Shown: piece after piece, positions 1-64,000 of the stretch
Layout: each line of letters starts with the position of its first letter
Position numbering within the stretch: position 1 is the stretch's first letter
Assembly (NCBI RefSeq): GCF_040529335.1
Contig: NZ_CP159534.1
Span: 5,890,001-5,954,000, forward strand
Length of the DNA: 64,000 nt
Direction: 5' to 3'
DNA from: Streptomyces sp. HUAS MG91
GTDB taxonomy: Bacteria > Actinomycetota > Actinomycetes > Streptomycetales > Streptomycetaceae
The notes under the pieces: model-generated
Databases searched by the model: none
Seen by the model: only the letters and a program-made list of their open reading frames with translations
What the model was told of the DNA's origin: nothing
Made by a program: the position numbers and the translations under genes

Positions 1-513
1 AACAACCCCGAGCTGCTGATCGCCGACGAGCCGACCACGGCCCTCGACGTGACCGTGCAGGCGCAGATCCTGGACCTGATCCGCGATCTGCAGAAGGAGT
101 TCGGCTCCGCCGTCATCATGATCACGCACGACCTGGGGGTCGTCGCGGAGATGGCCGACGAACTGCTCGTCATGTACGGCGGCCGGTGCGTGGAGCGCGG
201 CAGCGCCACTCAGGTGTTCACCGAGCCCCAGCACCCCTACACCTGGGGCCTGCTGGGCTCGATGCCGCGCATTGACCGGGAGCAGACCGAGCGCCTCATC
301 CCGGTCAAGGGCTCCCCGCCCAGCCTGATCAACCTGCCGTCCGGCTGCGCCTTCAACCCGCGCTGCCCGTACGCGGACATCCCCAAGGACAACATCACCC
401 GTACCGAGCGCCCCGAACTGCGCGAGGTCGGCTCCGGCCACTTCTCCGCCTGCCACATGTCGGGCGAGGAGCGGGAGCGGATCTGGACCGAAGAGATTGC
501 GCCGAAGCTGTGA
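1..513 (+). CDS. Peptide ABC transporter ATP-binding protein (OppD/DppD type), 5'-truncated
   Basis: This is the C-terminal part of a peptide-importer ATPase whose start lies before the window. The first residues read [18 protein letters not shown], which is the Walker B region and D-loop. ITHDLGVV follows as the switch histidine motif. The tail has the HPYTWGLL motif and the Cys-rich [10 protein letters not shown] segment typical of the oligo/dipeptide-specific C-terminal domain (family knowledge). It would hydrolyse ATP on the cytoplasmic face of an importer. The stop overlaps the next ATPase gene by GTGA, so the two are translationally coupled and probably form a heterodimer. The permease and binding-protein genes would be expected upstream, outside the window. 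Confidence 0.93.
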
Positions 514-1727
514 CGGACGCCAAAGGACCCGAGACCGAGATGACGATCCCCCAGCAGGCGGCCGACTCTCCCCAGACCTCCGCGAACGCGGCGCCGGGCG
601 AGCCGCTGCTCAAGGTCGAGAACCTGGTCAAGCACTTCCCGATCAAGAAGGGCCTGCTCAAGCGGCAGGTCGCCGCCGTCCAGGCGGTCGACGGGCTGAC
701 CTTCGACGTGCGCGCGGGGGAGACCCTGGGCGTCGTCGGCGAGTCCGGCTGCGGCAAGTCGACGATGGGCCGGCTCATCACGCGGCTGCTCGAACCGACC
801 TCGGGCCGCGTCGAGTTCGAGGGCCAGGACATCACGCACCTCGGCACGGGCGGCATGCGCCCGCTGCGCCGCGATGTGCAGATGATCTTCCAGGACCCGT
901 ACTCCTCGCTGAACCCGCGCCACAACATCGGCACGATCGTCGGCACCCCGTTCAAGCTCCAGGGCGTCAAGCCCGAGGGCGGCGTGAAGAAGGCGGTCCA
1001 GGAGCTCCTGGAGCGGGTCGGGCTCAACCCAGAGCACTACAACCGCTACCCGCACGAGTTCTCCGGCGGCCAGCGCCAGCGCATCGGCATCGCCCGCGCG
1101 CTCGCCCTGCGGCCGAAGCTGGTGGTCGCCGACGAGCCGGTCTCGGCCCTCGACGTCTCCATCCAGGCCCAGGTCGTCAACCTCCTCGACGACCTCCAGG
1201 ACGAGCTCGGCCTGACGTACGTGATCATCGCGCACGACCTCTCGGTCATCCGGCACGTCTCGGACCGGATCGCGGTGATGTACCTCGGCAAGATCGTGGA
1301 GCTGGCGGACCGCGACGACCTCTACTCCACGCCGATGCACCCGTACACCAAGGCGCTGCTGTCCGCGGTGCCGGTGCCGGACCCCAAGCGGCGCGGCGTC
1401 AAGAGCGAGCGGATCCTGCTGCGCGGGGACGTGCCGTCGCCGATCGACCCGCCCAAGGGCTGCCGCTTCCACACGCGGTGCTGGAAGGCGACGGAGCTGT
1501 GCGCGACGAAGGAGCCGCCGCTGCTCCAGCTCGCTTCCGGCCACCAGGTCGCCTGCCACCACCCGGAGAACGCCCCCGACCAGGCCCCCGAGGACACCAA
1601 GCTCCTCTCGGCGGCCAAGGAGGCGATCGACGTGGTGACGGTCCCGGCACCGGCCGACGCCGTCGCCGCCGAGGAGCCCGTCTCGGAGCCGGAGGCCCCG
1701 GAGGCAACCCCGGACGCGAGCAAGTAG
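510..1727 (+). CDS. Peptide ABC transporter ATP-binding protein (OppF/DppF type)
   Basis: This is the second ATPase of the peptide importer, 405 aa from the overlapping GTG. An in-frame ATG at 540 is an alternative start. Walker A is GESGCGKST (about residues 77-85), the signature is FSGGQRQR, Walker B is [11 protein letters not shown], and the switch motif is IAHDLSVI. The [12 protein letters not shown] motif and a Cys-containing tail (CRFHTRC, CHHPE) mark the oligopeptide-transporter C-terminal domain. About 50 residues rich in Ala, Glu and Pro extend the C-terminus beyond the usual family length and look disordered. It is coupled to the upstream ATPase, and a strong hairpin follows the stop, so this is the last gene of the operon. 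Confidence 0.95.
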
Positions 1728-1736
1728 AGGCCGCCC

Positions 1737-1785
1737 GCCGCCTTGGGCAATCTGCCGCCAGGGGCGGCAGGGTGGGCAAGGCGGC
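1737..1785 (+). terminator. Nested hairpin after the peptide transporter operon
   Basis: The outer arms GCCGCCTTG (1737-1745) and CAAGGCGGC (1777-1785) pair perfectly. They enclose an inner pair, CTGCCGCC (1752-1759) with GGCGGCAG (1763-1770). There is no U-tract, which is normal for Streptomyces terminators. It starts 10 nt after the transporter stop. Confidence 0.75.
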
Positions 1786-1925
1786 ACCCCGGCGCGGGGT
1801 GAGCGTTCGACGGGCGCTCACCCCGGCGCGGCCGACATGGCCCGTACGGGGCATGTACATGCCGCACCCTTCGGGCCAGAGTCCTGCGTGTCCGGTACCC
1901 AGGATCACGCTCGAAGGGACGCCAC

Positions 1926-3320
1926 ATGCTCTCCCGTTCGGCACGACTGGCCGCGCTCACCGTCGCGGCGGCCTCCTTCACCCTGATCGCCGCCGCCCCC
2001 GCCCCCACCCCCGGCTCCGCCGGCATCGGCGACCCGTACTTCCCGGATCTCGGCAACGGCGGCTTCGACGCCCGCCACTACGACCTCGACGTCGCCTACG
2101 ACCCCGGCACCGACCGCCTCGACGGCCGTACGACGCTCACCGCCCGGGCCACCCAGAACCTCTCCTCCTTCGACCTCGACCTGCAGAAGCTCACGGTCAC
2201 CTGGATAGAAGTGAACGGCAGACGCGCCGACTTCACCCGCACCGGCGACGAGATCGTCATCACCCCGCGCACCCCGATCCGCAAGGGCAGCGCCTTCACC
2301 ACGACGGTCACCTACAACGGCGTCCCCGAACCCCTCAGCGGCCCCATCGTCTTCGGCTCCGACTACGGCTGGATGAAGACCGCCGACGGCGTCTTCGTCG
2401 CGTGCGAGCCGAACGCCGCCTCCACCTGGTTCCCCTCCAGCGACCACCCTGCCGACAAGGCGACGTACGACATCCGCATCAAGGCCCCCAAGGGCCTCAC
2501 CGGCGTCTCGAACGGGCGGCTCGTCGGCACGTACGACACCGACAAGGGCACGCGGACCGTCCACCACTGGCGCGAGTCGAAGCCGATGGCGACCTACCTC
2601 GCGACCGCCAGCATCGGGAAGTTCGACGTCAAGAGCGGCCGCACCCCCGCCGGCACCCCCATCTACGTCGCCATCGACCCGGTCCTCGCCAACAGCAACA
2701 GCGTCGACGTGTACGCGGTCACCGCCGAGGCCACCGACTACTGGTCGCAGGTCTTCGGCCCGTACCCCTTCGAGGAGACCGGCGCCGTCGTCGACGACAT
2801 GCCCGAGGCCGGCTTCTCCCTGGAGACCCAGTCCAAGCCCAGCTACTCCGCCGTCCGCAGCGAGTCGACGATCGTCCACGAGCTGGCCCACCAGTGGTTC
2901 GGCGACTCCGTCTCCGTGGAGCAGTGGAAGAACATCTGGCTCAACGAGGGCTTCGCCACCTACGCCCAGTGGCTCTGGTCCGAGCACAAGGGCATCCGCT
3001 CCGCCCACGACTCCTTCCTCGCGGGCTACGACTCCCGACCGGCCACTTCCGCGTTCTGGCAGACGACGGTGGGCGACCCGCAGCGCGACACCATGTTCGC
3101 CTCCGCCGTGTACCAGCGCGGCGCGATGACCCTCCAGGTGCTGCGCGAGCGCATCGGCGACAAGGCCTTCTTCAGGCTGCTGCCGCTGTGGACGAAGCAG
3201 CACCGCTACGCGAACGCCTCGACGTCCGACTTCATCGCCCTGGCCGAGCGGGTCTCGGGGCGGCAGTTGGACGACCTGTTCGACACGTGGCTGTTCACGA
3301 CGGGCAAGCCGACGCTGTAG
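1926..3320 (+). CDS. Secreted M1-family zinc metallopeptidase (aminopeptidase N-like)
   Basis: The product is a 464-aa exported zinc peptidase predicted to remove N-terminal residues from peptides outside the cell. The N-terminus (MLSRSARLAALTVAAASFTL...) is a Sec-type signal peptide ending in an Ala/Pro-rich stretch. The zinc site HELAH starts at residue 318 and is followed 18 residues later by the Glu of NEGFATY, giving the gluzincin pattern HExxH-x18-E. At about 460 aa it holds only the beta-sandwich and catalytic domains, much shorter than the ~850-aa cytoplasmic PepN enzymes. It follows a peptide importer, so extracellular peptide processing and uptake may be linked, though the hairpin between them argues for separate transcription. 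Confidence 0.92.
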   Translation: MLSRSARLAALTVAAASFTLIAAAPAPTPGSAGIGDPYFPDLGNGGFDARHYDLDVAYDPGTDRLDGRTTLTARATQNLSSFDLDLQKLTVTWIEVNGRRADFTRTGDEIVITPRTPIRKGSAFTTTVTYNGVPEPLSGPIVFGSDYGWMKTADGVFVACEPNAASTWFPSSDHPADKATYDIRIKAPKGLTGVSNGRLVGTYDTDKGTRTVHHWRESKPMATYLATASIGKFDVKSGRTPAGTPIYVAIDPVLANSNSVDVYAVTAEATDYWSQVFGPYPFEETGAVVDDMPEAGFSLETQSKPSYSAVRSESTIVHELAHQWFGDSVSVEQWKNIWLNEGFATYAQWLWSEHKGIRSAHDSFLAGYDSRPATSAFWQTTVGDPQRDTMFASAVYQRGAMTLQVLRERIGDKAFFRLLPLWTKQHRYANASTSDFIALAERVSGRQLDDLFDTWLFTTGKPTL

Positions 3321-3348
3321 GCGCGGACCCGGCAGGTAAAAATATCGG

Positions 3349-4020
3349 GTGATCCAGGAACTGTTCACTCCCTCCGTCCAGCATTGGCTCGACCTCATCG
3401 GCATCTTCGTGTTCGCCATCTCGGGCGCTCTGATGGCCGTACGCAAGAACTGGGACGTCTTCGGCATCGCCGCCCTGGCCGAGGTCACCGCGCTGGGCGG
3501 AGGGCTGTTCCGCGACCTGGTCATCGGGGCCGTGCCCCCGGCCGCCTTCACCGACCTCGGCTACTTCCTCACCCCGCTGCTCGCCGCCGCCCTCGTCTTC
3601 GTCCTGCACCCCGAGGTCGAACGCACCCAGGTCGCGGTGAACGTCTTCGACGCGGCCGGTCTCGGCCTGTTCTGTGTCACCGGCACCACCAAGGCCTACG
3701 ACTACGGGCTCGGCCTCACCTCGTCCGCCGTGCTCGGACTGGCCACGGCGGTCGGCGGCGGTGTGCTGCGCGACATCATCGCCAACGAGGTGCCGTCGCT
3801 CGTGCGCTGGGATCGCGACCTGTACGCCGTGCCCGCGATCGTCGGCGCCGTCATCGTCGTGCTCTGCATCCGCTTCGACACCCTCAACGGGTTCACCAGC
3901 GGCGTCGCCGTGCTCACCGCCTTCATCCTGCGGCTGCTCGCGATGCGCTACCACTGGCGGGCGCCGCGCGCGTGGAACCGCAGGTCCGCGGCGGTGGAGG
4001 TGCCGGAGGAGGTGTCGTGA
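3349..4020 (+). CDS. TRIC-like/UPF0126 family integral membrane protein
   Basis: This 223-aa protein is almost entirely hydrophobic, with about seven predicted membrane segments. The two internal repeats typical of the YadS/UPF0126 family are visible: one carries ALGGGLFRDLVIG (about residue 50) and the other AVGGGVLRDIIANE (about residue 138). The glycine-rich GGGxxRD motifs match bacterial TRIC-type cation channels (family knowledge); the ion carried here is unknown. The GTG start is 28 nt after the peptidase gene and has no convincing ribosome binding site, so the exact start is less certain than the gene. Confidence 0.87.
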   Translation: MIQELFTPSVQHWLDLIGIFVFAISGALMAVRKNWDVFGIAALAEVTALGGGLFRDLVIGAVPPAAFTDLGYFLTPLLAAALVFVLHPEVERTQVAVNVFDAAGLGLFCVTGTTKAYDYGLGLTSSAVLGLATAVGGGVLRDIIANEVPSLVRWDRDLYAVPAIVGAVIVVLCIRFDTLNGFTSGVAVLTAFILRLLAMRYHWRAPRAWNRRSAAVEVPEEVS

Positions 4021-4071
4021 GGGCGGCCGTGAGGCGGGTCTCTAAAGCTACCGCTTAGTAATGAGCTGTCG

Positions 4072-4077
4072 TACCCT
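4072..4077 (+). promoter_or_regulatory. Candidate -10 box for a leaderless thioesterase transcript
   Basis: TACCCT ends 6 nt before the ATG at 4084, and no Shine-Dalgarno sequence is present. Transcription would start at or next to the start codon. Confidence 0.45.
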
Positions 4078-4083
4078 TCCTGC

Positions 4084-4968
4084 ATGGCAGACGCAGCATC
4101 CACGCAGGCACGTACCGGCACGGCCGTGATCGGCGACAGCGAGTTCGACCGCGACACCGCCGTCACGCGGCGCGATCCCGCCGTCCCCGGGGTCTACGAC
4201 ATCGACCTGTCGGCCGGCTGGACGATCATCAACGCCGTCAACGGCGGCTATCTGCTCGCCGTGCTGGGCCGCGCGCTCGCCGACACCCTGCCGCACGCCG
4301 ACCCGTTCACGATCTCGGCGCACTATCTGACCGCGTCCGCGCCCGGTCCCGCCGTGATCCGCACGGACGTGGTCCGCACCGGCCGCACCCTCTCCACCGG
4401 GCAGGCCTCGCTCTTCCAGTTCGCGGAGGACGGCACCGAGGTCGAGCGGATCCGCGTCCTCGCCTCGTACGGTGACCTGGACGCGCTCCCCGACGACGTC
4501 CGCACCAGCGCCAAGCCGCCCGCCATCCCGCCGATCGAGCAGTGCTTCGGCGCCGCCGACGCGCCCGCGGACGGTCCGCGCATCCCGGGCAGCTCGGCCA
4601 TCACCGACCGCCTCGACGTCAAGCTCGACCCGGCCACGCTCGGCTGGGCGCTCGGCGCGCCGTCGGGCAAGGGTGAGATGCGGGCCTGGTTCGGGCTGGC
4701 CGACGGGCGCGACGCCGACCCGTTCTCGTTGCTCCTCACCGTGGACGCGCTGCCGCCGACCGCCTTCGAGATGGGCCTGAAGGGCTGGGTCCCGACGGTG
4801 GAACTCACCGTCCACGTCCGCTCCCGCCCGGCCCCCGGCCCCCTCCGCGTCTCGATCACCACCCGCAACCTGGCCGGCGGCTTCCTGGAGGAGGACGCCG
4901 AGATCTGGGACTCCCAGGACCGCCTGGTGGCCCAATCCCGCCAACTGGCCCGAGCCCGCCTCAGCTGA
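4084..4968 (+). CDS. Thioesterase family protein (double hotdog, acyl-CoA type)
   Basis: The 294-aa protein resembles the thioesterase-like superfamily related to TesB, with two hotdog-type halves. The first half has NAVNGGYLLAVLGRAL followed by ISAHYLTASAPGPAVI. The second has VDALPPTAFEMG and ends in LVAQSRQLARAR, the usual last strand of acyl-CoA thioesterases. It would hydrolyse an acyl-CoA or similar thioester in the cytoplasm; the acyl chain cannot be inferred. It is transcribed alone, converging on the hydrolase downstream, with a hairpin between them. A -10-like TACCCT just before the ATG suggests a leaderless mRNA. Confidence 0.85.
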   Translation: MADAASTQARTGTAVIGDSEFDRDTAVTRRDPAVPGVYDIDLSAGWTIINAVNGGYLLAVLGRALADTLPHADPFTISAHYLTASAPGPAVIRTDVVRTGRTLSTGQASLFQFAEDGTEVERIRVLASYGDLDALPDDVRTSAKPPAIPPIEQCFGAADAPADGPRIPGSSAITDRLDVKLDPATLGWALGAPSGKGEMRAWFGLADGRDADPFSLLLTVDALPPTAFEMGLKGWVPTVELTVHVRSRPAPGPLRVSITTRNLAGGFLEEDAEIWDSQDRLVAQSRQLARARLS

Positions 4969-5009
4969 CTCCGTCGGCACCCCGGCCGGTGGCCGATCGC
5001 GCAGTTCGA

Positions 5010-5044
5010 GGTGACCGCCCGCGTCCACCGCGGTCGCGGTCACC
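5010..5044. terminator. Hairpin between convergent thioesterase and hydrolase genes
   Basis: GGTGACCGC (5010-5018) pairs with GCGGTCACC (5036-5044), with further GC pairing inside. It overlaps the stop codon of the minus-strand hydrolase and could act on both strands. Confidence 0.6.
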
Positions 5045-5900
5045 CGTCTCTGCGCGGAGCACGCAGAAACTCCAGCAGCGCGGCCGTGAGTTCGGCCGGA
5101 GCGTCCTCCTGCACGAGATGCCCGGCTCCCTCGATGATCCGCAGTGCGGCACCGGGGATCACCGTGGCCAGCTCCCGCCCGCGGCCGACCGGGATCCAGG
5201 TGTCCTCGGCGCCCCAGCACACCAGGACGGGCAGCTCCAGCTCCCCGTAACGCCCCTGGATGTCGTCGGTGAACCGCTGGTCGTTCTGCTCGATCTGCCG
5301 GTAGAAGGCGTCCCGGCCGGCCTCGGTCAGCCAGGGTGCGACCAGCCGCGCGTGGGTGTCGGGGCGCAGGCCGGGATGGCTGCACGAGCTGATGTAGCGG
5401 TGTACGAGCGCCTCGTGCAGCTCCGCGGGCAACTGCCGGAAGACATCGCTGTGTTCCGCGAACAGGCGGTACGTGGGTGAGCCCCAGGGTGCCAGTGCCA
5501 CCGGGTCCACGAGCGCGAGCCGGGAGTAGGCGGCGCCGTGCAGCAGATGTGCGCGCAGCGCGACGGCGCCGCCGAAGTCATGGGCGACGACGGCGGGCGC
5601 CGGGCCGTCGGGGCCCAGACCCCAGTGGTCCAGCAGCTCGGTGAGGACGCGGCTCTGGGAGTCGAGGTCGACACGCTGCCCGGGGCGCATCTCCGAGGCG
5701 CCGTAGCCGGGCAGGTCCCAGACGTGCACGCGGAACCGGGAGGCGAGGGCCCGAGCGGGGGCGCGCCAGACGTAGGACGAGAACGGCGTGCCGTGGACGA
5801 GGACGACGGGCGGGGCATCCGGGGCGCCGAGTACGCCCCATCGGACCTCACCGGACGAGCTGAGAAAGCCGCGGTCGAGTGTCCAGTCGGCTGCTGTCAT
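5040..5900 (-). CDS. Alpha/beta hydrolase with an aspartate nucleophile
   Basis: This is a 286-aa alpha/beta-hydrolase. The oxyanion-hole segment VLVHGTPFSSYVW comes first, then the nucleophile elbow AHDFGG, which places Asp rather than Ser at the nucleophile position. The acid region CWGAEDTWIP and the catalytic His in GAGHLVQEDAP follow. An Asp nucleophile is typical of haloalkane or fluoroacetate dehalogenases and epoxide hydrolases (family knowledge), so this is unlikely to be a simple esterase. It starts 18 nt after a TetR gene on the same strand, so the two probably form one operon and the regulator may respond to the enzyme's substrate or product. The substrate is unknown. Confidence 0.9.
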   Translation of the reverse strand: MTAADWTLDRGFLSSSGEVRWGVLGAPDAPPVVLVHGTPFSSYVWRAPARALASRFRVHVWDLPGYGASEMRPGQRVDLDSQSRVLTELLDHWGLGPDGPAPAVVAHDFGGAVALRAHLLHGAAYSRLALVDPVALAPWGSPTYRLFAEHSDVFRQLPAELHEALVHRYISSCSHPGLRPDTHARLVAPWLTEAGRDAFYRQIEQNDQRFTDDIQGRYGELELPVLVCWGAEDTWIPVGRGRELATVIPGAALRIIEGAGHLVQEDAPAELTAALLEFLRAPRRDG

Positions 5901-5918
5901 GACCGTAAGCCTAGTTGC

Positions 5919-6542
5919 TCATGACGCATCCAGCCAGTGCCTGCGTCCGAGGCTCACGAGCCGCAACTGCCGCTCCGCGAGTCGCGCCGCACGAGGAAAG
6001 TCCGCCGGGGGAGTGGCGAGGAAGGCGGCGGCCGCCATCATCATGTGGTCCACGTACAACCCGGCGAGCATCAGCAGGTCCTCCTCGCTCCACCCCACCG
6101 ACTCGGGATCCCGCCGCAGTGCCTCCCGCACCTCCTCGCCGAACTGCCCGAACTGCGCGGCGATCGCATCCCGCACCCCCTGCACCCCGCCATGCCGCTC
6201 GCGCGCGATGAACCGCACATGGGCCGGGTGCGCACGCACATGCGCGGCGATCAACTCGACCGTCCGCGCGATGCGTTCGTCACTGTCCCAGGTCGCCGTC
6301 AGCAGCTCCGAGACCACCGCGTGCAGACTGCCGACCGCCTCCTCCACCAGCGCGGCGCCGAGATCGGCGATGGAGTCGAAGTGCCGGTAGAACGCGGTCG
6401 GCGCCACCCCCACGGCCCGCGTCACCTCGCGCAGCCCCAGGCTGCTGAGGCTCTGCTCCTCCAGCAGCTCCAGCGCCGCGTCGAGCAGCGCCTGCCGGGT
6501 CTTCTGTTTCTGCGCCTGACGGCTGCCGAGGGTGTGACTCAT
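5919..6542 (-). CDS. TetR family transcriptional regulator
   Basis: The protein is 207 aa. Its N-terminal HTH reads SLGLREVTRAVGVAPTAFYRHFDS, a classic TetR DNA-binding domain (about residues 30-60). The C-terminal helical domain presumably binds an unknown ligand. It leads an operon with the alpha/beta hydrolase and is divergent from a small membrane protein gene. A matched pair of GAACAGTTGT half-palindromes lies in the divergent region and is the likely operator. TTAACT ends 7 nt before the ATG, so its own transcript may be leaderless and directly blocked by the repressor. Confidence 0.92.
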   Translation of the reverse strand: MSHTLGSRQAQKQKTRQALLDAALELLEEQSLSSLGLREVTRAVGVAPTAFYRHFDSIADLGAALVEEAVGSLHAVVSELLTATWDSDERIARTVELIAAHVRAHPAHVRFIARERHGGVQGVRDAIAAQFGQFGEEVREALRRDPESVGWSEEDLLMLAGLYVDHMMMAAAAFLATPPADFPRAARLAERQLRLVSLGRRHWLDAS

Positions 6543-6554
6543 GTCATCCAGTTA

Positions 6555-6619
6555 ACAACTGTTCTCCGTAATTGGACACCCGCGTGCACGGTTAGACTCA
6601 GTAGTCAGTGAACAGTTGT
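6555..6619. promoter_or_regulatory. Paired inverted operator sites between TetR and small membrane protein gene
   Basis: ACAACTGTTC (6555-6564) and its exact reverse complement GAACAGTTGT (6610-6619) are 45 nt apart. Each is itself close to a palindrome (AACA-N2-TGTT). One lies over the TetR promoter and the other just upstream of the ribosome binding site of the gene at 6643, as expected for a repressor acting on both. Confidence 0.6.
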
Positions 6620-6642
6620 AACCCAACTCTGAGAGGTTTCCC

Positions 6643-6801
6643 GTGCTGTTCCTCGTAGCGGCCCTTCTGCTCCTGGGCTTCGCCCTCGGCACCGTCGCCC
6701 ACGCACCGCTGTCCTTCACGCTCGTGGCCGCCGCCGTCATCGGCGTCTGGCTGGCCGTCTTCGCCGTGCGTGAGCGCGGTCGCCGCCGCCACCAGCACTG
6801 A
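6643..6801 (+). CDS. Small membrane protein, 52 aa
   Basis: A short gene starting with GTG and preceded by a good ribosome binding site (GAGAGG, 6631-6636, 6-nt spacing). It encodes two hydrophobic segments (about residues 2-20 and 22-42) and a basic Arg/His tail (RERGRRRHQH). Third-position GC is as high as in the neighbours, which supports real coding. No function is recognised. It is divergent from the TetR gene, and one half of the putative operator lies just upstream, so the TetR protein may control it. The next gene, a DUF4190 protein, follows after 55 nt. Confidence 0.7.
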   Translation: MLFLVAALLLLGFALGTVAHAPLSFTLVAAAVIGVWLAVFAVRERGRRRHQH

Positions 6802-6856
6802 GCACGCGCCAGCCGATCGCATCTCGATCGCACCAGTCGATTCAGGGGGTACCACC

Positions 6857-7138
6857 ATGCAACTCACCGCAGAGGCACCGACCCGCACCCGGCCCACCGG
6901 GCGCCGCGACACCGACGGCATGGCCGTCGCCTCGTTCGTCCTCGGCCTCGTCGGCCTGCTCGTCATGAACGTCTTCCTCGGCCCCGTCGCGATCGTCCTC
7001 GCGGGCCTCGCCCTGTGGCGCGGCACCGCGCGGCGCGGCCGGGCCCTGCTCGGTCTCGGCCTCGGTGTCGCCGACCTCGTCGTGCTCGCCGCCCTCGTCG
7101 CGGCCGACGGCACGTTCTCCTGGAGCATCACGGGCTGA
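6857..7138 (+). CDS. DUF4190-type small membrane protein
   Basis: The product is 93 aa. The ATG at 6857 has AGGGGG upstream at 7-8 nt; a longer frame from 6770 exists but has no such support. A polar N-terminus (about 25 residues) is followed by two membrane segments around a short conserved turn, [17 protein letters not shown]...[26 protein letters not shown]. This layout matches DUF4190 proteins, common in actinobacteria and of unknown function. It probably shares a transcript with the small membrane gene before it. Confidence 0.82.
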
Positions 7139-7220
7139 GGCCCCTGAGGGGCCGCGCGTGGGAACGGGACCCCATGCGGCGGCCGAAGGGCTCCGGCGGG
7201 CTCGTAGAATCGTGCCCACC

Positions 7221-8390
7221 ATGGCTTACCTCGACCACGCCGCGACCACCCCGATGCTTCCGGAGGCGGTCGAGGTGCTGACCGCCCAGCTCGCCGTCAC
7301 CGGCAACGCCTCGTCCCTGCACGCCGCCGGACGCCGCGCCCGCCGCACGGTCGAGGAGTCCCGCGAGACCCTCGCCGAGTCGCTCGGCGCCCGCCCCAGC
7401 GAGGTCGTCTTCACCTCCGGCGGCACCGAGGCCGACAACCTCGCCGTCAAGGGCCTGTACTGGGCCCGCCGCGCCGCCGACCCGGCCCGCACCCGCGTCC
7501 TGTCCAGCCCCGTCGAGCACCACGCCGTCCTCGACGCCGTGCACTGGCTCGCCGAGCACGAGGGCGCCACCGTCGAGTACCTTCCCGTCGACGCGCACGG
7601 CCGCGTCCACGCCGACGCGCTCCGGGACGCGATCGAGCGCGATCCCGCCGATGTCGCCCTGGCCACCGTCATGTGGGCCAACAACGAGATCGGCACCATC
7701 CAGCCGGTGCGCGAACTCGCCGATGTGGCGCAGGAGTTCGACATCCCGCTGCACGCCGACGCGGTCCAGGCCTACGGCCAGATCCCGGTCGACTTCGCGG
7801 CCTCCGGCCTCGCGGCGATGACCGTGTCCGGCCACAAGATCGGCGGCCCGTACGGCATCGGCGCGCTGCTGCTCGGCCGCGAGTACACCCCCGTCCCCGT
7901 CCTGCACGGCGGCGGCCAGGAGCGGCACGTCCGCTCCGGCACCCTCGACGTCCCCGCCATCGCCTCCTTCGCCACGGCAGGCCGCCTGGCGCACGAGCAC
8001 CGCGAGACGTTCGCCCGCGAGATCGGCGCGCTCAGGGACGACCTGGTCGCGGCGGTGCGCGCCGCGGTCCCCGAGGCGATCCTCGGCGGCGACCCGGCCC
8101 CGGGCGGCCGCCTCCCCGCCAACGCCCACTTCACCTTCCCCGGCTGCGAGGGCGACTCCCTGCTCCTCCTCCTGGACGCCCAGGGCATCGAGTGCTCCAC
8201 GGGCTCGGCCTGCACGGCGGGCATCGCCCAGCCCAGCCATGTCCTGCTCGCCACCGGCACCGACCCCGACCTGGCCCGCGGCACGCTCCGCTTCTCCCTC
8301 GGCCACACGTCGACCAGCGCCGACGTCGAGGCGGTCGCGAAGGCGATCGGCCCGGCGGTGGACCGCGCCCGCACGGCGGGCCTGGTCTGA
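7221..8390 (+). CDS. Cysteine desulfurase (NifS/IscS class V aminotransferase)
   Basis: The 389-aa enzyme removes sulfur from cysteine using PLP and carries it as a persulfide. The PLP lysine is in [12 protein letters not shown], and the acceptor cysteine loop is [11 protein letters not shown] near the C-terminus. Histidine and aspartate contacts are visible in HHAVLDAV and [10 protein letters not shown]. The start ATG was chosen because the protein begins [11 protein letters not shown], the usual start of the family; TAGAAT 10 nt upstream could be the -10 box of a very short leader. The tRNA thiolase gene mnmA lies downstream on the same strand, so this enzyme is the likely sulfur donor for tRNA 2-thiouridine, possibly also for Fe-S assembly. 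Confidence 0.95.
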
Positions 8391-8415
8391 TCCGGCCGGT
8401 CCGAACCGATGTGAC

Positions 8416-9096
8416 CTAGGCCTTGGCCGATCCGGCCTGCTTGTACGCCGCCCGGACGAGCCTCATGTACCGGTCCCAGTCCCAGTGCAGCCCGGGATCG
8501 GTGTGGTCGGTGCCCGGCACCTCGACGTGCCCGATGATGTGCTTGCGGTCCACGGGTATCCCGTACCGTCTGCAGATCCCGGCGGTCAGCTTCGCGGAGG
8601 ACGCGTACATCGCGGCGGTGAAGTCCTCGGGCCGGTCCACGAACCCTTCGTGCTCGATGCCGATGCTGCGCTGGTTGTAGTCCCTGTTCCCCGCGTGGAA
8701 CGCGACGTCCAGCTCCCGGATCATCTGCGCGATGTGCCCGTCCTTGCGCACGACGTAGTGCGCCGACGCTCCGTGCCAGGGATCCTTGAACACCTGGAGC
8801 GTGCCGCTGTAGCTGCCCTGTGTGACATGGACGACGACCATGTCGATCGGATAGTCCGCGGGTCGGTCCGCCCGCCGCCAGTTCGCCGCGGCCGCCGCCA
8901 CCCACTCCGCGCCCTTGAAATCCACCGCGCCCGCGGTGCGCGGCTTGTCCACGCCGGGCATCTGCCACCACATCCGGGCGAGATCACCGCGCGCCAGCAG
9001 CCCCACACCCACGGCCGACGCCACACCACCGACGATCAAGGTCCGCCGGCTGATCCCCCGGTCACGGTCCTTGCCGCCCGACCCCTGCTTCCCCAC
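8416..9096 (-). CDS. TAT-exported N-acetylmuramoyl-L-alanine amidase (Amidase_2/PGRP fold)
   Basis: The 226-aa product would cleave the amide between MurNAc and the stem peptide of peptidoglycan. Near the N-terminus [20 protein letters not shown] is a twin-arginine signal. The catalytic domain begins at [15 protein letters not shown] and contains the zinc ligands and conserved residues in [18 protein letters not shown] and [15 protein letters not shown] chose the GTG at 9096; an ATG at 9135 would add 13 residues and is also possible. It lies on the opposite strand between the cysteine desulfurase and mnmA, which breaks an otherwise co-directional pair. Confidence 0.9.
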
Positions 9097-9186
9097 GCGA
9101 CGCCCCCCGTCCCACCTTTCGCGTACATGTTCCATAACGGATATCGGAGCGATTCGGTTCCCGGCTCCCCGTACTCTGTTAGTGCT

Positions 9187-10335
9187 ATGACTTCCCAGAC
9201 CTCGCACGCCGCGCAGCGCCCCGCCCCGGACCGTCCCCTCCGTGTTCTCGCCGCCATGTCCGGCGGTGTCGACTCCGCCGTCGCCGCGGCCCGCGCCGCG
9301 GAAGCCGGCCACGACGTGACAGGTGTCCACCTGGCCCTGTCGGCGAACCCGCAGTCGTTCCGCACCGGCGCGCGCGGCTGTTGCACCATCGAGGACTCCC
9401 GCGACGCGCGCCGCGCGGCGGACGTCATCGGCATCCCGTTCTACGTGTGGGACCTCGCCGACCGCTTCCGCGAGGACGTCGTCGAGGACTTCGTCGCCGA
9501 GTACGAGGCCGGGCGCACCCCGAACCCCTGCCTGCGCTGCAACGAGAAGATCAAGTTCGCCGCGCTGCTCGACAAGGCGCTGGCCCTCGGCTTCGACGCG
9601 GTCTGCACCGGCCACTACGCCCAGGTCGTCGTGAACGCCGACGGCGACCGCGAGCTGCACCGCGCGACCGACATGGCCAAGGACCAGTCCTACGTGCTGG
9701 GCGTCCTGGACGACCGCCAGCTCGCCCACGCCATGTTCCCGCTCGGCGACACCGAGACGACCAAGGACGAGATCCGCGCGGAGGCCGAGCGCCGCGGCCT
9801 CGCCGTCGCCAAGAAGCCCGACTCCCACGACATCTGCTTCATCGCCGACGGCGACACCCAGGGCTTCCTGGCCGCCCGCCTCGGCAAGGCGGAGGGCGAC
9901 ATCGTCGACGAGTCCGGCACCAAGCTCGGCACCCACGAGGGCGCGTACGGCTACACCATCGGCCAGCGCAAGGGCCTGCGCATCGGCACCCCCGCCCCCG
10001 ACGGCAAGCCCCGCTACGTCCTGGACATCTCCCCGGTGGACAACACGGTGACGGTGGGCCCCGCGGCCGCCCTCGACGTGTCCGCCCTGACCGCGATCAA
10101 GCCCCGCTGGTGCGGCGCGGCCCCCACCGGCCCGGGCACCTACACGGCGCAGCTCCGCGCCCACGGCGGGGAGACCGAGGTGACGGCCGAACTCGTCGAC
10201 GACGAACTGCGGGTGTCCTTCGACGAGCCCGTGCGCGGCGTCGCACCCGGCCAGGCGATCGTGCTCTACGCCGGTACGCGCGTGGTCGGCTCGGCGACCA
10301 TCGCGACCACCGACCGGGCCACGGCGGTCGCCTAG
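9187..10335 (+). CDS. mnmA: tRNA-specific 2-thiouridylase MnmA
   Basis: The 382-aa ATP-dependent enzyme adds sulfur to U34 of the Lys, Glu and Gln tRNAs. The PP-loop [13 protein letters not shown] is at about residues 23-35. The first cysteine lies in TPNPCLRCN, and the persulfide-forming cysteine in [16 protein letters not shown] and [12 protein letters not shown] are family-conserved. The ATG was chosen because the PP-loop then sits at the usual distance from the N-terminus. It is paired in function with the cysteine desulfurase upstream. Its TAG stop shares the four bases CTAG with the stop of the convergent gene. Confidence 0.97.
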
Positions 10336-10760
10336 CTGTTGAGCCGGCCCGCCAGATAGTGGTGGAGCACCCCGGCCAGATCGGTGCTCCACTGTGTCGC
10401 CAGGGAGCGGCGGCGGGCCCGGACCCGGCACTCGTAGACCGGGCCGTCCGTCATCACCGCGGTCACGTACAGACCGTCCGGCACCGGCTGGAACCGCACG
10501 GTCCGCACGTACGCCCACGGGAGGTCGACGGCGTGCGGGCCCTGCTCGAAGTGGACGCCGTCCGCGTCGACGACCAGGCCGTTGTGCTCGTCGGCGGCGA
10601 TGAACTCGGGGCCCTGCACGGTGCCGGGGCCCGCCGCCGGGGGCACGGACGGCGGCGGGGGGAACGCCGGCGGGTGAGCGGGCGGCGGCGGGACGAACGA
10701 TGGCAGGGGCGGCCCGAAGCCGCCCGTCGGAACGCCCTGCTGCCCGTCTCCGTGCGTCAT
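10332..10760 (-). CDS. Hypothetical protein with a Pro-rich N-terminus
   Basis: The 142-aa protein is not recognised. The first ~50 residues are rich in Pro and Gly ([19 protein letters not shown]) and probably disordered. The rest looks like a small beta-rich domain with alternating hydrophobic residues ([30 protein letters not shown]...[20 protein letters not shown]), reminiscent of PH-like domains. No signal peptide or membrane segment is seen. Its stop overlaps the mnmA stop as CTAG. A hairpin element lies 68 bp upstream of its start. Confidence 0.75.
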
Positions 10761-10828
10761 GCCGCGTCGTCCTCCGCCTCGTGCCGTGATACCCCCGTAT
10801 TCGACCACGCCCCCGGCGGCGGTTCCGG

Positions 10829-11009
10829 CTAGGGCCTGTCTCTCAGATCCCTCCTGCCCCGCGACGCCTGGCACGTGCTCTCGCCGCACCGGGCACAAGG
10901 CCGAGTACGTCCAGTACGAGGCCTCGCGCCCGGCACGCCGAGAGCACGCACCAGACGCCGCGGGGCCCGCCCTCCGGGCGGACGGAGGGATCTGAGAGAC
11001 AGGCCCTAG
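10829..11009. mobile_element. MITE-like hairpin element, copy A, flanked by CTAG repeats
   Basis: A 173-bp non-coding unit (10833-11005) lies between two CTAG tetranucleotides (10829-10832 and 11006-11009), which look like a target-site duplication. Its 22-bp ends are perfect inverted repeats: GGCCTGTCT plus CTCAGATCCCTCC on the left, and the exact complement on the right. The interior is also an imperfect palindrome, centred on GTACGTCCAGTAC, so a single strand could fold into one long hairpin. A second copy is at 48931-49109. The right CTAG supplies the TAG stop of the minus-strand DUF427 gene. No transposase is present; a 4-bp CTAG target would fit IS5-family enzymes (inference). Confidence 0.8.
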
Positions 11010-11335
11010 GCGTCGTCGACCTGGGTCTCGTAGAAGCACAAGTGGCCCTTGATGGCGGCCACCCCGGGCTTCGGCTCCTCGTACGCCCACACCAGGTCCT
11101 GCGCGCCCGGCAGCGACCAGTACGAGGCGTGGCCCTTGAAGGGGCAGTACGTCGTGGTGTCCGACGGGGTCAGCAGTTCGGTCCGCACATCCTCCGGAGG
11201 GATGTAGTGCCGCTCCGGACAGCCGGTCTCCTTCAGCAGCAGCGCCCTCGTGCTGTCGGCCAGCACCTCCCCGTCCCGGACGACGCGCACGCGCCGTGCA
11301 TCCTGCTCGATCGTGATCGTGTGTCCATCAGCCAT
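11006..11335 (-). CDS. DUF427 family protein
   Basis: The 109-aa protein is a single DUF427 domain. It begins MADGHTITIEQ and carries the family pattern of RVRVVRDGEVLADS, ERHYIPPEDV, TTYCPFKGHASYWS and ending WAYEEPKP...GHLCFYETQVDD. The domain is a small beta-fold of unknown activity that is widespread in actinobacteria. The Cys in YCPFKG and the surrounding Tyr, Lys and His are the most conserved features. Its stop codon lies exactly at the CTAG that borders the hairpin element. Confidence 0.88.
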   Translation of the reverse strand: MADGHTITIEQDARRVRVVRDGEVLADSTRALLLKETGCPERHYIPPEDVRTELLTPSDTTTYCPFKGHASYWSLPGAQDLVWAYEEPKPGVAAIKGHLCFYETQVDDA

Positions 11336-11397
11336 GACTGTGTCAGCGCTCACAGCGGGCGGGTTCTTCCCGGGACGGCCGCGCGATCGCGGGCCCG

Positions 11398-11403
11398 TAC
11401 CGT
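11398..11403 (+). promoter_or_regulatory. Candidate -10 box for a leaderless LOG-family transcript
   Basis: TACCGT ends 7 nt before the ATG at 11411, and no ribosome binding site lies between them. Confidence 0.45.
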
Positions 11404-11410
11404 AGGCCCC

Positions 11411-11956
11411 ATGAACATCTGCGTCTTCCTCTCCGCCGCCGACCTCGACGACCGCTACACCCGCCCCGCCCGCGAATTCGCCGAGCTGCTCGGCAAGGGC
11501 GGGCACACCCTCGTGTGGGGCGGCAGCGAGAGCGGGCTGATGAAGGTCGTCGCCGACGGGGTGCACGCGAGCGGCGGGGGACTGGTCGGGGTGTCCGTGG
11601 AGTTCCTCGCCGCCAAGGCCCGCGCCGTGACCGCGCCCGACGAGATGGTCGTCGCCGCCGACCTCGCCGAGCGCAAGCGGCTGCTCCTGGAGAAGGCCGA
11701 CGCCGTCGTCATCATGGTGGGCGGTACGGGGACGCTCGACGAGGCCACCGAGATCCTGGAGCTGAAGAAGCACGGGAAGACCGACAAGCCCGTCGTGCTG
11801 CTCAACTCGGCCGGGTTCTACGACGGCCTGAAAGAGCAGTTCCGGCGCATGGAGGACGAGGGATTCCTGCCGATCCCCCTCACCGACCTGGTGTTCTTCG
11901 CCGAGGAGCCGGTCGGCGCCCTCGCCTACCTCGAGGAGTCCCTCGGCCAGCGGTAG
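11411..11956 (+). CDS. LOG/TIGR00730-like Rossmann-fold protein
   Basis: The 181-aa protein resembles the LOG family (cytokinin riboside 5'-monophosphate phosphoribohydrolase or lysine decarboxylase-like proteins). The N-terminus MNICVFLSAA is followed by a Gly-rich loop (LVWGGSESGLMKVVADG) and the second motif VGGTGTLDEATE, which corresponds to PGGxGTxxE with Val in place of the first Pro. Family members hydrolyse nucleoside monophosphates to base and ribose 5-phosphate; activity here is an inference. It is monocistronic or first in a short run with the SDR gene, which follows after 27 nt. The start is supported by the nearby -10 box. Confidence 0.82.
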   Translation: MNICVFLSAADLDDRYTRPAREFAELLGKGGHTLVWGGSESGLMKVVADGVHASGGGLVGVSVEFLAAKARAVTAPDEMVVAADLAERKRLLLEKADAVVIMVGGTGTLDEATEILELKKHGKTDKPVVLLNSAGFYDGLKEQFRRMEDEGFLPIPLTDLVFFAEEPVGALAYLEESLGQR

Positions 11957-11983
11957 CCCGGACGGGAGTGCGAGCATGGCGCC

Positions 11984-12682
11984 ATGACCAGCACTGCCAC
12001 TCACGTGATCACCGGCGCCGGCTCCGGCATCGGCGCCGCCGTCGCCCGCCGTCTGCACGCGCGCGGGGACGACCTCGTCCTCCACGCGCGCGACGCGGGC
12101 CGCGCCAAGGAACTCGCCGCCGAGTTCCCCGGCGCCCGCACCCTCGTCGGCGACCTGGCCGACCCGGACAGGCTGTCCTGGGCGTTCTCCCACCAGACGC
12201 TGCCCGACCGGGTCGACTCGCTGCTGCACATCGCCGGCGTCGTCGACCTGGGACCGGTGGGCGAGCTGACCCCGAAGGCCTGGCGCCACCAGCTCAACGT
12301 CAACCTCGTCGCCCCCGCCGAGCTGACCCGCCACTTCCTGCCCCAACTGCGGCTCGCCCAGGGGCACGTGGTGTTCGTGAACTCCGGCGCCGGGCTGCGG
12401 GCGAGCCCCGACTGGGCCGCGTACGCCGCCTCCAAGCACGGCCTGAAGGCACTCGCCGACTCGCTGCGCCAGGAGGAGCACGACAACGGCGTACGGGTCA
12501 CGTCCGTCTACCCCGGCCGCACCGCCAGCCCCATGCAGGCCAAGGTGCACCAGCAGGAGGGCAAGGAATACGACGCGGCCCGCTGGATCGACCCCGAGTC
12601 GATGGCCACCACCATCGTCATGGCCCTCGACCTCCCGCGCGACGCCGAGGTCAACGACCTGACGGTCCGCCCGGGACGCTGA
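11984..12682 (+). CDS. SDR family oxidoreductase
   Basis: This 232-aa short-chain dehydrogenase has the NAD(P) motif TGAGSGIG near the N-terminus (residues 10-17), and the catalytic Ser in VNSGAG and Tyr/Lys in YAASKHG. NVNLVAPAEL carries the structural Asn. The length is typical of classical SDRs. Arg in LHARDAG after the second strand suggests NADPH preference (inference). The substrate is unknown. It follows the LOG-like gene by 27 nt and may share its transcript. Confidence 0.9.
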   Translation: MTSTATHVITGAGSGIGAAVARRLHARGDDLVLHARDAGRAKELAAEFPGARTLVGDLADPDRLSWAFSHQTLPDRVDSLLHIAGVVDLGPVGELTPKAWRHQLNVNLVAPAELTRHFLPQLRLAQGHVVFVNSGAGLRASPDWAAYAASKHGLKALADSLRQEEHDNGVRVTSVYPGRTASPMQAKVHQQEGKEYDAARWIDPESMATTIVMALDLPRDAEVNDLTVRPGR

Positions 12683-12707
12683 CGACCGGGCTCCCGGCCC
12701 GGTTACG

Positions 12708-12713
12708 TACCCT
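12708..12713 (+). promoter_or_regulatory. Candidate -10 box for a leaderless MetE-like gene
   Basis: TACCCT ends 6 nt before the GTG at 12720. There is no Shine-Dalgarno sequence. Confidence 0.45.
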
Positions 12714-12719
12714 TCGTGG

Positions 12720-15976
<3,257 letters not shown>

Positions 15977-15984
15977 CGGTTGAA

Positions 15985-16024
15985 GGCCACCCGTTCAGCG
16001 CATATCAGATGCATACGGGTGGCC
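15985..16024 (+). terminator. Hairpin after ligA
   Basis: GGCCACCCGT (15985-15994) and ACGGGTGGCC (16015-16024) are perfect complements separated by 20 nt. The hairpin begins 9 nt after the ligA stop and probably ends its transcript. Confidence 0.6.
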
Positions 16025-16205
16025 GGGTCGCATTCGGGTATCCACGGCCGGGCGCGTCCGTCTGGTGCCCGTGGAAGCCTTCTGCGGCCTACTGTTGAGG
16101 GTGTGCGCCTGCCGTGTCCTGCTGCGGATGGGGCAACCTCCGCTCCACGGAAGCCCGGGGAGCGGGCTGCGGATCTGGGCACCGCCGGCTGTGAGAGGGA
16201 CGGGA

Positions 16206-18635
16206 ATGGAACCGACCGAGAGCGCCGCCCCGGACTCACGGCTGCTGCCGCGCCGGCGGTTGCGGCGCGGCACGGCCCGACGCCCCGGTGAGGGCGGCGG
16301 CGACAGCGACAGCGGTCACGGGGAGAGCGAACGCGGTGGTGCGGTGAACTGGCGCAATTGGTGGCGTGAGAGAGGGCTGGGTCTCGCCCGGCCCGGCTCG
16401 GACCGGACCCGGGGCGGCCGGGCGGCCTTCGGAGTCCAGAGCCCGCCGGGCGCCGCGTCCCGGGGCGCCGCCCCGCGGACCGGGGGCACGCCCGTCCCGC
16501 CCGCCGAGCGGCACCCCGCCGCACTGACCGCGGGCGGTCACATCGGCGTGGCCACCCCCGCCCAGAACCAGCACGGCGGACCGGCAGACAATGCCCGCGC
16601 GACCGCCCTGCCGCTGCTGCCCGGCGCGGTCGTCGCGCTCGCCGCCGTGATCCTGGCCGCCGGGTTCTACCGGGCGTTCACCGGGAACCACGCGCTCTTC
16701 CCGTCCGGCGTCGTCGGCTGGTCCCTCGCGATCCTGACCGGCATCATCGTCGGCCACCTGGTCGCCATGGGCCGCGACCGCTGGTGGGGCGGCACCGGCT
16801 CCGGCGGCGCCCTCACCCTCGCCGTCCTGCTGCTGTACGGCTGGGTGCCCGCCGGGATGGTCAGCCTGACCGTGGTCGTGCTCGTCGGCGCGGCCCGCAG
16901 ACACCGCTGGCGCCAGGGCGTGCTGCACGGCGCGATCGACATCCTCGGCATCGGGGCGGGCGCCCTGGTCCTGGCCGCGTTAGGCCGCGTACCGTCCGTC
17001 GAGTCCCCGTGGAAGCCGGAGACCTGGGACTTCTTCACAGCGCCCGAGATCGCCCTGGTGGCGGCCTCGTACCTGCTGGTCACCCGGCTCCTGCTCTACT
17101 ACGTGCACGCGCCGCGCAGCTCCGGCCTGCCCAAGGTCGACCGCACCGCGCTCGTCCGGCAGGGCCTGGTGGGAGTCGCGCTGCTCGGCATCGCGCCGCT
17201 CGTGTGCGTCGTCGCCGTCGCGCTGCCCGTGCTGCTGCCGCTGTTCTCGATCCCGCTGATCGCGCTCGACTCCACGCTCTGGATCGCCCGCGCCCGCGCC
17301 GAGGAACAGCTGCGCGACCCGCTCACCGGACTGCCCAACCGCCAGTGGCTGCTCGAACGCACCTGGACCGCGCTCGACGACGCCGAGCGGATCGGTGCCC
17401 GCAGCGCGCTCCTGCTGATCGACCTCGACCGGTTCCGCTCGGTGAACGACACGCTCGGCCACCTCGCCGGCGACCGGCTCCTGCTGCAGATCGCGGACCG
17501 GCTCAGGGCGGCACTGCCGCGCGGGGCGGAGGCCGCGCGGCTCGGCGGGGACGAGTTCGCGGTGCTGCTGCCGGTCGCCGACTCCACGACGTCCGCGTCC
17601 CGGGTCGCCCGCGGTCTGGTCGCCGCCCTCGGCTCGCCGCTCGACCTCGACGGGCTCACGCTGGTCCTCGAGGCCAGCGCGGGCCTCGCCGTCTTCCCCG
17701 ACCACGCCCTCGACGCCGAGGGGCTGCTGCGCCGGGCCGACGTCGCGATGTACCAGGCCAAGCGCGACCGTACGGGCGTCGAGGTCTACGAGTCGAAGCG
17801 GGACTCCAACACCCCCGACCGGCTCGGTCTGCTGGGCGATCTGCGGCGCGCGCTCGACGCGGGCGACGTGGAGCTGCACTACCAGCCGAAGGTCCGCTTC
17901 GACGGGCAGGTGGCGGGTCTCGAAGCGCTGGTGCGGTGGGTGCATCCCGAGCGAGGGAAGGTTCCGCCTGACGAGTTCATCGCCATCGCCGAGTCCTCCG
18001 GCCTGATGCCGCACCTGACCGAGTACGTCCTGGAGACGGCGCTGGCCCAGGTCGCGCGCTGGCGGGCGGCGGGCCTGTACGTGCCCGTCGCGGTGAACGT
18101 GTCACCGCGCGACGTCCACACCCCCGGCTTCGCGGGCGCGGTCGCCGCGCGGCTGGCCCGGCACGGAGTCCCGGCCGGGTCGCTCCAGCTGGAGATAACG
18201 GAACACGTGCTCCTGGAGGACCCGCAGCGCGCCGCCGACACCCTGGCCGGGCTGACCGGGCACGGGGTGAAGATGTCGCTCGACGACTTCGGCACCGGGT
18301 ACTCCTCGCTCGTGCATCTGCGGCGGCTGCCGGTCAGCGAGCTGAAGATCGACCGGTCCTTCGTGGCCCGGCTCGCGGTGGACAACGAGGACGCGGAGAT
18401 CGTGCGGTGCACGGTCGACCTGGCGCACTCGCTCGGGCTGCTCGTCGTCGCCGAGGGCGTGGAGGACGACGAGACGTGGGAGCGGCTGCGGGATCTGGGG
18501 TGCGACGCGGTGCAGGGGTGGCTCGTCGCCGCCGCGATGCCGCCCGACGAGACCACCGCGTGGCTCCGGGCCCGGGGTGACCGGGGGTGGCAGCGGGCCG
18601 CCACCGCGGTGTTGCCGGGGGCCGACGACGTCTGA
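16206..18635 (+). CDS. rmdB: Membrane-anchored GGDEF-EAL cyclic-di-GMP protein (RmdB-like)
   Basis: The product is about 809 aa. An Arg/Gly-rich N-terminus (about 130 residues) precedes roughly six membrane segments (about 138-385), then a GGDEF domain and an EAL domain. LGGDEF is intact; the usual RxxD inhibitory site is absent. The EAL domain keeps all key motifs: GLEALVRW, NVSPRD, LEITEH, LDDFGTGYSS, ELKIDRSF and VVAEGVE, so phosphodiesterase activity is likely. Position next to ligA and gatC, and membrane topology, match S. coelicolor RmdB (SCO5495), a c-di-GMP phosphodiesterase affecting development (recalled, not searched). Residue 259 is encoded by TTA (16980-16982), so translation may need the bldA tRNA. 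The ATG follows GGGACGGGA. Confidence 0.88.
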   Translation: MEPTESAAPDSRLLPRRRLRRGTARRPGEGGGDSDSGHGESERGGAVNWRNWWRERGLGLARPGSDRTRGGRAAFGVQSPPGAASRGAAPRTGGTPVPPAERHPAALTAGGHIGVATPAQNQHGGPADNARATALPLLPGAVVALAAVILAAGFYRAFTGNHALFPSGVVGWSLAILTGIIVGHLVAMGRDRWWGGTGSGGALTLAVLLLYGWVPAGMVSLTVVVLVGAARRHRWRQGVLHGAIDILGIGAGALVLAALGRVPSVESPWKPETWDFFTAPEIALVAASYLLVTRLLLYYVHAPRSSGLPKVDRTALVRQGLVGVALLGIAPLVCVVAVALPVLLPLFSIPLIALDSTLWIARARAEEQLRDPLTGLPNRQWLLERTWTALDDAERIGARSALLLIDLDRFRSVNDTLGHLAGDRLLLQIADRLRAALPRGAEAARLGGDEFAVLLPVADSTTSASRVARGLVAALGSPLDLDGLTLVLEASAGLAVFPDHALDAEGLLRRADVAMYQAKRDRTGVEVYESKRDSNTPDRLGLLGDLRRALDAGDVELHYQPKVRFDGQVAGLEALVRWVHPERGKVPPDEFIAIAESSGLMPHLTEYVLETALAQVARWRAAGLYVPVAVNVSPRDVHTPGFAGAVAARLARHGVPAGSLQLEITEHVLLEDPQRAADTLAGLTGHGVKMSLDDFGTGYSSLVHLRRLPVSELKIDRSFVARLAVDNEDAEIVRCTVDLAHSLGLLVVAEGVEDDETWERLRDLGCDAVQGWLVAAAMPPDETTAWLRARGDRGWQRAATAVLPGADDV

Positions 18636-18669
18636 CCCGGTGGTCGGGTGCGGCTTTCGTCGTGGCTGG

Positions 18670-18759
18670 TCGCGCAGTTCCCCGCGCCCCTGAGGCATGC
18701 GCTGCGCGCAGCCTCCCCTGAAGGCCGCAGGCCTTTCAGGGGCGCGGGGAACTGCGCGA
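18670..18759. repeat. Streptomyces intergenic inverted repeat (GGGGCGCGGGGAACTG family)
   Basis: The 22-nt unit beginning TCGCGCAGTTCCCCGC (18670-18691) recurs inverted at 18738-18759. Between them lie GC-rich sub-palindromes such as GCTGCGCGCAGC and AAAGGCCTGCGGCCTT-like arms. The whole forms a ~90-nt hairpin just after the GGDEF-EAL gene and may terminate it. The same unit occurs several times at 46477-46709. This sequence is widespread in Streptomyces intergenic regions (general knowledge). Confidence 0.8.
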
Positions 18760-18841
18760 GAAGCCCCACCGGGCCGCAGTCGGAGAACCGGGCCGACCGC
18801 CTGCGCCCACAACCGTTTACCAGGCACACCCCGGGCACCCA

Positions 18842-18847
18842 TAGGAT
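18842..18847 (+). promoter_or_regulatory. Candidate -10 box of the gatC-gatA-gatB operon
   Basis: TAGGAT is a near-consensus -10 element. It lies about 40 nt before the gatC start. I do not see a well-spaced -35; TTTACC at 18816-18821 is 20 nt away. Confidence 0.4.
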
Positions 18848-18887
18848 TGAGGCCAAACCACACACACTCACCCCAGAGGATCGCTGC

Positions 18888-19184
18888 ATGCCTGGCATCA
18901 CGCGCGAGGAGGTCGCCCACCTCGCCCGGCTGGCGCGTCTGGAGCTGAAGCCCGAAGAGCTCGACCACTTCGCAGGCCAGCTCGACGACATCATCGGCGC
19001 GGTCGCCCGCGTCAGCGAGGTCGCCGACCAAGACGTACCGCCGACCTCCCACCCGCTGCCGCTGACGAACGTCATGCGCGCGGACGAGGTCCGTCCGTCG
19101 CTCACCCCCGAGCAGGCGCTCTCCGGCGCCCCGGCCCAGGAGCAGCAGCGTTTCAAGGTGCCGCAGATCCTGGGGGAGGACTAA
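18888..19184 (+). CDS. gatC: Asp-tRNA(Asn)/Glu-tRNA(Gln) amidotransferase subunit C
   Basis: The 98-aa subunit stabilises GatA in the GatCAB complex, which converts misacylated Glu-tRNA(Gln) (and Asp-tRNA(Asn)) to the correct amide form. The N-terminal helical hairpin ([24 protein letters not shown]) is followed by the extended tail with [20 protein letters not shown], which wraps around GatA in the family. ATG at 18888 is preceded by AGAGGA at 7-nt spacing. It is the first gene of gatC-gatA-small gene-gatB, with 5 nt to gatA. Confidence 0.96.
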
Positions 19185-19189
19185 TCACC

Positions 19190-20683
19190 ATGACGGACAT
19201 CATCAAGCTCACCGCCGCCGAGATCGCCGCGAAGATCGCTTCCGGTGATCTCACGGCCGTCGAGGTCACCGAGGCCCACCTGGCCCGGATCGAGGCCGTC
19301 GACGAGAAGGTGCACGCCTTCCTGCACGTCGACCGCGAGGGCGCCCTGAAGCAGGCCGCCGCCGTCGACGCCAAGCGCGCCGCGGGCGAGAAGCTGGGCC
19401 CGCTGGCCGGCGTCCCGCTCGCGCTGAAGGACATCTTCACCACCGAGGGCATCCCGACCACGGTCGGCTCCAAGATCCTCGAGGGCTGGATCCCGCCGTA
19501 CGACGCCACGCTGGTCAAGAAGCTGAAGGCCGCCGACGTCGTGGTCCTCGGCAAGACCAACATGGACGAGTTCGCCATGGGGTCCTCCACCGAGAACAGC
19601 GCGTACGGGCCCACCGGCAACCCGTGGGACCTGACCCGCATCCCCGGCGGCTCCGGCGGCGGCTCCTCGGCCGCGCTCGCCGCGTACGAGGCCCCGCTGG
19701 CCATCGGCACGGACACCGGCGGTTCCATCCGCCAGCCTGCCGCCGTCACCGGCACCGTCGGCGTCAAGCCCACGTACGGCGGCGTCTCCCGCTTCGGCAT
19801 GGTCGCGTTCTCGTCCTCCCTCGACCAGGGCGGGCCCTGCGCCCGTACGGTCCTGGACGCGGCGCTGCTGCACGAGGCGATCGCCGGGCACGACCCGCTG
19901 GACTCCACGTCCATCGACGCTCCGGTCCCGCCGGTCGTCGAGGCCGCGCGCAACGGCTCGGTGCGGGGCATGCGGGTCGGCGTCGTCAAGCAGTTCCGCG
20001 GCGAGGGCTACCAGGCCGGCGTCGTGCAGCGCTTCGACGAGTCCGTCGAGATGCTGAAGTCGCTCGGCGCGGAGATCGTCGAGCTGGACTGCCCGACGTT
20101 CGACCTGGCGCTGTCCGCGTACTACCTGATCGCCCCGTCGGAGTGCTCCTCGAACCTCGCCCGGTTCGACGCCATGCGTTACGGCCTGCGGGTCGGCGAC
20201 GACGGCACGCACTCCGCCGAGGAGGTCACCGCGCTGACCCGCGAGGCCGGCTTCGGCGACGAGGTCAAGCGCCGCATCATCCTGGGCACGTACGCACTCA
20301 GCTCCGGCTACTACGACGCGTACTACGGCAGCGCCCAGAAGGTCCGTACGCTCATCACGCGCGAGTTCGAAGCCGCGTTCGAGCAGGTCGACGTCATCGT
20401 CTCGCCGACGACGCCGACCACCGCCTTCCCGATCGGCGAGCGCGCCGACGACCCGATGGCGATGTACCTCGCGGACCTGTGCACCATCCCGACCAACCTG
20501 GCCGGCAACTCCGCCATGTCGCTGCCCTGCGGCCTCGCGCCGGAGGACGGACTGCCGGTCGGCCTGCAGATCATCGCCCCCGCCATGAAGGACGACCGGC
20601 TGTACAAGGTCGGCGCCGCCGTCGAGGCCGCCTTCGTGGAAAAGTGGGGGCACCCGCTGCTCGAGGAGGCTCCGTCGCTGTGA
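19190..20683 (+). CDS. gatA: Asp-tRNA(Asn)/Glu-tRNA(Gln) amidotransferase subunit A
   Basis: The 497-aa amidase-signature glutaminase of GatCAB releases ammonia from glutamine for the transamidation. The catalytic Lys is in [11 protein letters not shown], and the cis-Ser and nucleophile Ser are in the Gly/Ser-rich signature ([11 protein letters not shown], then [13 protein letters not shown]). Length and motif spacing are normal. It lies 5 nt after gatC, and its stop overlaps the GTG of a small gene by GTGA, so the genes are translationally coupled. Confidence 0.97.
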
Positions 20684-20922
20684 GTGCCATGGCAAAGAAG
20701 GCCAAGAACTTCAAGAAGTCCAAGACCGGCGTGTACGTGTCGGCCGCCAGCACCGCCTTCGGCGCGATCAGTGTCGCGAAGCAGGCGCGGATGGCCAAGA
20801 ACGACAACGACACCCTGCGGCTGATCGACGCCGCCGTGTCCGCCGCCGCCATCGTCACCGGCCTGGCGATCCTCTACCGGGAGCTCAAGCGCCTGGGCGA
20901 CGACGACGTCCTGCTGGGCTGA
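20680..20922 (+). CDS. Small basic protein between gatA and gatB
   Basis: An 80-aa protein if started at the GTG that overlaps the gatA stop (GAGGAGG lies 10 nt upstream); the ATG at 20689 would give 77 aa. The N-terminus is strongly basic ([14 protein letters not shown]). Two moderately hydrophobic stretches follow ([15 protein letters not shown] and [16 protein letters not shown]), and the end is acidic. It is probably a small membrane-associated protein. I recognise no family. Its place inside the gat operon, 16 nt before gatB, implies co-expression with the amidotransferase, but nothing in the sequence shows a role in it. Confidence 0.78.
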
Positions 20923-20938
20923 GAGGGAAAGTTTCACC

Positions 20939-22453
20939 GTGACTGCCACGACTGACCTGGTGTCGTACGAGGAAGCCCTCGCGGCGTACGACCCCGTCAT
21001 GGGCCTGGAGGTCCATGTCGAACTCGGCACGAAGACGAAGATGTTCTGCGGCTGCTCCACCGAGCTGAAGCAGGACGCCAACAGTCAGACCTGCCCGACC
21101 TGTCTCGGTCTGCCCGGCGCGCTGCCGGTCGTGAACGAGATCGGCGTCGAGTCGGCCATCAAGATCGGCCTCGCGCTGCACTGCGAGATCGCCGAATGGT
21201 GCCGTTTCGCCCGGAAGAACTACTTCTATCCGGACATGCCGAAGAACTTCCAGACCTCCCAGTACGACGAGCCGATCGCCTTCAACGGCTACCTCGACGT
21301 GCAGCTGGAGGACGGCGAGGTCTTCCGCGTGGAGATCGAGCGCGCCCACATGGAGGAGGACACCGGCAAGTCGACGCACGTCGGCGGTGCCACCGGCCGC
21401 ATCCAGGGCGCCTCGCACTCGCTGCTCGACTACAACCGCGCGGGCATCCCGCTCATCGAGATCGTCACCAAGCCCATCGAGGGCGCGGGCGAGCGGGCCC
21501 CCGAGGTCGCCAAGGCGTACGTCGCCGAGCTCCGCGAGGTCATCAAGGCGCTGGACGTCTCCGAGGCCCGTATGGACAAGGGCCAGATGCGCTGCGACGT
21601 GAACCTGTCGCTGCGGCCGAACGGGACCGAGAAGTTCGGTACGCGCTCCGAGACGAAGAACGTGAACTCGCTGCGTTCCGTCGAGCGCGCGGCCCGCTTC
21701 GAGATCCAGCGGCACGCGGCCGTCCTGAACTCCGGCGGCACCATCGTGCAGGAGACCCGTCACTTCCACGAGGAGGACGGCTCCACCACGTCGGGCCGCA
21801 TCAAGGACAACGCCGAGGACTACCGGTACTTCCCGGAGCCCGACCTGGTCCCGGTCGCCCCGTCCCGCGAGTGGGTCGAGGCGCTGCGGGCCGAGCTGCC
21901 CGAGCTGCCGCTCGCGCAGCGCAACCGGCTGATCGAGGAGTGGGCGATCTCCGCCCACGACATGCAGTCGATCCGCAACGCCGGCGCCATCGGCCCGATC
22001 GTCGCGACGATCAACGCCGGTGCCGACTCGGCGTCCGCCCGCAAGTGGTGGATGGGCGAGCTGGCGCGCAACGCCAACGAGCAGGGCGTCGAGCTCGGCG
22101 AACTGCCCATCACGCCCGAGTACGTGGCCCGGGTGTCGGAGCTGGTCGCCAAGGGCGACCTCAACGACAAGCTCGCCCGTCAGGTCATCGACGGCGTCCT
22201 CAAGGGCGAGGGCACCCCGGACGAGGTCGTCGAGAAGCGCGGCCTGAAGGTCGTCTCGGACGAGGGCGCGCTGAACACCGCCGTGGACGAGGCGATCGCG
22301 GGCAATGCCGGCATCGTCGCCAAGATCCAGTCCGGCAAGGTCGCCGCCGCCGGAGCCCTCGTGGGCGCCGTCATGAAGGCGACCCGGGGTCAGGCCGACG
22401 CGGCCCGCGTCAAGGAACTGATCCTGGAGAAGCTGGGCGTCAGCGAAGGCTGA
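20939..22453 (+). CDS. gatB: Asp-tRNA(Asn)/Glu-tRNA(Gln) amidotransferase subunit B
   Basis: The 504-aa subunit binds the misacylated tRNA and performs the ATP-dependent transamidation. It starts with [19 protein letters not shown], followed by [12 protein letters not shown], the Cys pairs of the GatB metal site. [16 protein letters not shown] and [11 protein letters not shown] are kinase-centre signatures. The C-terminal YqeY-like tail ([11 protein letters not shown]) is present. The GTG start lies after GAGAGGG. It is the last gene of the gat operon and is followed by a perfect 13-bp hairpin. Confidence 0.97.
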
Positions 22454-22479
22454 CGTCCACTCCGTCGGTTGACCGGAAC

Positions 22480-22511
22480 GAGAGGGTGCGGGCCGCTGCC
22501 CGCACCCTCTC
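22480..22511 (+). terminator. Hairpin terminator after gatB
   Basis: GAGAGGGTGCGGG (22480-22492) pairs perfectly with CCCGCACCCTCTC (22499-22511) around the loop CCGCTG. It lies 27 nt after the gatB stop. Confidence 0.85.
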
Positions 22512-22560
22512 GGGGCTCCGCCCCGGACCCCCGCTCCTCAATCGCCGGAGAGGCTCGAAC

Positions 22561-23796
22561 GTGCTGATCTCCCTCGCCCTCCTCGCTGTCACTCTGGCCT
22601 TCGCCGTGTCGCGTCCCCGCAACTGGCCCGAGGCCGTCGTCGCCGTGCCCGCGGCAGCTCTGGCGATCGCCACCGGGAGGGTCACCCCGGATCACGCCTG
22701 GTCCGAGACCAAGGACCTGCTCCCCGTCGTCGGCTTCCTCGCCGCGATCCTGCTGCTCGCGCAACTCTGCGCCGACGAGGGCCTCTTCAAGGCCGCGGGC
22801 GACGCGGTCGCCCGGATCTGCCACGGCAGCCCCACCCGCATGCTCGGCGGCGTCTTCGCCGTCGCCGCGGGCATCACCGCCGTCCTGAGCCTGGACGCCA
22901 CCGTCGTCCTGCTCACCCCGGTCGTCTTCGCCACCGCCGCCCGGATCGGCGCGCGCCCCCGCCCGCACGTCTACGCCAGCGCGCACCTGGCCAACTCCGC
23001 GTCGCTCCTGCTCCCGGTCTCCAACCTCACCAATCTGCTGGCCCTCACCGCGAGCGGCCTCACCTTCACCCGCTTCGCCGGGCTCATGGCACTGCCCTGG
23101 CTGGTCGCGATCGGCGTCGAGTACCTGGTCTTCCGCCGGTACTTCGCCGACGACCTGGCCGCCCCGGCGCACGCCCCGGACGAGGCGGAGCCGACCGGCG
23201 TCCCGGTGTTCACGCTGACCGTGCTCGCGCTCACGCTGGCCGGGTTCGCCGTCACCTCCTTCGCCGGGATCGAGCCGGTGTGGGCCGCCCTCGCCGGCGC
23301 CGTCGTGCTCGGCGTACGGGCCCTCGCCCGCCGGGACTCCACCCCGGGCGAGCTGCTGAGATCGGCGAACCTGCCGTTCTGCCTGTTCGTCCTCGCGCTC
23401 GGCGTCATCGTCAAGGCGGTCGTCGACAACGGGCTCGGCGACCTCATCGGCCACGTCCTGCCCGGCGGCTCCTCGCTGCCCGCGCTGCTCGCCGTCACCG
23501 CGATCGCGGCGCTCCTCGCGAACCTGATCAACAATCTGCCCGCGACGCTCGCCCTGCTCCCGGCCGTCGCCCCGGCGGGCCCGGGGCCGGTCCTGGCCGC
23601 GCTCATCGGCGTCAACGTCGGCCCCAACCTCACGTACGTCGGCTCGCTCGCCACCCTGCTGTGGCGGCGCATCGTGCACGCCCACGGCACCGAACCCGAG
23701 CTGGGCGACTTCACCCGGCTCGGGCTGCTCACCGTCCCCGCCACGCTCGTCCTGTCCACCACGGCGCTGTGGGCGGGGATCCAACTCCTCGGCTGA
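22561..23796 (+). CDS. ArsB/NhaD-superfamily membrane transporter
   Basis: The 411-aa integral membrane protein has roughly eleven membrane segments. The pattern resembles ArsB and related ion transporters: LLPVVGFLAAILLLAQLCADEGLF early, VLSLDATVVLLTPV with the conserved Asp, ANSASLLLPVSNLTNLL, and in the second half LLANLINNLPATLALLP and GVNVGPNLTYVGSLATLLW. The paired NSASLLLPVSN and NNLPATL motifs are the inverted-repeat transport loops of the IT superfamily. Substrate could be arsenite or an organic or inorganic anion. There are no arsR or arsC neighbours, so an arsenic role is not supported by context. The GTG start lies within the GC-rich region after the gatB terminator; the start is moderately certain. 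Confidence 0.85.
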   Translation: MLISLALLAVTLAFAVSRPRNWPEAVVAVPAAALAIATGRVTPDHAWSETKDLLPVVGFLAAILLLAQLCADEGLFKAAGDAVARICHGSPTRMLGGVFAVAAGITAVLSLDATVVLLTPVVFATAARIGARPRPHVYASAHLANSASLLLPVSNLTNLLALTASGLTFTRFAGLMALPWLVAIGVEYLVFRRYFADDLAAPAHAPDEAEPTGVPVFTLTVLALTLAGFAVTSFAGIEPVWAALAGAVVLGVRALARRDSTPGELLRSANLPFCLFVLALGVIVKAVVDNGLGDLIGHVLPGGSSLPALLAVTAIAALLANLINNLPATLALLPAVAPAGPGPVLAALIGVNVGPNLTYVGSLATLLWRRIVHAHGTEPELGDFTRLGLLTVPATLVLSTTALWAGIQLLG

Positions 23797-23848
23797 GAAG
23801 GAGCTGTGAGGCCGCGCGACATCCTTGTGAGTAAGGACACGAAAGAGA

Positions 23849-23864
23849 CAAACGATCACGTTTG
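23849..23864. promoter_or_regulatory. Inverted repeat upstream of the MMPL transporter
   Basis: CAAACG-ATCA-CGTTTG is an inverted repeat with 6-bp arms. It sits about 105 nt before the MMPL start, where an operator could lie. Confidence 0.4.
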
Positions 23865-23968
23865 CCTGTAAGAGTGACTGGCCACTGCTCACGTGTTCTT
23901 TGCGGGCTCGTCCCTTTTGCGCGGCTGCTCCCTGGCAAAGATCCATGAACCATCCTGGGAGCACGCCT

Positions 23969-26188
23969 GTGGCTACCCTCGCCCGCTGGTGCGTACGGCA
24001 CCGGCTCGTCGTCCTCCTGCTGTGGCTCCTCGCGCTCGGCGGCACCGGCGCGGCCGCCGCGGTCGCCGGATCCGCGTACTCCAACGACTACGAGGCACCC
24101 GGCACCGAATCCGGCCGGGCCACCCAGCTCCTCGACGAGAACTTCTCCGGGCTCGGCGGCGACAGCGACACCGTCGTCTGGCACATCGAGGGCTCGACCG
24201 TCCGGGCCGCCGACGTCGAGAAGACCATGAGCAACACCCTCGACCAGATCGCCGGCCTTCCCGGGGTCTCCTCCGTCGTCTCGCCGTACGACAGCAGAGG
24301 CGCCGACCTGATCAGCGCCGACGGTCACACCGCGTACGCGACCGTCACCTTCGACGAGCAGGCCGACAACATCCCCGCCGCCCAGGCGCGGGCGGTCGTC
24401 GACACGGCCGAGGACGCCGAGACGCACGGGCCCGACGGCCTGCAGGTGGAGCTCGGCGGCAGCGCCGTCGCCCTCACCGAGTCGGCCTCGGCGCACCTGT
24501 CCGAGGTGATCGGAATCGTGGTCGCCGCCGTCGTGCTCTTCCTCGCCTTCGGCTCCTTCGCCGCCGCCGCGCTGCCCATCGGCACCGCCCTGGTGAGCGT
24601 CGGGACCGCGTACGCCGGGATCGTGCTCCTCGGGCACGCCATGACCGTGGCCGACTTCGCCCCGATGCTCGGCATGCTGGTCGGGCTCGGCGTCGGCATC
24701 GACTACGCGCTGTTCATCGTGACCCGGCACAGAAAGGGCCTCAAGCGCGGGCTGCCGGTGGCCCTCGCCGCCGAACGGGCCGTCGCCACCACCGGACGGG
24801 CCGTCGTCTTCGCGGGCGCGACCGTCTGCGTCGCCCTGCTCGGCATGCTGCTGCTGAACCTGAGCTTCCTCAATGGCGTCGCCGTCGCCGCCTCCGTCAC
24901 CGTCCTGCTCACCGTCGCCGCCTCGGTGACCCTGCTGCCCGCGCTGCTGTCGTTCATCGGCCCGCGCGCCCTGTCCCGGCGCGAGCGGCGCCGCCTCGCC
25001 GAGCACGGGCCCGAGCCGGAACTGCCCACGGGGCTCGCCGCGCGCTGGGCCGCGTTCGTCGAGCGCCACCCCAAGCTGCTCGGCGGCATCGCGCTCGCCG
25101 TGATCACGGTCCTCGCGCTGCCCACCCTCTCCCTCCACCTCGGCACCTCCGACCAGGGCAACAACCCGAAGAGCGCGACGACCCGGCAGGCCTACGACCT
25201 GCTGGCCGACGGCTTCGGGCCCGGGGTCAACGGTCCGCTCACCCTCGTCACCGAGGTCGACGGCGCCCGGGACAAGGCCGCCGTCCAGACGCTGGCCGCC
25301 GAACTGCGGACCACCGACAACGTCGCGGCCGTCTCCCCGATCACGTACAACGGCGACGACTCCGCCGCCTACCTCACCGTCGTGCCCGCCTCCGCCCCGC
25401 AGTCCCGGGCGACCAGCGACCTCGTCGACGACCTGCGCACGGACGTCGTACCGCAGTCCGGGCTCGACGTCCGGATCGGTGGCGTCACCGCCAGCTACGA
25501 CGACTTCGCCGAGGTCATCGTCGGCAAGCTGCCGCTGTTCGTGGGCGCCGTGGTCGGACTCGGCTGCCTCCTGCTGCTGCTCGCGTTCCGGTCCCTCGGC
25601 ATCCCGCTGAAGGCGGCGGCCATGAACATCGCCGCCGTCTGCTCCGCCTTCGGCGTCGTGGTCGCGATCTTCCAGTGGGGCTGGGGGAGCGAACTGCTCG
25701 GGCTCGGCGCGGCCGGGCCGATCGAGCCCTTCCTGCCCGTGATCATGGTGTCGGTCCTCTTCGGGCTCTCCATGGACTACCAGGTCTTCCTGGTCAGCAG
25801 GATGTACGAGGAATGGCTGGAGACCGGCGACAACCGGCGAGCCGTCCGGGTCGGCCTCGCCGAGACCAGCCGCGTGATCAACTCCGCCGCGGTGATCATG
25901 ATTTCGGTCTTCCTGGCCTTCGTGCTCAGCGGCGACCGGGTCATCGCGATGTTCGGCATCGCGCTCGCGGTGGCCGTCGCCGTGGACGCCTTCATCCTGC
26001 GGACCCTGCTGGTGCCGGCCCTGATGCACCTGCTCGGCGGCGCCAACTGGTGGCTGCCCCGCTGGCTCGGCCGCGTCCTGCCCCGCATCAGCATCGAGCC
26101 GCCGGAGTGCCGCGCCGCCCATGAGAAGGTGACCGTACCCGGACAGCGACAGATGAAGGAGTCCGATGTACGCGATCCCGCTCGGTGA
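23969..26188 (+). CDS. MMPL family RND transporter
   Basis: The 739-aa membrane protein has the MmpL layout. One N-terminal membrane helix (RLVVLLLWLLALGGTGAAAA) precedes an extracytoplasmic loop and five helices, and the pattern then repeats. The conserved Asp-Tyr pairs for proton relay are in GLGVGIDYALFIVTR and FGLSMDYQVFLVSR. Family members export lipids, siderophores or drugs. The GTG at 23969 has GGGAG at 7-nt spacing and gives the usual short N-terminus; an ATG at 23945 is possible. The 3' end overlaps the GNAT gene by 23 nt, so the two are co-transcribed. The C-terminal ~50 residues are cytoplasmic and variable. Confidence 0.92.
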   Translation: MATLARWCVRHRLVVLLLWLLALGGTGAAAAVAGSAYSNDYEAPGTESGRATQLLDENFSGLGGDSDTVVWHIEGSTVRAADVEKTMSNTLDQIAGLPGVSSVVSPYDSRGADLISADGHTAYATVTFDEQADNIPAAQARAVVDTAEDAETHGPDGLQVELGGSAVALTESASAHLSEVIGIVVAAVVLFLAFGSFAAAALPIGTALVSVGTAYAGIVLLGHAMTVADFAPMLGMLVGLGVGIDYALFIVTRHRKGLKRGLPVALAAERAVATTGRAVVFAGATVCVALLGMLLLNLSFLNGVAVAASVTVLLTVAASVTLLPALLSFIGPRALSRRERRRLAEHGPEPELPTGLAARWAAFVERHPKLLGGIALAVITVLALPTLSLHLGTSDQGNNPKSATTRQAYDLLADGFGPGVNGPLTLVTEVDGARDKAAVQTLAAELRTTDNVAAVSPITYNGDDSAAYLTVVPASAPQSRATSDLVDDLRTDVVPQSGLDVRIGGVTASYDDFAEVIVGKLPLFVGAVVGLGCLLLLLAFRSLGIPLKAAAMNIAAVCSAFGVVVAIFQWGWGSELLGLGAAGPIEPFLPVIMVSVLFGLSMDYQVFLVSRMYEEWLETGDNRRAVRVGLAETSRVINSAAVIMISVFLAFVLSGDRVIAMFGIALAVAVAVDAFILRTLLVPALMHLLGGANWWLPRWLGRVLPRISIEPPECRAAHEKVTVPGQRQMKESDVRDPAR

Positions 26189-26735
26189 CGAGGGCGCCGA
26201 ACTGCGGCCCCTGGAGACCTGGCACGCCGAGGAGTTCCTGGCGAACCTGGAGCGCGGGAGGGAGTTCATCGGGCAGTTCATCCCGTTCGGCTCCCAGGTC
26301 ACGGACGTCGACTCGGCGCGGAGCACCCTCCAGCGCTACACCGACATGCGGGCCGCGGACACGGGCTCGTACCACGGCATCTGGCTGGACGGACGGCTGG
26401 TCGGCGGGGTGCTCGCCCTCAACTTCGACGCGGCGACGGGCAATGCCGAGGTGGGCTGCTGGCTGGAACCGGCGGCGACCGGGCGCGGCCTGATCACGCG
26501 GGCGATGCGCGTCCTGCTGGAGTGGGTCGTCGAGGAGCGCGGCATCCACCGGGTGGAATGGGTGGCCGCGTCCGGGAACACCGCGAGCCTGAAGGTGGCC
26601 CAGCGCCTCGGCTTCCGCAAGGACGGCGTGCGGCGCGAGGCACACGAATGGCGCGGGAAACGCCATGACCTGGAGGTCTGGTCGCTGCTCGCCCCGGAGT
26701 GGCGCAGCGCACGCGACGCGCACAAGGAACGTTAA
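26166..26735 (+). CDS. GNAT acetyltransferase (RimJ/RimL type)
   Basis: The 189-aa protein has the Acetyltransf_3 layout of ribosomal-protein N-acetyltransferases and their relatives. RPLETWHAEEFLANLERGREFIGQF is at the N-terminus, motif A is in EVGCWLEPAATGRGLITRAM (acetyl-CoA binding), and EWVAASGNTASLKVAQRLGF is the following conserved helix. The ATG at 26166 is preceded by GAAGGAG at normal spacing, inside the end of the MMPL gene. The acceptor could be a protein N-terminus or a small amine. Confidence 0.9.
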   Translation: MYAIPLGDEGAELRPLETWHAEEFLANLERGREFIGQFIPFGSQVTDVDSARSTLQRYTDMRAADTGSYHGIWLDGRLVGGVLALNFDAATGNAEVGCWLEPAATGRGLITRAMRVLLEWVVEERGIHRVEWVAASGNTASLKVAQRLGFRKDGVRREAHEWRGKRHDLEVWSLLAPEWRSARDAHKER

Positions 26736-26770
26736 GAGAACGCTCAGACAGCGTCCGTACGGTGCGCAGC

Positions 26771-27379
26771 ATGACTACGAAGACTGACGCGCAGCGCGAC
26801 GCAGAGATCCGGGAGGAGGACGCCCCCTCCCAGGAGACCGCCGAGACCACCGAGGCCACCGAGCCCGAGGCCGCCGAGAACGCCGCCCCCGAGGCCGGGG
26901 CCACCGAGGACGACGAGGCCGCCGAGGCGGCGGCCGAGGCCGAACTGGCCCGGCTGGCCAAGGAGAACGCCGAGGCGGACCGCCCCTCCGGGGTCGGTCA
27001 GGGCGCGGCGGCCATCGTCTCCGTCGGCCTCGGCGTGATCGCGATGAGCGGCAGCTGGCTCGGCACCGTCGCCTCCGCCCGCGAATCCCTCATCGGCCAG
27101 CTCAACACCTCGCAGTCCGCCAGCGTCGCCACCCAGGTCTCCGAGGTCTACGGCGACTCCTGGCACGCCGCCGCCGTGGTCGGCGGGGTCTTCTCCCTGA
27201 TCGCCCTGCTCGTCGGCGCGTTCGTCCTGGTCAGGCCCGCCTTCGGGGCACCCGGCCGGCCGCAGGCGATCTGGATCAAGTCCGTGGCGTGGGCCGGGGT
27301 CTCGCTCGGCGTCCTCGGCCTGCTGCTCGCCGTCGCCAAGTACTCGGACCTCCTCCTCGGGCTGCCCAAGACCAGCTGA
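26771..27379 (+). CDS. Membrane protein with a long acidic N-terminal region
   Basis: The 202-aa protein is of unknown function. The first ~75 residues are very rich in Glu, Ala and Thr (AETTEATEPEAAENAAPEAGA) and surely disordered. Three membrane segments follow: IVSVGLGVIAMSGSWLG, AAAVVGGVFSLIALLVGAFVLV and AWAGVSLGVLGLLLAVA. Between the first two is a ~40-residue outside loop. The ATG is at the end of the sequence GTACGGTGCGCAGC, where TACGGT could be a -10 box for a short leader. It is downstream of the GNAT gene by 35 nt. Confidence 0.78.
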   Translation: MTTKTDAQRDAEIREEDAPSQETAETTEATEPEAAENAAPEAGATEDDEAAEAAAEAELARLAKENAEADRPSGVGQGAAAIVSVGLGVIAMSGSWLGTVASARESLIGQLNTSQSASVATQVSEVYGDSWHAAAVVGGVFSLIALLVGAFVLVRPAFGAPGRPQAIWIKSVAWAGVSLGVLGLLLAVAKYSDLLLGLPKTS

Positions 27380-27384
27380 GGCAC

Positions 27385-27415
27385 GTCCTAAGGCCCTTAT
27401 GAGGCGCCTAAGGAC
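27385..27415 (+). terminator. Imperfect hairpin after the acidic membrane protein gene
   Basis: GTCCTAAGGC (27385-27394) and GCCTAAGGAC (27406-27415) pair except for one A-A mismatch. It starts 6 nt after the stop. A second perfect 8-bp inverted repeat, TGCGGCAC and GTGCCGCA, lies at 27453-27477. Confidence 0.5.
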
Positions 27416-27553
27416 CTGAAGGGGCCGGATAAGGCATCCCGGCGCCCGCGGATGCGGCACTCTCCCGATGTGCCGCACCCCCCTGGGAAACGAGAGTTGA
27501 GGCATCGCGGAACACACCGCGAGAGCCACACCGATCGTCACCAGGGAGACGAG

Positions 27554-27745
27554 ATGTTCGAGTACGAGATGCACCGGATCCGCTCCGCCGAACTCATCCG
27601 GCAGGCCGACGAGCACCGCCTGGCGCGGGCCGCCCTCGCGGGCCGCAAGGCCCGCAAGGCGGAGCGGAGTTCCACCGCCACGGACGCCGAGGGGCCGGTG
27701 ACTACCGGCGGTCAGCGTCGCACGCGCTACGCCCGAACGGCGTGA
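27554..27745 (+). CDS. Small basic protein, 63 aa
   Basis: The gene starts with ATG after AGGGAGAC. The protein begins MFEYEMHRIRSAELIRQADEHR and is one amphipathic helix followed by Arg/Lys-rich sequence (AGRKARKAERSS) and a basic tail. Similar short proteins starting MYEYE or MFEYE are frequent in Streptomyces (recalled). No function is known. A strong hairpin at 27783-27820 follows and probably ends the transcript. Confidence 0.72.
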   Translation: MFEYEMHRIRSAELIRQADEHRLARAALAGRKARKAERSSTATDAEGPVTTGGQRRTRYARTA

Positions 27746-27782
27746 ACACGGTGCCCCGCTCCCGGGACACGGGGGCACGGGC

Positions 27783-27820
27783 GGAAGGGGAGGACGGCAC
27801 GGCTGCCGCCCTCCCCTTCC
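27783..27820 (+). terminator. Hairpin terminator after the small basic gene
   Basis: GGAAGGGGAGG (27783-27793) pairs perfectly with CCTCCCCTTCC (27810-27820), with an inner CGGC/GCCG pair. It lies 38 nt after the stop of the 63-aa gene and inside the open frame upstream of the LuxR regulator, which argues that the regulator starts further downstream. Confidence 0.7.
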
Positions 27821-27885
27821 CGTCGTCCGGGACGGACGCTCCGCTCGCGGCGGAAACCAGTGCCGGGCTGTCGGACGCGTATGCG

Positions 27886-30800
27886 ATGCTCGGCGATGTG
27901 GAGACCAGGTCCGTCAGCCCGGTGTTCGTCGGCCGCGCCGACGAACTGGGCATATTGCACACCGCACTCGGCCGCGCGGACGCCGGCGAGCCGCAGGCCC
28001 TGCTGCTCGGCGGGGAGGCCGGCGTCGGCAAGACCCGGCTCGTCGAGGAGTTCGCCGCGAGCGCCTGCGCGCGCGGCGCCGTCGTCGTCACCGGCGGCTG
28101 CGTCGAGATCGGCGCCGACGGCCTGCCGTTCGCCCCGTTCTCCACCGCCCTGCGCGCGCTGCGCCGCGCCCTGCCCGACGAGCTGGACCGGGCCGCCGCC
28201 GGACGCGAGGACGAACTGGCCCGCATCCTGCCGGAACTGGGCGACGGCCTGACCCGTCAGCGCGACGGCCGCGGCGACGAGAGCGCCACCGCCCTGCTCT
28301 TCGAACTGACCGCCCGACTGCTCGAACAGGTCGCCGCCGAGCGCACCGTCGTGGTCGTCCTGGAGGACCTGCACTGGGCGGACGCCTCCACCCGCCACCT
28401 CCTCGCCTACCTCTTCCGCACCCTGCGCAGCGGCCGTCTCGCCGTCGTCGCCACCTACCGCGCGGACGACGTGCACCGCCGCCACCCGCTGCGCCCCCTG
28501 CTCGCCGAGCTCGACCGGCTGCGCACCGTCACCCGGATCGAACTGGCCCGGCTCACCCGTGACGAGGTGGCCCGCCAGATCGCCGGCATCATCGCCGCCG
28601 AACCCGAGCGCTCCCTCGTCGACGACATCTTCCGCCGCTCCGACGGCAACGCCTTCTTCGTCGAGGAACTGGCCGTCTCCGCGGCCGAGGGCTGCGTCAC
28701 CGGTCTCACCGACTCGCTGCGCGACGTGCTGCTCGTCCGCGTCGAATCCCTGCCCGAGTCCGCCCAGCGCATCGCCCGGATCTGCGCCGAGGGCGGCTCC
28801 ACCGTCGAGTACCCGCTGCTCGAAGCCGTCGCGGGCCTCGGCGCCGACGCCCTCATCGAGGCGCTGCGCGCCGCCGTCGGCGCCAACATCCTGCTCGCCA
28901 CCACGGACGGCGACGGCTACCGCTTCCGCCACTCCCTGGTCCGCGAGGCGGTCAGCGACGACCTGCTGCCCGGCGAGCGCTCCCGCATCAACCGCCGCTA
29001 CGCCGAAGCCCTGGAGGCCGACCCGGCGCTGGTCCCCGCCGACTCCCGCGTGATGCGCCTGGCCAGCTACTGGTACCACGCCCACGACGCGGCCAAGGCG
29101 CTGCCCGCCGTCCTCGACGCCTCCGTGGAGGCCCGCCGCCGGCACGCCTACTCCGAGCAACTGCGGCTCCTGGAGCGGGCGATGGAGCTGTGGGACGGCA
29201 CACCGCAGGAGATCCGCTCCGCACTGCGCATGGGCCACTACGCCTCGGCCTACCGCTCCTGCGGCTGCGACCCGGCCGAGACCCGGCTCGACTTCCTCGA
29301 CCTGATGGCCGAGGCCGCCGACGCGGGCCGGCTGTGCGGGGAGCGCGAGCGCGCCCTGAAGATCGGCAAGCGCGCCATCCGCATCCTGGAGGACGCCGCG
29401 GCCGACGGCGCGGGCGACCCGCTGCTCGCCGCCTGGTTCTGGCTCCAGCGCTCGCGGATCATCTCCCACATCGCCCGGGGCAACGGCTGGGACGAGATCG
29501 CCAAGGCGCAGGAGCTGGTCCGCGGACTGCCGCCGTCCGCCGTGCACGCCGAGGTCCTGGCACACGCCGCCGCCTGGGGCATGCTGCACCGCCCGGGCGC
29601 CGAGACGCTGGCCGCCGCCGAGCGGGCCGTGGAGTACGCCCGCATGGTCGGCGACCAGGAGGTCGAGCTGCACGCCCGCCTGGTGCGCGGCGGCCTCCTC
29701 GTCGACGCGGGCTCCGTCGAGCAGGGCTTCGCCGAGCTGTACGAGGTGCGCGAGCGCTCCATGGAGCTGGGCCTGATGGCCCGGATCAACAACGTGAACG
29801 TCAACCTGCCCTCCGCCCTGGAGAGCGCGGGCCGCTCCGCCGAGTCCGTGCGCATCTGCGTCGAGGGCGTCGCCTTCTACCACCGTCACGGCCTCACCGA
29901 CACCAAGGGCTGGATCGTCTCCAACAAGGCCGAGTCCCTGGTCTCCCTGGGCCGTTGGGACGAGGCCGTCGACGCGGCCGGGTGGGCGCACGACTTCTGC
30001 CTGAGCGACAAGCCGCGCGCCACCGCCCTGACCCAGCTCGCCGCCGTCGCCCTCGGCCGCGGCGCCCTCCAGGAGGCGGCCCGGCACCTCACCGCCGCAC
30101 AGCGCTGCGTCGGCACCCACGACCCGCAGCCGCAGTACGACCTGCCGATCGCCCACCGCGTCGTCGAACTGGCCGTCGCCCAGGGCCGACTCCTCGACGC
30201 CCGCGCCGACCTGGCCCGGATCGTCGACGCCGGGCTGCCGCCCTCCAGCCAGCGCTACCTGTGGCCCCTGCTGCGCACCGCCGCCGAGGCCGAGGCCGAC
30301 GCCCGGGGCCTGCCCGCCGCCGACGCCGGACGCGCCGAGGCCGTCGCCCGGATCCGGGCCGCCGCCAAGCACCAGGCCACGCCCGTCCCGCTCTGGCTCG
30401 CCCACGACCAGTGGGTCCGCACCGAGCTGCTGCGCGCCGAGGGCCGCGACACCCCCGACGACTGGTCCGCCACCGTCACCGTGCTCGAACCCCTCGACCG
30501 CCCCTACGACCTGGCCCGCGCCCGGTACCGGCTCGCCGCGTCGCTGCTGGCCCGCGCCGAGGACGACGACCGCGACCGGGCCACCGAGCTGCTCCGCCTC
30601 GCCGCCGCGGTCGCGGACCACCTCGGCGCCCGCCCGCTCGCCGAGTCCGTCGCCCTGCTCGCCCAGCGCGCCCGCATCGGCCTCACCCGGGACGCGCCGC
30701 GCCGGGACGCCCCGGCCGACCCCGCCGGGGAGCTGGGCCTGACCAGCCGCGAGCGCGATGTGCTGCGCCTGGTCACCGCGGGCCGCAGCAACCGGCAGAT

Positions 30801-30939
30801 CGCCGAGGAGTTGTTCATCTCGCCGAAGACGGCCAGCGTCCACGTCTCCAACATCCTGGCCAAGCTGGGAGTCGCGGGCCGCGGCGAGGCCGCCGCGCTC
30901 GCCCACCGGCTGCGCCTCTTCCCGGCGGTCCGGAGCTGA
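27886..30939 (+). CDS. Large LuxR-family (LAL-type) ATPase transcriptional regulator
   Basis: The regulator is about 1017 aa. An N-terminal AAA/NB-ARC-like ATPase has Walker A GGEAGVGKTRL and Walker B VVVVLEDLHWADA. A long helical TPR-like middle follows (about residues 400-930), then a C-terminal LuxR HTH: LTSRERDVLRLVTAGRSNRQIAEELF then SPKTASVHVSNILAKLG. Such proteins usually activate transcription when a ligand or nucleotide is bound. The open frame extends back to 27742, but a terminator lies inside that extension. The second such protein in the window starts about 10 residues before the matching FIGRE motif, so ATG 27886 or GTG 27898 is the likely start. Its target genes are not evident. 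Confidence 0.9.
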   Translation: MLGDVETRSVSPVFVGRADELGILHTALGRADAGEPQALLLGGEAGVGKTRLVEEFAASACARGAVVVTGGCVEIGADGLPFAPFSTALRALRRALPDELDRAAAGREDELARILPELGDGLTRQRDGRGDESATALLFELTARLLEQVAAERTVVVVLEDLHWADASTRHLLAYLFRTLRSGRLAVVATYRADDVHRRHPLRPLLAELDRLRTVTRIELARLTRDEVARQIAGIIAAEPERSLVDDIFRRSDGNAFFVEELAVSAAEGCVTGLTDSLRDVLLVRVESLPESAQRIARICAEGGSTVEYPLLEAVAGLGADALIEALRAAVGANILLATTDGDGYRFRHSLVREAVSDDLLPGERSRINRRYAEALEADPALVPADSRVMRLASYWYHAHDAAKALPAVLDASVEARRRHAYSEQLRLLERAMELWDGTPQEIRSALRMGHYASAYRSCGCDPAETRLDFLDLMAEAADAGRLCGERERALKIGKRAIRILEDAAADGAGDPLLAAWFWLQRSRIISHIARGNGWDEIAKAQELVRGLPPSAVHAEVLAHAAAWGMLHRPGAETLAAAERAVEYARMVGDQEVELHARLVRGGLLVDAGSVEQGFAELYEVRERSMELGLMARINNVNVNLPSALESAGRSAESVRICVEGVAFYHRHGLTDTKGWIVSNKAESLVSLGRWDEAVDAAGWAHDFCLSDKPRATALTQLAAVALGRGALQEAARHLTAAQRCVGTHDPQPQYDLPIAHRVVELAVAQGRLLDARADLARIVDAGLPPSSQRYLWPLLRTAAEAEADARGLPAADAGRAEAVARIRAAAKHQATPVPLWLAHDQWVRTELLRAEGRDTPDDWSATVTVLEPLDRPYDLARARYRLAASLLARAEDDDRDRATELLRLAAAVADHLGARPLAESVALLAQRARIGLTRDAPRRDAPADPAGELGLTSRERDVLRLVTAGRSNRQIAEELFISPKTASVHVSNILAKLGVAGRGEAAALAHRLRLFPAVRS

Positions 30940-31007
30940 GGCCGGCGCCGGGCCCTCCCGTACGCTGGACGGCGGAGCCCGGCCGCACGAGCCAGGGGAG
31001 GCGCACC

Positions 31008-31217
31008 GTGTTCAACATGTTCGAGGAACTGTTCTCACCCGGACGCAAGCACACGAACGACGAGCGCAAGCGCCTGGAGCTGACCCGCGTCGACCTCAAC
31101 GACGGCGATCCCGGCCGCGGCCCGATAGACCTCACCTCGGGCAAGGTCGTCGTCCGCCGGCCGCGTCCGGAGCCCGCCGACGCGGCCGACGGCGACGACG
31201 GCGACGAGGTCAGCTGA
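31008..31217 (+). CDS. Small acidic protein, 69 aa (DUF6191-like)
   Basis: The GTG start is 6 nt after GGGGAGG. The protein begins MFNMFEELFSPGRKHTNDERKRLELTRVD and continues with GPIDLTSGKVVV and a Pro/Asp-rich tail. The beginning resembles short Streptomyces proteins annotated as DUF6191 (recalled, unsure). It is soluble with no cysteines. TACGCT about 45 nt upstream could be its promoter. Its end overlaps the convergent sugar dehydrogenase gene by 8 nt. Confidence 0.72.
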   Translation: MFNMFEELFSPGRKHTNDERKRLELTRVDLNDGDPGRGPIDLTSGKVVVRRPRPEPADAADGDDGDEVS

Positions 31218-32430
31218 CCTTCAGCTCCAGGATCCGGTCGTCACCCTTGCCCGGTGTGCCCCGGCTGTCCGTCTCGCTCGTCACCAGCCACAGCCTGTCC
31301 CCGCCCGCCGCGACCACCGTGCGCAGCCGCCCGTACTCGCCCTTGAGGAACGCCTGCGGATCGTGCGCGGCCTTCGTACCGTCCAGCGGCACCCGCCACA
31401 GCCGCTCGCCCCGCAGGCCCGCCATCCAGATCGAACCCTTCGCATACGCGATGCCGCTGGGCGACGCCTCCGAGGTGTGCCACTGGGCGATCGGGTCGTG
31501 GTACTCGGAGTCGCCGCTCTTCCCCTCGGCGTCCGGCCAGCCGTAGTCGTCACCGGCCACGATGTCGTTCAGCTCGTCCCAGGTGTCCTGGCCGAACTCC
31601 GAGGCCCACAGCCGCTTGCCGGAGTCCCAGGCCAGCCCCTGCACGTTGCGGTGCCCGTACGAGTACACGGGGGAGTCGCCGAAGGGATTGCCCGGAGCGG
31701 GCTCCCCCTCCGGCGTCAGCCGCAGGATCTTGCCGCCCGTGGACTGCTTGTCCTGCGCCAGTTCGGTGCGGTACGTCTCGCCGGTGCCGACGTAGAGCAT
31801 GCCGTCGGGGCCGAACGCGATCCGGCCGCCGTTGTGGTTCGTGCCCTTGGGGATGCCCTTGAACACCGTGTCCGGCGCGCCCAGCCGCTCGCCCGCGGGC
31901 TTCTTCTCGTCGTAGACCATCCGTGCGACGCGGTTGTCCGACGCCGTCGTGAAGTACGCGTAGACCAGGTGGTCCGAGGCGTAGTCGGGGGAGAGCGCGA
32001 GGCCGAGGAGGCCGCCCTCGCCGGCCGCCGCCACCCCGGGCACCGAGCCCGCCACGGTCTTCTTCCCGGTGTCCGTGTCCACTCTGGTGATCGTCCCCTC
32101 GTCGCGGGACGACACGAGCAGCCCGCCCTCGGGCAGCGGGGCGAGCCCCCACGGTGACTTCAGGTTCTCGGTGACCGTGCGCACCACGCGCACCGAGCCC
32201 TCGGCCGGCGGCACGGCGCCCGACGACCCGGAGGCGCTGGCGCCGGGCGCCGTCCGGCCGGACGGGGTGCTCCCGTCGCCGGGCCGGCCGTTGTCCCCGG
32301 ACGAGCAGCCCGCCGTGAGCAGGAGCGCGGCGCAGGCGGCCAGGGCGAGTGCGGGCCGGACAGCTGGACGTGGCACGGTCGGGTCCCTTCGACGCGGGAT
32401 GCGCGGGATGCGCGCGGTTCTCCTGTTCAT
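31210..32430 (-). CDS. PQQ-type sugar dehydrogenase lipoprotein (glucose/sorbosone dehydrogenase fold)
   Basis: The 406-aa exported protein has a signal peptide (RPALALAACAALLLTAGC) with the lipobox LTAGC, so it is anchored outside the membrane. The mature part is a six-bladed propeller of the soluble glucose dehydrogenase/sorbosone dehydrogenase family: NLKSPWGLAPLPEGGLLVSSRDEGTI, NHNGGRIAFGPDGMLYVGTG, and YSYGHRNVQGLAWD. These carry the Gly-rich and His/Arg residues that bind PQQ and sugar in the family. Streptomyces are not known to make PQQ, so the cofactor is uncertain. ATG 32430 was chosen because it gives a normal lipoprotein signal; the start could also be the internal GTG nearer the hydrophobic core. 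Confidence 0.88.
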   Translation of the reverse strand: MNRRTARIPRIPRRRDPTVPRPAVRPALALAACAALLLTAGCSSGDNGRPGDGSTPSGRTAPGASASGSSGAVPPAEGSVRVVRTVTENLKSPWGLAPLPEGGLLVSSRDEGTITRVDTDTGKKTVAGSVPGVAAAGEGGLLGLALSPDYASDHLVYAYFTTASDNRVARMVYDEKKPAGERLGAPDTVFKGIPKGTNHNGGRIAFGPDGMLYVGTGETYRTELAQDKQSTGGKILRLTPEGEPAPGNPFGDSPVYSYGHRNVQGLAWDSGKRLWASEFGQDTWDELNDIVAGDDYGWPDAEGKSGDSEYHDPIAQWHTSEASPSGIAYAKGSIWMAGLRGERLWRVPLDGTKAAHDPQAFLKGEYGRLRTVVAAGGDRLWLVTSETDSRGTPGKGDDRILELKVS

Positions 32431-32494
32431 ACACCGCTCGCGCCGCCCGGGTTCCCGATCTCCGCGCACGGAATCCGGCCGGGCCCCCGACGGG

Positions 32495-33508
32495 TCAGTC
32501 CCAGGAGCCCCGCGCCGGGGGCAGCCCCGCGATCTCCGCCAGATCGGCGTCCGTCAGCGACAGGTGCGCCGCCGCCGCGTTCTCGGCCGCCCACCGCTCG
32601 TGCTTCGTGCCCGGTACGGGGATCACGGTGCGCCCGCGCGACAGCACCCAGGCCAGCGCCACCTGGGCCGGCGTCACGTCCGCGCCGTGCCGCGCCGCGA
32701 CCCGGCGCAGCCCCGCCACGACGGGCTGGTTCGCGGCCATCATCTCGGCGGTGAAGCGCGGGTGCCGGGCGCGTACGTCGTCGGGCTCGAAGCCCTGGCC
32801 CGGGGTGAGCGTCCCGCTCAGGAAGCCGTTGCCGAGCGGCATCGCCGCCAGGAACCCCACACCGCGCGCCGCGCACCACGGCAGCAGCGCCGCGAGCGCC
32901 TCCGGCGACCACACGGACAGCTCGGCCATCACCGCGCTCACCGGGAAGACCTGCTGGATCCGCTCCAGTTGCCGAATCGTTCCGGCATGCAGCCCGTCAC
33001 GGCCGTCGCGGCGCGTGGCCCGCGCCCCCACCGCGCACAGCCCGAGCGCGCGCACCTTGCCGGCGCTCACCAGCTCCGCCATCGCGCCCCAGGTCTCCTC
33101 GATGGGCACCTCGGGGTCGGGGCGGTGCAGTTGGTACAGGTCGATGCGGTCCGTCTGGAGCCGCCGCAGCGACGCGTCGCAGGCCCTGCGCACGTACCCC
33201 GGGCGGCCGTTGGCGACGATGTGCTGCTCACCGACGAGCAGCCCCACCTTGGTCGACACGAACGCGTCCGCGCGCCGCTCCTTGAGGACCCGGCCGAGCA
33301 GCAGCTCATTGGTGAACGGCCCGTACATGTCCGCCGTGTCGAGCAGCGAGCACCCCCGGTCCAACGCCGTGTGCACCGCCCGCAGGGACTCCTCCCCGCG
33401 CCGCCGCGAGCCGGTGTACGCCCAGTTCATCGGCATGCAGCCGAGTCCGACCGCGCCCACCTCGAGCGCCGCGGCGCCGATCGCCCGGCGCGCACCTCCT
33501 GGCTCCAC
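32495..33508 (-). CDS. Aldo/keto reductase
   Basis: The 337-aa NADPH-dependent oxidoreductase has the (beta/alpha)8 aldo-keto reductase pattern. The tetrad is visible: Asp and Tyr in LLDTADMYG, Lys in AFVSTKVGL, and His in LYQLHRPDP. NADPH-binding GRTVIPVPGTKHERWAAENAAA is near the C-terminus. I chose the GTG at 33508 because the sequence after it (about 20 residues before GLGCMPM) fits the family and AGGGAGGG lies upstream. The substrate is unknown. It is divergent from the hydroxyacid dehydrogenase gene, sharing a 76-nt promoter region. Confidence 0.9.
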   Translation of the reverse strand: MEPGGARRAIGAAALEVGAVGLGCMPMNWAYTGSRRRGEESLRAVHTALDRGCSLLDTADMYGPFTNELLLGRVLKERRADAFVSTKVGLLVGEQHIVANGRPGYVRRACDASLRRLQTDRIDLYQLHRPDPEVPIEETWGAMAELVSAGKVRALGLCAVGARATRRDGRDGLHAGTIRQLERIQQVFPVSAVMAELSVWSPEALAALLPWCAARGVGFLAAMPLGNGFLSGTLTPGQGFEPDDVRARHPRFTAEMMAANQPVVAGLRRVAARHGADVTPAQVALAWVLSRGRTVIPVPGTKHERWAAENAAAAHLSLTDADLAEIAGLPPARGSWD

Positions 33509-33571
33509 GTGCCCGTGACCCTCCCTCGCTGAGGCCACCAACCTAACCTCTGCGCCCCGAGCGCTCTGACA

Positions 33572-33577
33572 TAGCCT
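33572..33577 (+). promoter_or_regulatory. Candidate -10 box for a leaderless 2-hydroxyacid dehydrogenase gene
   Basis: TAGCCT ends 7 nt before the ATG at 33585, and no ribosome binding site is present. Confidence 0.45.
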
Positions 33578-33584
33578 CCTGACC

Positions 33585-34523
33585 ATGACTGGTGACGTAT
33601 GGCTCCCCTTCCCCGCCGACGAGGTCCCCGGGCTGCCCGAGGGGCTCGACTACCGCTTCTGGGACGGTGACTCCGACTTTCCGGCGGACCCGGCCGACTG
33701 CGCGTTCTACGTCGTTCCGTACGCGAAGAGCGCCGAGGTCTGCGTACGCCCGCTGCCGCGGATGACGTCCGTCCACACGGTGCAGACCCTCACCGCGGGG
33801 GTGGACCACGTGCAGTCCGGGCTCAAGTACCTGCGCCCCGGCGTGCAGTTGTGCAACGCCCGGGGGGTGCACGACGCCAGCACCGCCGAACTCGCGCTCA
33901 CTCTCACCCTCGCCTCGCTGCGCGGCATCCCGGACTTCGTGCGCGGCCAGGAGCACGGCGAGTGGCGCACCGGATTCCGCCCGGCGCTCGCCGACCGGAC
34001 GGTGCTCATCCTGGGCTACGGCGCCATCGGCAGCGCCATCGAGGACCGGCTCGTCCCGTTCGAGGTCGCGCGGGTGGTGCGCGTCGCACGCTCCGCCCGC
34101 ACCACGGAGCGCGGCCCCGTGCACGCGCTCGCCGACCTGCCCGGTCTGCTGCCCGAGGCCGACGTCGTCATCGTCGTCACCCCGCTCACCGAGGACACCC
34201 GCGGCCTGGTGGGCGCCGACTTCCTGGCCCGCCTCAAGGACGGCGCGCTCCTGGTGAACGTCGGGCGCGGCCCCGTCGTCGACACCAAGGCACTGCTCGC
34301 CGAGGTCGACAACGGCCGGATCCTGGCCGCCCTGGACGTCACCGACCCCGAACCGCTGCCCCGGGACCATCCGTTGTGGCAGGCTCCGGGAGTGCTCATC
34401 TCCCCGCACGTCGGCGGACCCACGTCCGCCTTCCTGCCCCGCGCCAAGCGGCTGCTCGCCGCTCAGCTGACCCGGTTCGCCGAGGGCAGACCCCTCGACA
34501 ACCTCGTGCTCACCGTCGGCTGA
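33585..34523 (+). CDS. D-isomer specific 2-hydroxyacid dehydrogenase
   Basis: This 312-aa NAD-dependent dehydrogenase would interconvert a 2-keto acid and a D-2-hydroxy acid. The Rossmann motif VLILGYGAIGSAIE lies near residue 141. The catalytic Arg is in LVNVGRGPVVD, Glu in DPEPLP, and His in SPHVGGP. The N-terminal half is shorter than in formate or phosphoglycerate dehydrogenases. The substrate is not evident. It is divergent from the aldo/keto reductase, and the two may act on related carbonyl compounds (inference). Confidence 0.9.
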   Translation: MTGDVWLPFPADEVPGLPEGLDYRFWDGDSDFPADPADCAFYVVPYAKSAEVCVRPLPRMTSVHTVQTLTAGVDHVQSGLKYLRPGVQLCNARGVHDASTAELALTLTLASLRGIPDFVRGQEHGEWRTGFRPALADRTVLILGYGAIGSAIEDRLVPFEVARVVRVARSARTTERGPVHALADLPGLLPEADVVIVVTPLTEDTRGLVGADFLARLKDGALLVNVGRGPVVDTKALLAEVDNGRILAALDVTDPEPLPRDHPLWQAPGVLISPHVGGPTSAFLPRAKRLLAAQLTRFAEGRPLDNLVLTVG

Positions 34524-34778
34524 CAGCGGCCGACAGGCGTCCCGCGGGCCCCACGGATCCCTCCCGTGCGGGCGCGCGCACCCGGGTGCTGACGCTCCGC
34601 GCCCGCCCGGCTGCACCCCGTGCCGCCATCGTCGCTGGTCGTCACGGAGAGTAGAGGAACTATGTCCCTGAGTGACGAGACTGGTGTATCGTCCCGACTG
34701 GGGCAGCGCCGCTCGGCACCATGCGGCGCCGGGGACTTGTGACGGACTGCGAGGGGGGCGACGGGCGATGCACGGCCT

Positions 34779-37700
34779 ATGGGCACACAATCCGACGCGG
34801 CGGGGACGACGGCTGCTATGCCGGTCCTCACGTTCGCCCGTGCACGGGCGAAGTACCGGCTGCCGCAGGGGTCATACGTACCGGAGCGGACCGCGCGGCG
34901 GCCGCAGAAAGCATCCGCAGCCCGGGCAGAGCAAGACAGACGTGGGGGCGGCCCGGCGGACGGGGGCGGGCCGGTGACCGCCAAGGCGGCGTCGGCCGCG
35001 GCGCTCGGCGCCCCGCTGCGCACCGGCGGGCCGCTGCCCGCCCGGCCCCCCGAGCACCGGATGGGCGCGGGCTCGCAGTTGCTGCTCGTCCTGGTCTGCG
35101 CGGGGTACGCCGTGGGCTCCGCGCTCGGCTGGGGCTCCGACCGGATCGCCCTGTTCATGGGCGACTTCGGGCTGAGCGTCGCCGCCGCCACCGCGGCCGT
35201 CTCGAACTTCCTGTACGCCCGCAGCCGGCGCAGCCGTTTTCGATCCGCCTGGCTCCTGTTCGCCTTCTCCTCCCTGATGGCCGCTCTGGGCAACGGGGTG
35301 TGGGGCTGGTACGAGTTCGTCCTCCACGAGCCCGTGCCCAGCCCCAGCCTCGCCGACGTGTTCTTCCTCTGCTTCGCGCCGCCCGCCATCATCGGGCTGC
35401 TGGTCCTCGCCAAGCGGCCCATGACGAAGGCCGGCTGGATCTGCCTCGGGCTCGACGCGTGGCTGATCGCCGGCTCCCTGATCACGCTCTCCTGGAGCCT
35501 CGCCCTCGCGCACACCGCCGAGTTCGAGGGCCAGAGCGTCAGCAGGACGGCGCTCTCGCTCGCCTATCCGCTGCTCGACATCGCGCTCGTCAGCATGGTC
35601 CTCGCCCTGCACTTCCGGCGCTCGCCCGGCAACCGCACGGCGGTGAACACGGCGATCGGCGCGCTCGCCCTCACGGTGATGTGCGACGCCCTGTTCACCT
35701 CGCCGCTGCTGCACGCCACGTACCGCTCGGGCGAGATCCTCGACGCGGGCTGGTTCGCCGGCTCGCTGCTGATGGCGTACGCGCCCTGGGTGAGCGGCGG
35801 GGGCAGGACCCCCCAGGAGGAGCACCCCGCGGGCGGGGCGCGGCGCTACCAGGTGAGCCAGACCCGGCCCATCTCGGGCTCGCTGGCCGCGCTCACGCCC
35901 TATCTGGCCGCCGCCATCTGCACCCTGGGCATTCTCTACAACGTCCTGAACGGGCACAGCGTCGACCGGATCGTCCTCTTCACCGCCTGCACCGTCGTGC
36001 TGGCGCTCGTCGTGCGCCAGGGCATCATGCTCCTCGACAACATCACCCTCACCCAGGAACTGGCCCAGAAGGAGAACCACTTCCGGTCCCTGGTGCAGGG
36101 CTCCAGCGACGTCATCATGATCGCCGCGCCGAACGGGGTGCTGAGATACGTCAGCCCGGCCGCCGCCGGGGTCTACGGCCGCGACGCGGAGGAACTCGTC
36201 GGGTCCGAGCTGGCCTCGATCATCCACCCCGAGGACCTGGGGCGAGTGGTGCACGAGGTGCGCAGGTTCCTCGCCGCGAGCCAGGTCGAGGAGCCCACCA
36301 CCCGCATCGAGTGCCGCTTCCGCTCCGGCACGGGCTCCTGGCTGAACGTGGAGTCCACGGTCAACCGCCACCACGGCGGCCTGATCCTCAACAGCAGGGA
36401 CGTGACCGAACGGGTGCGCCTCCAGGCGCAGTTGCAGCACAACGCCGAGCACGACCCGCTCACCGACCTGCCCAACCGCGCGCTGTTCACCAAGCGGGTC
36501 GGCCAGGCCCTCGCCGGGCGGCGGGCCACGGACCGCGGCACCGCCGTGCTCTTCATCGACCTCGACGGCTTCAAACAGGTCAACGACACGATCGGCCACC
36601 AGGCGGGCGACGAACTGCTCGTGCAGGCGGCAAGAAGGCTGGCCGACTCCGTACGCGCCTCAGACACCGCGGCTCGTCTCGGCGGTGACGAGTTCGCGGC
36701 ACTGATCGTCGGCGACGGAAGCCGCGACCACACCGCCAGGGAGCAGCACATCTACGAGCTGGCCGACCGGCTGAGAATCAGGCTCTCCCAGCCCTACTCG
36801 ATCGACGGGCACGACAATGTGCGCGTCGCCGCGTCCATCGGCGTCTCGTTCGCCGAGCCCGAGATCACGGCGGGCGAACTGCTGCGCAACGCCGACCTGG
36901 CCATGTACCGCGCCAAGGCGGCCGGCAAGGGGCGCGTGGAGCTGTACGCGCCGCAGATGCAGGCCGACGTCGTCCGCAAGGCGGAGCTGGCGACCCGGCT
37001 GCGCACGGCGCTGCACGACGGCGAGTTCGCGCTGCTGCACCAGCCGGTCGTGTCGCTCGACGACGGCCGGATCACGGCGGTCGCCGCACAGGCCCGCTGG
37101 CGCTCCGCGCAGGGCATCCTGTTCACCCCCGCCGAGTTCCTGCGGGTGGCCGACGACGGCGAGCGCACCGCCGAACTGGGGCGCTGGATGCTGGAGGAGG
37201 CCGTCGAGCAGGCCGCCGAGCGCGGCCACACCGGCCACGCCGTCCCGGTCGCCGTGCGGATCACGGCGCGCCGGCTGCTCGACCGCTCCATGCCGCTCGG
37301 CTCCATCGAGGCGCTGCTGACCCGGCACGGCCTGCCCTCGGGCGCGCTCATCATCGAGCTGGCCGACAGTGACCCCAGGGTGCCCCTCGACGAGCTGGAG
37401 CGGCGGCTCACGGCGCTGCGCAGGCTCGGTGTCCGGATCGCGCTGGACGGTTTCGGCAGCGGCTATGCGGCCATCACGGCGCTGCGCCGACTCCCCGTCG
37501 ACGTACTGAAACTGGACCGGTCGCTCGTCGAGGGCGTCGTCGAGTCGGCCCGGCTCCACAAGATCACCAGCGGGCTGCTCAGGATCGCCGGAGACCTCGG
37601 GCTCACCTCCGTGGCCGACGGCGTCGACCTGCCCGAACAGGTCGTGGCGCTGCGGTCGATGGGGTGCACGCACGGGCAGGGCATGGCGTTCTCGGGACCG

Positions 37701-37832
37701 CTCGACGAGTACCGGCTGCGCCGCGCGCTGGTCTCGGGGGAGTACCCGGTTCCGCTGGGGCCGATCGAGCCGGTGTTCGTGGGCGGGCCACCCCTGCGCT
37801 CACATAATGAGACTCCCGTCCCACCCACTTGA
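34779..37832 (+). CDS. Membrane PAS-GGDEF protein with a degenerate EAL domain (diguanylate cyclase)
   Basis: The product is about 1017 aa. A basic N-terminus (~90 residues) precedes about nine to ten membrane segments to roughly residue 430, then a PAS domain ([16 protein letters not shown]), GGDEF and EAL domains. LGGDEF is intact, and RASD five residues before it matches the RxxD product-inhibition site. The EAL domain has lost key residues: EAL reads AQA, the DDFGTG loop reads [10 protein letters not shown], and VAEGVE reads VADGVD. So it likely makes c-di-GMP and does not break it down. It is probably the S. coelicolor SCO5511 counterpart (recalled). ATG 34779 lacks a clear ribosome binding site; ATG 34818 is possible. 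The ilvB promoter overlaps its stop. Confidence 0.87.
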
Positions 37833-37858
37833 CAGTGACTGGGCGCCGGGGGGAGGGT
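37829..37858 (+). promoter_or_regulatory. Promoter of the ilvB leader
   Basis: TTGACA (37829-37834) is a perfect -35 and overlaps the stop codon of the upstream c-di-GMP gene. GAGGGT (37853-37858) is 18 nt further on and ends 7 nt before the leader-peptide ATG. If it is the -10, the leader mRNA begins at its ATG. The same G-rich stretch could instead serve as a ribosome binding site. Confidence 0.6.
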
Positions 37859-37865
37859 CAGTGCC

Positions 37866-37907
37866 ATGCGCACCCGAATTCTCGTACTTGGAAAGCGCGT
37901 CGGCTGA
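37866..37907 (+). CDS. ilvB attenuation leader peptide (13 aa)
   Basis: The reading frame encodes [13 protein letters not shown]. The consecutive Ile-Leu-Val-Leu codons are exactly the amino acids made by the downstream pathway, the hallmark of ribosome-mediated attenuation. An intrinsic terminator follows 55 nt after its stop. The peptide itself probably has no function; ribosome stalling at those codons is the signal. Confidence 0.85.
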
Positions 37908-37962
37908 AGCTGGGACCACCGGTTCGGACATCGGAATCCCCAGCGACCGCACCCGGCGCGCT

Positions 37963-37996
37963 CCCCTCGCTTGCCTCCCGGCACGAGGGGTTTTTT
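37963..37996 (+). terminator. Attenuator terminator upstream of ilvB
   Basis: CCCCTCG (37963-37969) pairs with CGAGGGG (37984-37990), with TGCC/GGCA stacked inside, and six T follow directly (37991-37996). A U-tract is rare among the hairpins of this window, which supports true intrinsic termination. It would stop transcription when branched-chain amino acids are plentiful and be avoided when the ribosome stalls on the leader codons. Confidence 0.85.
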
Positions 37997-38080
37997 GTTG
38001 CACCGGGACAGGCCGTACGCGCCAGACAACCCGCAACACCCTGCACAAACCTCGCAAAAACCCTCAGCATCGAGAAGAGA

Positions 38081-41591
<3,511 letters not shown>

Positions 41592-41600
41592 GCCTTCGGA

Positions 41601-41630
41601 CGGGGCCGCGGCACACGCCGCGGCCCCGTT
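41601..41630 (+). terminator. Terminator after ilvC
   Basis: CGGGGCCGCGGC (41601-41612) and GCCGCGGCCCCG (41617-41628) pair perfectly around ACAC and are followed by TT. It ends the ilvB-ilvN-ilvC cluster. Confidence 0.88.
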
Positions 41631-41743
41631 CTCCATGGGGTCTCCACGGCGCGGCCACTCGATCGTGGCCGGGTTGTCCAACCCGTCCAGCCACGGACGG
41701 GTGATCCTTCCAGGGAGGCGCAAGACCATCCCCCTGGCGCCAC

Positions 41744-41749
41744 TACACT
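41744..41749 (+). promoter_or_regulatory. Candidate -10 box for serA
   Basis: TACACT would start transcription near 41757, giving a 5' leader of about 110 nt. The leader has GC-rich hairpin potential at 41823-41846, but no leader peptide rich in Ser or Gly codons was found. Confidence 0.4.
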
Positions 41750-41868
41750 GCTGAATTATTCGCGTCGGGCCCACAGCGTCGTGCGTCTTCCACGCGGCCA
41801 TGCACCCACCCCTCCACCGCTTGCGGCCGTCGGGACGGCCGTCCGCATTGGGACTTGTGAGGACTCAC

Positions 41869-43470
41869 GTGAGCACTGCTGCCAACGGCAAACCCGTCGT
41901 ACTCATCGCTGAAGAGCTGTCGCCCGCGACTGTCGACGCCCTGGGCCCGGACTTCGAGATCCGGCACTGCAACGGAGCGGACCGCGCGGAACTCCTCCCC
42001 GCCATCGCCGACGTCGACGCGATCCTGATCCGCTCGGCCACCAAGGTCGACGCCGAGGCCATCGCCGCCGCGAACAAGCTGAAGGTCGTCGCACGAGCCG
42101 GCGTCGGCCTGGACAACGTGGACGTGTCCGCCGCCACCAAGGCCGGCGTGATGGTCGTCAACGCCCCGACGTCGAACATCGTGACCGCCGCCGAGCTGGC
42201 CTGCGGCCTCCTCATCGCCACCGCGCGCAACATCCCGCAGGGCTCGCAGGCACTGAAGGCCGGCGAGTGGAAGCGCAGCAAGTACACGGGCGTCGAGCTC
42301 GCCGAGAAGACCCTCGGCGTCGTCGGCCTCGGCCGCATCGGCGCCCTCGTCGCGCAGCGCATGTCCGCGTTCGGCATGAAGGTCGTCGCGTACGACCCGT
42401 ACGTGCAGCCCGCGCGCGCCGCGCAGATGGGCGTGAAGGTCCTCTCGCTCGACGAGCTGCTCGAGGTCTCCGACTTCATCACCGTGCACCTGCCCAAGAC
42501 CCCCGAGACCCTGGGTCTCATCGGCGACGAGGCGCTGCACAAGGTCAAGCCGAGCGTGCGCATCGTGAACGCCGCGCGCGGCGGGATCGTCGACGAGGAG
42601 GCGCTGTACTCGGCGCTCAAGGAGGGCCGCGTCGCCGGCGCCGGCCTCGACGTGTACGCGAAGGAGCCCTGCACGGACTCCCCGCTGTTCCAGTTCGACC
42701 AGGTCGTCTGCACCCCGCACCTCGGCGCCTCCACGGACGAGGCGCAGGAGAAGGCCGGTATCGCCGTCGCCCGCTCGGTGCGCCTCGCGCTCGCCGGCGA
42801 GCTCGTGCCCGACGCGGTGAACGTGCAGGGCGGCGTCATCGCCGAGGACGTCAAGCCGGGCCTGCCGCTCGCCGAGCGCCTCGGCCGGATCTTCACCGCG
42901 CTCGCCGGCGAGGTCGCGGTCCGCCTCGACGTCGAGGTGTACGGCGAGATCACCCAGCACGACGTGAAGGTGCTCGAACTCTCCGCGCTCAAGGGCGTGT
43001 TCGAGGACGTCGTCGACGAGACGGTGTCGTACGTGAACGCGCCGCTGTTCGCGCAGGAGCGCGGCGTCGAGGTGCGGCTGACGACCTCCTCCGAGTCGCC
43101 CGACCACCGCAACGTCGTGACGGTGCGCGGCACCCTCAGCGACGGCCAGGAGGTCTCGGTCTCCGGCACGCTGGCCGGCCCCAAGCACCTCCAGAAGATC
43201 GTCGCCGTCGGCGAGTACGACGTGGACCTGGCGCTCGCCGACCACATGGTCGTCCTGCGCTACGAGGACCGTCCGGGTGTCGTGGGCACCGTCGGCCGCG
43301 TCCTCGGTGAGGGCGGGATCAACATCGCGGGCATGCAGGTCTCCCGCGCGGACGTCGGTGGCGAGGCCCTCGCGGTCCTCACCGTCGACGACACCGTCCC
43401 GCAGTCCGTGCTGACCGAGCTGGCCGCGGAGATCGGCGCCACCTCGGCGCGCTCCGTCAACCTGGTCTGA
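41869..43470 (+). CDS. serA: D-3-phosphoglycerate dehydrogenase
   Basis: The 533-aa enzyme starts serine synthesis by oxidising 3-phosphoglycerate with NAD. The N-terminal half has GVGLDNVDVSAATKAGV, the Rossmann motif GLGRIGALVAQRM, the catalytic Arg in NAARGGIVDEEAL, and His in TPHLGAST. It is the long form, as in Mycobacterium: an allosteric substrate-binding domain (about residues 320-450) is followed by a C-terminal ACT domain (VVLRYEDRPGVVGTVGRVLGEGGINIAGMQV). It is probably inhibited by serine through the ACT domain. The GTG follows GAGGA. It is transcribed on its own from after the ilvC terminator. Confidence 0.96.
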   Translation: MSTAANGKPVVLIAEELSPATVDALGPDFEIRHCNGADRAELLPAIADVDAILIRSATKVDAEAIAAANKLKVVARAGVGLDNVDVSAATKAGVMVVNAPTSNIVTAAELACGLLIATARNIPQGSQALKAGEWKRSKYTGVELAEKTLGVVGLGRIGALVAQRMSAFGMKVVAYDPYVQPARAAQMGVKVLSLDELLEVSDFITVHLPKTPETLGLIGDEALHKVKPSVRIVNAARGGIVDEEALYSALKEGRVAGAGLDVYAKEPCTDSPLFQFDQVVCTPHLGASTDEAQEKAGIAVARSVRLALAGELVPDAVNVQGGVIAEDVKPGLPLAERLGRIFTALAGEVAVRLDVEVYGEITQHDVKVLELSALKGVFEDVVDETVSYVNAPLFAQERGVEVRLTTSSESPDHRNVVTVRGTLSDGQEVSVSGTLAGPKHLQKIVAVGEYDVDLALADHMVVLRYEDRPGVVGTVGRVLGEGGINIAGMQVSRADVGGEALAVLTVDDTVPQSVLTELAAEIGATSARSVNLV

Positions 43471-43484
43471 GAACAGAGCGGTTC

Positions 43485-43518
43485 GAGGGCCGGGTCACCC
43501 GCGGGTGGCCCGGCCCTC
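43485..43518. terminator. Hairpin between serA and the convergent LuxR regulator
   Basis: GAGGGCCGGG (43485-43494) pairs with CCCGGCCCTC (43509-43518), with CACCC/GGGTG stacked inside. It can end transcription from both sides. Confidence 0.8.
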
Positions 43519-46438
43519 AGCCGTTCTCGACCGGCTCCGGCTCGATCAGGCCCTCGCGGTAGGCGATGCCGACCGCCTCGGTGCGGCTCGCGGCGCCCAG
43601 CTTGGCGAGGATGTTGGAGACGTGGACGCTCGCCGTCTTGCCGCTGATGAACAGCTCCTCGCCGATCCTGCGGTTGGTGAGCCCGCGGCCGAGCAGCCGC
43701 AGCACGTCGCTCTCCCGTGAGGTCAGTGCGGCGATACGGTCGTCCGCGGCCGGGGCGGCGGCGAGGCGGCCCCGCCGGACCAGCGCCGCCAGGTCCTCGC
43801 GCAGCGGTCCGGCGCCCAGCCGCACCGCGGTGTCCAGGGCCGCGCGGACCTGCTCGGCGGCCTCCTCGCGGCGGTCGGCGGTGAGCAGCGCCTCGGCCAA
43901 CCGCCTGCGGCAGCGGGCCAGTTCGTACGGGTCGCCGTAGCCGAACGCCGCCACGGCCCGCTCCCAGGCCGGCACGTCGGGGCCGGTGGCGGCCCGGGTC
44001 CGCTCGGCCTCGGCGCGGGCCAGCCAGGCCAGGCCCTCGGGCCCCTGCGGGGTGCCGTCGTCGTCCCGGGCGGCCGTGGTCCTGGCCAGCCCCACCAGCT
44101 CCTCGGCGACCCCCGACCAGTGCGCCGCGCCCGCCGCGTCGCCGGACAGCCGGGCCGTCTCCGCCGCGTCCGCGACCGGCGACAGGGCCAGCGCGGCGAG
44201 CCGCACCACGACGTCGGGCAGCGTGGTGGAGGAGTTCTCGGCAAGGGCGTCGATCGCGGTCCGCACCTGCCGCGCGGAGTCGTCGGCCGCACCGCGCAGG
44301 GCCGCCGCGTCGGTCAGCACGATGCTCGCGACGAGCGTCGCCATCCAGTCCGCGGGGCCGCTCAGCAGGGTGCGGGCGCCCGCGACGGCCGCGTCCAGCT
44401 CGCCGCGTCCCAGGGCGACGTACAGCGCGGGCGCGGTCGTGAACCCGCCCGCGGCCGGCAGCAGTTCGGTGTCCGCGGCGGCCGTCCGGGCGCACTCGTC
44501 CCAGCGGCCCAGCGTGTAGAGCAGCAGGGACTGGAGGTAGCGCAGCTCCAGGGCGTAGGGGGAGGAGAGCAGCCCGGCGCGGCGGGCGCGGTCGATGCCG
44601 TCGCCGAGCCAGGTCAGGCAGGCGTCCATGTCCCCCGACTCGTAGCAGCCGAGGGCGAGGCTGTAGAGGGCCCGCATCTCCACCCGCAGGTTCCCGGCGG
44701 CGCGGGCCAGGTCACGGGCGCGCGTCAGCCGTTCCCGGCCGCGCGCGGTGCGCCGGTTGTCGGGGGACAGGCCGACCAGCGAGACCATCAGGTCGGCCTG
44801 GGCGTCGGCCAGCCGCAGTTCCTCCGCGACGGCGAGCGCCTGCCGTGCGACCTGCTCGGCGTCCTCGTCGCGGCCCACGTTCCGCGCGGCCAGGACATGG
44901 GTGGCGGCCGCCCACACCCACGTACGGGACGGGGGCTCGGCCGGGATCAGGGCCAGTGCCTCGCTGCTGTACGTGAACGCGGCCTCCAGGTGGTCGATCC
45001 GGATCAGGTTGCCCGCGAGGGTGTAGCGGACCCGCGCCGCGAGTTCCGAGTCGGTGTCCGGGCCGGCCTGGGCGAGCGCGTGGCGGGTGAGCTGGACCGC
45101 GCGGTGCGGGTCCCCGGCGTGGGCGGCGGCGGACGAGGCGCGCAGGGTGAGCGCGACCGGGTCGGTGTCCGCGGGACGGTCGGGCGGGTCCACCGCGGTC
45201 CACAGGTCGAGGGCGCTCTCCAGGTGCCGCAGTTCCTCGGCGGGCGCGCCGACGCGCTGGGCGTGCCCGGCGGCTTCGAGGGAGGCCGACAGGGCGTCGG
45301 CCAGGTCGTGGCTCTCGCGCGAGTGGTGGGCGCGCTCCGCCGCGCTGCTGGGCGGATGGCCCGGGCGGCCGAGCAGTTCGGCGAACAGGCCGTGCAGCCG
45401 GACCCGTTCGCCCGGCAGCAGATCCGCGTACACGGCCTCGCGGGTGAGGGCGTGCCGGAAGGAGTAGGAGCCGTCGTCGTCCGGCAGCAGCAGCTGGTGC
45501 CCGACGGCCTCGCGCAGCGCCGACTCCAGCTCCCCGAGCGGCAGTCGGACGGCGTCGCGCAGCAGGTCGTGCCCGACCCGGCGCCCCGCGACGGCCGCCG
45601 TGCGCAGCACCTGCTGCGTGGTCTCGGACAGCTGCTCGATGCGGATCAGCAGCACGTCGCCGAGGCTGCCCAGGCCCTCGTCGCCGGGGAGGGCGGCCAG
45701 CAACTCCTCGGCGTAGAAGGCGTTTCCCTCGGCGCGGTCGACGATGCGGCGGACCGTGCTGTCGGGGACCGGCGCGTCGCCCAGCGCGCGCACCAGCCGG
45801 GCCACGTCGGCGTCGGCCATCGGGCGCAGGTCCAGCCGGTCCACGGCGGGCAGCCTGATCAGCTCGGCGAGCAGCGGGCGCAGGGGGTGGCGGCGGTGCA
45901 GGTCGTCCGTGCGGTACGAGGCGAAGAGCGGGAGGCGCAGGACGCCGCGGCTGAGCAGGAAGCGGAGCAGGTCGCGGGAGGACTGGTCGGCCCAGTGTAG
46001 GTCCTCGACGACCAGCAGGAGCGGGGCCAGGTCGGCGAGGTCGGCGAGGAGGCCCGCGATGCCCTCGAAGAGCTGGAGGCGGGAGCCGGGGTCCGGCGCG
46101 GTGCCCCGGGCCTGGCCGATCAGGCGGTCCACCGCGGGGTGCGCGGCGAAGGCCGGGGCGAGGCGCTCGTCGGCCGCCGCCGCGCCGAGGATCTCGGTGA
46201 ACGGCAGGTACGGCAGGCCCACGTCGCCGAGGTCCACGCAGTGGCCGGTCAGTACGGTCGTGCCGGTGGCGGCGGCGTGGGCGGCGGCCTCCGTCAGGAT
46301 GCGGGTCTTGCCGACGCCGGCGTCTCCGGCGAGCAGGACGGCACGCGGGTCGCCTGCGGCGGCTCGCTCCAGTGTGCCGGTGAGCCGGGCGAGTTCGCCC
46401 TCCCGGCCGATGAACGGCGTACCGAATATCTGTGCCAC
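43517..46438 (-). CDS. Large LuxR-family (LAL-type) ATPase transcriptional regulator
   Basis: The 973-aa regulator has the same layout as the one at 27.9-30.9 kb. Walker A is LAGDAGVGKTRI, Walker B is LLLVVEDLHWADQ, a long Ala/Arg-rich helical middle follows, and the C-terminal LuxR HTH is LTSRESDVLRLLGRGLTNRRIGEELF then SGKTASVHVSNILAKLG. The GTG start gives MAQIFGTPFIGREGELARL, the usual N-terminus, so the longer open frame upstream, which runs through repeated intergenic sequence, is not coding. The two proteins are paralogues (LAL) and may arise from old duplication. The regulated genes are unknown; the nearby MFS exporter is downstream only in the genomic sense. Confidence 0.9.
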   Translation of the reverse strand: MAQIFGTPFIGREGELARLTGTLERAAAGDPRAVLLAGDAGVGKTRILTEAAAHAAATGTTVLTGHCVDLGDVGLPYLPFTEILGAAAADERLAPAFAAHPAVDRLIGQARGTAPDPGSRLQLFEGIAGLLADLADLAPLLLVVEDLHWADQSSRDLLRFLLSRGVLRLPLFASYRTDDLHRRHPLRPLLAELIRLPAVDRLDLRPMADADVARLVRALGDAPVPDSTVRRIVDRAEGNAFYAEELLAALPGDEGLGSLGDVLLIRIEQLSETTQQVLRTAAVAGRRVGHDLLRDAVRLPLGELESALREAVGHQLLLPDDDGSYSFRHALTREAVYADLLPGERVRLHGLFAELLGRPGHPPSSAAERAHHSRESHDLADALSASLEAAGHAQRVGAPAEELRHLESALDLWTAVDPPDRPADTDPVALTLRASSAAAHAGDPHRAVQLTRHALAQAGPDTDSELAARVRYTLAGNLIRIDHLEAAFTYSSEALALIPAEPPSRTWVWAAATHVLAARNVGRDEDAEQVARQALAVAEELRLADAQADLMVSLVGLSPDNRRTARGRERLTRARDLARAAGNLRVEMRALYSLALGCYESGDMDACLTWLGDGIDRARRAGLLSSPYALELRYLQSLLLYTLGRWDECARTAAADTELLPAAGGFTTAPALYVALGRGELDAAVAGARTLLSGPADWMATLVASIVLTDAAALRGAADDSARQVRTAIDALAENSSTTLPDVVVRLAALALSPVADAAETARLSGDAAGAAHWSGVAEELVGLARTTAARDDDGTPQGPEGLAWLARAEAERTRAATGPDVPAWERAVAAFGYGDPYELARCRRRLAEALLTADRREEAAEQVRAALDTAVRLGAGPLREDLAALVRRGRLAAAPAADDRIAALTSRESDVLRLLGRGLTNRRIGEELFISGKTASVHVSNILAKLGAASRTEAVGIAYREGLIEPEPVENG

Positions 46439-46476
46439 GGCCCCATCCTGGCATGCGCGCACCCCATCACGGCTGG

Positions 46477-46709
46477 TCGCGCAGTTCCCCGCGTTCGTTC
46501 GTCTGCGGGCCGGTGGGGGCTGGTCGCGCAGTTCCCCGCGCCCCTGTTGGGTTTGTCGGTTGTCTGACGGCCGGTGGGGCTTCTCGCGCAGTTCCCCGCG
46601 CCCCTGAGATGCGCACTGCGTGCGCCATCTCATCGGAGAGGCGCGCGGAGCGCAGCCTCAAGGGGAAGCTGCGCGCAGCGCATGCTTCAGGGGCGCGGGG
46701 AACTGCGCG
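46477..46709. repeat. Cluster of the Streptomyces GCGCAGTTCCCCGCG repeat
   Basis: Three direct copies (46477-46493, 46524-46545, 46584-46605) carry TCGCGCAGTTCCCCGCG. An inverted copy follows at 46689-46709, able to pair with the third. A sub-segment near 46666-46686 (GCTGCGCGCAGCGCATGC) is also shared with 18690-18710. The 299-nt gap between the LuxR regulator and the MFS gene is almost entirely this material, and no gene is seen in it. It may act as terminator for the MFS gene. Confidence 0.85.
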
Positions 46710-46737
46710 GGAAGCGGCCACCGGCTCGCGGACGAGG

Positions 46738-48255
46738 TCAGCCGACGGCCCCGGCGGGGGCGTCGCGGAGGGCGCGTCCCGCCAGCAGCGCCGCGATCAG
46801 AAGCACCCCGATCCCGGCGAACGCCGCCACGTGCATCCCACTGGTGAACGCCTCCCGCGCAGCGGCGAGCAGCGCCTCACCCGCCCGCCCCGGCGACCGC
46901 CCGGCAAGGGCCAGCGCGCCGCCCAGCGTCTCGCGGGCCTCGTCCGGAGCCCCTGCCAGATCGTGCCGGTACACCGCGGTACCGATCGAGCCGAGCACCG
47001 CCATACCGAGCGCCCCGCCGAACTCCTGCCCGGTCTCCAGCAGGGAGGACGCCGCACCCGCCTTCTCGGCCGGCGCCGCGCCGAGCGCCAGGTCGGTCAG
47101 CTGCGAGCCGACGATGACCGCGCCGCAGGCCAGGACCCCGGCCCCGGCCAGCACGATCCACAGCGAGTCGGTGCCGGTGAGGGCCAGCAGCCCGTAGCCG
47201 CAGGCGCTGGTCACGAAGCCGATCGCCACGACCGTGGAGCGCCGCACCCCGCGCTGGACGAGGACGGTGGCGACGGGCGCCGCGCAGCCGATCAGCACGC
47301 TGGGCAGCAGCGCCCACAGGGCCGCCTCCAGCGCGCTCTTGCCGAGGACGGCCTGGAGGTACTGCGTGGTGAAGTACGCCGAGCCGAGCATCGCGAACGC
47401 CGAGATCAGGTTGAGCAGCACGGCCGGACCGAAGCCCCGGTGCCGGAACAGCGCGGGCGAGATCAGCGGCGACGCGGCCCTGCGCTGGCGCCGGACGAAG
47501 AGGAACGAGAAGACCAGGCCGACGGCGACCGAGACGACGTACGGCGGCGCGAAGCCCTCGGAGGGGATCTCCTTGATCCCGTAGACGAGCGGCAGCACCG
47601 CGGCCATCGACAGCGGGACGCTCACGAGGTCGAAGCGGCCGGGGTCCGGGTCCTTGAACTCCGGGAGCAGCAGCGGCGCCAGGATCAGCAGCAGCACCAT
47701 CGCGGGCAGGTTGACCAGGAACACCGAGCCCCACCAGAAGTGCTCGACCAGGATGCCGCTCATCACCGAGCCGAGCGCGATGCCTCCGGTCATCACGCCG
47801 GACCAGATGCCGATGGCCTTCGCCCGCTGCCCGGCGTCGCGGAACATGTTGCGCACCAGCGCCATCGTGGAGGGCATCAGCGTGGCACCGCCGATGCCGA
47901 GCACGGCGCGGGCCGCGATGAGCATCTCCGCGCTGTTCGCGTAGGCCGCGCAGACGGAGGCGGCGCCGAAGGCCACCGCGCCGGTCAGCAGGAGCTTGCG
48001 GCGCCCGATGCGGTCGCCGAGCGAGCCCATCGTCATCAGCAGTCCGGCGAGCACGAACGCGTAGATGTCGAAGATCCACAGCTGCTGGGTGCCGGTCGGC
48101 GCCAGGTCGGCGCTGATCTGGGGGATCGCGAAGTAGAGGACCGAGACGTCCATGGAGACCAGGAGCAGCGGCAGCATCAGGACGACCAGGGCGGTCCATT
48201 CCTTGCACCCCGCAAGGGAGTTGGGGGCTGTGGTGGTGCTCGTCGGGTTCGTCAT
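46738..48255 (-). CDS. MFS drug exporter (DHA2/EmrB-QacA type, 14 helices)
   Basis: The 505-aa membrane protein is a proton-coupled exporter. The first helix carries LLLVSMDVSVLYFAIPQISADL, the motif of DHA2 transporters, followed by motif A GSLGDRIGRRKLLL. The motif C-like helix is GGIALGSVMSGILVEHFWWGSVFLVN. A total of about fourteen helices is counted. Substrates are typically antibiotics or dyes. It is divergent from a TetR gene across 85-110 nt that hold two direct repeats, the standard repressor/exporter arrangement. The minus-strand ATG is at 48255. Confidence 0.93.
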   Translation of the reverse strand: MTNPTSTTTAPNSLAGCKEWTALVVLMLPLLLVSMDVSVLYFAIPQISADLAPTGTQQLWIFDIYAFVLAGLLMTMGSLGDRIGRRKLLLTGAVAFGAASVCAAYANSAEMLIAARAVLGIGGATLMPSTMALVRNMFRDAGQRAKAIGIWSGVMTGGIALGSVMSGILVEHFWWGSVFLVNLPAMVLLLILAPLLLPEFKDPDPGRFDLVSVPLSMAAVLPLVYGIKEIPSEGFAPPYVVSVAVGLVFSFLFVRRQRRAASPLISPALFRHRGFGPAVLLNLISAFAMLGSAYFTTQYLQAVLGKSALEAALWALLPSVLIGCAAPVATVLVQRGVRRSTVVAIGFVTSACGYGLLALTGTDSLWIVLAGAGVLACGAVIVGSQLTDLALGAAPAEKAGAASSLLETGQEFGGALGMAVLGSIGTAVYRHDLAGAPDEARETLGGALALAGRSPGRAGEALLAAAREAFTSGMHVAAFAGIGVLLIAALLAGRALRDAPAGAVG

Positions 48256-48266
48256 GGGCAGGACTG

Positions 48267-48309
48267 TACGGACGTATTAAACGCTTGTCTAGTACGGACG
48301 TATAGAACG
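48267..48309. promoter_or_regulatory. Direct-repeat operator between MFS exporter and TetR
   Basis: TACGGACGTATTAAACG (48267-48283) and TACGGACGTATAGAACG (48293-48309) are direct repeats with a 26-nt period. Each includes the near-palindrome TACG-GA-CGTA. They lie over the divergent promoters and are the best candidate for the TetR operator. Confidence 0.65.
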
Positions 48310-48352
48310 ACTGTGTAAAACGTAGGTATAGGACGGCTGTATGGATCCGGGG

Positions 48353-48358
48353 TACGGT
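48353..48358 (+). promoter_or_regulatory. Candidate -10 box for the leaderless TetR gene
   Basis: TACGGT ends 6 nt before the ATG at 48365, which argues that this ATG, not the one at 48341, is the start. Confidence 0.5.
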
Positions 48359-48364
48359 GCGGGC

Positions 48365-48934
48365 ATGGGACACCGTGAAGATCTGCTCGAGGGCGCCAAG
48401 CGCTGCCTGCTGGAGAAGGGGTTCGCGCGGACGACCGCGCGCGACATCGTCAAGGAGTCGGGGACCAACCTGGCGTCCATCGGCTATCACTACGGGTCGA
48501 AGGACGCGCTGCTCGCGCAGGCGTACGTGGCGCTTGCGGAGGGGGTCTCGCAGGAGTGGGGCGAGCCGGGCGAACTGCCGGGCGCGAACGGCTCGTTGGA
48601 ACGGATCAGGGCCGTGGTCGGCGGCATCACGAACAGCCTCGGCAAGCCCGGCTCCATCTGGCACCTGAGCATGGAGCTCATCGTCATGGGCGACAAGATG
48701 CCGGCCCTGCGCGAACACATGTCGGCGGCCCAGCGTGAGGCGGGGCGCGGCTTCATCGGCATGGTGATGGGGGAGGAGCCGCCGGCCGACGACCCGAGCG
48801 TGGACACCCTCGGCAAGTTCTTCTCGGTGCTCGTCATCGGGCTCGTCGCCCAGCACACCTTCGACCCGGACTACTCGCCGAGCGCCGACGAACTCACCGA
48901 GGGGCTATCCCTGTTGATGGAGGCGGCCCGCTAG
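48365..48934 (+). CDS. TetR family repressor next to the MFS exporter
   Basis: The protein is 189 aa from ATG 48365; an in-frame ATG at 48341 lies upstream of the likely transcription start and is disfavoured. The HTH reads TTARDIVKESGTNLASIGYHYGSKDALL. The C-terminal domain resembles the TetR proteins that control multidrug exporters. It probably represses the divergent MFS gene and itself through the direct repeats. Its TAG stop is part of the CTAG at 48931 that begins the second hairpin element. Confidence 0.9.
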   Translation: MGHREDLLEGAKRCLLEKGFARTTARDIVKESGTNLASIGYHYGSKDALLAQAYVALAEGVSQEWGEPGELPGANGSLERIRAVVGGITNSLGKPGSIWHLSMELIVMGDKMPALREHMSAAQREAGRGFIGMVMGEEPPADDPSVDTLGKFFSVLVIGLVAQHTFDPDYSPSADELTEGLSLLMEAAR

Positions 48935-49109
48935 GGCCTGTCTGACAATTCCCGTCTGCCCCGCGACGCCTGGCACGCGCTCTCGCCGCACCGGGCACCA
49001 GGCCGAGTACGTCCAGTACGAGGCCTTGCACCCGGCACGCCGAGAGCACGCACCAGACGCCGCGAGGCCGCCCTTCGGGCGACGACGGGAATTGTCAGAC
49101 AGGCCCTAG
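48931..49109. mobile_element. MITE-like hairpin element, copy B, flanked by CTAG repeats
   Basis: A 171-bp unit (48935-49105) lies between CTAG at 48931-48934 and CTAG at 49106-49109. Its 22-bp ends are perfect inverted repeats: GGCCTGTCT plus GACAATTCCCGTC, with exact complements on the right. The interior is nearly identical to copy A at 10829-11009. The two CTAG copies supply the stop codons of the convergent TetR and Dabb genes, so the element entered what was probably one shared CTAG stop and left both genes intact. No coding content and no transposase are seen. Confidence 0.82.
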
Positions 49110-49522
49110 GCGGTGCCGTCGTCGAAGGGCCCCTTCGGGCCCGGGATCGCGTCCAGCAGGCGGCCCCACTCCGGGTACATCTCGACCTTGCGGGCGTGCA
49201 GGGCGAGGATCCTGGCGTCCAGGTCCGGGTCGGGATCGTCCGAGAAGCGGAACGCGGTGAGCTGCTGAAGGTGCGGGATGATCAGCCAGTCCCCGTCGAT
49301 GTGCACCGGTTCATGCAGGTAGCGCTCCAGGGCCGCCAGGTCCGGGACGCCCGCGCAGTACACGTGCGTGAAGCCTTCGGCGGGGTCGCCGAGGTACCGG
49401 CCGACGGTCCCGAACGCGACCGGTTCCGTGCTCGCCGTCCGGCGCATCGCGGCGAGCACCGCCTCCTTGTCCGCTTCCGACGTGCCGTCCCTGAAGCTGA
49501 ACCGCAGGGTGTTCACGATCAT
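49106..49522 (-). CDS. Dabb (stress-responsive alpha/beta barrel) family protein
   Basis: The 138-aa protein begins MIVNTLRFSFRDGTSEADKEAVLAAMR and carries the alternating strand pattern, VAFGTVGRYLGD and FTHVYCAGVPDLAALERYLHEPVHI, of the ferredoxin-like Dabb fold. Some relatives in polyketide clusters are cyclases, but most are of unknown role. The ATG follows GAGAGGAG at good spacing, so the longer open frame upstream is not used. It is divergent from a TetR gene, and one of two matching palindromes lies 29 nt upstream of its start, so TetR control is likely. Confidence 0.83.
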   Translation of the reverse strand: MIVNTLRFSFRDGTSEADKEAVLAAMRRTASTEPVAFGTVGRYLGDPAEGFTHVYCAGVPDLAALERYLHEPVHIDGDWLIIPHLQQLTAFRFSDDPDPDLDARILALHARKVEMYPEWGRLLDAIPGPKGPFDDGTA

Positions 49523-49550
49523 GTGACGCTCCTCTCGGGTCTCCTCAATA

Positions 49551-49566
49551 TGAACTCGCGGGTTCA
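49551..49566. promoter_or_regulatory. TetR operator site 1 (Dabb side)
   Basis: TGAACTCGCGGGTTCA is a 16-bp palindrome with arms TGAAC and GTTCA. Its twin is at 49609-49624. Both lie between the divergent Dabb and TetR genes. Confidence 0.72.
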
Positions 49567-49608
49567 AGTTAGTGGTCTCCATGGTCGGATTTCGCGGGTT
49601 CCGGAAAA

Positions 49609-49624
49609 TGAACCCGTGAGTTCA
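49609..49624. promoter_or_regulatory. TetR operator site 2 (TetR side)
   Basis: TGAACCCGTGAGTTCA matches site 1 in reverse complement with one centre change. It ends 20 nt before the candidate -10 box of the TetR gene, in position to block RNA polymerase. Confidence 0.72.
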
Positions 49625-49643
49625 ACTCGGCCCGGGTGAGCGG

Positions 49644-49649
49644 TAGTCT
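49644..49649 (+). promoter_or_regulatory. Candidate -10 box for leaderless TetR
   Basis: TAGTCT ends 6 nt before the GTG at 49656, without a ribosome binding site. Confidence 0.45.
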
Positions 49650-49655
49650 GCCGCC

Positions 49656-50312
49656 GTGACGCCAGCGACCACGGCCGCCGCCGGACGCCCCGCACCCCGC
49701 GGGCGCATCGACAAGCGGCAGGCCATCCTCGACGCCGCCTTCGACGTGTTCGCGCGGCGCGGATACGCGCAGGCGTGCGTGCGGGAGATCGCCGAGGAGG
49801 CCGGGGTCGCCAAGCCGACCGTCTACAACCACCTCGGCGACAAGGAGAACCTGTTCCGGCACGCGATGGCGGCCGCGGCCGACCTCGTCATGGCCGAGAA
49901 CCTCGCCGTCGTCGAGCGGCTGCGCGACCCGGGCGACGACCTGCGGGCCGGGCTGGAGGACACCGCGTACCGGCTGCTGAAGGTGTGCTGCGGGCAGCGG
50001 GCCGGCGCGCTGCGGGCGCTGACGTACGCCCAGCTCGCCGCGTTCCCCGACCTGGCGGAGGTCGTGCAGGCGCGGACGTCGGGGCGGCTCGGCGAGGCGC
50101 TGGCCGACCGGTTCGCCCGCCTGGCCCTCGCCGGGCGGCTGCGCACCGAGGACCCCGCACGCGCCGCCGAACAGTTCCTCGCCCTGCTCACCGGCCCCAT
50201 GGAAGCCCGCTCACGGCTCGGCACACGGGCGGTGGGGGCCGCCGAGACGCGGGAGATCGCGCGGTCGGCGGTCGATACGTTTCTGCTGGCTTATGGGGGA
50301 GCGAACGCCTAG
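49656..50312 (+). CDS. TetR family transcriptional regulator
   Basis: The protein is 218 aa. The HTH reads [35 protein letters not shown]. The C-terminal domain resembles TetR_C of the AefR-like group ([19 protein letters not shown]...). It probably represses itself and the divergent Dabb gene through the two palindromes at 49551 and 49609. Its stop shares CTAG with the stop of the convergent PucR-type gene. Confidence 0.91.
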
Positions 50313-51487
50313 AGCCGCGCCGCCTTCAGCCCCATGTGCAGCAGCAGCCGGTCCTCGCCCTCGTCCAGATCGAGGCCGGTGAGCTGCTCGACCCGGGACA
50401 GGCGGTAGTAGAGGGTCTGGCGGTGGATGCCGAGGGCCGCCGCGGCGCGGCCCGCCTGGCCCGCGCAGTCGAGGAACACCTCGGCGGTGTGCGCCAGCTG
50501 GCGATGGGCGGGGGAGAGCAGCGCGGTCAGCGTCGGGTCGTGCGCGGAGTCGGCGGGCAGCGCCGTCAGCAGGCGGTACGGGCCGATCGCCGACCACTGG
50601 GCGTCGGGGCCGAGCCGCGGGTTGGCCAGCGCGGTGCGGGCGGCGGCCTGCGCCTCCTGCCAGGACGTGGCGAGTTCCGCCAGGTCGGTGCGGGGGGCGC
50701 CGATGCCCGCCGCGACGGGGCCGTCGCCCGCGCGGGCCCGCAGTTTCTCGGCCGCCGTGAGCGCCGGGGTCAGCACCTCCGACGAGCGCAGCCGCACGAG
50801 GAGCGCCAGGCACTGGCCCGTGGGGCCCCAGGGAACGGTGCACAGCGCGTCCGCCGCCGGAAGGGTGCGGACCGACGGCGCGTCGTCCGGGTCCGCCGAC
50901 GGCCAGGGCGCCACACAGACCACCGCGTGCAGCCCGTCGGCCCGGGTGCCCAGGGCCGTCCGCAGCGCGGCCACCGCCATGTCCCGCTGCCACCCGCGCT
51001 CGGCGGTCAGCACCGAGTGGAACTCGCGGGTCAGGTCGGCGCCCGCCTGCGCCTCGTCCGCCAATTGCGCGCCGATCCGGCCCGCGACCTCCATCGCCGC
51101 GTCCAGCTGGTCCTGCGCGGGCCCCGGCTCGTCGTCCAGGAGCCATACGTAACCCAGCACGAAGCCCCGGTGGCGCACGGGCAGACAGATACGGCCGCGG
51201 TAGACGCCCGCCTCGGGGGTCGCCGGGATGCGCACCGGTTCCGTGGCGCGGGCGATGCCGAACCCCTCGAACCAGGCGCGGACCGCCGGTGTCGAGCCGC
51301 GCGTGAGGATCGAGCGGGTGCGCACCGGGTCGAGGGCCGCCTCGTCGTACTCGTCGGCGCTCACCTGCTGGCCGAACGCGATCAGCCGGAAATCCCGGTT
51401 CTCCAGCGTCGCGGGGGCGCCGAGCAGCGCCGAGATCTCGTCGACCAGTTCCTGGTAATCGCCCTTCACCCCACCATTCTCACCCAC
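50309..51487 (-). CDS. PucR/CdaR-family regulator, probably of proline catabolism
   Basis: The 392-aa regulator has a GAF-like N-terminal part (about residues 15-170), a central GGDEF-like CdaR domain (about 180-300), and a C-terminal HTH_30 ([38 protein letters not shown]). Such regulators commonly activate catabolic operons. It is divergent from proline dehydrogenase, so proline or a product is the likely signal (context inference). The GTG at 51487 gives 392 aa; a GTG at 51469 gives six fewer. An inverted repeat overlaps the start. Confidence 0.9.
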
Positions 51488-51547
51488 CTCAGGCGTCCCT
51501 TCATACAGATGTCTGAGGTGGCGGCCACAGATGCGTGACAGCTGTCA
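51485..51547. promoter_or_regulatory. Inverted repeats between PucR regulator and proline dehydrogenase
   Basis: CACCTCAG (51485-51492) and CTGAGGTG (51513-51520) form an inverted repeat over the regulator start. A perfect 12-bp palindrome, TGACAGCTGTCA, lies at 51536-51547. Either could be the binding site of the divergent regulator. Confidence 0.5.
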
Positions 51548-51671
51548 ATGGCACAGGATCGGAGGGATCCTTAGATTTCACGGTGGTTCCACGTGCCGTT
51601 CCCGCTATGGCAGCTATCAGAGCTTTATACGGGTTCGGCCCATCCGTACTCATGCTCCATGGAGGTGCCCC

Positions 51672-52598
51672 GTGCTGGCTCCCCTGATCCTCGCCGCGTC
51701 GCGCAGCGACAAGATGCGCGCCTTCGTGTCGGCGGCGCCGGGCACCAAGCAGGTCGTCGACCGCTTCATCGCCGGCGAGACCGTCGACGACGTGGTCCCG
51801 GTGGTTCAGGATGCCGCCGCGAAGGGCCTGGAGGTCACCCTCGACGTCGTCGGTGAGGACATCACCACCGTCGAGCAGTCGCACGCCGCCCGCGACGCCT
51901 ACCTGGAGCTGATCGAGCACCTCAAGGACCTCGGCCTCGGAGCCAGGGCCGAGATGTCCGTGAAGCTGTCGATGTTCGGCCAGGCGCTGGAGAACGGCCA
52001 CGAGCTGGCCCTCGCCAACGTCCGCCCGGTCGTCGAGGCCGCCGCCGCCATCGGCACCACCGTCACGCTCGACGCCGAGGACCACACCACCCTCGACTCG
52101 ATGTTCGCCATCCACGAGGAGCTGCGGAAGGACTTCCCGCAGACCGGCTGCGTCATCCAGTCCTACCTCTTCCGCACCGAGGACGACGCCCGCCGCCTGG
52201 CCGCCGCCGGCAGCCGCGTGCGCATCGTGAAGGGCGCCTACAAGGAGCCCGCCGAGGTCGCGTACCAGGACAAGGCCGAGATCGACAAGGCGTACGTCCG
52301 GATCATGCGCATCCTCATGGAGGGTGACGGGTACCCGATGATCGGATCCCACGACCCGCGCCTGATCTCCATCGCGCAGGAACTGGGCCGCCAGGCCGGG
52401 CGCAAGCTGGACGAGTACGAGTTCCAGATGCTCTACGGGATCCGCAGCGAGGAGCACCTGCGGCTCGCCGCCGAGGGCCACCGGATGCGCGTCTACACCG
52501 CGTACGGCACCGACTGGTACGGGTACTTCATGCGCCGCCTCGCGGAGAAGCCCGCCAACCTGCTGTTCTTCGGCCGCTCGATCCTCACCAAGGGCTGA
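51672..52598 (+). CDS. Proline dehydrogenase (monofunctional, FAD)
   Basis: The 308-aa FAD enzyme oxidises proline to pyrroline-5-carboxylate. The TIM-barrel signatures are LKDLGLGARAEMSVKLSMFG, VTLDAEDHTTLDSM, VRIVKGAYKEPAEVAY, and RVYTAYGTDWYGYFMRRLAEKPAN near the end. It is the short, actinobacterial PutA-like form without the dehydrogenase half, which is encoded by the next gene. The GTG lies 6 nt after GGAGG. With the P5C dehydrogenase it converts proline to glutamate. Confidence 0.94.
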   Translation: MLAPLILAASRSDKMRAFVSAAPGTKQVVDRFIAGETVDDVVPVVQDAAAKGLEVTLDVVGEDITTVEQSHAARDAYLELIEHLKDLGLGARAEMSVKLSMFGQALENGHELALANVRPVVEAAAAIGTTVTLDAEDHTTLDSMFAIHEELRKDFPQTGCVIQSYLFRTEDDARRLAAAGSRVRIVKGAYKEPAEVAYQDKAEIDKAYVRIMRILMEGDGYPMIGSHDPRLISIAQELGRQAGRKLDEYEFQMLYGIRSEEHLRLAAEGHRMRVYTAYGTDWYGYFMRRLAEKPANLLFFGRSILTKG

Positions 52599-52659
52599 GC
52601 CCACCGCTTCCGTAAGACAGTCCCCAACTCCCCCGACCCCCCGAAGGAGATACGGACCC

Positions 52660-54297
52660 ATGACGCTGGACGCCGTGACCCAGGTCCCCGCCCCGGTCAA
52701 CGAGCCGGTGCACGGCTACGCCCCCGGTTCCCCGGAGCGCGCCCGCCTGGAGGCCAAGCTCAAGGAACTGGCCGAGAACCCGATCGAGCTGCCCTGCACC
52801 ATCGGCGGCGAGAAGCGGATGGGTGGCGGCGAGCGCTTCGACGTCGTGCAGCCGCACAACCACAAGGCCGTCATCGGCACGTACGCCAACGCCACCGCCC
52901 AGGACGCCCAGGACGCGGTCGACGCCGCCCTGGCCGCCGCCCCGGCCTGGCGCGCGATGGCCTTCGACGACCGCGCCGCGATCATCCTGCGCGCCGCCGA
53001 GCTGCTCTCCACGACGTGGCGCGAGACCATGGCCGCCTCGACCATGCTCGGCCAGTCGAAGACCGCCCAGCAGGCCGAGATCGACACCCCGTGCGAGCTC
53101 GTCGACTTCTGGCGCTTCAACGTCCACTACGCCCGCCAGATCCTCGCCGAGCAGCCCCCGGCGAACTCCACCGGCGTGTGGAACCGCATGGACCACCGCC
53201 CGCTGGAGGGCTTCGTCTACGCGATCACGCCGTTCAACTTCACGGCCATCGCGGGCAACCTGCCCACTGCCCCCGCCCTCATGGGCAACGTGGTGGTCTG
53301 GAAGCCGTCCCCGACGCAGACCCACGCCGCCGTCCTGCTGCTCCAGCTCCTGGAGGAGGCCGGCCTGCCCAAGGGCGTCATCAACCTGGTGACCGGCGAC
53401 GGCCTCGCCGTCTCCGAGGTGGCCCTGAACCACCGCGACCTCGCGGGCATCCACTTCACCGGTTCGACCAAGACCTTCCAGCACCTGTGGAAGACGGTCG
53501 GCACCAACATCGAGAACTACCGCACCTACCCGCGCCTCGTCGGCGAGACCGGCGGCAAGGACTTCGTCGTCGCCCACCCGAGCGCCGACCGCGCCGTCCT
53601 CAAGACGGCCCTGACCCGCGGCTCCTTCGAGTACCAGGGCCAGAAGTGCTCCGCGTCCTCGCGCGCCTACATCCCGGCCTCCATCTGGAACGACGGGTTC
53701 AAGGAGGAGTTCGCGGCCGAGGTCGACGGCATCACCATGGGTGACGTCACCGACCTGTCGAACTTCATCGGCGCCCTCATCGACGACCGCTCGTTCGCCA
53801 AGAACAAGGCCGCGATCGACCGCGCCAAGGCCGACGACTCCTGCACGATCGTCGCCGGTGGCACCTACGACGACTCCGTCGGCTACTTCGTGCGCCCGAC
53901 GGTCATCGAGTGCACCGACCCGGCCAACGAGGTCTTCACGACCGAGTACTTCGGCCCGATCCTCGCCGTCCACGTCTACGACGACGAGAACTACGACGCC
54001 GTCCTGGAGCAGATGGAGTCGGTCTCCGACTACGCGCTCACCGGTTCGGTCATCGCCAACGACCGTGCCGCGGCCGCGTACACGATGGAGAAGCTGCGCT
54101 ACGCCGCCGGCAACTTCTACATCAACGACAAGTCGACCGGTGCCGTCGTCGGCCAGCAGCCGTTCGGTGGCGGTCGCGCCTCCGGTACGAACGACAAGGC
54201 CGGTGCGCCGCAGAACCTGATGCGCTGGACGCTGACCCGCGCCATCAAGGAGACGCTGGTCCCGCCGACCGACTACCCGTACCCGCACATGGGCTGA
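52660..54297 (+). CDS. pruA: 1-pyrroline-5-carboxylate dehydrogenase (L-glutamate gamma-semialdehyde dehydrogenase)
   Basis: The 545-aa aldehyde dehydrogenase makes glutamate from the product of proline dehydrogenase. NAD binding is in GLPKGVINLVTGDG and HFTGSTKTFQHLW, the general base Glu is in LVGETGGKDFVV, and the nucleophile Cys is in YQGQKCSASSRAYIP. QQPFGGGRASGTNDKAG is near the C-terminus. The length is that of the RocA/P5CDH family. The ATG follows GAAGGAGA at 8-nt spacing. It is co-transcribed with proline dehydrogenase and is followed by a 15-bp perfect terminator hairpin. Confidence 0.96.
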   Translation: MTLDAVTQVPAPVNEPVHGYAPGSPERARLEAKLKELAENPIELPCTIGGEKRMGGGERFDVVQPHNHKAVIGTYANATAQDAQDAVDAALAAAPAWRAMAFDDRAAIILRAAELLSTTWRETMAASTMLGQSKTAQQAEIDTPCELVDFWRFNVHYARQILAEQPPANSTGVWNRMDHRPLEGFVYAITPFNFTAIAGNLPTAPALMGNVVVWKPSPTQTHAAVLLLQLLEEAGLPKGVINLVTGDGLAVSEVALNHRDLAGIHFTGSTKTFQHLWKTVGTNIENYRTYPRLVGETGGKDFVVAHPSADRAVLKTALTRGSFEYQGQKCSASSRAYIPASIWNDGFKEEFAAEVDGITMGDVTDLSNFIGALIDDRSFAKNKAAIDRAKADDSCTIVAGGTYDDSVGYFVRPTVIECTDPANEVFTTEYFGPILAVHVYDDENYDAVLEQMESVSDYALTGSVIANDRAAAAYTMEKLRYAAGNFYINDKSTGAVVGQQPFGGGRASGTNDKAGAPQNLMRWTLTRAIKETLVPPTDYPYPHMG

Positions 54298-54314
54298 CCC
54301 CAGCCCCACCGATC

Positions 54315-54360
54315 ACCCGCCCCCCGGCCTGGCCCCCCTCCGGCCGGGGGGCGGGTTTTC
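54315..54360 (+). terminator. Terminator after the proline catabolic genes
   Basis: ACCCGCCCCCCGGCC (54315-54329) and GGCCGGGGGGCGGGT (54342-54356) pair perfectly, followed by TTTTC. It lies 17 nt after the stop. Confidence 0.9.
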
Positions 54361-54386
54361 TCTGTCGTTCGTCCACGGCTCCGGGC

Positions 54387-55322
54387 TCAGCTCGCCCGGT
54401 CGACCAGGGTCAGGACGATCTTGCCCTGGGTGCGGCCGGTGCCGCTGAGCTCGTGGGCCTTGCCCGCGTCCTCCAGAGGCAACAGCGTTGAGACGTGCGA
54501 CCGCACCCGCCCGGCGGCCATCAGCGCGGCCACCTTCCCCAGCGTCGCCCCCGACGGCCGTACCGACACCGGCACGAACGTCACCCCGCGCGCCTGCGCG
54601 TCCTGCGCGGTCACCCCCGGATCGGACAGCACCACCGAGGCGAGCAGCCCGCCGGGCCGCAGGGTCGCCAGGGTGCGCGGCCCGTACGCGCCGCCGACGA
54701 GGTCGAGGGCCACATCGACGTCGCGGACCGTGCGGGCGAAGTCCGTCGTCGTGTAGTCCAGCGGCTCGTCGACCCCGAGACCGCGCAGGAACTCGTGCTT
54801 GTCGGCGCGGGCGGTCCCGATCACGTACGCGCCCTCGGCCTTGGCGATCTGCACCGCGATGTGCCCCACCCCGCCCGCCGCCGCGTGGACCAGCACCCGC
54901 CGCCCCGGCGCCATGTGACCGGTGTCGACCAGGGCCTGCCAGGCGGTGAGCGCGGCGGCCGGGACCGCGGCGGCGTGGACGTGGTCGACCGTCGCCGGTT
55001 TCGGGGCGAGGTGCTCGGCCCGGACGACCACGCACTCGGCGTACCCCCCGCCGGGGATCATGCCGAACACCTCGTCGCCGGGCCGGAACCCGGTCCCGTC
55101 CCCGCCGCACGCCTCCACCACCCCGGACAGGTCCCGGCCGAGGGTGAACGGCGGATCGCCGAAGAGCGGCGCCTCACCGGTGCGGGCCAGCCGGTCCACC
55201 GGGTTCACCCCCGCCGCGTGCACCCGGACCAGTACCTCTCCCGTGTCCGGCACGGGCCGTTCCACCTCGACCAGCTCCAGCACGTCGGGTCCGCCGAGCC
55301 GACGCTGAGTGATCACACGCAT
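54387..55322 (-). CDS. Zinc-less MDR/quinone oxidoreductase-type NADP(H) oxidoreductase
   Basis: The 311-aa protein belongs to the medium-chain dehydrogenase/reductase family. MRVITQRRLGGPDVLELVEVERP and VRVHAAGVNPVDRLART start it, and the nucleotide-binding motif is VLVHAAAGGVGHIAVQIAKAEGAYVIGTAR (around residue 140). No cysteine cluster for structural zinc is present, as in quinone oxidoreductases. The ATG is at 55322, after GGGGAGGAG. The substrate is unknown. Confidence 0.9.
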   Translation of the reverse strand: MRVITQRRLGGPDVLELVEVERPVPDTGEVLVRVHAAGVNPVDRLARTGEAPLFGDPPFTLGRDLSGVVEACGGDGTGFRPGDEVFGMIPGGGYAECVVVRAEHLAPKPATVDHVHAAAVPAAALTAWQALVDTGHMAPGRRVLVHAAAGGVGHIAVQIAKAEGAYVIGTARADKHEFLRGLGVDEPLDYTTTDFARTVRDVDVALDLVGGAYGPRTLATLRPGGLLASVVLSDPGVTAQDAQARGVTFVPVSVRPSGATLGKVAALMAAGRVRSHVSTLLPLEDAGKAHELSGTGRTQGKIVLTLVDRAS

Positions 55323-55671
55323 GGTGGGACTCCTCCCCAGGAGTCCGGCCGGGCCACTGCGGCCCGGCCGGTTCAGGGGTCCATCGTGGAGCCCCGGCCG
55401 CCCCCGCGCCATGGGCCCTCGCCGGAGCCGGCCCGGTGTGCGGTCCGTCTCAGATAGTAGGAAGTCCGAGTAATTGTGGAGACAGAAGCAGAGACCTGCC
55501 CTAGCTTTGTAGGAGCCGAACGACTCGCCCGATCCGGCGAAGGGCGGCCGTGGGCCGAGCACATGGCAGGCAACCCCTGCAGCTCTGGCTCCCCGCCCCT
55601 TCCGGCGCCTCGAAATCCCCGTGGGTCAGCGCTCCCGCGCGACCTCATGCGATCTCAAGGAGTCGATCTCC
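55323..55671. other. 349-nt region without a recognised gene
   Basis: It separates the divergent oxidoreductase and the 47-aa small gene. It holds a perfect hairpin (CCGGCCGGGCC at 55345-55355 with GGCCCGGCCGG at 55361-55371), and the AT-richer stretch AGTAGGAAGTCCGAGTAATT (55457-55476), which is where divergent promoters are most likely. I see no coding bias or RNA gene. Confidence 0.6.
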
Positions 55672-55815
55672 ATGGCCACTGCGACGCCCGCCCGCCGCCG
55701 AGTCCGCCACGTCTCTCCCTCCACCGAAGCCGACCGCAGGGCGGCGAAGAGCGCCGCCGCCGCCCTCCAGCGCTCCTTCGACCGCAGGGACAACGGCGGA
55801 GAGACCGGTCACTGA
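55672..55815 (+). CDS. Small basic hypothetical protein, 47 aa
   Basis: The ATG is 9 nt after AAGGAG, a good ribosome binding site. The protein is MATATPARRRVRHVSPSTEADRRAAKSAAAALQRSFDRRDNGGETGH, of which only the first and last parts are unusual; it is basic and probably helical in the middle. It has no recognised domain. It ends 16 nt before the stop of the convergent phosphatase gene. Short Streptomyces proteins of this size and composition are frequent, and no function is claimed. Confidence 0.6.
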   Translation: MATATPARRRVRHVSPSTEADRRAAKSAAAALQRSFDRRDNGGETGH

Positions 55816-55831
55816 GACCGGCCGGGCCCCA

Positions 55832-57394
55832 TCAGATCCCCCGCTTCACCTCGAAGTGATCGACGCGCCGCCCGTCATGGGCCAGCGCCGACACTTTCAG
55901 GCGCGGGTGCGCCCCGGACTCCGCCTCGACCCTGAGCAGCGAGAATCCGCGATAGCGCACCCGTGACCAGTCCACGGTCTCGTTCCTGGCCTGCCCCGAC
56001 CTCGTCGCCCAGACGAAGCTGTCGACGGGCCGGTGCGCCCGCTCGTGCCCCTCGTAGGTCTCCTTGCTGCCGGGCCGGAAGCCGTACAGATCACGGCCGC
56101 CGCCGCCCGCGGTGACGTACACGATGCCGTCGCGCACGGGGTCGGCCGTGCCACCGATCGGAACGGCCCGGCCGACGGCCCCGCCGCGCAGCGCGTCGGT
56201 GCGCTCGTAGACGTGGTTGTGCCCGTTGACCACCAGGTCCACCCGGTGGTCGTCGAACAGGGGCAGCCACTCCTTGCGCACCCCGCCGTCGGAGGCGTGC
56301 GCCGAGGTCGAGTAGGCGCAGTGGTGGAAGAACACGACGACGAAGTCGATGCCGTCCGCGGCCCGCAGCTTCTTCAGCGTGCGCTCCAGCCACGCCGTCT
56401 GACGGCCGCCGCTGTGGCCCAGGTTCGCCGTGATCTCGTAGCTGACGTCGTTCGCGTCCAGCGCCACGACGCCGACATTGCCGTACGTGAACGTGTACGC
56501 GCCCGGCGTCGACTTCGCGTCGAAGCCGCTGTCCGGCAGGGACCAGCGGGCCAGCTGCCCGCCGTAGCCCTCGGGGGAGTACCAGGCCTCCATGTCGTGG
56601 TTGCCGGTCGTCACCATCCAGGGGACGGTGCGGGCCACCTGCTCGTTCTGCTTGAGGAACAGGTCCCAGAACCCGGGGTCGTAGCCGTCCGTCTTCTTGC
56701 CGTGCCCGGTGCCGTCCGCGTAGCAGAGGTCGCCGGCGTGCAGATGGAAGGCCGGATCCTGCCGGAGCATCAGATGGTCGCTGGACGCCGCCGTCTCACC
56801 GACGCCCTGGTCGCCGAAGGCGGTGAAGGTGAACGAGGAGGGGGCCGCCGCGGGCGCCGTGCGGAAGTGCGCGATCGTCGAGCGGTGCGCGGCGGCGGCC
56901 GGGTCGAAGCCGTCGTGGCCGACGCCGTAGTAGTACGTCGTGCCCGGGGTCAGCCGGTCCAGCGCCGCGTGCACATAGAACTGGTCGAGGGCGAGCCGGA
57001 CCCCGCTCACCCCGGGGGTGTGCAGGTCGCGCACCTCCGCCGCGATCTTCCGGCCCAGGTCGTCGGGGCGCAGCCCGATCCGCACGTACGGGCCCCGGAC
57101 CGCGCCCGGCACCTGCCAGGAGACCCGCATCTGGGTGCGCGGGTCCGCGCCGAACGCGAGATGGCGGCCGAAGGGCGCCAGTGCCGAGCCCCGCGTCGCG
57201 GACGCCGAGGGCGAGCCCTTCGTGCCGGACTCCGGGCCGCCGCCCGCGCAGCCGGTGAGCAGCCCGCTCGCGACCGCGCCCGCCGTCACCAGCGCGCGCC
57301 GCCTGCCGAACCGCGTCCGCAGATACTCGTACTGCTCCGGCATGCTCATCCGCCGTGCGAGTTGCGGCGGTATGCCGACGTCGGGGGTCTCCAT
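55832..57394 (-). CDS. Secreted purple acid phosphatase-like metallophosphatase (TAT lipoprotein)
   Basis: The 520-aa exported enzyme has a basic N-terminus with GRRRALVTAGAVASGLLTGC, a TAT signal ending in the lipobox LTGC. A fibronectin-like N-domain (RVSWQVPGAVRGPYVRIG) is followed by the dimetal phosphatase core. The metal ligands are visible: FGDQGVG, HAGDLCYAD, TTGNHDMEAW, VVFFHHCAY and NGHNHVYER. It would release phosphate from esters outside the cell. The ATG at 57394 was chosen because it gives METPDVGIPP about 40 residues before the signal, although the signal could begin at a closer Met. It is divergent from leuB. Confidence 0.93.
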   Translation of the reverse strand: METPDVGIPPQLARRMSMPEQYEYLRTRFGRRRALVTAGAVASGLLTGCAGGGPESGTKGSPSASATRGSALAPFGRHLAFGADPRTQMRVSWQVPGAVRGPYVRIGLRPDDLGRKIAAEVRDLHTPGVSGVRLALDQFYVHAALDRLTPGTTYYYGVGHDGFDPAAAAHRSTIAHFRTAPAAAPSSFTFTAFGDQGVGETAASSDHLMLRQDPAFHLHAGDLCYADGTGHGKKTDGYDPGFWDLFLKQNEQVARTVPWMVTTGNHDMEAWYSPEGYGGQLARWSLPDSGFDAKSTPGAYTFTYGNVGVVALDANDVSYEITANLGHSGGRQTAWLERTLKKLRAADGIDFVVVFFHHCAYSTSAHASDGGVRKEWLPLFDDHRVDLVVNGHNHVYERTDALRGGAVGRAVPIGGTADPVRDGIVYVTAGGGGRDLYGFRPGSKETYEGHERAHRPVDSFVWATRSGQARNETVDWSRVRYRGFSLLRVEAESGAHPRLKVSALAHDGRRVDHFEVKRGI

Positions 57395-57494
57395 GCGGGT
57401 CAACTTCCCAGCAGGCCCCAACTCCCGCCACACCGGGGGGTGAACACCAGACGACCGTACGGGAGCCTGTCCGGATGGTGGACAGCGAGTGTCA

Positions 57495-57504
57495 TCCCAT
57501 GGGA
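57495..57504. promoter_or_regulatory. Palindrome upstream of leuB
   Basis: TCCCATGGGA is a perfect 10-bp palindrome, and TGTC...GACA outside it extends the symmetry imperfectly over 57490-57506. It lies 8 nt before the leuB -10 box, a good position for a repressor. Confidence 0.5.
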
Positions 57505-57511
57505 CAGGGAG

Positions 57512-57517
57512 TACGGT
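57512..57517 (+). promoter_or_regulatory. -10 box for leaderless leuB
   Basis: TACGGT ends 7 nt before the leuB ATG at 57525. There is no ribosome binding site, so the mRNA probably starts at the ATG. Confidence 0.5.
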
Positions 57518-57524
57518 GGCGGCC

Positions 57525-58577
57525 ATGTCGGCAAGCTCTCGCATCCTGAATCTCGCAGTGATCCCCGGTGACGGCATCGGCCAGGAGGTCGTGGCCCAGG
57601 GGCTCAAGGTCCTCTCCGCCGTCCTTCCGCAGGATGTGAAGCTGGAGACCGAGGAGTACGACTTCGGCGCCAAGCGCTACCACGCGACCGGTGAGACCCT
57701 CACCGACGCCGACCTCGACTCCCTCAAGAAGCACGACGCCATCCTGCTCGGCGCCATCGGCGACCCGTCGGTGCCGTCCGGCGTCCTGGAGCGCGGCTTC
57801 CTGCTCAAGCTCCGCTTCGCCTTCGACCACCACGTGAACCTGCGTCCGTCGAAGCTGCTCCCCGGCGTCTCCACCCCGCTCGCCGGCCAGCCCGAGATCG
57901 ACTTCGTCGTCGTCCGCGAGGGCACCGAAGGCCCGTACACCGGCAACGGCGGCGTGATCCGCAAGGGCACCGAGCACGAGGTCGCCACCGAGGTCTCCGT
58001 CAACACCGCGTTCGGTGTGGAGCGCGTGGTGCGCGACGCGTTCGCCCGCGCCCAGGCCCGCCCGCGCAAGAAGCTCACGCTGGTCCACAAGAACAACGTG
58101 CTGACCTTCGCCGGTCACCTGTGGACGAACATCTTCAACAAGGTGGCGGCCGAGTTCCCCGAGGTCACCACCGACTACATCCACGTCGACGCCGCGACCA
58201 TCTACCTGGTCACCGACCCGGCCCGGTTCGACGTGATCGTCACCGACAACCTCTTCGGCGACATCATCACCGACCTCGCCGCGGCCGTCTCCGGCGGCAT
58301 CGGCGTCGCGGCCTCCGGGAACATCAACCCGAGCCGCGAGTTCCCGTCGATGTTCGAGCCCGTCCACGGCTCGGCCCCGGACATCGCGGGCCAGGGCAAG
58401 GCCGACCCGACCGCCACGGTCCTCTCGGTCGCCCTCCTCCTGCGTCACCTCGGCTACGAGGAGCAGGCCACGCGCATCGAGGCCGCCGTCTCCGCCGACC
58501 TCGGCGAGCGCGGCGATGCCGTCCGCTCGACCGACGAGATCGGTGACGCGCTCGTCGCCCGAGTAGTAGCCGGCTGA
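57525..58577 (+). CDS. leuB: 3-isopropylmalate dehydrogenase
   Basis: The 350-aa NAD-dependent enzyme performs the third step of leucine synthesis. [19 protein letters not shown] is at the N-terminus. The substrate-binding [19 protein letters not shown] and the adenine-loop region [29 protein letters not shown] are conserved, and [20 protein letters not shown] holds the metal-binding Asp residues. It is the short actinobacterial form. The ATG at 57525 matches the nearby -10 box. The gene stands alone between two hairpin-bordered units, and a 14-bp terminator follows. The palindrome just upstream suggests a repressor. Confidence 0.95.
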
Positions 58578-58597
58578 CCCGGCGCGCATTCAGCAAC

Positions 58598-58636
58598 AGA
58601 AGCCGCCGGGTCGCCCACGGGCACCCGGCGGCTTCT
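58598..58636 (+). terminator. Terminator after leuB
   Basis: AGAAGCCGCCGGGT (58598-58611) and ACCCGGCGGCTTCT (58623-58636) pair perfectly, with a GCCC/GGGC inner pair. Confidence 0.88.
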
Positions 58637-58790
58637 CCTGTGCGGCCCCAGGTGCCACCATCGACCCCGGGCCGCATCACCTTCCGCACCCGCCCGGAAC
58701 GTTTCGAGCACCCCTCCTCGCGCGCGATAATCGAACGCGGGGCCGCGACCCACGCGAAAGCTCGGACGTCCTAGTACAAGGAGTGCGGAC

Positions 58791-58820
58791 GTGAGCGCGG
58801 TCCGTCACAACCAACGGTGA
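58791..58820 (+). CDS. Possible nine-codon upstream ORF before ilvE
   Basis: GTG at 58791 opens a frame MSAVRHNQR that ends in TGA at 58818-58820, 13 nt before the ilvE start. AAGGAG (58778-58783) lies upstream at 7-nt spacing. The ribosome leaving this uORF would be next to the ilvE binding site (AAGGAC). It may be a leader peptide, but it lacks Ile, Leu or a cluster of pathway codons, so it is not an attenuator of the ilvB kind. Confidence 0.35.
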
Positions 58821-58833
58821 AGGACACGCAACC

Positions 58834-59922
58834 ATGACGACGCCCACGATCGAGCTCAAGCCCTCTTCGACCCCGCTGTCCGCCGCGGAGCGCGAGGCGA
58901 TCCTGGAGAGCCCCGGATTCGGCCGGCACTTCACCGACCACATGGTGACGATCCGGTGGACCGAGGGCCGCGGCTGGCACGACGGACAGCTCGTGCCGTA
59001 CGGCCCGCTCTCCCTCGACCCGGCGACGAACGTCCTGCACTACGCGCAGGAGATCTTCGAGGGCCTCAAGGCCTACCGGCAGCCCGACGGTTCCGTCGCC
59101 ACCTTCCGCCCCGACATGAACGCCAAGCGCTTCCAGCACTCCGCCTGGCGCCTGGGCATGCCCGAGCTGCCCGTCGAGACGTTCATCGAGGCCTGCGACC
59201 TCCTCGTCCAGCAGGACAAGGACTGGGTCCCGGCGCACGGCGGCGAGGAGTCGCTCTACCTGCGCCCGTTCATGATCGCGACCGAGGTCGGTCTCGGCGT
59301 CAAGCCGGCCTCCGAGTACCTGTTCATCGTCATCGCCTCGCCCGCCGGCGCGTACTTCTCCGGCGGCGTGAAGCCCGTCTCCATCTGGCTCTCCGAGGAC
59401 CGCGTGCGCGCCGTCCCCGGCGGCGTCGGCGACGCCAAGACCGGCGGCAACTACGCGGCCTCGCTGCTCGCGCAGGCCGAGGCCGCTGCCAAGGGCTGCG
59501 ACCAGGTCGCCTACCTCGACGCCGTCGAGCACAAGTGGGTCGAGGAGCTGGGCGGCATGAACCTGTACTTCGTGTACGGGGACCGGATCGTCACGCCGAC
59601 CCTCACCGGCTCGCTCCTCGCGGGCGTCACCCGCGACTCGCTCCTCCAGGTCGCCCGCGACCTCGGCTACTCCTCGCAGGAGGACCGCGTCTCCATCGAG
59701 CAGTGGCAGGCCGACGCCGCGTCCGGCGAGCTGACCGAGGTCTTCGCCTGCGGCACCGCCGCCGTCATCACGCCCGTCGGCCACGTCAAGCGCGCGGGCG
59801 CCGAGTGGCAGCAGTCCGGCGGCGAGGCCGGCGAGGTCACCATGAAGCTGCGCGAGGCGCTCCTGGACATCCAGCGCGGCAAGAAGCAGGACGAGCACGG
59901 CTGGATGCACCGGCTGGGCTGA
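58834..59922 (+). CDS. ilvE: Branched-chain amino acid aminotransferase
   Basis: The 362-aa PLP enzyme makes Val, Leu and Ile from their keto acids. [14 protein letters not shown] and [20 protein letters not shown] are at the start. The catalytic Lys is in [14 protein letters not shown], and the later region [14 protein letters not shown] carries the conserved Glu and Met of class IV enzymes. The ATG is 8 nt after AAGGAC. It follows leuB by 256 nt across a terminator, so it has its own promoter. A perfect 20-bp hairpin follows. Confidence 0.96.
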
Positions 59923-59931
59923 GCACCCGAC

Positions 59932-59976
59932 GGCGAAGGGCCCCGTACCGCGCGGAGCGGTACGGGGCCCTTCGCC
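59932..59976. terminator. Bidirectional terminator between ilvE and the monooxygenase gene
   Basis: GGCGAAGGGCCCCGTACCGC (59932-59951) and its perfect complement (59957-59976) pair over 20 bp around GCGGA. It lies between convergent genes and can act for both. Confidence 0.9.
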
Positions 59977-59980
59977 GTTC

Positions 59981-61153
59981 TCACGCCTGCTCGGCGCCGA
60001 ACCCCGCGAACATGTCGAGTAGCCGCTGCTGGGCGTCCGGGCCGAACATCATCGTGAGGTTGGCCGCCGACTCGGCCGCCATCTCCGCGCTGCGCGGGAA
60101 GAGTTCCTTCTCGTACGCGGCCAGCGCCGCCTCCGGATCGGCCGGGTGCTCGACGATCGCGCGGGCCAGCTCGGCGCCGTCGAACATGGCGAGATTCGCG
60201 CCCTCGCCGGCGAACGGCGACATCAGGTGGGCGGCGTCGCCCAGCAGCGTGACACCGGGCACCCGCTCCCAGGAGAGGCCGGCCGGCAGCGCGTGGATCA
60301 GGCGCGGCACCAGGGCGCCGTCGGCCTCCGCGACCAGCGCGCGCAGCCGGTCGTCCCAGCCGTCGAACTCGGCGAGCACCGCGGCGCGCGCGGCCTCGGT
60401 GTCCGTGAAGTCGATCGAGCCGAGCCAGTCCTCCGGCGCCTTCACCGCGACGTAGGTGTGCACGCGGTCGTCGCTCTCGCGGTGCGTGAGCAGGGCCCGC
60501 TCGTCGCCGAGGACGAAGGCGCTGCCGCCGCCGTTGAACGCGGCGATCTCCGTGTGCCGCGGGTTGTCCGGCAGCACATCGGCCTCCACGAAGGAGATGC
60601 CGGTGTACGCGGGCCGGGCGTCGGTCAGCAGCGGGCGGATCCGGGACCAGGCACCGTCGGCGCCGATCAGCAGGTCCGTGGTGAAGTCGCTGCCGTCGGC
60701 GAGGGTGACCAGATGGCGGCCCGGGACGTCGGTGGGCTCGGCGCCGGTGACCTTCGCACCCCAGCGGATGGTGCCCTCGGGCAGCGAGTCCAGCAGCAGG
60801 CGGCGCAGTTCGGCGCGGTTGACCTCGGGGCGGCCGCCGTCACCGGTGTCCGGTTCGTGGCTGACCAGGGTGCCGTCGGGGGCGATGACCCGGGTCTCCT
60901 CGCCGCCGGGCAGGACGATCGCGCGGAACGCGTCGTGGAGGCCGGCCGCGCGCAGCGCCGCCTGCGCGGTCTCCTCGTGCAGGTCGAGCATGCCGCCCTG
61001 GGTGCGGGCGTCGGCCGAGGCGTCCAGGTCGAGGACGGTGCAGGCGATGCCGTTCACGTGCAGGACGCGGGCGAGCACGAGGCCGCCGAGTCCCGCGCCG
61101 ACGACGGCGACCGGGAGGTGCGGGGTGTGCGGGGTGTCGGTCGTGGCGTTCAT
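59981..61153 (-). CDS. TetX-like FAD-dependent monooxygenase
   Basis: The 390-aa flavin monooxygenase of the UbiH/PHBH group looks strikingly like TetX (388 aa). It has AVVGAGLGGLVLARVLHVNG (FAD motif), then GGMLDLHEETAQAALRAAG, PEVNRAELRRLLLDSL, DLLIGADGAWSRIRPLL, KAPEDW preceded by a His in the position of TetX H234 (my alignment from memory), and GDAAHLMSPFAGEGANLAMFDG. TetX hydroxylates and inactivates tetracyclines; activity here is unknown, and other aromatic polyketide substrates are possible. The ATG at 61153 gives the exact family length. It is preceded by TetR on the same strand with two palindromic operators between them. Confidence 0.88.
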   Translation of the reverse strand: MNATTDTPHTPHLPVAVVGAGLGGLVLARVLHVNGIACTVLDLDASADARTQGGMLDLHEETAQAALRAAGLHDAFRAIVLPGGEETRVIAPDGTLVSHEPDTGDGGRPEVNRAELRRLLLDSLPEGTIRWGAKVTGAEPTDVPGRHLVTLADGSDFTTDLLIGADGAWSRIRPLLTDARPAYTGISFVEADVLPDNPRHTEIAAFNGGGSAFVLGDERALLTHRESDDRVHTYVAVKAPEDWLGSIDFTDTEAARAAVLAEFDGWDDRLRALVAEADGALVPRLIHALPAGLSWERVPGVTLLGDAAHLMSPFAGEGANLAMFDGAELARAIVEHPADPEAALAAYEKELFPRSAEMAAESAANLTMMFGPDAQQRLLDMFAGFGAEQA

Positions 61154-61201
61154 GGTGGCCTCCTTGGGTACCGCGATGTCCGGTCTCTCCCTTTCACAAT
61201 A

Positions 61202-61230
61202 ACGAACATGTTCGTAACGAACAAGTTCGT
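61202..61230. promoter_or_regulatory. Tandem palindromic TetR operators upstream of the TetX-like gene
   Basis: ACGAACATGTTCGT (61202-61215) is a perfect 14-bp palindrome. ACGAACAAGTTCGT (61217-61230) is a second copy with only the centre changed. They are 15 bp apart centre to centre and lie 49-77 nt upstream of the monooxygenase ATG. Confidence 0.78.
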
Positions 61231-61269
61231 CGAAGGGTGCGCGGACGCCGGGAGGCGGTTCTGCGCTGG

Positions 61270-61941
61270 TCAGAGGGGTGGTTCGGGGGCGGCCTCGATG
61301 CCGGCGATCAGCGTGGCGAAGCCCCAGTCGAGCCGTCCCGGGGCGCCCGCGACGAGCACACCGGAGAGACGGACGATCTCCGGGTGCCGGGCGGGCGACG
61401 CCTCGCTGATCGCGGTGAACGTGGCGTCCATCGACTCCGTGCCGTCGTCGCCCGCGTGCTCGGCGGCCGTCGCGGTCGCGTACTGCAGGAGCAGGTCCAC
61501 GCCCCACGCGGCACGGGCGCCCGGCACGCCGCCCTCGCGCAGCAGCACGAGCACGGCCTCCACCAGGTCCAGATAGTGCTCGCCGGAGGGGTGCACGGTC
61601 AGCGCGGAGCGGGCCAGCGACGGATAGCGGAACAGCATGTCGCGGTACGAGGCGAGCAGCCGGGTCAGCCGCTCGCGCCAGTCGCCCGCGGTGTCCCGGA
61701 CCGGCCCGAGGTCCACCTCGGCGAGGAGCGCGTCGAGCACGGCCGCGTGCAGCTCGTCGGTGTTGCGGACGTACACGTACAGCGAGGCGGGCCCGGTGTC
61801 GAGTTCGGCGGCGAGGCGCCGCATCGTCACCTTGCCGAGCCCTTCGGCGCGCAGGACGCGCACGGCCGCGGCGACGATGCCGCTCCTGCTCAGGGCGGGC
61901 TTGGCGGGCCGCTCGCGGCGGCTGCGCGGGGTGCTGGTCAC
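61270..61941 (-). CDS. TetR family regulator with a TetR_C-type domain
   Basis: The protein is 223 aa from GTG 61941. The HTH reads MRRLAAELDTGPASLYVYVRNTDELHAAVLDAL, with a C-terminal domain like the tetracycline-binding group (RDMLFRYPSLARSAL, GARAAWGVDLLLQYATATAAEHAG). On the minus strand TACCGT (61948-61953) ends 6 nt before the GTG, so it is likely leaderless. It precedes the TetX-like monooxygenase with two operators between them, so it probably represses that gene in response to its substrate. The natural ligand is not known. Confidence 0.9.
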   Translation of the reverse strand: MTSTPRSRRERPAKPALSRSGIVAAAVRVLRAEGLGKVTMRRLAAELDTGPASLYVYVRNTDELHAAVLDALLAEVDLGPVRDTAGDWRERLTRLLASYRDMLFRYPSLARSALTVHPSGEHYLDLVEAVLVLLREGGVPGARAAWGVDLLLQYATATAAEHAGDDGTESMDATFTAISEASPARHPEIVRLSGVLVAGAPGRLDWGFATLIAGIEAAPEPPL

Positions 61942-62085
61942 GGGCCCACGGTAGTCGCACCGCCGGAAGACCCCGCCCTTTAGACCGCTGCTCAATGCGT
62001 GGAACCGGCAGCTCAGCGCGCCCGGGTTCCCCTCCGCCCGGACAGCATTTAGAGTGGCATTCAAATCATGAGGAGGTAGGACGGC

Positions 62086-62793
62086 GTGCGACTCACCCCG
62101 ACCGAGCGCGACCGGCTGCTGCTGTTCGGCGCCGCGGAGCTGGCCCGCTCCCGCAAGGCCCGCGGGCTGCGGCTCAATGTGCCCGAGGCGACCGCGCTGA
62201 TCGCGGACACCGTCTGCGAGGCGGCCCGCGACGGCAAGCGGCTGGCCGAGGCGATCGAGGCGGCGCGGTCCGTGCTCGGCCCCGACGACGTGCTGCCGGG
62301 CGTCGCCGACGTCGTCACCGAGGTGCACGTCGAGGCCGTCTTCGACGACGGTTCGCGGCTCGCGATCGTCAGCGGCCCGATCGCGGGGGACGGGCTCGGC
62401 GACGACGCGCCGGGCGCCCTGCTGCCCGGCCCCGACCACAGCGACCCCGAGCCGGAGCTGACGCTGACCGTCACCAACACCGCGTCCGTCCCCGTCTCGG
62501 TCACGTCCCACTTCCACTTCTTCGAGGCGAACCCGCGCCTGGACTTCCGCCGGGAGCGGGCCTACGGGATGCGGCTCGCGGTGCCCGCGGGCTCGTCCGT
62601 GCGGTTCGGGCCCGGCGAGTCCGCCGACGTGCCCCTCGTGCCGATCGGCGGCGAGCGGATCGCCATCGGTTTCGCCGGTCTCGTGGACGGGCCGCTCGAC
62701 GCGCCCGGCGCCCGCGAGGAGGCGCTGCGCCGCGCCGCCGCCTGCGGCTATCTCGGAGTCGACACCCCCGACGCAGAGGAGGCGGGCCGATGA
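62086..62793 (+). CDS. ureA: Urease gamma and beta subunits, fused
   Basis: The 235-aa protein joins urease gamma (about residues 1-100: MRLTPTERDRLLLFGAAELARSRKARGLRLNVPEATALI) to beta (about 120-225: ELTLTVTNTASVPVSVTSHFHFFEANPRLDFRR and GFAGLVDG). Fusion of these subunits is known in some bacteria. The linker around residues 95-125 is Asp/Pro/Gly-rich. Together with UreC it forms the nickel urease that splits urea to ammonia and CO2. The GTG lies 9 nt after AGGAGG. It overlaps ureC by ATGA. Confidence 0.93.
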   Translation: MRLTPTERDRLLLFGAAELARSRKARGLRLNVPEATALIADTVCEAARDGKRLAEAIEAARSVLGPDDVLPGVADVVTEVHVEAVFDDGSRLAIVSGPIAGDGLGDDAPGALLPGPDHSDPEPELTLTVTNTASVPVSVTSHFHFFEANPRLDFRRERAYGMRLAVPAGSSVRFGPGESADVPLVPIGGERIAIGFAGLVDGPLDAPGAREEALRRAAACGYLGVDTPDAEEAGR

Positions 62794-64000
62794 GCCGCCC
62801 CGGAGGCCACCCCGCCGAAGCCCGCCGCCTGACCCCGTACGAGTACGCGGCCACGCACGGCCCGCGCGCCGGTGACCGGATCCGTCTCGGCGACTCCGGG
62901 CTGACGATCAAGGTCGAGTCGGACTCGCAGGCGTACGGCGACGAGTTCCTGGCCGGGTTCGGCAAGACCGCCCGCGACGGACTGCACCTGAAGGCCGCCG
63001 CGGTCCGCGAGACCTGCGACGTGGTGATCTCGAACGTCGTCGTGATCGACGCCGCGCTCGGCATCCGCAAGGTCTCCATCGGCATCCGCGAGGGCCGCAT
63101 CCACGCCATCGGGCGGGCCGGCAACCCGGACACCCTCGACGGCGTCGACGTCGTCGTCGGCACGGGCACGTCGATCGTGTCGGGGGAGGGGCTGATCGCC
63201 ACCGCCGGCGCCGTCGACACCCACGTCCACCTGCTCTCCCCGCGCATCATGGAGGCCTCCCTCGCCTCCGGCGTGACCACGATCATCGGGCAGGAGTTCG
63301 GCCCGGTCTGGGGCGTCGGCGTCAACTCGCCGTGGGCGCTCAAGCACGCCTTCTCCGCCTTCGACGCCTGGCCCGTCAACATCGGCTTCCTGGGCCGCGG
63401 TTCGTCCTCGCACGACGCCCCGCTGGTCGAGGCGCTCGCCGAGGGCGGCGCCTGCGGGTTCAAGGTGCACGAGGACATGGGCGCGCACACCCGCGCGCTC
63501 GACACCGCGCTGCGCGTCGCCGAGGACCACGACGTGCAGGTCGCCCTGCACAGCGACGGCCTGAACGAGTGCCTGTCGGTCGAGGACACCCTGAAGGTCC
63601 TCGAAGGCCGCACGATCCACGCCTTCCACATCGAGGGCTGCGGCGGCGGACACGTGCCGAACGTGCTGAAGATGGCGGGCGTGCCGAACGTCATCGGCTC
63701 CTCCACCAACCCCACCCTGCCCTTCGGCCGGGACGCCGTCGCCGAGCACTACGGCATGATCGTCTCCGTCCACGACCTCAAGCCCGACCTGCCCGGCGAC
63801 GCCGCCATGGCCCGCGACCGGATCCGCGCAGGGACGATGGGCGCCGAGGACGTGCTGCACGACCTGGGCGCCATCGGCATCACCTCGTCCGACGCGCAGG
63901 GCATGGGCCGGGCGGGCGAGACCGTGCGCCGTACGTTCGCCATGGCCGGGAAGATGAAGGGCGAGCTGGGCGACCCCGGCGTCGGCCACGACAACGACCG
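62790..64000 (+). CDS. ureC: Urease alpha subunit, 3'-truncated by the window, unusual sequence
   Basis: The first 403 residues of UreC (full family length about 570). Metal ligands are kept: His-X-His in VDTHVHLLSP, the carbamylated Lys in GFKVHEDMG, His in VALHSDGLNE and FHIEGCGGGHVPN, and Asp in TSSDAQGMGR. However the flap, normally MVCHHL, reads VSVHDL: aligned on LxP-DxP the catalytic His is kept, but the Cys is Val and the second His is Asp. The segment between the HxH motif and NIGFLG is also shorter than usual (GQEFGPVWGVGVNSPW). This is a divergent urease, and activity is likely but unproven. Start ATG overlaps the ureAB stop. No accessory genes are visible yet. Confidence 0.92.
   Translation, partial: MSRPGGHPAEARRLTPYEYAATHGPRAGDRIRLGDSGLTIKVESDSQAYGDEFLAGFGKTARDGLHLKAAAVRETCDVVISNVVVIDAALGIRKVSIGIREGRIHAIGRAGNPDTLDGVDVVVGTGTSIVSGEGLIATAGAVDTHVHLLSPRIMEASLASGVTTIIGQEFGPVWGVGVNSPWALKHAFSAFDAWPVNIGFLGRGSSSHDAPLVEALAEGGACGFKVHEDMGAHTRALDTALRVAEDHDVQVALHSDGLNECLSVEDTLKVLEGRTIHAFHIEGCGGGHVPNVLKMAGVPNVIGSSTNPTLPFGRDAVAEHYGMIVSVHDLKPDLPGDAAMARDRIRAGTMGAEDVLHDLGAIGITSSDAQGMGRAGETVRRTFAMAGKMKGELGDPGVGHDND

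Follow-up and report, generated by a model that had tools for sequence, protein, structure and literature searches.

Copies A and B and their surroundings

The window, by which we mean the whole stretch of 64,000 nucleotides that was analysed (G000:C1:5890001-5954000), lies within an 8.6-Mb Streptomyces genome and carries two copies, A and B, of a short element bounded on either side by CTAG. Copy B (48931..49109, plus strand) measures 179 bp from CTAG to CTAG and lies between two convergent open frames, one on the plus strand to its left (48341..48934), the TAG stop of which (48932-48934) falls inside the left CTAG, and one on the minus strand to its right (49106..49582), the TAG stop of which (49106-49108) falls inside the right CTAG. 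Within these sites B begins with a 22-bp terminal repeat, GGCCTGTCTGACAATTCCCGTC (48935..48956, plus strand), to which the right end (49084..49105, minus strand) is exactly complementary; between the two are found a 101-nt hairpin core (48963..49063, plus strand), the minus strand of which folds better, and, on the right side only, a small extra hairpin, CGCCC-TTC-GGGCG (49069..49081, plus strand). Copy A (10829..11009, plus strand; 181 bp from CTAG to CTAG) likewise has a 22-bp left end, GGCCTGTCTCTCAGATCCCTCC (10833..10854, plus strand), an exactly complementary right end (10984..11005, minus strand) and a 101-nt hairpin core (10861..10961, plus strand).

Over the whole element the two copies are 89% identical. 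The first nine bases after CTAG, GGCCTGTCT, are common to both, and are followed by 13 that read GACAATTCCCGTC in B versus CTCAGATCCCTCC in A. As stated in the original prediction, these 13-bp segments differ at six positions, all six of which are compensated by the exact complement at the right end. The folding of both copies from end to end, also predicted, was upheld by computed folds with shuffle controls: B reaches -127.7 kcal/mol on the plus and -161.6 kcal/mol on the minus strand (z -13.3 and -17.4), A reaches -150.3 and -178.5 kcal/mol, respectively (z -15.4 and -19.4), and for each strand of each copy none of 200 shuffles was as stable. No Rfam 15 covariance model reached its gathering score in the window, none matched at E up to 1 at 48900-49140, and the phage sequences searched with the element gave no match.

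A widespread family with a constant layout

A and B are copies of a widespread actinomycete MITE family, short and gene-less. At least 142 copies were collected in which CTAG-like sites and inverted ends mark both boundaries, 19 of them in the genome that contains the window (hereafter the own genome); these copy numbers are lower bounds biased towards one loop sequence, since the genome searches scored a part of the candidates. The own-genome search gave 36 matches, and at least 34 of the 61 genomes searched contained a hit with E no higher than 0.001, the poorest of these hits being probably due to chance. A plasmid search returned 25 records (23 Streptomyces and two Embleya) and a contig search by exact pattern at least 118 stretches; the 80 contig matches listed are nearly all from Streptomyces, with a few from Actinokineospora, Herbihabitans and Amycolatopsis and one from another actinobacterium. 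The hairpins of Pseudonocardiales (L069, L128, L104 and L119, hosted by Actinokineospora, Herbihabitans and Amycolatopsis) have the same 20-nt loop and very different ends.

Two recognisable ends accompany 129 of the 205 non-redundant hits to the core, one end accompanies 56 and none the remaining 20, and the 142 bounded copies passed a requirement for matching ends (the end-match rule: 11 of 16 or more), which favours matched ends. Copies are dispersed and mostly 165-181 bp long, and are taken to be non-coding on size alone. The left flank, from CTAG to core, measures 28 nt in 113 and the core 101 nt in 112 of the 142 copies; the 89 distinct copies combining a 28-nt left flank with a 101-nt core form the set used for statistics, and in 75 of these the right flank is 32, 42 or 44 nt long. 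This 101-nt hairpin core carries at least ten types of end, the ends of 99 copies falling into 20 clusters by single linkage (at most 2 of 17 differences).

Two further observations concern the interior of such hairpins. A small palindromic repeat of about 27-39 nt (TCCCC...GGGGA type) recurs inside the arms at similar sites, and is found in the left or right arm at L010-L013, L080, L096, L101, L109, L116 and L124. A second family of the own genome (L380-L386) is about 190 bp long and combines R-type ends with another hairpin interior.

The two ends vary together

Independent neutral mutation had been judged inadequate as the source of the pattern, and this judgement extends to the family, in which covariation of the ends is strong and the fold runs end to end. 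Of the 1,958 cells given by the 22 end pairs in the 89 copies, 1,818 are Watson-Crick. For the analysis of covariation we took, from the 89 copies (all of them bounded under the end-match rule), 16 representatives with left ends that differ at four or more of 17 bases. Among these, 91% of end pairs are Watson-Crick, compared with 51% in shuffles and 24-30% when the ends are slid, and two-sided changes are seen in 17 of 17 end pairs, the shuffle maximum being 15; the covariation of the stems that the original prediction asked about is thus present. Core pairs 1-32 covary less (12 two-sided pairs versus 5.2 in shuffles, maximum 9), and apex pairs 33-42 are paired in 69% of cases versus 51% in shuffles, with seven two-sided changes, a number inside the shuffle range (maximum 8).

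When the ends are recognised separately, they match within 4 of 16 in 128 of the 129 two-ended core hits, a limit that also passes the A/B hybrid L012 and concerns a sample beside which 76 of the 205 core hits have one or no recognisable end. A type could be assigned to both ends in 127 bounded copies, four of which are discordant; L012 alone among the four fits two prototypes exactly, and the others may be decayed ends.

The ends resemble those of insertion sequences

The ends were compared with 91 IS ends, gathered as CTAG-flanked inverted ends at loci with DUF4096 (PF13340) or IS630-type transposases; by coordinates, the ISs used hold inside their CTAG pair a PF13340 domain, an annotated IS5/IS630 transposase or a homologue of one. 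The first 16 nucleotides of the B end are identical, at 16 of 16, to one end of the full-length IS5-type elements L186 and L226. Types C (L218), R (L350) and F (L242) are likewise identical over all 16 positions to an end of a CTAG-flanked IS5-type element; types D and P match an IS end at 15, type E at 14, and types A, M and K at 13 of 16 positions, the closest IS ends found for A (L063, in the own genome) differing at three of 16. As background, three of 1,092 other 16-mers following CTAG come within three mismatches. Type T1 was left out of this tally, its prototype being itself an IS end and the comparison hence circular. The types at L037 and L038 differ from the nearest IS end at 4 of 16 positions, and those at L046, L069/L128 and L105 at 5-7 of 16, as measured in a smaller library.

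The IS5-type partners (the DUF4096 group, which we take to be IS427) are CTAG-flanked with a PF13340 transposase between their repeats; PF13340 is present in L190, and L222 has the PF13358 and winged-helix domains seen in IS630 transposases. IS630-type ends (TGCCGCATCAGGCAACG...) are carried by neither A nor B, and are approached in other members of the family: the T1 copy L225 differs from L224 at 2 of 24 positions, and T1b and T2 copies differ from IS630-type ends at 2 of 16 (L320; L334 and L335). Ends belonging to two unrelated transposase families, IS5- and IS630-type, thus occur on one core. In the own genome no B-type IS was found, all six exact B 18-mers lying in small elements, and of its ten DUF4096 loci L063 alone has a CTAG-flanked end pair under the end-pair rule used.

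Some of the full-length elements hold additional genes. IS5-type elements with B-type ends are L186 (2001-3669), L187-L189 and L226 (702-2371); in the plasmid copies L186-L189 a class I SAM-dependent methyltransferase gene lies just within one end, and L226 closely resembles them in length and ends. The IS630-type elements L222-L224, of about 1.5 kb, have a second gene within the repeats, glyoxalase-like or hypothetical. At L185, where the right end was not found, an annotated aminoglycoside adenylyltransferase adjoins an IS630-type transposase.

A polarised core and the question of hairpin conversion

Mismatches in the core are unevenly distributed between the strands. In the orientation used, mismatched core cells of the 89 copies are A.C in 776 and G.T in 81 instances, an excess which means mainly G.U on the other strand; core pairs 4, 7, 12, 13, 16, 17, 27 and 28 are A.C in 75-94% of the copies, and a few pairs (9, 26, 29, 41, 46 and 47) lean the opposite way. 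All 89 cores fold more stably as the minus strand (mean -82.5 versus -54.4 kcal/mol), and 88 of them still do so once corrected by shuffles. The G.U pairs of this polarised hairpin point to selection on one strand, with strand-specific mutation bias as a source from which the polarity may alternatively have arisen. The mirrored words GACGCC and GCAC run in the same direction in both arms of the core, and a reading as protein-binding sites is therefore possible. Selection to keep the hairpin, one of the two sources originally offered for the pattern, agrees better with the core, in which mismatches are polarised and pairing exceeds that of shuffles, than with the ends.

The second source, replication or conversion through a single-stranded hairpin, supposes that in a folded single strand one arm templates the repair or fill-in of the other, such that both ends change together. 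A single joint event would then alter both ends, leaving them perfect and in fixed register within a full-length hairpin, and the longer sequence ...AATTCC.GTC, found at one end only of the ISs L186 and L226 and at both ends of MITE B, is of the kind such an event would produce. However, conversion of the whole hairpin should erase both the A.C mismatches and the right-only hairpin, and both persist, the former at eight core pairs and the latter as right-only subterminal sequence kept under many end types. One-sided hybrids exist as well (L012, A/B, and L387, a 71-bp C/A hybrid without core), and the variable ends equal or resemble the repeats of distinct full-length ISs, which speaks against their being templated by the hairpin. 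For these reasons we consider such conversion quite improbable. A conversion limited to the outermost bases may occur, and is slightly favoured by the fixed register and by the doubling in B of the sequence that L186 and L226 have at one end.

Insertion sites, empty sites and stop codons

The sister genome G083 provides empty counterparts. The locus of A is empty there, with one CTAG, as are those of L005, L007, L014, L016, L018 and L020, or seven of the 19 own copies for which G083 was consulted; the presence of one CTAG in the empty sites versus two around the element fits a 2-bp (TA) and a 4-bp (CTAG) duplication alike. IS630 and its relatives select CTAG and duplicate TA. At the loci of L010 and L012 the element is absent from a less clean alignment, and at those of L011 and L013 G083 has neither element nor CTAG. 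Other DNA separates the flanks at L008 and L024, the left flank alone is orthologous at the B locus, and the two flanks of L002, L003, L015 and L017 were not found together in G083. The site of L006 (L422 in G083) holds an A-type element there too, in the opposite orientation and with a different core, which may reflect either ancestry or repeated insertion.

Some copies lie close to remnants of others. Adjoining elements or tips share one CTAG at L385 and at G000:C1:2727502-2727688 and 5139636-5139833, and beside the CTAG of several copies there is a short stub derived from another end; the stub at L007 is missing in the sister genome, as though an earlier copy had left its tip.

The relation of the elements to genes was assessed with a codon-position model, according to which the reading frame agrees with the TAG in 81 of 99 flanks that code towards an element and have a TAG in the CTAG-like site. 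Where coding sequence lies on either side of the element, 30 of 43 pairs are convergent. Counting the open frames that end at the TAG of the CTAG was tried and set aside as uninformative, other frames being about equally open in GC-rich DNA. These two counts and the very high stability of the folds are what would be expected of bidirectional terminators between convergent genes, selected by the host and with a stem kept for its fold. Yet targeting of CTAG suffices to put copies at stop codons, because CTAG carries TAG on both strands, and an insertion into CTAG between convergent genes can spare both stops. Moreover, the ends match IS repeats, flanks are joined without the element at 11 of the 19 own-copy loci in the sister genome, with one locus occupied, and the polarised core shows no bias with respect to gene orientation (6 versus 6), all of which makes a function as terminators very unlikely to explain the pattern.

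Reassortment of ends and cores

Near-identical cores occur beneath very different ends. Elements L086 and L098 differ at five of 101 core positions and at 13 of 17 end positions, all 13 being matched on the opposite side, and their ends differ at 2 of 16 from those of the IS5-type L241 and the IS630-type L320, respectively; in the extreme pair, L037 and L038, there are three core and 13 end differences. On a tree of the cores the typed copies need 25 changes of end type, and the distinction of IS5- versus IS630-type needs five, change counts which are rough, the tree having 101 columns and a bootstrap that had not settled, and type K lumping more than one sequence. The eight own-genome A, B and C copies in this tree all fall within one starred clade (98/86). 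One left-arm insertion is common to the own-genome copies L010 (C/C), L011 (A/A), L012 (A/B) and L013 (C/C), and a second, nearly identical insertion is present in the right arm of L012 and L013; these shared insertions could, with a lower probability, have arisen independently, since they belong to a small repeat that enters the arms in other species as well. To judge from such comparisons of sequence, ends and cores reassort within the family. The left flank of 28 nt, fixed even between IS5- and IS630-type ends, is not what random capture of ends would yield.

It had been foreseen that the pattern could instead be due to two unrelated subfamilies, each with a fixed end. The middles would then resemble each other in appearance only. 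Part of this holds, in that the end types are discrete (the 20 clusters among 99 copies), and part does not, in that cores are shared across end types within the same genome, near-identical ones under different ends included, and that the core keeps its length of 101 nt in most bounded copies. For A, B and C the idea conflicts with the single starred clade and with the insertions found in common, and it appears most unlikely for the family as a whole. Scarcely credible is a gradual co-evolution in which end pairs drift by paired point changes alongside the transposase, for although the frame GGnCnTGTC...CCCGTC is common to many types, both ends can jump by 6-13 of 17 bases where the core has three differences, and IS5- and IS630-type ends sit on a nearly identical core.

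Probable mobilisation in trans and exchange of ends

We consider that the family is best explained, with a probability of about 0.72, as CTAG-inserting MITEs mobilised in trans, the ends of which are matched by the requirement of a transposase and are exchanged between cores by recombination. Weighing against it are the absence of a B-type IS among those seen in the own genome, the three mismatches between A and its closest resident IS, the end types that have no close IS in the library used, the constant left flank, and the missing CTAG in G083 at the L011 and L013 loci. A and B would accordingly be non-autonomous MITEs inserted into CTAG, and their ends terminal inverted repeats recognised by transposases that act in trans, with IS5-type (DUF4096) enzymes presumably acting on A, B and most relatives and IS630-type enzymes on other members with the same core. 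The two ends of a copy probably agree because one transposase has to cut both; a copy with unlike ends would be neither excised nor multiplied by one transposase, and only matched copies would spread. Different ends could reach the same core through recombination between copies, either by conversion of the middle between resident copies of unlike end type or by exchange of an end, and products with mismatched ends would arise but stay rare. On this mechanism there would be no need for one arm to template the other. What is maintained of the core would be the fold of one strand, whether RNA or single-stranded DNA, and our guess is that this fold aids the spread of the element and not the host.

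A more far-reaching form of this proposal, which we put forward tentatively and think less probable than its failure, is that a portable core constitutes the lasting unit, carried by many transposases drawn from two unrelated families through changes confined to its end signals at fixed geometry, and that the folded minus strand, as RNA or single-stranded DNA, actively makes it an efficient passenger of any transposase at hand that targets CTAG. By keeping its body and changing its end signals, a parasite without genes could cease to rely on a single transposase, and the family illustrates how. Common and varied as it is, it offers a natural experiment on the choice of transposase partners, and it is also useful for the study of recombination between short dispersed repeats and of a polarised hairpin.

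Relation to known repeat families

Among the matches listed in our literature searches, which included little subscription content, no such Streptomyces family was described, and the literature searched yielded no case of one core common to two unrelated transposase families. In the parts of the cited sources available to us, several systems invite comparison. REP/BIME sequences with their RAYTs are likewise dispersed extragenic palindromes, but REPs are described as 20-40 bp long, tagged at one end by GTAG or CGTC and served by tyrosine transposases (PMC3733652), whereas the A/B family is mostly 165-181 bp long with CTAG at both ends and IS5-/IS630-type partners. The Correia/NEMIS and ERIC elements are closer, being MITEs of about 100-200 bp with transcripts that form long stable stem-loops; the portion of the source consulted does not describe alternative IS ends on one core (PMC2229807). 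The RUP elements of Streptococcus pneumoniae are also short bacterial MITEs with TA in the target and a tight fold, and their ends resemble those of the IS630-family element IS630-Spn1; compared by description, they differ in that one partner IS is named and in being AT-rich (PMC2229807, PMC3049150).

The nearest precedent is provided, on the excerpts seen, by the coral CMITEs, in which the internal region is more conserved across families than the terminal repeats and for which cross-mobilisation has been proposed (Wang et al. 2010, PMC2872659); as in our family, the core is better conserved than the ends. The CMITEs are, however, eukaryotic, and all their ends keep a piggyBac motif and hence belong to one transposase superfamily (PMC2872659). 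Unlike them, the actinomycete family is a MITE variant that combines IS5- and IS630-type ends with a core of fixed length, a strand-polarised fold and hybrid copies.
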